From the IMG/VR virus record IMGVR_UViG_3300046821_000030, positions 1-25,849 of that record: 25,849 bases of DNA; one strand, given 5' to 3'. The notes beneath the pieces are model-generated. The model searched no databases. It saw only the letters and a program-made list of their open reading frames with translations, and was not told the origin of the DNA. A program made the position numbers and the translations under genes. Source of the stretch: a virus. This document shows positions 1 to 25,849 of this stretch, one piece after another. Positions within the stretch are counted from its first letter, which is position 1, and each line of letters starts with the position of its first letter.

Positions 1-743
1 TTGGCAACTTCAGAATAATTCTTTCCTTCAAACATTGCGCGAACCTTAGCCTTAGCTGATTCAGTCAATCCTTCAGTCTTACGAGTAACAAGTAATGCAG
101 TCTCAAGATTGTCAAGCTTCTCCTGAAGAGCTAGTTTAACAGTGTAGGACTCATTAAGCTTGCTGGTCATATCAGCAGCCTTTCTCTCTGCAGCGGCAAC
201 GATTTCCTGGGAGTCATTGTCAAGAGAGATGAAGTGGGATTCAAACAAGGATTTGATTCCACCGATGATTGGCTTGAAGGTTTCGTTGATAGCAACGCTT
301 TCCAAAAGAGAGTCAGAGATCTTGGTAGAGATTTCGATATCCAAGAAACGATCAAGATCACCGATAACGGTCTCTTCAAGCTTCTTGAGTTCGGCTTCGT
401 ACTCTTCATCAATCAACTGAAGCTTGGATTCAACAATTGCGGAGACCTGCTCAGCGACATACTTCTCAGCATATCCTTCGATCTTCTCAACAGCTGCGGC
501 CTTGAAACGCTCAGTCTTGTCAGCATAGTCAGCTTCCATCTTTTCGACAGCTTCGTTTAGACGGGAGACAATTTCTCTTTCAGTGAACTCTTCTGCAAGA
601 GCCTCAATGCGAAGGGTCTCTTCAGATACAAGTGCTTCTGCACGGATCTTGGCCTTCTCATCAATCAAGTCTTTAATAGATTCCTCAAGCTGAACGTAGT
701 CTTCAGGGCTTAGGCTATCTTTGAATTTATCAAGTATGGACAT
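1..743 (-). CDS. 22: Prohead core scaffold protein, gp22-like (3' end outside window)
   Basis: This gene is read on the minus strand from an ATG at 743 and stays open to base 1, giving at least 247 residues without a stop, so its C-terminus lies outside the window. It is highly charged and helical, rich in Glu, Lys and Ala, as expected of the internal scaffold around which T4-type proheads assemble. The strongest match to T4 gp22 is near the window edge: a stretch reading TEGLTESAKARV, then EGKNYSEV, aligns with the T4 DLTESQKEKV and EGIDYSD segment. The Shine-Dalgarno site is TAGGAG, about 6 bases from the ATG. Position also supports the call, because gp20, a gp67-like protein and gp21 lie directly upstream in T4 order; the major capsid protein would be expected next. 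In the family the scaffold is degraded by gp21 during maturation. Confidence 0.85.
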   Translation of the reverse strand, partial: MSILDKFKDSLSPEDYVQLEESIKDLIDEKAKIRAEALVSEETLRIEALAEEFTEREIVSRLNEAVEKMEADYADKTERFKAAAVEKIEGYAEKYVAEQVSAIVESKLQLIDEEYEAELKKLEETVIGDLDRFLDIEISTKISDSLLESVAINETFKPIIGGIKSLFESHFISLDNDSQEIVAAAERKAADMTSKLNESYTVKLALQEKLDNLETALLVTRKTEGLTESAKAKVRAMFEGKNYSEVA

Positions 744-760
744 TTTATCTCCTATTATTA

Positions 761-774
761 TGTAATTATTTATG
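761..774 (-). promoter_or_regulatory. Late-promoter-like motif upstream of gp22
   Basis: The minus strand reads CATAAATAATTACA about 18 bases before the gp22 start codon. It resembles the T4 late promoter core TATAAATA recognised by the gp55 sigma factor, and the window encodes a gp55. Related motifs sit before several other minus-strand genes. No transcript start was mapped, so the role is inferred. Confidence 0.45.
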
Positions 775-781
775 GAACCAG

Positions 782-1438
782 TTAAATTGATTTTCTAAGT
801 TTCTTAAGGAACTCGGACAAATCATTTGCTAAGTTTCTTGATCCGTGCGATTTGAGATTGTTATTAAATCTGTCAAAGGCAACTTCAATTATCTTATCAC
901 CTTGTATAATATATTCGGCGTTCTCAACAATGGACTCCACAAATGCAATCTGAGCTGATGGTTCGGAAACCAAATCAACAGTTAACAACTTGTAGTTTTC
1001 AGCAACTACACCATTTTGAAGAGATCCAAGACCGCGAGATGAAACTGCAAGCTTGATATTTTCTTTCATCAAGGTCTTTGCAATTCTACCGTCAGGAGTG
1101 TCAAGCATTCTTGCTACGCCATATCCGATAGTTCCATCCATATACAAGTCTTCTATGATGTGACAAGCGTCCTTAAGCATCACTGTTGGAGTTGGTGGGT
1201 GATCTAGTGCCCCGACAGCTCTATTAGTTTTGATCTTATCTGCATGGAATCTCTGAACTTCAGCTTCCATAATAGATTTAGGATAAACTCTTCCATTTCT
1301 ATTCTTAGTCTCTGCTAAAAGAAATGGGCCCTTGATTCTAAACTGCTTATCAAGAGCATTATTACCTTCACCCTCGATGCAATAGCTAAGGTCTTCTGTA
1401 GTAACTAACTCTGTTAGTAGTTTATATCTTTCTTGCAT
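782..1438 (-). CDS. 21: Prohead maturation protease, gp21-like
   Basis: This 218-residue protein is a T4 gp21-type serine protease that cleaves the scaffold and capsid proteins inside the prohead before packaging. The family hallmarks are visible: FLLAETKNRNGRVYPK near residues 39-54, ALDHPP with the probable catalytic His80, AVSSRGLGS with the nucleophile at Ser133 or Ser134, and VDLVSEPSA around 154-162 with an acidic residue in the usual third position. Its length matches T4 gp21 (about 212). The start overlaps the stop of the preceding gene (TAATG), with AAAGGT upstream as ribosome binding site, so the two are translationally coupled. It lies between a gp67-like core protein gene and gp22, the standard T4 order. 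Confidence 0.93.
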   Translation of the reverse strand: MQERYKLLTELVTTEDLSYCIEGEGNNALDKQFRIKGPFLLAETKNRNGRVYPKSIMEAEVQRFHADKIKTNRAVGALDHPPTPTVMLKDACHIIEDLYMDGTIGYGVARMLDTPDGRIAKTLMKENIKLAVSSRGLGSLQNGVVAENYKLLTVDLVSEPSAQIAFVESIVENAEYIIQGDKIIEVAFDRFNNNLKSHGSRNLANDLSEFLKKLRKSI

Positions 1439-1899
1439 TATTTACCTTTCTTATCTTTCTTGATGTCAGGTAGAACAACAGTTTTTATGACTTCAGAAAT
1501 AAATGCAATTGCGTGGTCTATTCCCTTAGCTACCGGTGTGGTGTCATAAAAGATAGAAGCTGCGCTTTTTCCTTCAGATCCTTTCATTACAGTAATCTGA
1601 ACTTCCTTTTTCTTATCATCCTCAACATCAACCATTACTTTGTAGCTGGCGCCAAGTGCAATGATTCCACCATGATTCTTATATCCAATGGAATCAAGTT
1701 TTGAATAAAGCTTTTCGGAGAATGTGCCAGTAGACTCAGTTAGTGAGCAAGGCTTCTTATCAGCTTTCATCTTTTCCACAAAAGCTTTCTTTTTGGTTTC
1801 AATACGGTCTTTTAGTTTAAGAGCGACCTTCTCTTCAAGCATCTGCTTTAGAGTGATGTAGTCTTTTTCAAGGACCAAATCAATAATTCTTTTTGTCAT
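1438..1899 (-). CDS. 67: Prohead core protein, gp67-like N-terminus with an extra C-terminal region
   Basis: This 153-residue protein sits between the portal and protease genes, where T4 has the small core proteins gp67 and gp68. Its first 50 residues are charged and helical (IIDLVLEKDYITLKQMLEEK and following) and resemble the start of T4 gp67, which has an LIEAIKSNDLVAARKLF-type helix followed by lysine and glutamate repeats. The last 100 residues are different: less charged, with beta-like stretches such as GGIIALGASYKVMVDVEDD and a lysine-rich tail. T4 gp67 is only about 80 residues, so this may be a fusion or a core protein with an added domain. A strong AAAGGAG Shine-Dalgarno precedes the ATG. 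The core-protein role is inferred from position and the N-terminal likeness. Confidence 0.6.
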   Translation of the reverse strand: MTKRIIDLVLEKDYITLKQMLEEKVALKLKDRIETKKKAFVEKMKADKKPCSLTESTGTFSEKLYSKLDSIGYKNHGGIIALGASYKVMVDVEDDKKKEVQITVMKGSEGKSAASIFYDTTPVAKGIDHAIAFISEVIKTVVLPDIKKDKKGK

Positions 1900-1915
1900 A
1901 ACAAAAACTCCTTTT

Positions 1916-1927
1916 CATATATTTATG
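1916..1927 (-). promoter_or_regulatory. Late-promoter-like motif upstream of the gp67-like gene
   Basis: The minus strand reads CATAAATATATG just upstream of the AAAGGAG ribosome binding site of the gp67-like gene. It shares TAAATA with T4 late promoters and is nearly identical to the motif at 5409-5420. It lies in the short gap after the portal gene, so it could start a transcript for the core protein, protease and scaffold. Confidence 0.45.
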
Positions 1928-1953
1928 GAAAGGAGTTTTCAGTTTCTTAATTT

Positions 1954-3687
1954 TTAAGGAATCTTGATTAAGTCTTCACCAGGTGACTTGGTTTCTTCTG
2001 GTGTTTCGTCAGGTGCGGCACCCTTCTCTACTTCAGCACCACCTTCAAAATCTATTGTATTGTCCGGTGTTTCTGTGTCAGTAGGCATTGGTGGTGGCGC
2101 ACCCTTTGATCCTGGCGCATCTGCTCCAGCATCGGCACCATCTTCTCCAGGAGGAGCTCCACCATCACCATCTCTTGCAGCTTGCTCATCAATTTCTTCC
2201 TGAATCATATTCTGTAGTGACTGATACTGATCATCATCCATTGAGAATACTTTATCCATGACGAATCTCTTAGCCCAAAGACCATTAGGATTTTCCTTAG
2301 AGGCAATATCTTGGCTCATCATTGATGCAACTTCCAAGCGGGATTTCAGATTCATTAAGTGCTTCTGTTCAGCAAACACGTTCTCTTCACAGAACTCAAT
2401 ATCAAAAATCTTCTCTTGGGTATACTTCTGATCAATCTGATTTGAAAGTCTAAGCTGAGTGGTTAGAAGGTCGATAAAGATTTTCTTGAATCTGTTTCTA
2501 AGTCTACCAACGAATCTTGAGAACTTAACTTCCTCTCTAGTTATTTCACCAGGAGCCATACCAGTAGCTACAGAGTTCATTGTATCTTCCCAGCGTGAAC
2601 GAGGAATGTTCAAAGTCTTGTAAAGCTTTCTGAGCATATAGTTAACGTCTTCAATTTCACCCAAGTTCATTCCAGATTGAAGAACTTGTACATCGGTACC
2701 CTGTCCTTCTCTCTTTAAGAACCAGAAGTCGTGAGTAAGAGCTTGGAACAATTTCTTAGAATCAACTGCACCAGTAGTTGGATCATAATTGAAATCCTTC
2801 TTATATCTGGCAATTAGATTTCTGAGATACTCTTCACCCTTACCTGGTGGGATACGACCGGCTTCAACATTCCAAAGTCTACGTTCTGGAGCTCTTGTGA
2901 TTCTGTAGATAACAACAGCATCTTCAAGATTTCTTAACATATTCCATGTTCTAATAGAAGGCTCTAAGTAACCCCTTACGTCAAGTGGGTTTACACCATA
3001 TTGTCCGTAATTGAGATAGCATATTTGGTCAGTTTCAAAAGTAGTTTCATAAATTGTTGATTGATCCAATCTGAATTTATTAACTTTCTTTGTAGTCTGG
3101 ATATATTTCTTAATTACATTACCTTCGTAAATCGGGTAAGTGTTAATTGAAGGAAGGACCTTAATGCCTACAATCTTAGTTCCCTTATCATTGAGAACCT
3201 TTTCTAGGAACAACTCAGATTCAATCAACCATGAACGAAATAATTCCCAACCTCTTTGTTCAAACTTGAGAACATCGTGGTAGATATAATCAAATACCTT
3301 ACGAATGTGTTTCTCTTCTCTCTGAGGGATCTCTTTAAGGATCTTTAGTTTGACGTAATGGCCGTACTCGTCTGGAGTGATTGCTTCGTCACAGATGATT
3401 GAAAGAGCATCAACAACCTCTGGGAAGTAAGACATCTCTTTATAGGTTGCTACTTTCTGAGCCTTGCTTGAGAATATACTTCTAAAAGCAGTGCTTGTAG
3501 AATTGAAGTTGCCAGCAAGACCATAATTGTTTCCACCAGAGTATGCGGTCTGCATAGCGTCTATTAGAACTTCTTCCTCATGAGAAACACCTTGAGAGTT
3601 TCTCTGCATCTGATCTTCTCTCTCGGCTTCTAATTTATTCTTGCTTCTCAAAAAGAAAGAACTAAATGGATTCAAATTAATATTCAT
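1954..3687 (-). CDS. 20: Portal vertex protein, gp20-like
   Basis: This 577-residue protein is the T4-type portal, the dodecameric ring at one capsid vertex that nucleates prohead assembly and serves as the DNA channel. Typical gp20 blocks are visible: YFPEVVDALSIICDEAI near residues 87-103, the ITRAPERRLWNVEAGRIPPGK block in the middle, KDFNYDPTTGAVDSKK, and NLGEIEDVNYMLRKLYKTLN before the C-terminal part. It is about 50 residues longer than T4 gp20 (524). The extra length is mostly a C-terminal tail of about 80 residues rich in Gly, Pro, Ala, Asp and Glu, which looks disordered. The start is supported by AGGAAAC upstream. It follows an unknown gene and gp14 and precedes the gp67-like gene. 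Confidence 0.95.
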   Translation of the reverse strand: MNINLNPFSSFFLRSKNKLEAEREDQMQRNSQGVSHEEEVLIDAMQTAYSGGNNYGLAGNFNSTSTAFRSIFSSKAQKVATYKEMSYFPEVVDALSIICDEAITPDEYGHYVKLKILKEIPQREEKHIRKVFDYIYHDVLKFEQRGWELFRSWLIESELFLEKVLNDKGTKIVGIKVLPSINTYPIYEGNVIKKYIQTTKKVNKFRLDQSTIYETTFETDQICYLNYGQYGVNPLDVRGYLEPSIRTWNMLRNLEDAVVIYRITRAPERRLWNVEAGRIPPGKGEEYLRNLIARYKKDFNYDPTTGAVDSKKLFQALTHDFWFLKREGQGTDVQVLQSGMNLGEIEDVNYMLRKLYKTLNIPRSRWEDTMNSVATGMAPGEITREEVKFSRFVGRLRNRFKKIFIDLLTTQLRLSNQIDQKYTQEKIFDIEFCEENVFAEQKHLMNLKSRLEVASMMSQDIASKENPNGLWAKRFVMDKVFSMDDDQYQSLQNMIQEEIDEQAARDGDGGAPPGEDGADAGADAPGSKGAPPPMPTDTETPDNTIDFEGGAEVEKGAAPDETPEETKSPGEDLIKIP

Positions 3688-3697
3688 TGGTTTCCTA

Positions 3698-4270
3698 TTA
3701 CTTTATATCATCAAATATTGTTGGAGCTATTCCAAAAAATCTACTTAATGCTTCAATGGCATCTTCAACTGGATCAGAACTATCACTCTCACAATAGTAT
3801 TTAATCATGTCGGAAAACGCATCATCCATAGTCATATTTTCTTCTTCAAGGCTTTCTTTAATCGCTCGGACTTTCTTATTGTGCTTTTTATGCACCTTAG
3901 TCTTTCTTTTCTTTATTTCAATCTCAACTGGAAGTGGTTGTCCAGAAATAAGTCTTGCTGCAGGTGTTCCTACCTTAGAAGCAAAAACATAATCTCCCAT
4001 ATTGCTGGTAGTTGTTCCCATGGGATATGATACTGGACCTTCGGAACCAGCAACCATAACTTCTCCACCCTCATCTTCATTAACTTCATCCTTACCAATC
4101 CCAAGAAAGTTTTTAAGCACACCAACAACTAATGGATAGAATCTGGAACTCTCATCATCAATCTCATATTTCTTTTTAACCAAGCGTTCAGCTTTCTTCC
4201 AAAGTTTCTCAACCGTTTTTGGTTTCTTGTCAGTCTGCTTGGCGAAAGACTTCATTAATGGTGTTGGCAT
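3698..4270 (-). CDS. Conserved-looking unknown protein between neck and portal genes
   Basis: This 190-residue protein was not recognised by family. The first 60 residues form a lysine-rich helical segment (KKPKTVEKLWKKAERLVKKK) followed by a hydrophobic helix (YPLVVGVLKNFLGIG). The middle is Gly/Thr/Ser-rich (TTTSNMGDY), then comes a very basic stretch (KKRKTKVHKKHNKK). The C-terminal 50 residues are acidic and helical. The N-terminal pattern of an 'AKxTxKxxxxVExLWxKA' helix resembles small head- or packaging-associated proteins seen in other T4-like phages, but that is recollection, not a search. AAGGAAATACA before the ATG is a good ribosome binding site. Lying in the gp14-gp20 late cluster, it is probably a virion or assembly protein. 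Confidence 0.6.
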   Translation of the reverse strand: MPTPLMKSFAKQTDKKPKTVEKLWKKAERLVKKKYEIDDESSRFYPLVVGVLKNFLGIGKDEVNEDEGGEVMVAGSEGPVSYPMGTTTSNMGDYVFASKVGTPAARLISGQPLPVEIEIKKRKTKVHKKHNKKVRAIKESLEEENMTMDDAFSDMIKYYCESDSSDPVEDAIEALSRFFGIAPTIFDDIK

Positions 4271-4285
4271 TGTATTTCCTTTTTA

Positions 4286-4297
4286 GAAATATTTAGT
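4286..4297 (-). promoter_or_regulatory. Late-promoter-like motif upstream of the unknown gene at 3698-4270
   Basis: The minus strand reads ACTAAATATTTC, overlapping the stop codon of the gp14-like gene and lying just before the AAGGAAA ribosome binding site of the next gene. It shares the TAAATA core of the other late-type motifs in this arm. Its first bases differ from T4 TATAAATA, so confidence is modest. Confidence 0.3.
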
Positions 4298-5006
4298 TGA
4301 CCCACCAGTTATTGAACGGATCTTTCGGAGGACACTCAGTTCCACCATCATATATTATGTCAACTTTCTCTTCATTAACAACTGCACTTATATCAATCAA
4401 ATCATTTTCAGATGTAGCAGATGTTGATCCATAAAGGTATGTAAACATCATATCTGTTCCTAAAAGATTTGCTTGCTTGAGTTCATCAGAATATCTATAA
4501 CTCTTATTCTTATATAGGTCTAGTTGAATAGTATAAGTATGTTTGCCTTGTAAGAAAAGATTATCTTCAGCTCTTACCATAACTACATTGTAGAACTCAT
4601 GGTTATACTTTGAGAAAACTATATCACCAATCTTTGGAACATATAAATCATATACTCCAGAAGTTCCAAACGAATCAAATGTGGAAGCATAATTGAAATG
4701 TGTGATACTGATAAAGACTGGAAAGTTATCCTCTCCAGTAATACCTATAACACTTACTTTCTTTCCCTCATCTGGTAGTTCATAATAAGACATGAAATCA
4801 AACCGTCTTGTTATCATCTTGGCATTCTGTTCACCAAAAAGTTTATCAGCAGATAATGATATGGGATAATAAACCATCTGAACGCCATAGTTATTGAAGG
4901 CTTCCATTTGAAGAACTTCATACAACTCTCTTTCATTATTATACGCAGATGTTGCCTTTTGGATCCATCCATTAGGCATATCATCCCATTCATCATAATT
5001 AGCCAT
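4293..5006 (-). CDS. 14: Neck protein, gp14-like
   Basis: This 237-residue protein resembles T4 gp14 (256 residues), which with gp13 closes the filled head and forms the neck to which the tail attaches. The best matching block runs from about residue 29: YEVLQMEAFNNYGVQMVYYP, then LFGEQNAKMITRRFDFMSY. It parallels the T4 [20 protein letters not shown] and IFGEDLKNKFTKAWKFAAY blocks. A later PKIGDIVFSKYNHEFYNVVMV matches the T4 KEGDLIYFPMDNSLFEI region. Similarity is distant but collinear. The start has only a weak ribosome binding site (GTGGTAA), and the gene begins 3 bases after the preceding stop, suggesting coupling. Placing gp14 next to the portal differs from T4, where tail genes lie between them. 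Confidence 0.7.
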   Translation of the reverse strand: MANYDEWDDMPNGWIQKATSAYNNERELYEVLQMEAFNNYGVQMVYYPISLSADKLFGEQNAKMITRRFDFMSYYELPDEGKKVSVIGITGEDNFPVFISITHFNYASTFDSFGTSGVYDLYVPKIGDIVFSKYNHEFYNVVMVRAEDNLFLQGKHTYTIQLDLYKNKSYRYSDELKQANLLGTDMMFTYLYGSTSATSENDLIDISAVVNEEKVDIIYDGGTECPPKDPFNNWWVN

Positions 5007-5009
5007 TTG

Positions 5010-5396
5010 TTACCACAAGATCGAATCTGCATGATTTCTCACGTCAGGTTTGTTTATCATTTCATTTGGATTCATTGGTGGATGTGATACTTGAATGTGC
5101 TGAGTCTGTCCATAAGGATTATTATAAGGAGGAGCATAGGGGATATCCAAAGGTCCTCTTGTAGTATAAGGAGCTTCAAAGTTTCCTTCAAGAATCATAG
5201 AAGCTCTTGACGATGCAGACATATCTTCCTTTATAGAAGCTTGGGCTGGAGCCGTCCGTCTCTGCTCAGGTTGTCTCTGAGGAGGTGTGCCATCATGTGT
5301 AGCTAACTCTTCAAGGAGATCTACTATATTGTTAATAGTAGCTTTATCTCCTTTAGCTATCCTGGAAAGAAGTCTTTCAATTTTTTCTATATCCAT
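5010..5396 (-). CDS. Unknown small protein, possibly virion-associated
   Basis: This 128-residue protein was not recognised. The first 35 residues form a charged helix (MDIEKIERLLSRIAKGDKAT, continuing NNIVDLLEEL). The rest is rich in Pro, Gln, Asn and Tyr (PYAPPYNNPYGQTQH) and is probably disordered. No membrane segment or cysteine is present. AAAAGGTG before the ATG is a good ribosome binding site, and a late-type TAAATA motif lies upstream, overlapping the 3' end of uvsW. The next gene starts 3 bases after its stop and encodes the gp14-like neck protein, so the two probably share a transcript and this protein may act in head or neck assembly. That role is inferred from position alone. Confidence 0.55.
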   Translation of the reverse strand: MDIEKIERLLSRIAKGDKATINNIVDLLEELATHDGTPPQRQPEQRRTAPAQASIKEDMSASSRASMILEGNFEAPYTTRGPLDIPYAPPYNNPYGQTQHIQVSHPPMNPNEMINKPDVRNHADSILW

Positions 5397-5407
5397 AATT
5401 CACCTTT

Positions 5408-6928
5408 TCATATATTTATTGTTTCATTTGTATATTCAAACTGTTGTTCTTCGTAGTAGGCAAGTCTATACTTCTCCCAGTGATTATAAGAATAGTTCTT
5501 AATGGCTTTACCATTATTCCTATATCTCATATCATCTACAACGTCCCATAGGATCATCTTATCCTTACTGGTATGCATTCTAAGTCCACGGCCGATAGAT
5601 TGTAGAACCTTCACTTCCGATTTGTATGATGCGAAGAATATGATATGGTGAAGTTTTTTAATAGACACACCTGTGCTGAGCGTCTGATACGTTGCCACTA
5701 ATATGACATTATCTTCAGTATCTATTATCTTTCTTATTCGTTCTCTTTCTTCTGGTTTAGTCTCTCCAGATATAGTATAGACCTTAAAGTCTTGGTAGTT
5801 ATCCACAATGTGGTCTCTGACTTCTTTAAGATGTTCAATGCGCTGAACCAATAGAAGAGTATTCTGACCTCTTATAATTGGAACAAGCTTCGCCATTATC
5901 TTCTTGGTTCTATTAGCATATTCAAAAATATCTTTCTGCTCTGTAGCATAATCCATTCTCTGAATACACATCTTCTCTGGATACTTAGCGATTATATTCT
6001 TAATCTCTATCTGAGAGATAACACCTAAGTCGATGAGTTCCTTTGCGCCAAGCTTATATAGGACTGGACCAAGATAACCAACAATAGTGGCAATGGACGC
6101 ATCATCTTTAGGCATAGTACCTGTGAGTCCTACTCTAAATGCTGCATTTTTGCAATTGGAACAGATTGTTGAAATTGATTTACCTGCTGCCAAGTGAACT
6201 TCATCAATTACAAGACCAGTAAATTTCTTGAAGAACTCTGGAGACTTGTTGTATATACTCTGCCATGTTGAGATAGTCACTTTCTTATTAGGATCGAATG
6301 ACTTGCCAGCATAGATTAAATTACAATGTTCTTTGGCTTCAGTCCAACCATAAGATTCAAAGTCAGAGAACATCTGCTCAACCAAAGAGATTGAAGGAAC
6401 TACTAGGAGAATATTCTCATTCATAGCAAGCAAATATCTGATGATAGAATATTGAATCAAACTCTTACCAGAACTTGTCGCTAACTGAAGAACTCCTCTC
6501 TTATTAGTCAAAACTTTATAGATGGCTTCTTGTTGGTAATAGCGAGGATATATGTTTCCATCAGGAGGGAATATGGCATCAACGAACGAATTAAACCTAT
6601 CTTCAGTTATATCCGACCCGAACTCTTCAGTTCTATCAAAATTGAAAACGAAAGGATATTTGAATTGCTCACAGTAATCTATGAAGTAAGGAAGCAATCC
6701 AATGGGTAAAAGATTCTCTTTTATATTGAAGAAGGGTATCTTACCATTCCAGAAGCCTGCCTTGAATTGTGGGTGATACTTATAATTTGGAGCATAGAAT
6801 GAAAGCATTTCTTTCAACTCCATAGCTTGACCTCTGGTCATTTCCAATTGAAAATATACTTCATTAACTTTGTTCAGATAAATAACTTCTTCGTTCATGT
6901 AAGTATATATCTGAACAGAAAAAGACAT
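5408..6928 (-). CDS. uvsW: DNA/RNA helicase UvsW
   Basis: This 506-residue protein is the superfamily 2 helicase UvsW, which unwinds R-loops and branched DNA and helps move T4-type replication from origin to recombination initiation. Its length matches T4 UvsW (503). The N-terminal domain contains YKYHPQFKAGFWNGKI near 49-64, equivalent to the T4 YRFNPRFRYGNWDGRI block. Helicase motifs follow in order: Walker A ATSSGKS (150-156), DEVH (242-245), LTGTMP (268-273), ATYQTLSTGVSIK in the second RecA domain, and motif VI QSIGRGLR. The annotated ATG has no Shine-Dalgarno and lies 6 bases after the T-run of a hairpin; Met11 is an alternative start but also lacks one. Confidence 0.94.
   Translation of the reverse strand: MSFSVQIYTYMNEEVIYLNKVNEVYFQLEMTRGQAMELKEMLSFYAPNYKYHPQFKAGFWNGKIPFFNIKENLLPIGLLPYFIDYCEQFKYPFVFNFDRTEEFGSDITEDRFNSFVDAIFPPDGNIYPRYYQQEAIYKVLTNKRGVLQLATSSGKSLIQYSIIRYLLAMNENILLVVPSISLVEQMFSDFESYGWTEAKEHCNLIYAGKSFDPNKKVTISTWQSIYNKSPEFFKKFTGLVIDEVHLAAGKSISTICSNCKNAAFRVGLTGTMPKDDASIATIVGYLGPVLYKLGAKELIDLGVISQIEIKNIIAKYPEKMCIQRMDYATEQKDIFEYANRTKKIMAKLVPIIRGQNTLLLVQRIEHLKEVRDHIVDNYQDFKVYTISGETKPEERERIRKIIDTEDNVILVATYQTLSTGVSIKKLHHIIFFASYKSEVKVLQSIGRGLRMHTSKDKMILWDVVDDMRYRNNGKAIKNYSYNHWEKYRLAYYEEQQFEYTNETINI
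5409..5420 (-). promoter_or_regulatory. Late-promoter-like motif upstream of the gene at 5010-5396
   Basis: The minus strand reads AATAAATATATG, overlapping the uvsW stop codon and about 12 bases before the ATG of the next gene. It matches the motif at 1916-1927 in 11 of 12 positions. It would allow the neck and portal genes to be transcribed late, separately from uvsW. Confidence 0.45.
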
Positions 6929-6933
6929 AAAAC

Positions 6934-6966
6934 AAAAAAGCGACAGACATCAGTCTATCGCTTTTT
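6934..6966 (-). terminator. Rho-independent terminator hairpin upstream of uvsW
   Basis: An inverted repeat with a GCGATAGAC / GTCTGTCGC stem and a 4-base loop (TGAT) is followed on the minus strand by TTTTTT. The single non-Watson-Crick position is a U-G pair in the minus-strand RNA but a C-A mismatch in the plus-strand RNA, so it is better suited to stopping leftward transcription from the gene at 7000-7530. Flanking A and T runs make it potentially bidirectional. Confidence 0.75.
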
Positions 6967-6980
6967 AACACTTGACAAAA

Positions 6981-7002
6981 TAAAAGAGTCGTCGCTCTTT
7001 TA
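6981..7002 (-). terminator. Second, weaker terminator-like hairpin at the stop of the gene at 7000-7530
   Basis: TAAAAGAG and CTCTTTTA form an 8-bp stem with a 6-base loop overlapping the stop codon of the upstream gene, followed on the minus strand by TTTTG. The stem is AT-rich, so it may be only a partial stop backed up by the stronger hairpin just downstream. Confidence 0.4.
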
Positions 7003-7530
7003 AAAATCTTCAGAATCAGCTATGCTAGCATCAAGTTTGGAACGAGTCTTGCTAACCCTATCACGTCTTACTGATTTACTACCAGTATCTTTGAGCGGAT
7101 TAAACTTCCCAGGAGCTGGTTCGTTTGTTTCTATCTCATCAGAAAAATCATCAACAATAGGATCTTCGGCTATTACTAACTTGATAACCTTCTCATCAAC
7201 ATTCTTCAAAGCATCGGAGATAGAGTTGACTGCCATACTAAGAACCTTCTTCATTTCAGGGGTGAATCTGAATAATTCTGAGTTCTTTGAAAGAGTATTA
7301 ACTTTTCTCTTGGCATCACGAGACTTCTTCTCGGCTTCAATAAGTTTAGCAACTGGTGTTCCGCTACCATAGACATCACCTTCAACAGACATATACTTAT
7401 ATGCGAATGCCAAATTGGTAATGGCTTCCTTAATAAGTGTTAATGCCTCTTTGGTAACATCTACACCTTCATTTTCATTCAGGATGCGGAGTTCATCAGC
7501 TCTAATATCTATAAGGTCTTTTAATTCCAT
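7000..7530 (-). CDS. Unknown acidic helical protein downstream of uvsY
   Basis: This 176-residue protein was not recognised. The start chosen is the ATG at 7530 (MELKDLIDIRADELRILNE), because AAGGA sits 8 bases upstream and the preceding gene ends just before it. A longer reading from 7581 would overlap the preceding gene and lacks this site. The first 90 residues are predicted helical with a Lys/Ala-rich central part (KKSRDAKRKVNTLSK), and residues 90-125 are another helical stretch. The C-terminal 50 residues are acidic, then basic (KSVRRDRVSKTRSKLD), and look disordered. It lies in the uvsY-uvsW interval with two other small unknown genes and is followed by tandem terminators, so it is the last gene of that unit. 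Confidence 0.65.
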   Translation of the reverse strand: MELKDLIDIRADELRILNENEGVDVTKEALTLIKEAITNLAFAYKYMSVEGDVYGSGTPVAKLIEAEKKSRDAKRKVNTLSKNSELFRFTPEMKKVLSMAVNSISDALKNVDEKVIKLVIAEDPIVDDFSDEIETNEPAPGKFNPLKDTGSKSVRRDRVSKTRSKLDASIADSEDF

Positions 7531-7541
7531 TATAGTTTTCC

Positions 7542-7874
7542 TTACGATGCGAATAGAGTAGGAAGGAACTTCTTGATCCAATCCTTGCCATTAACAGTCA
7601 TCTTACCTTCAAGCATGAGTCCATACTTGGAGAGATCGTCATCTGCATCAACTTCCTCATTAACGAGCTGTTCTGCGATGTGTGCAACGAAAAGAGTTCT
7701 GATACTCTTCGAGGACAACTTAACTTCATCTTCCTCATTAAGATTGGTCTCATCAGAGATTACAGAAGGCAAATTAGAACCAGAATCAATAGTAGATGTC
7801 TGTGTCTCAATGCCCATAATTCCAAATCCTGCATTCTCATTTAGTAGTCCGTTCAACATTTCTTGAATTGTCAT
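7542..7874 (-). CDS. Unknown small acidic protein
   Basis: This protein of 110 residues was not recognised. The start chosen is the ATG at 7874 (MTIQEMLNGLLNENAGFG), which has GGAG 9 bases upstream. Two further Met codons at 7892 and 7889 are in frame but lack a good site. The N-terminal third is rich in Asn, Gly and Ser, the centre is acidic (NLNEEDEVKLSSKSIRTLF), and the C-terminus is helical, ending KDWIKKFLPTLFAS. It overlaps the end of the upstream gene by about 38 bases in another frame, which suggests coupled translation. Nothing in it points to a catalytic function. Confidence 0.6.
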   Translation of the reverse strand: MTIQEMLNGLLNENAGFGIMGIETQTSTIDSGSNLPSVISDETNLNEEDEVKLSSKSIRTLFVAHIAEQLVNEEVDADDDLSKYGLMLEGKMTVNGKDWIKKFLPTLFAS

Positions 7875-8172
7875 CTTTTGGATCTCCATCATTTATATTT
7901 GTATTTAGTTTCGGAGGATATTTTTCCTTAACCTTGTCAGTAGCATATAGAACAGCATTTTTCAATTGTTTATCTATATTAACCATCTCTTCATCAAGAA
8001 CTTGTCGATACGCGGTCTCAATAACCGCTTCAATATCCAAATCATTATTAACCGTCATGTGCTGATCTGCAATTGCTACAATCTTGTCGATGTAAGTCCT
8101 TTCAGAATCAGTCAACTCAGCTTTGCTGTCATTTCTCTTTTTCTTTTCTCTATAATTTTTGAAACTTCCCAT
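7837..8172 (-). CDS. Unknown small charged protein
   Basis: This 111-residue protein was not recognised. It begins with a basic segment (MGSFKNYREKKKRNDSKAEL), continues as a helical acidic region (ADQHMTVNNDLDIEAVIETA, then YRQVLDEEMVNIDKQLKNAV), and ends with a polar tail that is probably disordered. AAGG lies 12 bases before the ATG, a slightly long spacing. It is the first gene after uvsY and a 95-base gap, and its end overlaps the next gene. No cysteine pairs, membrane segments or nucleotide-binding motifs are visible. Confidence 0.55.
   Translation of the reverse strand: MGSFKNYREKKKRNDSKAELTDSERTYIDKIVAIADQHMTVNNDLDIEAVIETAYRQVLDEEMVNIDKQLKNAVLYATDKVKEKYPPKLNTNINDGDPKDDNSRNVERTTK
7898..7909 (-). 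promoter_or_regulatory. Late-promoter-like motif before the gene at 7542-7874
   Basis: The minus strand reads ACTAAATACAAA inside the 3' end of the upstream gene, about 24 bases before the chosen start. It shares TAAATA with the other late-type motifs in this arm. Being within coding DNA, it may be chance. Confidence 0.25.
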
Positions 8173-8173
8173 G

Positions 8174-8185
8174 TGATTATTTAGC
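8174..8185 (-). promoter_or_regulatory. Late-promoter-like motif before the gene at 7837-8172
   Basis: The minus strand reads GCTAAATAATCA immediately before the ATG of the gene at 7837-8172. It has the TAAATA core but is so close to the start that a transcript from it would be nearly leaderless. The rest of the 95-base gap up to uvsY (8186-8267) holds nothing else recognisable. Confidence 0.25.
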
Positions 8186-8267
8186 CTTGTTTTGTCATTA
8201 GAGACGATTGAGGAGGGTCTATGATAGGGAGTGATATGAGATAATGACTTGACATAATTTAATCATA

Positions 8268-8678
8268 TCAAGCACCATTCATCAATTTCTGCCAGTCAAT
8301 ATAGTTCTTTATTGCGAAGGAAAGATCCTTAATACTGTCTAAAGATTTGCCAACATATATCAACTGAACTTCTATCGAGTTTAATGTTGTACAGATTGTG
8401 ATGTACTTTTTATCGGCATAAATTTGTGATTCTACTTCAGTCTTTGAATCCCATCTGTATTCTGATTCAAACTTGTAAAACTTGTAGAGTGTTCCATACA
8501 TCTCACGCTGCTTATCTTCGGAAGACTTTTTGGCGGCATGTAAAGTAGCCAGAAGCTTCAAAAGAGACTGATGAACCGCGGCATACTCCATTAATTTTGT
8601 GGAGATATTATTGGCGTCAAATGTAAGTTTCTTTTCCAAATAAGTCTGCAACTGTAGAAACTCTTCTTCACTAAGCAT
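8268..8678 (-). CDS. uvsY: Recombination mediator UvsY
   Basis: This 136-residue protein matches T4 UvsY (137 residues), which loads the UvsX recombinase onto gp32-coated single-stranded DNA. The C-terminal segment LDSIKDLSFAIKNYIDWQKL lines up with T4 LDAIKSRGFAIKHIQDMRAF. A central SADK-like YADKKYITI block precedes it, and the whole protein is helical. The ATG at 8678 has AAAGGA 12 bases upstream. Its partners UvsX, gp32 and UvsW are all encoded in this window. Upstream on the minus strand lies the TnpB locus, whose putative RNA end approaches the uvsY leader, so the insertion may affect uvsY expression. Confidence 0.85.
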   Translation of the reverse strand: MLSEEEFLQLQTYLEKKLTFDANNISTKLMEYAAVHQSLLKLLATLHAAKKSSEDKQREMYGTLYKFYKFESEYRWDSKTEVESQIYADKKYITICTTLNSIEVQLIYVGKSLDSIKDLSFAIKNYIDWQKLMNGA

Positions 8679-8689
8679 TTAATTATTAT

Positions 8690-8885
8690 CCTTTATGAGA
8701 CACGAAGTGGCTCTATCTGTATGTAATCATCGACTATAAAATTAGTCGTATAGGTTATACCTACTTATTTAACGCTTCATCGCTTGTGCAGTCATTATCC
8801 TTACAGATAATAACTGTCTTACTTATGCTCGGCGTTTGTTTTGGTGTAGTGATTCCTGCACCAGAGAGGGTTAAACCCTCAGATA
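8690..8885 (-). ncRNA. Putative omega-RNA (TnpB guide RNA scaffold) at the tnpB 3' end
   Basis: TnpB proteins use an RNA made from the 3' end of their gene and the element's right end. Five hairpins follow one another here on the minus strand: GAGGGTTTAACCCTC (8866-8880), GGTG/CACC around 8842-8863, an 11-bp stem at 8789-8816, CGACTA/TAGTCG (8731-8748), and GAG-CAC/GTG-CTC (8697-8713). In the 8789-8816 stem one position is U-G in minus-strand RNA but a C-A mismatch on the plus strand, which favours the minus RNA. Three hairpins lie inside the tnpB coding end and two in the gap before uvsY. If the scaffold ends near 8697, the guide would read the uvsY ribosome binding site and start. Function is inferred from family knowledge. 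Confidence 0.5.
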
Positions 8886-9957
8886 AAATATTCTTCGCTG
8901 CATTTACATCCCTGTCGTGTATAGCTCCGCAGGAACATGACCAGACTCTATGGTGTAACTGAAGATTTTTATTAATCTGACCACAGCAAGAACAAGTCTT
9001 GGACGAGGGAAAAAATCTTCCAACCTTGATAAAGTCTTTACCATACCACTTACTTTTATACTCCAACATACTTATAAATGTACTCCAGGACTGTTCCGAG
9101 ATCTTTTTAGAAAGTCTTCGATTTTTGAGCATTCCAGAGATGTTTAAAGACTCCACACAAATCTTGTCAAAGGCTGTCACCAATCTCTTGGACAGATTAT
9201 GCTGGAAGAACTGTCTTTGATTAGTGACCTTCTGATGTAGGCGAGCAATCCTCTTACGGTTCCTCTCATATCTTGAGGATCCCTTAGTTTTCTTGGCAAA
9301 TCTGCGTTGTTCTAATTTTAACTTAGCTTGGTTCTCACAAAAGTTAAAATTATGTTTAGTTCCATCTGATAGTGTCACGAAGTCCTTGACACCAAGATCT
9401 ATTCCAACTGCTCTCCCTGTCTTAGGAAGATGATTGACATTTTCTTCTACCGCTATGCTGACAAAATACTGTCCAGCAGGGTTTTTAGAAACTGTACAAG
9501 AAAGTAATCTTGAGGACTTAGGAATATGTCTGTCAATAACTATGTCTACAAGACCAATCTTTTCTAAACGAATCTTGGAGCACCGGATATCGAACTTTTT
9601 GTTAGGAAGTCTATAGGAATTGTGTTTAGATTTCTTTTTAAAAGAAGGTCTTCCTACTTTAGATTTCCTTTTGGTATTAAAGAATTGACTTTTAAACTCC
9701 TGAATATCTCTATCTTTTTGTTGTAAGGCTCCGGAAGATACTTCTGACAAAAAGGAATGGACTTTCTTAGGGTTATTATATTTAATATAAGGTGCCGCAG
9801 AAGTATTAAAAGACTCAACAAAGAGATTCCATATAAATCGGACACATCCAAATGTTTGATTAATCTTTAAGATCTGATCATTAGATGGAAAGATTCTATA
9901 TTTGTAAGACTTATTCTGGATCACGAAAGTATTTATCACAACAATTTTGAGGATCAT
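8761..9957 (-). CDS. tnpB: TnpB, RNA-guided nuclease of the IS200/IS605 family
   Basis: This 398-residue protein is a TnpB, the RNA-guided DNA nuclease family ancestral to Cas12. The N-terminal block YKYRIFPSNDQ followed by CVRFIWNLFVE is typical. The RuvC residues are present: Asp187 in GIDLGVKD, Glu269 in CVESLNISGM, and Asp348 or Asp350 in HDRDVNAAKNIL. The zinc-binding Cys are C322/C325 and C341/C343; the second pair is CxC rather than the usual CxxC. The length is normal, so it looks intact. The C-terminal LTLSGAGITTPKQ segment is encoded within the predicted RNA scaffold. The ATG at 9957 has no Shine-Dalgarno; a GTG at about residue 12, just before the conserved block, is an alternative. 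No TnpA is in the window. Confidence 0.93.
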   Translation of the reverse strand: MILKIVVINTFVIQNKSYKYRIFPSNDQILKINQTFGCVRFIWNLFVESFNTSAAPYIKYNNPKKVHSFLSEVSSGALQQKDRDIQEFKSQFFNTKRKSKVGRPSFKKKSKHNSYRLPNKKFDIRCSKIRLEKIGLVDIVIDRHIPKSSRLLSCTVSKNPAGQYFVSIAVEENVNHLPKTGRAVGIDLGVKDFVTLSDGTKHNFNFCENQAKLKLEQRRFAKKTKGSSRYERNRKRIARLHQKVTNQRQFFQHNLSKRLVTAFDKICVESLNISGMLKNRRLSKKISEQSWSTFISMLEYKSKWYGKDFIKVGRFFPSSKTCSCCGQINKNLQLHHRVWSCSCGAIHDRDVNAAKNILSEGLTLSGAGITTPKQTPSISKTVIICKDNDCTSDEALNK

Positions 9958-9958
9958 T

Positions 9959-10720
9959 TAGGGCACAGAGTGGACCGTACCTGACCGATAGATCTAGTTA
10001 TTCACAATGAGTTAAGGCGTAGCCTAGTGTGATCTGAACGCAGTGAGGATCACACATGATATGAGAATGTATTAGACTGTGCCTAGAACATCCAGAGGAC
10101 CAATGAAGAGTATTTACATTGGATTTAAAGAATCTTGACAAGACCCTTGTGGTCTTAGGGCGCAGCCCTAAGAATTGTCAATAATATGGAGTGGAGCGAC
10201 TAGACAGAGTGATTGTCTATCAGGATCAGATAGATTCTCTGATGGAGCTTCACGGGAGAATTATTTGTAAGAATTTCTCGAGGAGGAAGTCTGACTGAGG
10301 AAGAAGTATTTGTTTTGGATTTTCGCTTCGCTCAAGTCACTGCGTGACTGTTCGTTTATTTTTTATAAGAATTAACGACTAACATTAATTAACAGAGCTT
10401 CGCCTTTACCTATATTCATGGAGCTCGTTTTGAATCGAGACCCTCATTTGATTTATAACTGATTATCTCTTCAGTTCTTGTCAAATGATTGAATATAAGT
10501 CAGGGATCGGCACTAAGTTCATTACTTAGTCAACAGGAATATCCGATAGCCTTTACCTCTGAACCCCTCAACACTTGCCTTTGAGCTTGGGTGTTTTGCA
10601 TCTCTGCATCATTCCAACTCGGGGTTCCTCAACATACAGACAGATTTGTTCTTACTCTAATTCCCGAGCCTGTATGTTATATGTTCTTCACTTTATAGTC
10701 CTCACGAAACATCATGGACT
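9959..10720. ncRNA. Large structured non-coding region of unknown class, upstream of tnpB
   Basis: No credible gene is seen here, but the DNA is packed with stems. Examples are 9959-9968/10077-10085 (9 bp, one bulge, enclosing a domain), 10027-10034/10048-10055 (8 bp), 10135-10140/10176-10181 enclosing the strong hairpin 10154-10172, 10201-10219, 10225-10243, and 10445-10451/10481-10487 enclosing 10457-10462/10471-10476. Others are 10506-10510/10543-10547 enclosing 10512-10530, 10561-10567/10621-10627 (7 bp) enclosing smaller hairpins, 10631-10639/10670-10678 (9 bp), and 10697-10701/10716-10720. Wobble pairs favour the minus strand in some stems and plus in others, so the strand is open. Candidates are an IStron-type group I intron, a giant phage RNA such as GOLLD or ROOL, or a new class. 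No tRNA or clear group I/II core was found. Confidence 0.5.
10334..10366 (+). terminator. Terminator-like hairpin inside the structured region
   Basis: AGTCAC TGC GTGACT forms a 6-bp hairpin (10335-10349) followed on the plus strand by GTTCGTTTATTTTTT. This would suit termination of a rightward transcript covering the left part of the structured region. The spacing between stem and T-run is longer than ideal, and the hairpin may simply be one of the RNA's many stems. Confidence 0.3.
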
Positions 10721-10770
10721 TACTACTATTTATTTACTTACTCGATTTACTTTCTCTGTTTCTTACAAAC

Positions 10771-10779
10771 ATTATATCA
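10771..10779 (-). promoter_or_regulatory. Extended -10 promoter candidate reading into the structured region
   Basis: The minus strand reads TGATATAAT, an extended -10 element (TGnTATAAT), directly after the stop of the small basic gene. No good -35 is present, which extended -10 promoters can tolerate. It would start an RNA near 10764 running leftward into the structured region and tnpB. It overlaps the TTGAT noted as a possible insertion target. Confidence 0.4.
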
Positions 10780-10782
10780 ATT

Positions 10783-11058
10783 TTAATTTTCAGTATCTTC
10801 AGAAGATTTTTGACTTCTAAGAGACTCTTGGACTTTATTTACATCAATCTTTCCATTTTCAAACTTATATTTTTTAGGATTCGGTCTATAATCTGGTCCG
10901 ATGATTTTCTTCCATTTCTCTACACGCTGTGTATAAGTATTGGCTTTCATAACATCATACCCATGGAGCTTTTTCTTTCTCTTATCAGCTTCTTTTTCTG
11001 ATGTGAGTTCTTTGGCTCTCTTATCTTTATTGTGCTTATTCCAATTCATACGTTTCAT
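10783..11058 (-). CDS. Unknown small basic protein
   Basis: This 91-residue protein is very rich in Lys, Arg, Asn and Glu (for example HNKDKRAKELTSEKEADKRK) and has one more conserved-looking segment, YTQRVEKWKKIIGPDYRPNP. It has no cysteine, membrane segment or known motif; a nucleic-acid-binding or structural role is possible but unsupported. A GAGGATATT ribosome binding site precedes the ATG. It is the first gene of the leftward arm, next to the divergent promoter gap, and would be immediately upstream of uvsY if the TnpB block were absent. Confidence 0.55.
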   Translation of the reverse strand: MKRMNWNKHNKDKRAKELTSEKEADKRKKKLHGYDVMKANTYTQRVEKWKKIIGPDYRPNPKKYKFENGKIDVNKVQESLRSQKSSEDTEN

Positions 11059-11167
11059 AATATCCTCTTTTTATTTCAAAGCAAATAATTTTAAATGTCG
11101 TCCTTGGATGTTTTTTCGTTACTTGCTCAGCTTAGTTAGTTCTATATATGTATGAAGAAGGTAATCT
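11059..11167. promoter_or_regulatory. Divergent intergenic region between the two arms
   Basis: This 109-base gap separates the leftward and rightward gene arms and must supply promoters or leaders for both. On the plus strand TTGCTC followed after 16 bases by TATATG is a weak sigma70-like candidate ending before the GAAGAAGGT ribosome binding site of gp46. On the minus strand AAATAAAAAG lies near the start of the small basic gene. No strong consensus promoter is evident on either strand. Confidence 0.35.
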
Positions 11168-12910
11168 ATGTACATAAAATTGATCAGCTTAAAGTTTAAG
11201 AACATCATGTCGTATGGAAACTACGTCACGGAGTTCAAGTTTGATGAAGGTCTATCTTTGATCTCAGCTAAGAATGGATGTGGAAAGACTACTATTCTCG
11301 AAGCACTATCATTCAACCTATTTGGTAAGCCTTACAGAAATATAAAAATCTCTGAGCTTATCAATAGAAAGAATAAGAAGAATCTCTACACAGAATCTCT
11401 ATTCCAAATTGACGGTAATAACTACACTGTTGTAAGAACTCTTGGACCAGCTAAACTTGAGATATACAAAGATGGTGTGATTCAAGAAAATCTTTCAGCA
11501 AAGAAGTTAGACCAAGAAGAAATCAATAAGCTTCTCGGAGTAGATTATAATATCTTCAAACTTATCATAGCCTTGTCTGTAAACTACAACAGACCTTTCC
11601 TATCATTAGGTGCTGGTGATAAAAGAGATGTTATGGAATCTATCTTCAATATCAAAGTATTTGGTGAGATGCTGTCCAAGTTGAAGAAAAGAATGTCTGC
11701 AGTTAAGAGTGAGAAGATGATCGTTGATGGATCTATCAAAACTCTTGAAGCATCCATTAAAGTACTTCATGGTCAAATCAAACAGATAGAACATAGTATG
11801 GACGACTTCGATTCTAAAAGAAATGCAGATAGTGATAGAGTAAAGAAGCTGCTTAAAGATGCAGATAAGAAACTAATATCACTTGAGAAATCTGCCAAAG
11901 AGTCTAAACAAAAGATGGAAGAGATAATAGTCGTTGATGTATCTGAAGAACTTTATGAGGTTCGTACAGAAATTTCAAAACTAGAATCTAAAGTTGCTGA
12001 ACTTAAAAAGCAACTGGCATTCTTTGATAAGCATGATGAGTGTCCTATGTGTGGTGTCGAAATGTCGGAAGATCATAAGAATAAGGAACTCTCAAAATTA
12101 AATAATGAGATTGATTCACTTCTACCTATGATTGATACGTTAAGAGCTACAAAGGCTCTCTATGACTCTCAAAACCGGCAGAACAATGATCTCATTCAAG
12201 ACAGAATGAATCACAGTAATCACATCTCAGAGTTAGTTTCCGAAGCCAAGACGGTTCTCAAAACAATCGAACTTTATAAGGCACAACTAACCGAGATAGA
12301 AACTAGAACATATTCATTGGACACCACAAGCATAAAAGATGAGTATGATACTCAGATTGCAGAGTATAAAAGAATAACTGCTCTGAGCGCCCAACTTCAA
12401 TCAGATATGATATTGAATGAGTACGCTGCCAAGATGTTAGATGATAATGGAATCAAGTCGTACTTCTTCAAGCGATTAATCCCTATTCTAAATAAGAAGA
12501 TAAATGAGTATCTGGAACTATTTGAACTTCCAGTTAAAATATCATTTAATGAGTTCATGGAAGAAAAGATCAGTATGCAATTGTCCAGTGATCTGGATAT
12601 ATCTTACATGAGCTTCTCTGAAGGCGAAAAGAAAAGAATAGATATTGCAATTCTTCTTTCCTTCATCGAGACTACAAAGATACTTTCAAATTGGAATTGC
12701 AATGTCATTATGTTTGACGAGGTACTTGATAACGCCACTGATTCGGAAGGACTTGATAAGTTGCTTTCATCCATAAAAGATTTGACTACAAGAGATTCCA
12801 AGCTTTGCTCATATATAATCTCACACAGAGATGCAGATTCTGATCTTTACGACAGAAAAGTTACAATAAAGAAAGTTGCTGGATTTTCCAAACTACAAGA
12901 GACCAAATGA
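11168..12910 (+). CDS. 46: Recombination nuclease subunit gp46 (Rad50/SbcC-like ATPase)
   Basis: This 580-residue protein is the ATPase subunit of the T4 gp46/gp47 complex, which resects DNA ends for recombination-dependent replication. The N-terminal Walker A is AKNGCGKTT (34-42), followed by long coiled-coil arms (about 165-285 and 300-400) around a zinc hook CPMC (Cys292, Cys295). The C-terminal ATPase half has the ABC signature FSEGEKKR and the Walker B segment NVIMFDEVLDN. Length is close to T4 gp46 (560). GAAGAAGGT precedes the ATG. The gene overlaps the gp55 start by ATGA, beginning an operon of overlapping genes that also contains the partner gp47. Confidence 0.95.
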   Translation: MYIKLISLKFKNIMSYGNYVTEFKFDEGLSLISAKNGCGKTTILEALSFNLFGKPYRNIKISELINRKNKKNLYTESLFQIDGNNYTVVRTLGPAKLEIYKDGVIQENLSAKKLDQEEINKLLGVDYNIFKLIIALSVNYNRPFLSLGAGDKRDVMESIFNIKVFGEMLSKLKKRMSAVKSEKMIVDGSIKTLEASIKVLHGQIKQIEHSMDDFDSKRNADSDRVKKLLKDADKKLISLEKSAKESKQKMEEIIVVDVSEELYEVRTEISKLESKVAELKKQLAFFDKHDECPMCGVEMSEDHKNKELSKLNNEIDSLLPMIDTLRATKALYDSQNRQNNDLIQDRMNHSNHISELVSEAKTVLKTIELYKAQLTEIETRTYSLDTTSIKDEYDTQIAEYKRITALSAQLQSDMILNEYAAKMLDDNGIKSYFFKRLIPILNKKINEYLELFELPVKISFNEFMEEKISMQLSSDLDISYMSFSEGEKKRIDIAILLSFIETTKILSNWNCNVIMFDEVLDNATDSEGLDKLLSSIKDLTTRDSKLCSYIISHRDADSDLYDRKVTIKKVAGFSKLQETK

Positions 12911-13446
12911 CTGAAATAATAGAACCGATAGAAAAAGTTAAGAAGAAGAAAAAAGGTTACTTTGATAACGAACACATGATAACCATGATGACGTTAAAGT
13001 TAAAGATCAGGGACTACCTCTTCATACAATTTCTCAAGGAAGAGAACGGTGAACCGACTAGAAAGAGAGGATTCAAACTTATTCAAGTGGATCCTACTCT
13101 TGACTATGATGGTGAAACTATTACTCTTGCTGAACTCAACAACCGTTATGATAAAGTGAATAACGAAGTTGGTAAGCTTTATGCTAAGGTTGCTGAAGGT
13201 ATGATGAAGAGACCAAACTTTATCAATTACCCACCAGATCAAAAGGTCGACATGATCTCCGATGCTTTGTTCTATATGTCCAGAGCTGGTGAGCGTTATG
13301 ATATTAAGCAACCAAATCCATTTGCATACTTCTCTCAGATTACATTCCATTCTTATCTCCAAAGTATTAAGAATATGAAGAAGAGAATCGGTATGCTTGT
13401 GAGTGTTGATCACCTAGAAAACTTTGACGGCTCTGGTGAAGAATGA
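12907..13446 (+). CDS. 55: Late transcription sigma factor gp55
   Basis: This 179-residue protein resembles T4 gp55 (185 residues), the small sigma-like factor that directs host RNA polymerase to late promoters. The clearest region is residues 95-160: VAEGMMKRPNFINYP, MISDALFYMSRAGERYD, NPFAYFSQITFHSYLQSIKN, then MKKR. It matches the T4 IAEGLSKRFNF, MIADGIEASIKGLHNFD and [23 protein letters not shown] blocks. A basic, lysine-rich N-terminus precedes it. The start overlaps gp46 (ATGA) and the stop overlaps gp47. Presence of gp55 fits the TAAATA motifs in front of the minus-strand genes. T4 also keeps this gene near 46 and 47. Confidence 0.88.
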   Translation: MTEIIEPIEKVKKKKKGYFDNEHMITMMTLKLKIRDYLFIQFLKEENGEPTRKRGFKLIQVDPTLDYDGETITLAELNNRYDKVNNEVGKLYAKVAEGMMKRPNFINYPPDQKVDMISDALFYMSRAGERYDIKQPNPFAYFSQITFHSYLQSIKNMKKRIGMLVSVDHLENFDGSGEE

Positions 13447-14483
13447 AAGTCGCATTGATAACAGATACTCATTTTGGAGCTAAGAAAGGTAATGAAGTTT
13501 ACCTAGAATCTCAGATGCGATTCTTTATCAATCAGTTTATACCGTACCTTAAGAAGCACGGTATAGACACTATCATCCATCTTGGTGACTTCTTTGACAA
13601 TCGGATCAATATAGATTCGAGAGTCCTAAACAATGTCATTGACTTGTTTGAAACTCATCTGAAAGATTTTAAAGTTCATGTTATAGTTGGAAATCACGAT
13701 TCATATTTTGACACAACTATTGAAACCAATTCGGTCAAAACATTAAACACATTTTCAAATGTAACAACCTATAGTAACATTAGTGAAATTGAACTTGGTG
13801 GAAAGAAGATATTGCTTTGTCCTTGGGTTACCAAGAAAGATCAATTCATTTCTACTCTTGATCAGTATAGTTCAGATGTTTGCATGGGTCACTTTGAAAT
13901 CGCCAAGTGTCCTATGTTTAAAGGCCAACCTAACGAACATGGATTAGAGCAATCTATATTCCTATCAAGATTCAAGTTAACTTTATCTGGACACTTCCAC
14001 ACTAGATCAGAGACTAAGTTTAATGGCAATAGATTAATCTACATTGGCAATGCGTTTCAGATGACTAGAAGTGATATTGATGATGAGAGGGGGTTTTCAA
14101 TCTTGGACCTTTCTACATTAAAAATCAAGTTCGTAGAAAATTCTGAATCTATGAAATATGTTAGTTATAACTATCCAGAAGTTTTGACAAAAGAAAATGT
14201 GTACAATAATCATGTAGACATCTCTGTTGTTTATGATGAACGGTATGATGAGGCAGCTGTCCAAAGTTATATCGAAAGATTAGAATCTTTTGGACCAGCT
14301 TTACCAATAAATCTGAAGACTATAAATAGAATCACGATTGAAACTACTGATGATATAGAATCAACAAGTATTTCTGATCTTATAAAAGAGTATTTGCAAA
14401 AATCTGATATTGAAATAGACAGAAGAGACCCTGTTGAAAAATTGATATTGGGCTTATATGAAGAATGTAATTCGGAGAATTGA
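13443..14483 (+). CDS. 47: Recombination nuclease subunit gp47 (Mre11/SbcD-like)
   Basis: This 346-residue protein is the nuclease subunit that pairs with gp46. It carries the calcineurin-type phosphoesterase motifs in order: DTHFG with Asp8 and His10, GDFFDNR with Asp49, GNHDSY with Asn84 and His85, CMGHFE, and SGHFHTR. These residues bind the two metal ions. The IYIGNAFQMTRSDIDDERGF segment is also typical of phage and bacterial SbcD proteins. Length matches T4 gp47 (339). It overlaps gp55 by ATGA, and thioredoxin follows with no gap, so the proteins are probably made from one message. Confidence 0.95.
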   Translation: MKVALITDTHFGAKKGNEVYLESQMRFFINQFIPYLKKHGIDTIIHLGDFFDNRINIDSRVLNNVIDLFETHLKDFKVHVIVGNHDSYFDTTIETNSVKTLNTFSNVTTYSNISEIELGGKKILLCPWVTKKDQFISTLDQYSSDVCMGHFEIAKCPMFKGQPNEHGLEQSIFLSRFKLTLSGHFHTRSETKFNGNRLIYIGNAFQMTRSDIDDERGFSILDLSTLKIKFVENSESMKYVSYNYPEVLTKENVYNNHVDISVVYDERYDEAAVQSYIERLESFGPALPINLKTINRITIETTDDIESTSISDLIKEYLQKSDIEIDRRDPVEKLILGLYEECNSEN

Positions 14484-14816
14484 ATGTTTGTTTTAGAATG
14501 TAATGAAGAATCCTTTGAAGAGTTGGTTGTTAACTCTGATATTCCAGTTGTTGTTGACTTCTACGCACCATGGTGTGGCCCTTGTAAGATGATTAAGCCT
14601 CAGCTTGAAAAACTTGCAGAAAAGTATCAAGGTAAAGTAAAGATTGTTGCTATTGATGCTGACGAGAATCAAGACCTGGTTTCTGAATATCAAGTTCGTA
14701 GTCTTCCAACAATATTGTTTTTCACAGAGACTGCCATAACAAATGATATTTTCGTCGGCACAACATCTCCTTCTAAGTTGGAAGAGAAGATATTAAAACT
14801 TATAGGTGAAGCATGA
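14484..14816 (+). CDS. Thioredoxin
   Basis: This 110-residue protein is a classical thioredoxin. It has VVVDFYAPWCGPCKMIKP with the redox pair Cys31 and Cys34, the buried-acid region before it, and the cis-proline SLPTILFF segment later. It reduces disulfides in the cytoplasm; in phages it usually serves the phage ribonucleotide reductase or, as host thioredoxin does in T7, binds a polymerase. No reductase is in this window, so the partner is unknown. GGAG lies just before the ATG, which directly follows the gp47 stop, and the last codons overlap the glycosyltransferase start. Confidence 0.93.
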   Translation: MFVLECNEESFEELVVNSDIPVVVDFYAPWCGPCKMIKPQLEKLAEKYQGKVKIVAIDADENQDLVSEYQVRSLPTILFFTETAITNDIFVGTTSPSKLEEKILKLIGEA

Positions 14817-16003
14817 GTCTAAAAGATTTCAAAGAAAGTGTTCAGAGTTTGACAGCGGACAACGAGCCATCTGTACATAAAACAATTACACCTATTAAGA
14901 AGAACGTCCTTCTTAGTTTTGTGTCGGACGCTACTGGATGTGGACATATCCGAAATGTATTTCCTCTAACTTATCTCAATGCGTTATTCGGAAAGAATGC
15001 TGATATTATCCCAATCATATCTCCAATGTTTGTCTTCCAAGAAGATATTTTGGTAAGAACAAAAACTATTTTGTTCCAGCGTCAAATGTCTCCAGAACAT
15101 TATCAGATTGTTCTGAAGTACAAGGAAGCTCAACCTCGATATGGTTATAAGATGGTCTATGATATAGATGATTTTATCTGGGGTAGAAATGAACTCCAGG
15201 GTGGATCTAAGGAAGATGGTGTTCCTAGTTACAATTTTGGTTGGAAAGGAATTACTGATACTATAAAGTATCACTCTTTGGAAATAATCAAATTGATGGA
15301 TAGTGTTACAGTATCTTCAGAATATCTCAAGTATCATTTGAGTGAAGTTGAAGGAATCAAAGTTCCTATCAATGTTCTACATAATTCCATTCCAATGTAC
15401 TTCTGGGGTAATACTAGAAAGAAGGGTAAGGTTAATCCGATCAAGACTCCAAGAGTTCTTTATACTGGATCACCAACACATTATAACAACCAAGACAAGC
15501 TTCTTGGTGACTTTGATAATTCCTATAAGGACTTCATCATAAAGAATGTAAATGCTGGTAAGATTCAATTCACTTGCATGGGAGATCTTCCATGGTTCTT
15601 TGAAGGGATTAAAGATAAGATCACAGTCATTCCTTGGTTGAACTCTTATCAGTACCACTTGGGTGTGAAGGGTGCTAATGCGGACTTTGCAATTGGACCT
15701 CTTGTCAGAAACAATTTCAATTACTCCAAGTCTTACATCAAATACCAAGAAGCTTGCGCTGAAGGTATTCCTTTCGTAGGATCTGTATTTACAAACGGTA
15801 AGCCAAGTCCTTACGATGTTTGCAAACTCAAGACTCCTGACACTGTTACTGTTGAGCAAATTGAAAATATAGTATTCGGTCTTAGCAATGATGTTGCCGC
15901 TTACAATAAAATCATAGCTGATCAGTATAGATGGATTGATACCACTGGTGGATATCTTGAGTCTGCAAAATATGTTCAGAGTTTGACAGCGAATTATTTC
16001 TAA
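14813..16003 (+). CDS. Putative glycosyltransferase (GT-B type)
   Basis: This 396-residue protein resembles GT-B fold glycosyltransferases. An N-terminal Rossmann-like strand (NVLLSFVSDATGCGHIRNVF) is followed by YDIDDFIWG. The segment VSSEYLKYHLSE and PINVLHNSIP resembles the inter-domain region of family 4-like enzymes. The C-terminal domain has RVLYTGSPTHYN and YIKYQEACAEGIPFVGSVF, where the second acidic pair of the nucleotide-sugar site usually lies. The substrate cannot be read from sequence: it could modify phage DNA, a virion protein or a host glycan. T4 keeps its DNA alpha-glucosyltransferase near genes 47 and 55, but this protein does not look like that enzyme. It overlaps thioredoxin by ATGA. 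Confidence 0.6.
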   Translation: MSLKDFKESVQSLTADNEPSVHKTITPIKKNVLLSFVSDATGCGHIRNVFPLTYLNALFGKNADIIPIISPMFVFQEDILVRTKTILFQRQMSPEHYQIVLKYKEAQPRYGYKMVYDIDDFIWGRNELQGGSKEDGVPSYNFGWKGITDTIKYHSLEIIKLMDSVTVSSEYLKYHLSEVEGIKVPINVLHNSIPMYFWGNTRKKGKVNPIKTPRVLYTGSPTHYNNQDKLLGDFDNSYKDFIIKNVNAGKIQFTCMGDLPWFFEGIKDKITVIPWLNSYQYHLGVKGANADFAIGPLVRNNFNYSKSYIKYQEACAEGIPFVGSVFTNGKPSPYDVCKLKTPDTVTVEQIENIVFGLSNDVAAYNKIIADQYRWIDTTGGYLESAKYVQSLTANYF

Positions 16004-16012
16004 GGATCAAAT

Positions 16013-16429
16013 ATGATTGAAAAATACTATCCAATCACAATGTGTGGAGCATACTTTACTTCCGAGTATATTGATGTAATTAAGAAAATAACTTTCGGTA
16101 TGACAGATGATGACGGTGATTTTGAAATAGTAGATCATGTAAAGGCTTTCCTTGAAACTGAAACTGATATGTCTCAATATCCAGACTACATGAAAGAAAT
16201 TGTCATGGTCGGTAATGATGACATTCTTTACGAAGAAAAGGATATTGAAGAGGGATACTACATCGGTATTCCTTTCTTTGAAGTTCCTGAACACTTCTCA
16301 GTCAAAAGAGTTTGTATAGATGTGCGGAACTTATTCGTATCATCTGGATTGATATCCGATGATATGCATCCAGACACCATACGAGTCTTTAGCAAGATCC
16401 TTAAGGTTGAAGAGAATGTGGAAGCTTAA
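16013..16429 (+). CDS. Unknown acidic protein
   Basis: This 138-residue protein was not recognised. It is acidic, rich in Asp, Glu, Ile and aromatic residues, with segments such as GMTDDDGDFEIVDHVKAFLE and VGNDDILYEEKDIEEGYYIG. It looks globular, with no membrane segment and only isolated cysteines. AAGGATCAAAT before the ATG is a good ribosome binding site. It follows the glycosyltransferase by 9 bases and overlaps the next gene, so it belongs to the same operon. Confidence 0.6.
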   Translation: MIEKYYPITMCGAYFTSEYIDVIKKITFGMTDDDGDFEIVDHVKAFLETETDMSQYPDYMKEIVMVGNDDILYEEKDIEEGYYIGIPFFEVPEHFSVKRVCIDVRNLFVSSGLISDDMHPDTIRVFSKILKVEENVEA

Positions 16430-16670
16430 AGAGTTTCTCGGAAACATTGTAAAGTTTCTGAAATCGGTCTTAGGACCAAAAGCAAGTGATTCAGTCTATA
16501 AGAAAAGGCTGGACACTTGCTTTTCTTGTACATGGAACATTACAAAAGGTGATAGTAATTATTGTCGAGAGTGTGGATGTCCTAAAACAAAACTATGGCC
16601 GTTCTCAGAATTAAAAAGAAAATGCCGTTATAAGAATGCTAATTGTCCAAGACAGAAGTGGATTGAATAA
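16416..16670 (+). CDS. Small zinc-ribbon protein
   Basis: This protein of 84 residues starts at the ATG at 16416 (MWKLKEFLGNIVKFLKSVLG), which overlaps the end of the previous gene and has AAGG upstream. An earlier in-frame Met at 16359 lies deep in the previous gene and is less likely. After an amphipathic helix come CFSCTWN, then YCRECGCPKTK, then KCRYKNANCP, giving at least seven cysteines spaced as in a zinc ribbon. Such small ribbon proteins are common in phages and may bind nucleic acid or another protein; the role is unknown. It is the last gene before a new promoter. Confidence 0.6.
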   Translation: MWKLKEFLGNIVKFLKSVLGPKASDSVYKKRLDTCFSCTWNITKGDSNYCRECGCPKTKLWPFSELKRKCRYKNANCPRQKWIE

Positions 16671-16674
16671 CTGG

Positions 16675-16703
16675 TTGTTCTCACAAATTTAAAATGCTAT
16701 AAT
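16675..16703 (+). promoter_or_regulatory. Sigma70-type promoter for the DHH-polymerase-uvsX unit
   Basis: TTGTTC (16675-16680) and a perfect TATAAT (16698-16703) are separated by exactly 17 bases. The 18 bases ending in TATAAT differ at one position from those of the promoter at 22314-22342, so both probably belong to one early or middle class read by host polymerase. The ribosome binding site of the next gene, AAAGGA, lies downstream. Confidence 0.8.
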
Positions 16704-16727
16704 TCGTATTCGTGAAAGGATGCGAAA

Positions 16728-17639
16728 ATGAATGTGGTTCAAAATTATAAAAAGTTATTAGATAGAAATGCCAGAGTCCTTAATGTATACCATAAGGATC
16801 TCGATGGATGCGCTTCTTCTATTGTAGTTAAAAATGTTTTCCGTAATGTGGAGTATAAAGACCTTCGTTACGGATTTGTTGATAAGTATCTCGCTACAGT
16901 TGATTACAACCGATATGATGTTGTATTGTTGACTGACATCTCTCCAGAAACTCCAGAGCCGTTTACATTTTCTGATAAGATATTCCTATTAGATCATCAC
17001 GACTCTGCTGTTGGATTTCATAACCCTGAGAAGAATAGAATTGTCGTTCCTGGGGAATCTGCAGCCAGACTTGTAAAAAAGTTCTTTGAGAATCTCCATG
17101 ATTTAGATATGAGTTATTTAGATGTTTTTTGTTCCGCTGTGAACGATTATGATATGTGGATAAACAGTATTCCGGAGGGTTGGATGCTAAATGAACTTTA
17201 CTTCAAACTCTGGGATGAAAAGTTTAGAAACAGATTCAAATCAGGTAACATGATTCTCACAGACGAAGAAAAATCTTATATCAAGGAACGAAGAATGGCT
17301 CTTATTGAAAGATATAATAGCCTTACAATATATGATTCAGATATCATAAATGGTTGCTTCTTCTTCTCAACAAACTTTGTTAATGATCTATGCCATAAAC
17401 TTATTTCTGAAAAGAAGTATGACTTTACAGTGTGCATTAATCCAAAGACCAAGAACTGCTCTGTGAGGACAAGTGACCGAATTGATATGCACATTGGAAA
17501 TATTCTAAAAGAGATTGACTTAGGTGGTGGACACCCACACGCCGCAGGTTTCATGGTAGAAGAGTATGAAGATGTGGAAGACAGTATTAATAAGATTGAA
17601 AAACATCTTAGGGACAACTATCCCCAAATAAGGAAATAA
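16728..17639 (+). CDS. DHH-family phosphoesterase (RecJ/NrnA-like)
   Basis: This 303-residue protein has the DHH phosphoesterase motifs: HKDLDGCASS with Asp24 and Asp26, LLTDIS with Asp70, LLDHHDSA with Asp89-His90-His91, and SAVNDYDMW around 137-144. The C-terminal DHHA1-type substrate-binding motif GGGHPHAAGF is present near residue 270. The family includes RecJ single-strand exonucleases, NrnA-type enzymes that degrade very short RNAs, and cyclic dinucleotide phosphodiesterases. The compact size fits NrnA better than RecJ, but the substrate cannot be fixed. It is first in a unit with DNA polymerase and uvsX, so a role in nucleic acid turnover or in removing a signalling nucleotide is plausible. 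Confidence 0.85.
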   Translation: MNVVQNYKKLLDRNARVLNVYHKDLDGCASSIVVKNVFRNVEYKDLRYGFVDKYLATVDYNRYDVVLLTDISPETPEPFTFSDKIFLLDHHDSAVGFHNPEKNRIVVPGESAARLVKKFFENLHDLDMSYLDVFCSAVNDYDMWINSIPEGWMLNELYFKLWDEKFRNRFKSGNMILTDEEKSYIKERRMALIERYNSLTIYDSDIINGCFFFSTNFVNDLCHKLISEKKYDFTVCINPKTKNCSVRTSDRIDMHIGNILKEIDLGGGHPHAAGFMVEEYEDVEDSINKIEKHLRDNYPQIRK

Positions 17640-17641
17640 CA

Positions 17642-20230
17642 TTGTTTACCAACATATATTATGATGAATATAAAGGAAAGATGCATCTATGGGAACTAAA
17701 CGAACAAGGTAGAATACAGCACATCGTTGAAGACCATCAGATAGAATATTATGTTGAGGACGACACAAAACGATCACATACTACAGATATCTATGGTACA
17801 CCAGTAACAAAGAAAATAGCTTCTTCAAGAAAGTCGTTGAAGGAGTTGAGAAACAGTAATGTTAAAATGTACGAATCAGATATCTCGGAAGAGGTTAAGT
17901 TCTTACATAAGAGATATGCTGATAATGACTTTCGACCAAATGTAAATAATTACAAGGTTGCCAATATTGATATTGAAATTCAATCTGGTAATGAGTTCCC
18001 TGAACCAGATGATGCTAAGTATCCTGTCAATCTAATCACCATTGATCTGATACGACAAGATAAGTTCATAACACTTGGCTTGGAACCTTATACTGGTGAT
18101 ATGAATACTTGGACGAACTTCGAGTACATTCATTGTCCAACAGAAGAAATGTTACTTACAAGATTCTGTGATATTCTGAAGAAAGAAAAAGTTCAGATCA
18201 TCACTGGTTGGAATGTTGCAGACTTTGATATTAAGTATATCTGCAATAGAATAGAGAATCTAGGTATTGCTGACATGGCATGTATGTCTCCAATAGGAAG
18301 AGTTATAAAGAATCGCAAGGGTATGTTTACTATCCCTGGCATCGCAGTATTGTGCTTGATGGAACTATATAAAAAGTTCTCATACCAAAATCAATCATCT
18401 TACTCTCTTAACTATATCGGATTGCAAGAAGTCGGTGAAGGTAAGTTAGATTTTGAAGGTCAGATCAATGATCTTTGGGCAAGAGACTGGAACCTTTTCG
18501 TAGACTATAACGTACAAGACTGTGTGCTTGTAAGGAAGATAGAGAAGAAGAGGAAGTTCATTGACCTTGTAATTAATCTTTGTACACAGACTAGAACCCC
18601 TTTTGGTAAAGTATTCTCAACCATCGCAATTGTTGAAGGCTATATGCTCAGATATATGCACCGTGAACACATGGTGTTTTCTGATAGTCCTTTCGATAAT
18701 GATGATGAGGAAGAAACTATTGAAGGTGGATATGTTGAAACTCACCCTGGGTTCTATAACTTCCTACTTTCAATTGACGCAACTTCTGAATATCCAACTC
18801 TTGTCCGAATGATAAACATATCTCCAGAGACGAAGGTGTGGCATCCATCAGAAAGAGATATTCCGAATCTAATCAAAGCACACACTCCTGGTTTGTACTA
18901 TAGGAAAGAACAAGGAATTATACCAAAGATTGTGACCGACATCTTTAACTCAAGAAAAGAGTTTAAGGCGTTGATGGAATTGGCAGCAGAGAATAAAGAT
19001 AGAGAATTGGAAGAATATTATGATGCTCAACAGCTAGTAAGAAAGATTTTGATTAACTCCATCTACGGTTGCTTGGCTAATAAGTTCTTCCACTTCTTTG
19101 ATTTGGATAATGCTGCAGAGATCACTCTTGGTGGCAGAACTGCGATTCAATATATTGCTAACTGCATAAATGAATACTTCTCAAAATCATTTCCAGAACA
19201 TGCTGATATGTATTATCCAAACACCAAAATCAAGGTTGGGGATGTTCCAAACAGACTTGTGAGAGTTATAGATACAGATTCAAATTATATTTGGTTTGAA
19301 CACGTTTACAAAATGACTAGATCAGAGAATCAATCATTCTTGGATTGGTCACTCGACTTTGAAGAAAGAATATTCAATCCATTCCTCAACAGATGTATGG
19401 ACATCTATGCTGAAAGATATAACACAAAGAATCTTCTGTTCTTCAAACGAGAAAAGATTATCCTTAAACAATATGTTCAGGCTAAGAAAAAATATGCCAC
19501 TCTAATCATAGCCAATGAGAAGAAGATTTATAAAGAACCAACTTTAAAGATCACTGGCATTGAAATTAATAAATCAGATCTCTGTGCATATAGCAGAAAG
19601 AAGATTAAAGTCCTATTGGAAATTATGTTCGAGGGTGATGAGTTCTGCGTTCCTAACAAAGATAAAATGCAGGAATACATCAGAAAATGCTATAAAGAGT
19701 TTAAGAAACAGACCATAGAAGATATATCTGCTCCTAAGGGAGTTAATGATTATGATGGTTATTACAAGGGCTTGAAGCTAACACTGAATGATGGTACCCT
19801 TGTTTATGTCAAAACTGAAAAGTTCTCTTCCGCAAAGAAGGGTGATCCTTTTGGAAAGAGTGCAACTATCGTAAAGAAAGAACCATTCACAGCTGATATG
19901 GAAACTTATATCTCTGGTACTCCTATGCACAATAGAGCTGCCATAGTATATAATTTCATTATCAAATCTGAACAACTACCCTACATGGAAATCTTCAACG
20001 GCACGAAATTGAAATATGTTTTCGTGGAAAGTAAAAATAAATATAAGACCAATGTAGTTGGATACATTGGAAATTATCCGAAAGAGTTTAACAAAATATT
20101 CAAGATTGATTTCAATGAACAGTTTGAAAAACAATTTAGAGCCATCGCACAGAGAATGTTCGATACTCTAGACTTCGGAGTTATAACACTAAAAGACAGT
20201 AAAATAGTAAGTATAATAGAGGAAGATTAA
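17642..20230 (+). CDS. 43: Family B DNA polymerase gp43
   Basis: This 862-residue protein is the replicative polymerase with 3'-5' proofreading. The start is a TTG codon at 17642 with AAGGAAATAACA upstream. Exonuclease motifs are VANIDIEI (Asp110, Glu112), TGWNVADFDIKYI and YNVQDCVLV. Polymerase motif A is SIDATSEYP (Asp379), motif B is LVRKILINSIYG, and motif C is RVIDTDSNY (Asp544, Asp546). Two usual residues differ: motif A is normally SLYP and here SEYP, and motif C normally has Gly before DTDS and here Ile543. The metal-binding aspartates are kept. Length is slightly under T4 gp43 (898). uvsX follows directly. Confidence 0.96.
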   Translation: MFTNIYYDEYKGKMHLWELNEQGRIQHIVEDHQIEYYVEDDTKRSHTTDIYGTPVTKKIASSRKSLKELRNSNVKMYESDISEEVKFLHKRYADNDFRPNVNNYKVANIDIEIQSGNEFPEPDDAKYPVNLITIDLIRQDKFITLGLEPYTGDMNTWTNFEYIHCPTEEMLLTRFCDILKKEKVQIITGWNVADFDIKYICNRIENLGIADMACMSPIGRVIKNRKGMFTIPGIAVLCLMELYKKFSYQNQSSYSLNYIGLQEVGEGKLDFEGQINDLWARDWNLFVDYNVQDCVLVRKIEKKRKFIDLVINLCTQTRTPFGKVFSTIAIVEGYMLRYMHREHMVFSDSPFDNDDEEETIEGGYVETHPGFYNFLLSIDATSEYPTLVRMINISPETKVWHPSERDIPNLIKAHTPGLYYRKEQGIIPKIVTDIFNSRKEFKALMELAAENKDRELEEYYDAQQLVRKILINSIYGCLANKFFHFFDLDNAAEITLGGRTAIQYIANCINEYFSKSFPEHADMYYPNTKIKVGDVPNRLVRVIDTDSNYIWFEHVYKMTRSENQSFLDWSLDFEERIFNPFLNRCMDIYAERYNTKNLLFFKREKIILKQYVQAKKKYATLIIANEKKIYKEPTLKITGIEINKSDLCAYSRKKIKVLLEIMFEGDEFCVPNKDKMQEYIRKCYKEFKKQTIEDISAPKGVNDYDGYYKGLKLTLNDGTLVYVKTEKFSSAKKGDPFGKSATIVKKEPFTADMETYISGTPMHNRAAIVYNFIIKSEQLPYMEIFNGTKLKYVFVESKNKYKTNVVGYIGNYPKEFNKIFKIDFNEQFEKQFRAIAQRMFDTLDFGVITLKDSKIVSIIEED

Positions 20231-21334
20231 ATGAAAAAAGATAACCTAATTAATAGCAAAGCAAGTTCCTTGATGGAAAGAATTATGAAGAATAGCACTA
20301 TCAAAAAGACAGAAACTTTGGTAGATTCAACAATTCTTCAAGAGAAACCACAGATTCCTACACACATACCTATGATGAATCTCGCATTGGGTGGAAGACT
20401 TAACGGAGGATTAACAGCAGGTATAACTACCATCGCTGGTCCTTCCAGACACTTTAAAACATCATTCGCACTTGTTATGGTAGCAGCATATCTTAATTCG
20501 GATCCAGAAGCAGTTTGTGTATTCTTGGATAATGAATTTGGTGCTAAGAAAAGCTACTTTGAACAGTATGGTGTGGACATCAATAGAGTTATCCATATAC
20601 CTTTTGAGGACGTGGAACAGTTGACGTTTGAAAGTATGAAGCAGTTAAGCGAACTTACGGAAAAGGATAAAGTTATATTTCTTATTGATTCTGTTGGTAA
20701 TGCCGCATCAAAGAGGGAACTCGATAATGCTCTTGCCGAGAAGAGCGCATTGGATATGACCAGAGCAAAGTCTCTAAAGGCTTACTTTCGAATGGTTACT
20801 CCTGTTCTTAACATTAAGGATATACCAATGATTTGCGTGGCGCATACTTATAAAACGATGGAGATATATTCTAAGGATGTTGTAGGTTCTGGTGTTGGTA
20901 TCATTTATGCCTCAAATACTGTATGGATCATAAATAAGAATCAATTGAAAGAGAAGGAGGATGTTACTGGGTCCAAGTTCATAATTAAGATTGAAAAGTC
21001 TCGATATGTCCGAGAGAGGTCACAGTTCCCAATCACAGTGAGATGGAACACAGGCATCGCCAAGTGGTCTGGTTTCGAGGACCTAGCTCTTGAACTTGGA
21101 ATTATATATAGCTCAAAGATTTCAAGGTCCGGTGCATACTCTTATGACACTATCTCAGGTGAGACTATGCAGGTGCTTGCGTCCGAAGTTGATTCTAATG
21201 ACAAGTTCTGGGAAACAGTCATTAAAGAAACTGATCTACTTGAGAGAATGGAAGCTATGTATGCCATAGGAAAAGTTCCGATGGATCAAGTCGTTTTTAA
21301 TGAGGACTTCTCTGAGGAAGAAGCTGCTGTATAA
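20231..21334 (+). CDS. uvsX: RecA-like recombinase UvsX
   Basis: This 367-residue protein is the T4-type strand-exchange protein UvsX. The Walker A is GPSRHFKTS (70-78), close to the phage form. A Walker B-like VIFLIDSVGNAASKRELDNA follows, and PMICVAHTYKT and GSGVGIIYASNTVWII are typical UvsX blocks. T4 UvsX is 391 residues. The gene starts right after the polymerase stop with GAGGAAG upstream, so it is probably coupled. It acts with UvsY and gp32, both encoded here. A strong terminator follows its stop. Confidence 0.95.
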   Translation: MKKDNLINSKASSLMERIMKNSTIKKTETLVDSTILQEKPQIPTHIPMMNLALGGRLNGGLTAGITTIAGPSRHFKTSFALVMVAAYLNSDPEAVCVFLDNEFGAKKSYFEQYGVDINRVIHIPFEDVEQLTFESMKQLSELTEKDKVIFLIDSVGNAASKRELDNALAEKSALDMTRAKSLKAYFRMVTPVLNIKDIPMICVAHTYKTMEIYSKDVVGSGVGIIYASNTVWIINKNQLKEKEDVTGSKFIIKIEKSRYVRERSQFPITVRWNTGIAKWSGFEDLALELGIIYSSKISRSGAYSYDTISGETMQVLASEVDSNDKFWETVIKETDLLERMEAMYAIGKVPMDQVVFNEDFSEEEAAV

Positions 21335-21343
21335 TTGAGTCTG

Positions 21344-21374
21344 AAGGGAGATGAATATTCATCTCCCTTTTCTT
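21344..21374 (+). terminator. Strong rho-independent terminator after uvsX
   Basis: A perfect 22-base palindrome (21346-21367) with GGGAGATG and CATCTCCC arms is followed by TTTTCTT. This is a textbook terminator for the DHH-gp43-uvsX transcript. It also separates that unit from the homing endonuclease gene that begins 15 bases later. Confidence 0.92.
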
Positions 21375-21389
21375 ATATAAGGTATAAAG

Positions 21390-22310
21390 ATGCACTGTGT
21401 TTATAAAATAACTTTTATTGAAAGAGAAAGACAGAATATCTATCCATGTTACTACATTGGATCAAAAGGTAATGTGGATGTTCGTGATGGTGTGATGTAT
21501 AGAGTTGGTAGAAAGAAACCTTATTGGGGAAGCCCGTCAGATAAGTCTTATCCAGAAGCACTTAAAGAACCAAAGAAAATGGAAGTACTGAAATACTTTG
21601 AAGATTACACTGAATGTTTGTCATATGAACGTGCTGTTCATATTGAAAATGATGTGATAATAAATCCAAAATATTTTAATAAGAATTATGCTGTAGAAGG
21701 AACATATAGCCATCCAGATTACGGATCATTTAAACATAATGAAACTGGTAAGACTATTAGACTGCCATTAGATCACGCAATGGTTTTAAATGGAACTTAT
21801 GTTGGTTCTACTAAAGGTGTTCATCAAACAGAAAAGTGTAAAGAGAAGAAGAAACGATTTGGTAAAGATAATCATTTTTATGGAAAAGAGCATACTACAG
21901 AATCTAAGAAAAAAATTGTTGATGGTCAAAATGAATGGAAAACAAAGAATCCAGAAGCGTATGCTGAACATATAGAAAATGTTAGGGCTCATATGACCAG
22001 AGTCAGTCGAGGAGTTCCAAAATCAGAAGACCATAAGAATAAAATTGGCCGTAAAGGTATGGCGATGATTAAGAATATTGAGACTGGTGAAGTTAAAAGA
22101 TTGTATATGACTTCTGATGAGTATATTAATAGAGATAAGAAACTTTGGAAAACACCTTATCAAATTTCATGTGATAATGGTACTGTTCCAAAGGTAAAAT
22201 GTGATCATTGTGGGAATATGTTCAATAGTGCCATGCACACCAGATGGCATGGAGATAACTGTAAGATGAAGCCAAAAGATTCATCCAAGTTAATAGACAT
22301 AATAGAATAA
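21390..22310 (+). CDS. GIY-YIG homing endonuclease with NUMOD3 motifs and a zinc finger
   Basis: This 306-residue protein looks like a free-standing phage homing endonuclease. The N-terminus has the GIY-YIG layout: VYKITFI, CYYIGSKGN (20-28), then PYWGSPSDKSYPEA. The middle has NUMOD3-like DNA-binding repeats, HFYGKEHTTESKKKI and a second RGVPKSEDHKNKIGRKG. The C-terminus has a zinc finger of the form C-x2-C-x8-H-x3-H-x3-C (271-291) ending RWHGDNCK, common on phage homing enzymes. Such proteins cut a site in related genomes lacking the gene, so the gene spreads by recombination. It sits between uvsX and gp41, flanked by a terminator and a promoter. AAGG lies before the ATG; no clear promoter of its own was seen. 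Confidence 0.85.
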   Translation: MHCVYKITFIERERQNIYPCYYIGSKGNVDVRDGVMYRVGRKKPYWGSPSDKSYPEALKEPKKMEVLKYFEDYTECLSYERAVHIENDVIINPKYFNKNYAVEGTYSHPDYGSFKHNETGKTIRLPLDHAMVLNGTYVGSTKGVHQTEKCKEKKKRFGKDNHFYGKEHTTESKKKIVDGQNEWKTKNPEAYAEHIENVRAHMTRVSRGVPKSEDHKNKIGRKGMAMIKNIETGEVKRLYMTSDEYINRDKKLWKTPYQISCDNGTVPKVKCDHCGNMFNSAMHTRWHGDNCKMKPKDSSKLIDIIE

Positions 22311-22313
22311 CTG

Positions 22314-22342
22314 TTGTTGACGCGAATTTAAAATGTTATAAT
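22314..22342 (+). promoter_or_regulatory. Sigma70-type promoter for gp41 and downstream genes
   Basis: TTGTTG (22314-22319), a 17-base spacer and TATAAT (22337-22342) form a good promoter. A TTGACG overlaps the -35 but at a 14-base spacing. The last 18 bases match the promoter at 16675-16703 except for one C/T difference. The transcript would carry gp41, the gp33-like gene, gp59, gp32 and gp61. Confidence 0.8.
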
Positions 22343-22363
22343 GATTAAGAGTTAAGGGAGAAT

Positions 22364-23752
22364 ATGAACGAAACTGATAATAAAATACTTTATGAGAAAT
22401 TACTAATCCAATATATGTTTACAGATGTTGAGGTTAGAGAAAAGTTGTTACCTTATCTTGACGCCAAGGTATTCTCAAACTTCAATCATTCACAGATAAT
22501 AAAAGAGATACAGTCCTTTCAGGAGAAGTATAATTCATTTCCAAAGGTAAATGAACTGAGACTATCAATGTCCAGTGAAGATACTTATGATAAGTTGACT
22601 GACATAATGAATATTGATAATTCCGAATATGGAAAGGAATTCATTCTATCAGAGCTTGAAGAGTTTTATCGGAAGAGCTTAATGCTTAATGTCTTACTTG
22701 ATGCCAATGAGAATCTCTCTGATGAGAGTTCTGCGTTGTCGGATATGCCAGATAAGATGCGTGAGGCGCTCTCATTTACGTTCTCCAACGAGATCGGCAC
22801 GTCATTCGTAGATGATGGTGAGAAGATTTACGATGCTCTTAATTCGAAGGATAGAGTCATTTCCACAGGCATTAAGATTCTCGACAAGCACACTGAAGGT
22901 GGCTCGCATGAGAAAAGTCTTAATTTAATTATGGGTGGTACCAATATTGGTAAATCTTTAATTATGTGCGGATTATCAGTAAATTTTTTGCTTCAAAACA
23001 AAAATGTGTTATACATTTCCTTAGAGATGTCCGAAGAAAAGATTTCAGAACGAATCTTAGCGAATATGTTTGACGTGGAAATTGGCCATCTTAAATTGAT
23101 GGAAAAGAAAGCCTTTATGAAGAAGCATGATGCCATTCGCAATGCTTTGAAATCAAATTTTGTGGCGATCCAATATCCAGCAAAAACTGTAAATGCTAAC
23201 AAGATCCGTGCAATTCTAAAAGAACTGAAGATCAAAAAGAACTTCATTCCAGAGGTATTGGTTGTTGATTATCTTGGGTTGATGTCTACAAATAATAAGA
23301 CAAAGGATTCCAACTCCTACTCTGAAATGAAAACGATTTCAGAAGAACTTAGAGCAGTTGCAGTTGAATGTAATCTTGTGTGTTGGTCAGCAGTTCAAAC
23401 TAACCGTAATGGTATTAAGAGTGTCGAACTTGACTTGACAGATATTGCAGATTCTATTGGAACGGCAGCAACTGCAGATCTAATCATAGGTGTATCTATT
23501 ACTGATGAAATGAGAGAAGCTGGAAGATATATTTGGATGCTGTTGAAAAACCGATATGGTATAAATCAACAAAAGATGCACGTTGGTGTATGCTTTCCAA
23601 AGATGCGGATATATGATATAGATGATAACAATGACGCTACACCTGTGAAGAAACCAACAAATAATTTGGTTGATGATGCTGCAGTAGCTGCAATATCGGC
23701 TATAAGAAATAATGGTAGAGTTAAAGTAAATAACATTGCAGGTATAGAATGA
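22364..23752 (+). CDS. 41: Replicative DNA helicase gp41 (DnaB-like)
   Basis: This 462-residue protein is the T4-type hexameric helicase that travels on the lagging strand at the fork. The Walker A is GGTNIGKS (191-198), followed by YISLEMSEEKISERILANMF, Walker B VLVVDYLGLM (about 304-313) and a later WSAVQTNRNG switch region. All belong to the DnaB/RecA-like core. The N-terminal 150 residues are helical, as expected for hexamer formation and primase contact. Its length matches T4 gp41 (475). AAGGGAG is the ribosome binding site. It overlaps the next gene by ATGA. Its loader gp59 and primase gp61 are nearby. Confidence 0.95.
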   Translation: MNETDNKILYEKLLIQYMFTDVEVREKLLPYLDAKVFSNFNHSQIIKEIQSFQEKYNSFPKVNELRLSMSSEDTYDKLTDIMNIDNSEYGKEFILSELEEFYRKSLMLNVLLDANENLSDESSALSDMPDKMREALSFTFSNEIGTSFVDDGEKIYDALNSKDRVISTGIKILDKHTEGGSHEKSLNLIMGGTNIGKSLIMCGLSVNFLLQNKNVLYISLEMSEEKISERILANMFDVEIGHLKLMEKKAFMKKHDAIRNALKSNFVAIQYPAKTVNANKIRAILKELKIKKNFIPEVLVVDYLGLMSTNNKTKDSNSYSEMKTISEELRAVAVECNLVCWSAVQTNRNGIKSVELDLTDIADSIGTAATADLIIGVSITDEMREAGRYIWMLLKNRYGINQQKMHVGVCFPKMRIYDIDDNNDATPVKKPTNNLVDDAAVAAISAIRNNGRVKVNNIAGIE

Positions 23753-24156
23753 GTGAAGGGAATACTATTGACTCTTTCATGTTGGATGAAATCCGTCCAA
23801 AGAAAGATTGCATGGTTAATAGAGATTTGGAATCAGATATATTCAAAAATCTTTCAAAGGAAGTCTTTTCTACAGAGATGGAGAAAATGGGTTTCGATCT
23901 TATGTTGGTTGCTAATGGTAGACGAAATAAGAATGAACACTTCCATAAGTTTAACATATTCATAAAGATGATGAACTCCGAAAAGAAGTTTAGCATCCAT
24001 GATATGGCACTATACTTGGAAGAAGATTACTTTGATATGAAAACTGTAGCCAACTGTTTCAATGAAGAGAATCTCTATATCCTTAGAGAGGAAATGACTT
24101 TGAAATATAATATCAAACAGAAGAAAACACGACTGACCTTAATCATAGAAGAGTGA
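23749..24156 (+). CDS. 33: Probable late-transcription coactivator, gp33-like
   Basis: This 135-residue protein is placed where T4 has gene 33, just before 59 and 32. T4 gp33 (112 residues) bridges RNA polymerase and the sliding clamp in late transcription. The only direct likeness seen is an N-terminal FMLDEIRP, comparable to SLNDIRP in T4 gp33, and a helical acidic body. The T4 protein ends in a hydrophobic clamp-binding tail (LDFLL); here the end is TRLTLIIEE, which has hydrophobic residues but is followed by two Glu. The call therefore rests mainly on gene order. It overlaps gp41, and gp59 starts one base after its stop. Confidence 0.5.
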   Translation: MSEGNTIDSFMLDEIRPKKDCMVNRDLESDIFKNLSKEVFSTEMEKMGFDLMLVANGRRNKNEHFHKFNIFIKMMNSEKKFSIHDMALYLEEDYFDMKTVANCFNEENLYILREEMTLKYNIKQKKTRLTLIIEE

Positions 24157-24157
24157 T

Positions 24158-24727
24158 ATGATAACAATAAAACCCCAACATTTCTACCTTTTTCTAAGGA
24201 ACGTGGATAAAGGTTTGATTGAGAATAAAGAAATTAAACAGTATGTGAGCAATGCAGTGATAAAGGTTAAAGGTATACACATGATCAATGGTTGTGATAA
24301 ACTATTGCAGTTGTATAATAATAATCATTTTTCCATGAAGGAATTTTGCTTACATATACTGTATAAGCTACTCATGGAAGGTGGAGGTAGAGAGTTCCTC
24401 TATAATCCATCGAAGTGGGATATTGAAAGTATTTCTAAGGTGTCAAACTTATTTTCCGAAGAACGGAATAGAAAGGATCAGGATTTTATAATTCAGGTCT
24501 CTAAAAAAACTGGGTTTGATTCCATACAAAATTACTTTAATATAAATAGTAATGGTGAGAGCCTTGTGTATGACTTCATGAAAAACCAATACATCTCACC
24601 ATTATTCATCTTACGCTATAAAAGCGCGTTTAATGTTTCAACTTTCCCAGAGAGTGCAGAGCATGAAAACGCAAGACGGATAATAGACGTAATCGAGCAA
24701 GTAATAAATCTAAAAATAATAAACTAG
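24158..24727 (+). CDS. 59: Helicase-loading protein gp59-like
   Basis: This 189-residue protein resembles T4 gp59 (217 residues), which binds forked DNA and gp32 and loads the gp41 helicase. The C-terminal part FSMKEFCLHILYKLLMEGG, then FNINSNGESLVYDFMKNQYI and SPLFILRYKSAF, parallels the T4 LKELALIFISNLVANQDAW and QSSYIFKLLQSNIISFETFILLD regions. The protein is entirely helical and basic, as in T4. It lies directly before gp32, exactly as in T4. Overall similarity is low, so order is an important part of the evidence. Confidence 0.72.
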   Translation: MITIKPQHFYLFLRNVDKGLIENKEIKQYVSNAVIKVKGIHMINGCDKLLQLYNNNHFSMKEFCLHILYKLLMEGGGREFLYNPSKWDIESISKVSNLFSEERNRKDQDFIIQVSKKTGFDSIQNYFNINSNGESLVYDFMKNQYISPLFILRYKSAFNVSTFPESAEHENARRIIDVIEQVINLKIIN

Positions 24728-24738
24728 GAGCAAGTAAA

Positions 24739-25605
24739 ATGGCACGTAAAATTGATTGGAACGCAGTAGCTAATGAGATGAAGACTTTTGATAAGAAAGG
24801 TGCAGGACATGGCGATAGAGCAGTTGATGTAAATCTATTCCAGCCTAAGCTTAAAGAAGATGGAACCTATGATGCAATCATCCGTTTCCTCCCAGCACCT
24901 GATATGGATATTCCATATGCTATCGTTTATAACCATGGATATCAGGCACCGTCTGGTAAGTGGGTTATTGAGAACTGTCCTAAATCCATTAATAAGAAAT
25001 GTCCAGTATGTGATTCCGCATCCAAGATATGGGCTTCCGGAGATGAAGAGTCTGCTCGTCGTAGATTCAAGAAGTTCTCCGCATACTCAAACATCCTTGT
25101 AGTGCGTGATCCACAGAATCCAGAGAATGAAGGTAAAGTGTTTATCTTCCGTTATGGTAAGAAGTTGTTTGAAGTCATCCGTAACAAGATGGTTCCGCCT
25201 TCTACTCTTGACGAACCGTTGATGGTGTTCGACTATGATGAAGGAGCTAACTTCAAGCTCAAGATCCGTAGCAAGATTATCAATGATGCAAAGGGTAACA
25301 AGAAGCCTGTTCCGAACTATGATTCGTCAGAGTTCACCCAGCAGTCCACACTTGACGAGGCTCTCATTGAGGAAATCGAATCCCTCTTGATCCCTATCAA
25401 GCCTTACATCTCTGAAGACAAGTTCTTGAGCTTCTCCGAGCTTGAGAAGAAAGTTGCTGCTGGTGACGGCGTTGCAACAGCAGATAATGAGTCTTACACT
25501 ACACCGGAAGCACCTGTCCAAAAGGCAGCAGCTCCGGCAAAGAAAGCCGCATCTTCTGCAGCATCTGACGAAGATTTCTTCGCAAGACTCCGTTCCGGAG
25601 GATAA
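24739..25605 (+). CDS. 32: Single-stranded DNA-binding protein gp32
   Basis: This 288-residue protein is gp32, which coats single-stranded DNA during replication and recombination and contacts UvsY, gp59 and polymerase. The zinc-binding set is present: His66, Cys80, Cys88 and Cys91, close to T4 His64, Cys77, Cys87 and Cys90. The OB-fold region includes AIIRFLPAPDMDIPYAIVYN and FKKFSAYSNILVVRDPQNPE. A Lys/Ala/Pro-rich linker (about 255-275) precedes a short acidic and aromatic tail, SDEDFFARLRSGG, where partner binding is expected. TAGGAG lies before the ATG. Codon use here looks richer in G and C at third positions than neighbours, consistent with high expression. gp61 follows after 5 bases. 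Confidence 0.95.
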   Translation: MARKIDWNAVANEMKTFDKKGAGHGDRAVDVNLFQPKLKEDGTYDAIIRFLPAPDMDIPYAIVYNHGYQAPSGKWVIENCPKSINKKCPVCDSASKIWASGDEESARRRFKKFSAYSNILVVRDPQNPENEGKVFIFRYGKKLFEVIRNKMVPPSTLDEPLMVFDYDEGANFKLKIRSKIINDAKGNKKPVPNYDSSEFTQQSTLDEALIEEIESLLIPIKPYISEDKFLSFSELEKKVAAGDGVATADNESYTTPEAPVQKAAAPAKKAASSAASDEDFFARLRSGG

Positions 25606-25610
25606 GATAA

Positions 25611-25849
25611 TTGGTTTTCAATAGATTCATATTGGAGACCTATGTTGAGAGAGCCCTGGGAACTTATGCTTCCAGGGCTTCTTTTCATTCTGGTCATATC
25701 ATGTGTAGGTGTAAAGTTTGTGGAGATTCTGAAAAGAATCGTACCAAACGGAGAGGATACATTCTAAAAAGAAACCCGAAAGGTGATGGGGAATGGATTT
25801 ACTATTGTCACAATGATGACTGTGATGCTAATAGCGGAATAAGAGTTAC
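25611..25849 (+). CDS. 61: DNA primase gp61, N-terminal part (cut by window end)
   Basis: The gene runs off the window. A TTG codon at 25611 with GGAGG 9 bases upstream opens a frame of 79 codons to the edge. The protein has NRFILETYVERALGTYAS, then a zinc-ribbon CRCKVCGDSEKN (Cys34, Cys37), RRGYILKRN and YYCHNDDC (Cys66, Cys71). T4 gp61 has an equivalent YRAL segment followed by RCPVCGDSK, KARGWYY and HCYNCNY, so this is very probably the T4-type primase that partners gp41. An ATG at 25701 in the same frame would begin just before the zinc ribbon and lose the upstream helix, so TTG is preferred. A terminator-like hairpin lies inside these first codons. Confidence 0.82.
   Translation, partial: MVFNRFILETYVERALGTYASRASFHSGHIMCRCKVCGDSEKNRTKRRGYILKRNPKGDGEWIYYCHNDDCDANSGIRV
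25652..25685 (+). terminator. Terminator-like hairpin inside the start of gp61
   Basis: AGCCCTGG and CCAGGGCT pair perfectly around a 12-base loop that can pair further, and TTCTTTT follows. It lies 47 bases after the gp32 stop and within codons 14-25 of gp61. It would end most gp32 transcripts while letting some continue into primase, or be masked when ribosomes translate gp61. Position and sequence are seen; the regulatory role is inferred. Confidence 0.75.

What the first reader, a model, noticed from the sequence alone, without database searches (positions are those of the whole stretch)
8761..9957. Intact TnpB RNA-guided nuclease inside a T4-like phage late/recombination cluster
The protein keeps all three RuvC acidic positions, the zinc-ribbon cysteines and full length, although no TnpA is nearby. 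TnpB is usually linked to IS200/IS605 transposition. In a phage core region beside uvsY it may act as a homing-type nuclease that cuts related phage genomes lacking the element, as GIY-YIG and HNH enzymes do in T4. The second cysteine pair is CxC rather than CxxC, a small deviation to check.
Basis: partly seen in the sequence, partly recalled or inferred. Interest (0 to 1): 0.8.

Follow-up and report, generated by a model that had tools for sequence, protein, structure and literature searches.

The report
Phage TnpB acting like homing endonuclease
A T4-like phage carries an intact RNA-guided DNA-cutting enzyme (TnpB) with its own guide RNA, wedged next to a recombination gene and without its usual transposase; relatives in other phages suggest that it spreads by cutting sister phages that lack it, much as classical homing endonucleases do.

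Summary
The minus-strand ORF 9957-8761 is a full-length TnpB with RuvC residues D187/E269/D350 and a zinc ribbon of C322xxC325 and C341xC343. The CxC pair is a recurrent natural variant.

The protein sits in a phage-only TnpB clade (45-55% identity; best sampled bacterial hit 42%). Complete relatives carry an IS607-type serine TnpA, not the IS200/IS605 Y1 TnpA. Most, including the window, lack TnpA, yet orphan tnpBs are under strong purifying selection (dN/dS 0.06-0.19).

Of 20 T4-like contigs with divergent uvsY/gp46, only the window has tnpB between them; its nearest relative sits on the other side of uvsY, inverted. In a related phage pair the occupied allele's guide matches the empty allele over 25 nt. 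A different TnpB lineage in Bacillus phages shows exact occupied and empty alleles with TAM TTTAT.

Best explanation: a guide-programmed, free-standing homing unit that lost its transposase (0.7). Cleavage and the window's TAM are untested, and no empty allele of its own site was found. TnpB homing, and TnpB-only insertions in T4-like phages, were already known.

The parts
8761..9957 (-). TnpB ORF as listed (398 aa, ATG at 9957)
8761..9924 (-). likely real tnpB coding region, start GTG at 9924 (codon 12); homology with all relatives begins here
   Evidence: inferred start
9397..9399 (-). RuvC-I aspartate D187 codon
9151..9153 (-). RuvC-II glutamate E269 codon
8908..8910 (-). RuvC-III aspartate D350 codon
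8929..8994 (-). zinc ribbon C322xxC325 ... C341xC343
9930..9937 (-). GATAAATA, T4-late-promoter-like octamer 5 nt before the GTG; could also be, or overlap, the target-adjacent motif at the left end
8723..8858 (-). omegaRNA (reRNA) scaffold overlapping the 3' end of tnpB and its stop codon
   Evidence: model trained without the window: 29.2 bits, E 0.0039; z -4.6
8731..8748 (-). terminal omegaRNA hairpin CGACTAATTTTATAGTCG
8723..8730 (-). right-end tail ATGATTAC (relatives: GTAACTAT, GTAACTAC, CTGATTAC)
8703..8722 (-). predicted guide, ATACAGATAGAGCCACTTCG, taken from the uvsY leader
   Evidence: inferred
8268..8678 (-). uvsY, neighbouring gene whose leader supplies the guide
11168..12910 (+). 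gp46-like recombination nuclease subunit, divergent neighbour used as anchor for empty loci

Best explanation
The locus is an intact TnpB-omegaRNA unit that has lost its transposase and persists in T4-like phages as a free-standing, guide-programmed homing element. tnpB and the overlapping omegaRNA are transcribed towards uvsY, probably late. TnpB binds the scaffold 8858-8723; the next nucleotides (8722 downwards, uvsY leader) are the guide. In a co-infected cell the RNP would cut a sister genome in which the uvsY leader is uninterrupted, and the phage's UvsX/UvsY/gp46-47/gp32 repair would copy tnpB into the break. The occupied genome is spared because the insertion separates target from TAM. 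Shown by sequence: intact enzyme, omegaRNA, guide position, absence of tnpA, a phage-only clade, selection, and target match to empty alleles in relatives. Inferred: expression, cleavage, TAM, and copying by recombination.
For: Intact TnpB; AlphaFold model pLDDT 86, best PDB matches ISDra2 TnpB 8h1j (TM 0.77/0.82) and ISFba1 TnpB. A covariance model from 16 relatives, 10 of 21 pairs with two-sided changes, finds the window's omegaRNA as best hit in 105 kb. The window plus 32 other viral TnpBs form a 99% SH-aLRT set with no bacterial row. No Y1 TnpA in 22 records; IS607 TnpA in 7 of 26 records, remnants in 2, none in the window. dN/dS 0.06-0.19, mostly orphan pairs. Nineteen T4-like loci with divergent uvsY/gp46 lack tnpB there; the nearest relative (55%) sits on the other side of uvsY, inverted. 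The guide of G006 matches the empty site of G009 for 25 nt without mismatch; G009/G010 guides match each other's genomes with 2 mismatches in 18. Bacillus BSP21 versus phiNIT1: exact insertion after TTTAT, guide identical to the empty allele.
Against: No empty allele of the window's own site was found; its 16-nt guide has only chance matches in viral contigs. The TAM is unresolved: TAAATA abuts the left end, but three target sites in relatives read TGTAT. In the G006/G009 pair the left junction is not clean (about 76 nt without counterpart), so exact empty-site restoration is shown only for the other TnpB lineage. IS607 TnpA acting in trans could also move the element. The comparisons within the clade are all metagenomic contigs; the window is a fragment, so a tnpA elsewhere in the phage is possible.
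Confidence: 0.7

Rival explanations
1. An ordinary TnpB-only insertion sequence: a non-autonomous element moved in trans by an IS607-type TnpA in the host or a co-infecting phage, with TnpB only restoring lost copies.
For: Complete relatives have IS607 TnpA directly upstream; two loci keep TnpA remnants; G010 has an IS607 TnpA elsewhere in its genome. Element ends without tnpB occur in Bacillus phages such as SIOphi. TnpB-only insertions at different sites in T4-like Campylobacter phages were described as IS elements (PMC2853527).
Against: Most clade records have no TnpA of any kind. Passive transposition alone does not explain dN/dS 0.06-0.19 on tnpB. The left end of the window element is about 5 nt, leaving little room for a transposase site.
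Confidence: 0.2
2. A domesticated weapon: TnpB kept mainly to exclude competing phages, or to control uvsY expression in the way TldR represses flagellin.
For: The guide lies in the leader of a conserved recombination gene; a related large phage carries five tnpB copies and six stand-alone omegaRNAs, more guides than homing of one copy needs.
Against: RuvC residues are intact, unlike TldR. Sites differ between related phages, as for mobile elements. No stand-alone omegaRNA was found in the window. Marker exclusion is an expected by-product of homing.
Confidence: 0.06
3. A recently captured, inactive passenger with no present function.
For: Single copy in one metagenomic contig; expression not shown; no target found at DNA level.
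Against: Intact catalytic residues, intact omegaRNA fold, purifying selection in orphan relatives.
Confidence: 0.04

Closest known systems
ISDra2 TnpB (IS200/IS605, Deinococcus), PMC8612924
   Same: Same protein fold, omegaRNA overlapping the 3' end of tnpB, guide taken from the DNA flanking the right end; homing-like copying already proposed there.
   Different: Here in a lytic T4-like phage, no Y1 TnpA; complete relatives use IS607 TnpA; the left-end and target-site motifs seen here (TAAATA, TGTAT) are not the TTGAT of ISDra2 (the latter from my own knowledge).
IS607 TnpB with RAGATH-18 reRNA (ISFba1), PMC11061315
   Same: TnpB paired with an IS607 TnpA in complete relatives.
   Different: ISFba1 reRNA is separate from the coding sequence and its TAM is AGGAG; here the omegaRNA overlaps the coding sequence, no Rfam family matches, and NCBIfam IS607_TnpB scores 169 against a cut-off of 350.
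Free-standing homing endonucleases of T4 (segA-segG, mobA-mobE), PMC2988022
   Same: Intergenic cassettes beside replication and recombination genes (segA at uvsX, segE at uvsW), often without their own promoter; spread by cutting endonuclease-free relatives.
   Different: GIY-YIG or HNH proteins with a fixed protein-read target; here the target is read by an RNA whose guide is the insertion site.
TnpB-only ISCaje elements in T4-like Campylobacter phages CP220/CPt10, PMC2853527
   Same: TnpB without TnpA, at different sites in related T4-like phages.
   Different: Described only as IS200/IS605 insertions with target ATTTT; no omegaRNA, guide or homing analysis in the passages read.
TnpB gene drive on plasmids, PMC11870625
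   Same: TnpB removes copies lacking the element, so element-bearing copies take over.
   Different: Shown for IS-bearing plasmids, not in phages.

Membership tests
TnpB RNA-guided nucleases | OrfB/TNB domains with RuvC D-E-D and zinc ribbon | tested here: met
   second pair CxC, seen also in other TnpBs
TnpB RNA-guided nucleases | omegaRNA from the 3' end of tnpB with adjacent guide | tested here: met
   (structure and position; RNA itself not observed)
TnpB RNA-guided nucleases | RNA-guided DNA cleavage with a TAM | not testable with these tools
   needs biochemistry
IS200/IS605 element | Y1 tyrosine TnpA, or relatives with it | tested here: not met
   none in 22 records
IS607 element | serine TnpA next to tnpB | tested here: not met
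   absent from the window; present in complete relatives of the same clade
IS607 element | NCBIfam IS607_TnpB score above cut-off | tested here: not met
   169 bits, cut-off 350; IS200_TnpB 347, cut-off 425, also below
free-standing homing endonuclease (by function) | occupied and empty alleles in related phages, target intact only in the empty one | tested here: inconclusive
   met for related clade members and for Bacillus phages; window site empty in 19 distant relatives, but target not alignable
free-standing homing endonuclease (by function) | super-Mendelian inheritance in co-infection | not testable with these tools
   needs phage crosses
TldR (nuclease-dead phage TnpB) | degraded RuvC triad | tested here: not met
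   triad intact

The most novel reading that the evidence does not exclude
T4-like phages host a dedicated lineage of transposase-free TnpB homing units that move only by guide-directed cutting and phage recombination. They are expressed from late-promoter-like octamers at their left end and, in some large phages, are supplied with extra stand-alone omegaRNAs that aim one TnpB at several sites of competing phages.
Probability: 0.25. Interest if true: 0.82.

Novelty: new variant of a known kind. Interest (0 to 1): 0.6.

Why it matters
If right, phages use not only protein-read homing endonucleases but also RNA-programmed ones, whose specificity is rewritten by each insertion. That would give TnpB a transposase-independent way of life and a route from transposon accessory to inter-phage weapon. 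Bacillus phages with natural occupied and empty alleles (BSP21 and phiNIT1) make TnpB homing in phages directly testable in the laboratory.

Tried and rejected
Rfam over the window: no family at gathering score. The first search for a transposase used the IS200/IS605 Y1 family and found nothing in 22 records; upstream ORFs then showed that the right partner is IS607 serine TnpA. I first took TAAATA at the left end as the TAM because it recurs (21 of 30 against 51 of 246 other ORFs), but three target sites in relatives carry TGTAT instead, so it may be a late promoter; left open. Window guide as exact 16-mer in IMG/VR: 16 matches, none extending beyond chance and none in a T4-like context. A first placement of the guide at 8708 was corrected to 8722 by the covariance model. 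P0001 alone found almost no relatives in viral or genome contigs; alignments were needed. Megablast of the window against named phages: no match. Idea that L017 tnpB cleanly splits a homing endonuclease gene: both halves match phrog_3339, but about 50 residues are missing between them, so it is not an exact empty-site reconstruction. The reading of CxC as a defect was rejected.

Full report
Observation. The ORF at 8761-9957 lies on the minus strand and is a complete TnpB: Pfam OrfB_IS605, TNB and HTH domains, PHROG 506, NCBIfam guided_TnpB 289 bits. D187, E269 and D350 are present, as are C322xxC325 and C341xC343. The CxC pair occurs in 7 of 83 other viral and 3 of 74 bacterial TnpBs sampled. 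An AlphaFold model from an alignment of 36 sequences (pLDDT 86; only the last 31 residues, which overlap the omegaRNA, are disordered) matches ISDra2 TnpB 8h1j (TM 0.77/0.82) best, with ISFba1 TnpB among the top three. Homology to relatives starts at codon 12, so the start is probably GTG 9924 (inference).

Surroundings. The record is a 25,849-base fragment with T4-like genes: portal gp20, protease gp21, UvsW and UvsY on the minus strand; gp46, gp47, DNA polymerase, UvsX, gp41 and gp32 on the plus strand (UvsX). tnpB sits at the divergence point, with 82 nt between its stop and the uvsY start. No Y1 TnpA and no serine recombinase is in the record.

The guide RNA. The last part of tnpB plus the gap to uvsY folds far better than shuffles (z -4.6). 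Aligning right ends of relatives shows a conserved scaffold, a terminal hairpin, an 8-nt tail (GTAACTAT-like), then unrelated sequence. The consensus fold has 21 pairs, 10 with two-sided changes. A covariance model built from 16 relatives without the window finds the window at 8858-8723(-) as best hit in 105 kb (29.2 bits, E 0.0039; second hit the sister contig L193). With filters off the next hit in 8500-11200 is 12.6 bits. The guide therefore begins at 8722: ATACAGATAGAGCCACTTCG, in the uvsY leader.

Relatives. TnpBs at 45-55% identity come only from viral contigs; the best in genomes of 84,980 bacterial and archaeal species by the patterns used is 42%, in named phages below 42%, in plasmids about 41% or less. 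In a 107-row tree the window pairs with L033 (99) inside a 33-row set (99) that is entirely viral; bacterial sampling was limited to top hits. Complete relatives (L034, L047, L048, L051, L057) have an IS607-type TnpA directly upstream (for the L048 protein NCBIfam transpos_IS607 201 bits, cut-off 110). L062 keeps a shortened one, L045 and L077 remnants, the rest none. Of the 29 related records checked, 14 carry the T4-like UvsW domain and 12 the T4 portal; many of the others are short fragments.

Function of orphans. Pairwise dN/dS of tnpB, last 35 codons left out, is 0.06-0.19 in ten pairs, most of them orphans. An NTAAATA octamer, like the T4 late promoter, lies within 90 nt upstream in 21 of 30 clade members against 51 of 246 other ORFs (p 1e-7). 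In the window, L041, L042, L044 and L066 it stands 5 nt before the start codon. Whether it is promoter, TAM or both is open.

Occupied and empty loci. Nineteen T4-like loci with the same divergent uvsY/gp46 pair have no TnpB between the genes. The closest relative, in contig G005, which is syntenic with the window over the DNA-replication genes, lies on the other side of uvsY in the opposite direction. G003 has its copy beside the DHH gene, G001 (L017) between two pieces of a homing endonuclease gene, and the 202-kb G002 has none. So the element is mobile within the core region and not fixed at uvsY.

Guide against target. In G006 and G009 (75% identical over the alignable part) the G006 element occupies a site that is empty in G009, and the G006 guide equals the empty site for 25 nt. 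Guides of G009 and G010 match each other's genomes with 2 mismatches in 18. All three targets follow TGTAT. Left junctions in these pairs are not clean. In another TnpB lineage, Bacillus phages BSP21, SPG24, BSP9 and BSP18 are occupied between portal and protease, while phiNIT1 and many close relatives are empty. Insertion follows TTTAT exactly, and the guide is identical in the empty allele of phiNIT1.

Mechanism. These facts fit Karvelis et al. (PMC8612924): TnpB cuts the allele without the element, and recombination copies it in. T4 homing endonucleases do this with UvsX, gp32 and phage nucleases (PMC2988022), all neighbours here. What differs is that the target is read by RNA and rewritten at each insertion. 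Cleavage, TAM and inheritance bias remain inferred.

Prior knowledge. TnpB-only insertions in T4-like Campylobacter phages are known (PMC2853527), as are TnpB gene drive on plasmids (PMC11870625) and IS607 TnpB nucleases with TAM AGGAG (PMC11061315). I found no paper in the held library on omegaRNA-guided homing of TnpB in T4-like phages; subscription papers and preprints are mostly not held.

Noticed in passing
IMGVR_UViG_3300042560_001323 (243 kb): L196-L207, e.g. L199:3041-3183, L200:12831-12971 and 13407-13539, L201:12491-12632, L202:9509-9648, L206:97-242: One large T4-like phage carries five tnpB copies and six stand-alone omegaRNA copies with different guides. Two of the six have left-end fragments nearby, so some may be internally deleted elements rather than dedicated guides.
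   Followed up: partly
window 9958-10780: About 820 nt without a gene, folding better than shuffles (z -2.9), with several GNA-triloop mini-hairpins, e.g. TCTTAGGGCGCAGCCCTAAGA at 10153-10173. No Rfam match and no relative in the fetched loci; the related L024 has GGTGCGAAGCACC just upstream of gp46.
   Followed up: partly
window 21390-22310: A homing endonuclease gene (phrog_7504) sits between uvsX and gp41, so protein-read and RNA-read homing-type genes coexist in this phage.
   Followed up: no
L193:15582-19556 and contig G005 21312-22849: In the sister contig, DNA polymerase gp43 and helicase gp41 are each interrupted by about 1.5 kb holding endonuclease-like ORFs, possibly introns or inteins.
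   Followed up: no
L237:1001-1220 (Bacillus phage SIOphi) and KKP_4047, 4048, 4050: 220-bp remnants hold both ends of the BSP21 tnpB element with tnpB deleted, MITE-like; in SIOphi after the same TTTAT.
   Followed up: partly
L032 (Chryseobacterium phage MA9V-2, 1489-2655) versus L235 (MA9V-1): A tnpB lies directly upstream of the phage DNA polymerase in MA9V-2 and is absent from its close relative MA9V-1: another occupied/empty pair in a core region.
   Followed up: partly

What the first reader, a model, noticed from the sequence alone, without database searches (positions are those of the whole stretch)
8690..8885. Series of hairpins at the tnpB 3' end, with a U-G pair that fits only the minus-strand RNA
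Five stems in about 190 bases run from the last 40 codons of tnpB into the gap before uvsY. The 11-bp stem at 8789-8816 is complete only in the minus-strand RNA, where one position is U-G; on the plus strand it is C-A. Structure overlapping the C-terminal coding region is what is known for TnpB omega-RNAs.
Basis: partly seen in the sequence, partly recalled or inferred. Interest (0 to 1): 0.72.

Follow-up and report, generated by a model that had tools for sequence, protein, structure and literature searches.

The report
Guide RNA of a phage TnpB
The hairpins at the end of this phage's tnpB gene are the scaffold of the guide RNA (omega-RNA) that TnpB uses to cut DNA, shown by base pairs that change together across relatives; the kind of system is known and this is a new, diverged member in a T4-like phage.

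Summary
The finding holds. A covariance model built from 15 tnpB 3' ends of other phages, without the window, finds window 8866-8768 on the minus strand (31.5 bits, E 2e-6; next best hit in the window 10.4 bits). A sequence-only version of that model gives 12 bits, so pairing carries much of the signal. In the relatives 19 of 28 pairs show compensatory changes, and 91% of cells pair against 32-43% when partners are slid. The core motif is read in three codon frames, or lies after the stop codon, in different relatives, so codon constraint does not explain it. The loop of stem 1 forms a covarying pseudoknot with the right-end terminus in 15 of 16 relatives. By that rule the window's right end is inferred at 8723, with the guide (AUACAGAUAGAGCCAC...) in the uvsY leader. 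TnpB has an intact D-E-D triad and zinc finger; no TnpA was found. This is a new member of a known kind. Expression, cutting and the TAM are untested.

The parts
8761..9957 (-). tnpB (ATG 9957; likelier start GTG 9924, 387 aa), intact D187/E269/D350 and CxxC..CxC zinc finger (numbering from ATG 9957)
   Evidence: Pfam and PHROGs; alignment with relatives; ISDra2 TnpB 8h1j E 3e-60; start inferred from homologue N-termini and TAAATA spacing
9930..9935 (-). TAAATA, probable late-promoter element 11 nt before GTG 9924
   Evidence: same motif at exactly 11 nt in L035, L036, L037, L047; TAAATA within 40 nt upstream of 7/12 minus-strand and 1/15 plus-strand genes; gp55-like sigma in the window; inference
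8768..8866 (-). omega-RNA scaffold core (stems 1, 2, 3)
   Evidence: held-out covariance model hit 31.5 bits, E 2e-6; structure covaries in relatives
8842..8863 (-). stem 1 hairpin UGGUG..CACCA with loop GAAUCA (8855-8850)
   Evidence: fold and model alignment
8832..8836 (-). stem 2, 5' side AACGC, pairs with 8775-8771
   Evidence: fold; equivalent helix covaries (helix 2)
8771..8775 (-). stem 2, 3' side GCGUU, in the GAAGCGUU motif
   Evidence: equivalent helix 4: all ten modelled pairs have compensatory changes in relatives; model alignment
8751..8763 (-). 3' hairpin UAGGU-AUA-ACCUA, overlapping the stop codon
   Evidence: fold; position corresponds to the 3' hairpin of relatives; not tested by covariation in the window
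8731..8748 (-). 3' hairpin CGACUA-AUUUUA-UAGUCG
   Evidence: fold; as above
8723..8729 (-). predicted right-end terminus UGAUUAC; UGAUU pairs with stem 1 loop AAUCA (8854-8850) as pseudoknot
   Evidence: pseudoknot rule in relatives; the one UGAUU in the searched stretch 8778-8690; inference
8703..8722 (-). predicted guide AUACAGAUAGAGCCACUUCG in the uvsY leader
   Evidence: follows from the predicted right end; relatives have unique sequence directly after the right end; inference
8268..8678 (-). uvsY, the gene directly downstream
   Evidence: Pfam UvsY 3e-10, PHROG 231

Best explanation
The 3' end of tnpB, read on the minus strand (8866 to about 8723), encodes the scaffold of a TnpB omega-RNA (reRNA) with the ISDra2-like layout: stem 1, stem 2, a variable stem 3 hairpin, a 3' hairpin, and a pseudoknot between the stem 1 loop and the right end. 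Inferred working: the transcript runs through tnpB towards uvsY; TnpB binds the folded 3' part and trims its 5' side; the bases after the right end, in the uvsY leader, serve as guide. The RNP would cut alleles that lack the insertion, and repair would copy the element in, as in homing. Shown here: the scaffold, its strand, an intact nuclease, and the right-end plus variable-guide layout in relatives. Inferred: the exact right end and guide in the window, transcription, cutting and homing.
For: Held-out covariance model: window 8866-8768 minus, 31.5 bits, E 2e-6, next best 10.4 bits; sequence-only model only 12 bits. Covariation in relatives: 19 of 28 pairs compensatory, 90.9% of cells paired against 32-43% slid and 75% shuffled. 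Pseudoknot between stem 1 loop and right end: 63 of 64 inner cells paired in 16 relatives, no shuffle of 20,000 reached it. Motif in all three codon frames or after the stop. Strand bias 54 G-U to 12 A-C. Model hits in held-out tnpB loci at their 3' ends in tnpB sense. Layout as in ISDra2 omega-RNA (PMC10097598). Intact nuclease.
Against: No RNA data. The window's stem 1 is imperfect (5+2 bp) and its link lost part of the UGGAG motif. The right end rests on a 5-nt match with about 11% chance by composition. No empty site or close relative was found, so the guide and TAM are unverified. No Rfam family matches.
Confidence: 0.9

Rival explanations
1. Chance hairpins or codon bias at the end of a coding sequence.
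For: Single-sequence folding is not exceptional in this window and does not choose a strand.
Against: Covariation with shuffle and slide controls, frame independence and the held-out hit.
Confidence: 0.01
2. A transcription terminator, mRNA 3' stability structure or uvsY leader regulator.
For: Hairpins lie between two genes read in the same direction; 8713-8697 is in the uvsY leader.
Against: No terminator-like site was found at 8690-8885. The conserved core lies inside tnpB coding sequence and occurs at tnpB 3' ends in front of unrelated genes. The 8713-8697 hairpin itself could still act on uvsY.
Confidence: 0.03
3. A decayed omega-RNA: the scaffold is a relic, and TnpB persists or acts without guided cutting.
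For: Divergent stem 1 and link relative to relatives; no TnpA found; no empty site found.
Against: Stems 1-3 pair with the expected layout, the pseudoknot partner is present, and the nuclease residues are intact.
Confidence: 0.08

Closest known systems
ISDra2 TnpB omega-RNA (Deinococcus radiodurans; PMC10097598)
   Same: Overlaps the tnpB 3' end and continues to the right end; stem 1 with a loop that pairs with the last scaffold bases, stem 2, stem 3 with a variable distal part, a 3' stem, guide directly after; homologous nuclease (E 3e-60).
   Different: No TnpA found beside it, two short 3' hairpins instead of one, different sequence at the right end (GAUUAC), resident in a phage next to uvsY; TAM unknown.
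IS607-type phage elements in IMG/VR (L039, L040, L041, L043) and their TnpA-less relatives (L030-L037, L047)
   Same: Nearest relatives of the protein (45-53% identity), same RNA architecture and right-end rule.
   Different: L039, L040, L041 and L043 carry a serine recombinase gene directly upstream; none was found by the window's tnpB.
ISXfa1 IS607 reRNA (PMC10711439)
   Same: A TnpB reRNA of about 150 nt that extends past the transposon end.
   Different: There the right-flanking nucleotide is part of the scaffold and the TAM is GGG; neither was testable here.

Membership tests
TnpB RNA-guided nuclease | RuvC D-E-D triad and TNB zinc finger | tested here: met
   D187, E269, D350 and the four cysteines conserved in alignment; match to ISDra2 TnpB
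TnpB omega-RNA | structured RNA in tnpB sense overlapping the tnpB 3' end | tested here: met
   held-out model hit and covariation
TnpB omega-RNA | pseudoknot between the stem 1 loop and the scaffold 3' end | tested here: inconclusive
   covaries in relatives; the window has a 5-bp partner at 8729-8725, but a match has about 11% chance
TnpB omega-RNA | guide directly after the right end, different at each insertion | tested here: inconclusive
   met in relatives, with four copies in one phage having four guides; only one copy in this window
TnpB omega-RNA | stable processed RNA bound to TnpB | not testable with these tools
   needs RNA sequencing
TnpB omega-RNA | guided, TAM-dependent DNA cleavage | not testable with these tools
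   needs a cleavage assay
complete IS200/IS605 or IS607 transposon | TnpA transposase with the tnpB | tested here: not met
   no Y1 or serine TnpA among the window ORFs searched with Pfam or PHROGs; not every window ORF was searched and the record is a 25.8-kb fragment

The most novel reading that the evidence does not exclude
A TnpB lineage of T4-like phages may have lost its transposase and become a homing element that inserts directly behind phage late promoters (TAAATA), so that the target's own promoter drives tnpB and guide RNA and the guide is the leader of the next gene, here uvsY.
Probability: 0.2. Interest if true: 0.65.

Novelty: new member of a known kind. Interest (0 to 1): 0.4.

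Why it matters
It adds a structurally supported guide RNA for a phage TnpB clade for which no Rfam family matched here, shows the ISDra2-type pseudoknot by covariation in phages, and gives a testable guide sequence next to uvsY. If the homing reading holds, it would show how TnpB spreads in lytic phages without a transposase.

Tried and rejected
Rfam gave no relevant match at gathering or relaxed threshold. DNA similarity in phage records gave no match, so close empty sites could not be compared. Exact searches with the guides of L036 and L032 found only their own contigs. The window guide 16-mer matches 16 viral contigs, several of them copies of one sequence, without a shared motif before it across the different sites; this looks like chance. 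TAAATA as TAM could not be separated from a promoter: the conserved block at the left boundary of L208-L227 reaches beyond it. An alternative right end at GACUAA was dropped because it does not pair with the GAAU loop. A terminator reading was rejected. Searches were errors and gave no data.

Full report
What is there. The window is a 25.8-kb virus record of a T4-like phage: portal, head protease, head closure, uvsW and uvsY on the minus strand; SbcC/SbcD-like subunits, a late sigma factor and DNA polymerase on the plus strand. One tnpB lies at 8761-9957 on the minus strand, directly before uvsY. It matches ISDra2 TnpB (8h1j, E 3e-60) and keeps the catalytic D187, E269, D350 and the zinc cysteines.

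The observation. Folding alone is weak evidence: the plus strand folds as well, and other parts of the window are as structured.

Relatives. The nearest TnpBs are in IMG/VR contigs (45-53% identity). Their 3' ends carry the same order of elements: a hairpin, a 14-nt link ending in GAG, TAAGAC, a hairpin whose sequence differs between relatives, and GAAGCGUYUA. Each sequence folds on its own into much the same architecture. RNAalifold on 15 relatives, window left out, gives 28 pairs, 19 of them with compensatory changes. With the structure named, 90.9% of cells pair, against 75% in shuffles and 32-43% when partners are slid.

Held-out test. A covariance model from these 15 sequences, scored on every position of the window, has its best hit at 8866-8768 on the minus strand: 31.5 bits, E 2e-6; the next is 10.4 bits. 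The sequence-only model gives 12 bits at the same place. The model also hits the tnpB 3' ends of many held-out loci, bacterial ones included, in tnpB sense; two weak antisense hits (L222, L223) overlap strong sense hits.

Codon constraint. The GAA of the motif falls in codon frame 2 in 20 loci, frame 0 in 11 (the window among them), frame 1 in 3, and after the stop codon in 5. The RNA motif is therefore conserved independently of what it encodes.

Comparison with ISDra2. The cryo-EM structure (PMC10097598) has stem 1 whose loop pairs with the last bases of the scaffold, stem 2, stem 3a and a flexible stem 3b, stem 4, and a C-terminal tail that is disordered and dispensable. The phage RNAs follow this plan. 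In 16 relatives the stem 1 loop pairs with the right-end terminus in 63 of 64 inner positions, with G-C to A-U exchanges; no shuffle of 20,000 reached this. Outside the L030-L034 group the right ends were chosen by eye from the motif AYUAU, which fixes part of the pairing but not the covarying positions. In the L030-L034 group the right end is fixed independently by the point where copies stop matching, and a 243-kb phage has four copies, each with a different sequence after TTACTAT.

Right end and guide in the window. The stem 1 loop AAUCA (8854-8850) calls for UGAUU, which occurs once in the searched 3' stretch (8778-8690), at 8729-8725, after the 3' hairpins. The right end would then be 8723 and the guide AUACAGAUAGAGCCAC from 8722 downward, in the uvsY leader. 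A 5-nt match in 60 nt has about an 11% chance by composition, so this step is inferred, at roughly 0.75. The 8713-8697 hairpin overlaps this guide, and 8880-8866 lies 5' of the core.

Class of element. Four close relatives have a serine recombinase directly upstream, which points to IS607. No TnpA was found among the window ORFs searched. In L035, L036, L037, L047 and the window TAAATA stands exactly 11 nt before the tnpB start. In this phage TAAATA lies within 40 nt upstream of 7 of 12 minus-strand genes and 1 of 15 plus-strand genes, and a gp55-like late sigma is encoded, so it is probably the late promoter. Whether TAAATA is also the TAM could not be settled.

Verdict. Open points are expression, cleavage, the TAM, and whether it spreads by homing.

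Noticed in passing
window minus-strand genes, e.g. 8183, 7907, 5418, 4295, 1925: TAAATA lies within 40 nt upstream of 7 of 12 minus-strand genes but 1 of 15 plus-strand genes; a late sigma factor homologue is at 12907-13446. Probable late-promoter motif; tnpB and the gene at 8172 have it only 11 nt before the start, which would leave almost no leader.
   Followed up: partly
window 9924 versus 9957: The tnpB start is probably GTG 9924, where homologues begin, rather than ATG 9957.
   Followed up: partly
window 9958-10780: About 800 nt without a recognised gene, with strong hairpins, for example GTGTGATC..GATCACAC and TTGACAA..TTGTCAA enclosing CTTAGGGC/GCCCTAAG; it may hold a left end or be unrelated.
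   Followed up: no
L214, L217, L218, L219 (IMGVR_UViG_3300042560_001323): One 243-kb phage contig carries four copies of a related tnpB element, each followed by a different putative guide.
   Followed up: partly
L030:1153-1266 and 4096-4186: Two different omega-RNA-like tnpB 3' ends lie within 3 kb of one phage contig, one canonical and one of this clade.
   Followed up: no
L016:4349-5575: Another phage contig with uvsW has a tnpB of the same clade about 2.4 kb upstream of uvsW, not in the same place as in the window.
   Followed up: no
window 8713-8697: A GAG.CAC-UUC-GUG.CUC hairpin sits in the uvsY leader over the inferred guide; its role is unknown.
   Followed up: no

Follow-up and report, generated by a model that had tools for sequence, protein, structure and literature searches.

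A hairpin-rich, gene-free stretch at the uvsY–gp46 junction of a T4-like virus, a candidate cis-acting element

What occupies the DNA directly upstream of tnpB in this T4-like virus, where 825 nt (positions 9958-10782) carry no gene? The window, i.e., the whole 25.8-kb virus record that was analyzed, contains T4-type genes recognized by Pfam (UvsW, UvsY, gp46-like, portal), and its main genes run on the minus strand left of about 11.1 kb and on the plus strand right of it. The stretch lies to the minus-strand side of the switch, flanked by tnpB and a 91-aa ORF, and uvsY comes after tnpB. An earlier note had described it as gene-free, heavily structured and located directly upstream of tnpB, and had proposed a large non-coding RNA of unknown class; its account of the location agrees with the gene map given here.

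Gene content and folding of the stretch

The features of the locus are as follows.

8268..8678, minus: UvsY (Pfam PF11056)
8679..8760, minus: 3' flank of tnpB, with a hairpin CAC-GAA-GTG at 8701-8709 on plus; we take it to be the right end / omega-RNA expected of a TnpB element, a role assigned from TnpB biology
8761..9957, minus: TnpB, IS605 OrfB family (Pfam PF01385, PF07282, PF12323)
9958..10782, no strand: gene-free, hairpin-rich region, an enlarged uvsY–gp46 divergent intergenic region (stem counts, ORF and stop tests, positional counterparts in relatives)
9962..10083: domain directly upstream of tnpB, closed by the 7-bp stem 9962-9968/10077-10083, with an inner hairpin at 10027-10055
10015..10025, plus: C(GNA)G mini-hairpin AGGC-GTA-GCCT
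10153..10173, plus: C(GNA)G mini-hairpin TCTTAGGGC-GCA-GCCCTAAGA, 9 bp
10323..10338, minus: 16-mer GACTTGAGCGAAGCGA with a GC-GAA-GC mini-hairpin, identical copy in the relatives L232-L236
10335..10349, minus (GNA strand): C(GNA)G mini-hairpin AGTCAC-GCA-GTGACT
10397..10403, minus: second GCGAAGC mini-hairpin motif
10444..10488: nested stems 10444-10451/10481-10488 and 10457-10462/10471-10476
10561..10627: stem GAACCCC/GGGGTTC (computed) around two crossing complementarities (read from the sequence), a possible pseudoknot
10631..10678: 9-bp stem AACATACAG/CTGTATGTT
10776..10781, minus: TATAAT at the head of the region, directed toward tnpB and uvsY, with no good -35 box
10783..11058, minus: 91-aa ORF with no homologue in phages or relatives
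11168..12910, plus: gp46-like (Rad50-type) gene, the first of the plus-strand block

Stop codons are about as frequent in the stretch as chance predicts (15-27 per frame against 17.9 expected), and no frame gives a Pfam match, so that the description as gene-free holds. The same two results make a missed frameshifted gene, the alternative that the earlier note itself had named, unlikely, and it was rejected.

The claim of heavy structure was confirmed by counting perfect stems with loops of up to 40 nt against 200 dinucleotide shuffles. Stems of at least 5, 6, 7 and 8 bp number 31, 15, 6 and 4, against 16.4, 5.1, 1.5 and 0.4 in the shuffles; each of these counts is reached by at most 1 of the 200 shuffles, and the 15 stems of at least 6 bp (5.1 ± 2.3 expected) by none. 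Two individual claims could be located as well: the stem proposed for 9959-9968 with 10077-10085 exists, its perfect core being the 7-bp stem 9962-9968/10077-10083, and the nested pair consists of an 8-bp stem enclosing the inner one at 10457-10462/10471-10476. The excess consists of local hairpins, not of long-range stems. The motif GCGNAGC occurs four times in the region, and the hairpin at 10335..10349, read on the plus strand, resembles a weak terminator. An internal tandem repeat of about 98/197 nt is weak (3 of 300 shuffles). The minimum free energy of the stretch has z-scores of -3.7 (minus) and -3.1 (plus); since some genes of the same phage contain single 200-nt windows with similar z-scores, folding energy by itself is no proof of function.

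Two minor observations concern the remainder of the window. Positions 8712-8724, in the 3' flank of tnpB, match 10632-10644 of the gene-free region at 12 of 13 positions in inverted orientation, maybe by chance. A 306-aa ORF between uvsX and gp41 (21390-22310) has no Pfam match, and its start resembles a GIY-YIG endonuclease by eye.

Comparison with known RNAs and TnpB elements

The proposed check against Rfam did not place the stretch in a known class. Nothing was found at the gathering score, and permissive filters up to E = 10 returned only chance-level matches to unrelated families; the known large non-coding RNAs (GOLLD, ROOL, OLE, HEARO) and group I/II introns were rejected because no covariance model matched. 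Neither tRNA genes nor a group I intron were found in the window. A blastn search of the stretch against phages, plasmids and the contigs of relatives gave chance-level matches only; when the entire region was aligned pairwise with that of relatives, nothing beyond the 16-mer was significant. Exact-pattern scans of viral contigs yielded apparent coding repeats for paired AGGTAAAGGC, none of them alignable past the pattern, and no match for CTTAGGGCGNAGCCCTAAG. The large-RNA interpretation is therefore partly supported at best: the stretch is indeed noncoding, structured beyond chance and matched by no Rfam class, but a new class of large non-coding RNA is not supported by tests of the kind that the note had proposed. 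The stretch itself has no homologue that can be aligned with it, and L232-L236 resemble one another too closely for compensatory changes to be judged; G-U pairs did not favor either strand.

The neighboring transposon gene suggests another comparison. In other phages, TnpBs that are 51-54% identical to that of the window have about 145 nt of common upstream sequence with a structured left end. Like a TnpB left end or an IStron, the stretch is structured noncoding DNA directly upstream of tnpB; unlike them, it lacks the roughly 145 nt of upstream sequence that close TnpB relatives share, the window has no group I intron, and C(GNA)G hairpins are also found in this gap in phages without TnpB there. 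Since the stretch shares neither upstream sequence nor a group I intron with related elements, its reading as part of a TnpB element of the kind seen in relatives was rejected. Some of the sequence at 9958-10090 may still be part of the TnpB element, and the first 120 nt or so beside tnpB (the domain 9962..10083) may, judged from architecture, be its left end. A general TnpB-associated 5' RNA was also rejected, as the sequence upstream of about 80 TnpB relatives shows no comparable feature; noncoding, hairpin-rich DNA upstream of tnpB is an unusual combination among these loci. In the related loci that were scanned, Rfam recognized no RNA immediately upstream of tnpB.

The uvsY–gp46 gap in relatives and its C(GNA)G hairpins

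Searches with gp46 identified a lineage of about 30 relatives with the divergent order uvsY(-)/gp46(+). Their uvsY–gp46 gaps, which measure about 250-400 nt in the compact members and far more in others, are the sole positional counterparts of the stretch, and they have hairpin type and position in common with it. Apart from the one 16-mer, no sequence can be aligned between them and the stretch. The gaps carry different inserts: TnpB in the window, where it sits between the stretch and uvsY and which is found in this gap in none of the lineage relatives examined, an HNH gene in L232-L236, and other ORFs in L115, L231, L243, L252, L254 and L266. In the gap of L241, GAGCGNAGCGA is present twice; repeated DNA in this gap upstream of gp46 (L241:1-400) also contains two long hairpins whose arms, AAACTTGTAAAACA and ATAATTGTAAAACA, resemble each other.

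The closest long counterpart is found in L232-L236, where about 925 gene-free nt are followed by the HNH protein; the layout is that of the window, with HNH replacing the 91-aa ORF and without TnpB. This stretch has weak structure, on one strand. It is 92-99% identical among the members, with conservation about equal to that of the neighboring genes (between L234 and L236, noncoding 97%, HNH 92%, gp46 80% and uvsY 100%). In the two members checked, a promoter stands at the head of the gap and reads toward uvsY, a perfect TTGACA-17-TATAAT (12/12) in L232 and TTGACA-17-TATGAT in L234. L232-L236 carry an identical copy of the 16-mer GACTTGAGCGAAGCGA, located on the same strand as in the window and at a similar offset from the head of the region (457 nt, vs 452 nt in the window). 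Exact matches to 1500 random pieces of the relatives were all shorter than this 16-mer (maximum 15), and its 13-nt core is absent from every other fetched locus.

A class of perfect hairpins recurs in the gaps, defined by the triloop C(GNA)G and built on unrelated stems; examples are TCCCGGTGC-GAA-GCACCGGGA in L005, AAAATAGATATCC-GTA-GGATATCTATTTT on the reverse strand of L117 and CAACAATCC-GCA-GGATTGTTG in L244. Perfect C(GNA)G hairpins with a stem of at least 4 bp were counted in 32 loci including the window: 22 fall in 16,488 nt of gap, none in 16,319 nt of other noncoding DNA, and 15 in 299,049 nt of coding DNA. The gap rate is 26-fold the coding rate, against 2-4 fold for the other commonest triloop classes, and the difference between the gap and other noncoding DNA is significant (Fisher P 3e-7). 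Because the motif was first spotted in the window, the relatives alone provide an independent test; 19 of the 22 gap hairpins remain without the window. In more than half of the loci, the gap is devoid of C(GNA)G hairpins with stems of at least 4 bp. In G004, a 200-kb relative, this gap is the most hairpin-dense of 30 gaps and contains the sole noncoding C(GNA)G hairpin of at least 6 bp. The 100 kb of G023 that were examined have their longest C(GNNA)G hairpin, with 9 bp, in the corresponding gap.

In 10 of 10 loci, it is the plus strand that carries the GNA of the hairpin nearest uvsY; where a locus has several hairpins, many of the distal ones have GNA on the minus strand. Several uvsY-proximal hairpins are 26-52 nt before the start codon, and most hairpins are not followed by a T-run. 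Between the hairpins and gp46, most relatives have a consensus sigma-70 promoter for gp46, so that an mRNA from this promoter would not contain the hairpins. Both strands fold alike in the window and in most relatives, whose gaps fold well (z about -3 to -9), a behavior expected of DNA palindromes. The conserved feature is hairpin type and position, not RNA sequence.

According to published work, GNA and GNNA loops closed by C-G are the rule by which DNA mini-hairpins become extraordinarily stable (PMC4686876). The gap hairpins agree with the d(GCGNAGC) mini-hairpins of Hirao, Yoshizawa and colleagues (PMC4686876) in the GNA loop closed by C-G, with any N, and in the occurrence of GNNA loops (L116, L244); they differ in setting, as the rule is known mainly as a physical property of oligonucleotides, and the literature searched yielded no case of such hairpins keeping their position at an operon junction of phages.

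A candidate cis-acting element and its alternatives

Rather than a known large RNA, the stretch is probably an element that acts in cis. Specifically, we give about an even chance to the interpretation that it is the enlarged uvsY(-)/gp46(+) divergent intergenic region of an uncultured T4-like lineage and acts as a cis element of that junction. Folding of both strands, perfect hairpins and loops that obey a DNA rule point, not conclusively, to action at the level of DNA, and the plus-strand GNA near uvsY together with the many minus-strand GNA distally fits an element organized around the junction. We hypothesize that when transcription or replication opens the divergent junction, one strand could extrude very stable mini-hairpins, which would then mark or organize the junction, at the place of T4 oriF (ori(uvsY)), or insulate the two transcription blocks from each other. 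The region is possibly also a long uvsY leader, since hairpins 26-52 nt from the start codon are as compatible with an mRNA leader as with DNA.

The T4 comparison concerns position. T4 oriE, oriF and oriG lie at switches of the transcribed strand, and no local sequence motif is common to all T4 origins (PMC3016281). The gap lies where a T4-type R-loop origin would be expected, beside uvsY and at a switch of transcription direction; it shares both features with oriF, but oriF has a middle promoter and an A+T-rich unwinding element of about 100 bp, and the review mentions no hairpins (PMC3016281). By analogy, the position of the gap is suggestive. In G004, the minimum of cumulative GC skew falls on the gap; it was rejected as support for an origin because gene orientation accounts for it, no skew shift independent of gene orientation having been found. 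A more specific proposal, that a cis element, perhaps a replication origin, is conserved as a C-GNA-G class and a position while its sequence turns over freely, and is recognized by hairpin shape, is offered tentatively, as a somewhat doubtful one.

The hairpins might instead be parts of a long untranslated leader, a minus-strand transcript that would begin at the head of the region (TATAAT at 10776) and continue across them into tnpB and uvsY, and whose stem-loops would control translation, stability or processing of the mRNA. We regard this as a minority possibility to be taken seriously: the promoters of L232 and L234 head their gaps toward uvsY, the TATAAT of the window (10781-10776) lies on the same strand as that of L232, and the L232-L236 gap is about as conserved as the adjoining genes. 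The hairpins of L242, L250 and L251 are 26-31 nt before uvsY, with no room for a promoter between, and hairpins so near the start would be in the uvsY leader if transcription begins upstream. However, both strands fold about equally in most relatives, many distal hairpins have the opposite orientation, the promoter of the window has no good -35 box, and the high identity of the L232-L236 gaps may come from recombination. A free-standing structured RNA of a new class, similar to GOLLD or ROOL, is very unlikely. The size (about 750 nt), the gene-free phage setting, structure beyond chance, the possible pseudoknot and the lack of an Rfam match all suit it, and size class, phage setting and elaborate predicted structure recall GOLLD and ROOL themselves (PMC12286853). 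The stretch differs from these RNAs in having no Rfam match, no nearby tRNA genes, no conserved sequence and no strand-specific structure. No homologue with shared sequence was found, structure is present on both strands, the window contains no tRNA genes, and L232-L236 keep the place but not strong structure.

Alternatively, the stretch could be a decaying insertion hot spot, made of a TnpB left end and the remnants of other insertions, in which the hairpins no longer serve a function. The different inserts in the gaps of different relatives and the structured left end of about 145 nt in TnpB relatives are in line with this, yet random remnants would not yield one loop class 26-fold over coding DNA in many phages, and they would not leave some 900 gene-free nt 92-99% identical among L232-L236. 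Compact gaps with hairpins and no insert (L117, L005) suggest that the hairpins are older than the insertions, and we consider the hot spot improbable. The cis region of a divergent operon junction, enlarged and invaded on one side by TnpB, is a better description of the stretch than a large non-coding RNA, its putative function being read from sequence comparison. Ordinary homology searches are blind here because a hairpin rule and a place are conserved and the sequence is not, and strong folding of a gap on both strands need not mean a large non-coding RNA. If the hairpins act in DNA, they would show the d(GCGNAGC) rule, so far studied mainly in oligonucleotides, being put to use in nature, at the junction that carries a well-studied origin in T4.

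Several observations concern TnpB loci in other phages. Three related copies on one 243-kb phage contig (L026, L028 and L038; IMGVR_UViG_3300042560_001323), 52-54% identical to the TnpB of the window, have a common left end of about 145 nt and a common right end, and thus form a multi-copy TnpB element in one phage genome. Group I introns recognized by Rfam lie near TnpB loci of two large phages (L024:6422-6673 and L028:1488-1724). In L023, L033, L034, L035 and L037, up to about 550 nt are conserved upstream of tnpB, mostly with an ORF reaching tnpB that is possibly tnpA. Finally, L231:1-1116 encodes a TnpB that is 55% identical to that of the window and lies on the other side of uvsY; the uvsY neighborhood may thus be a repeated target of TnpB.
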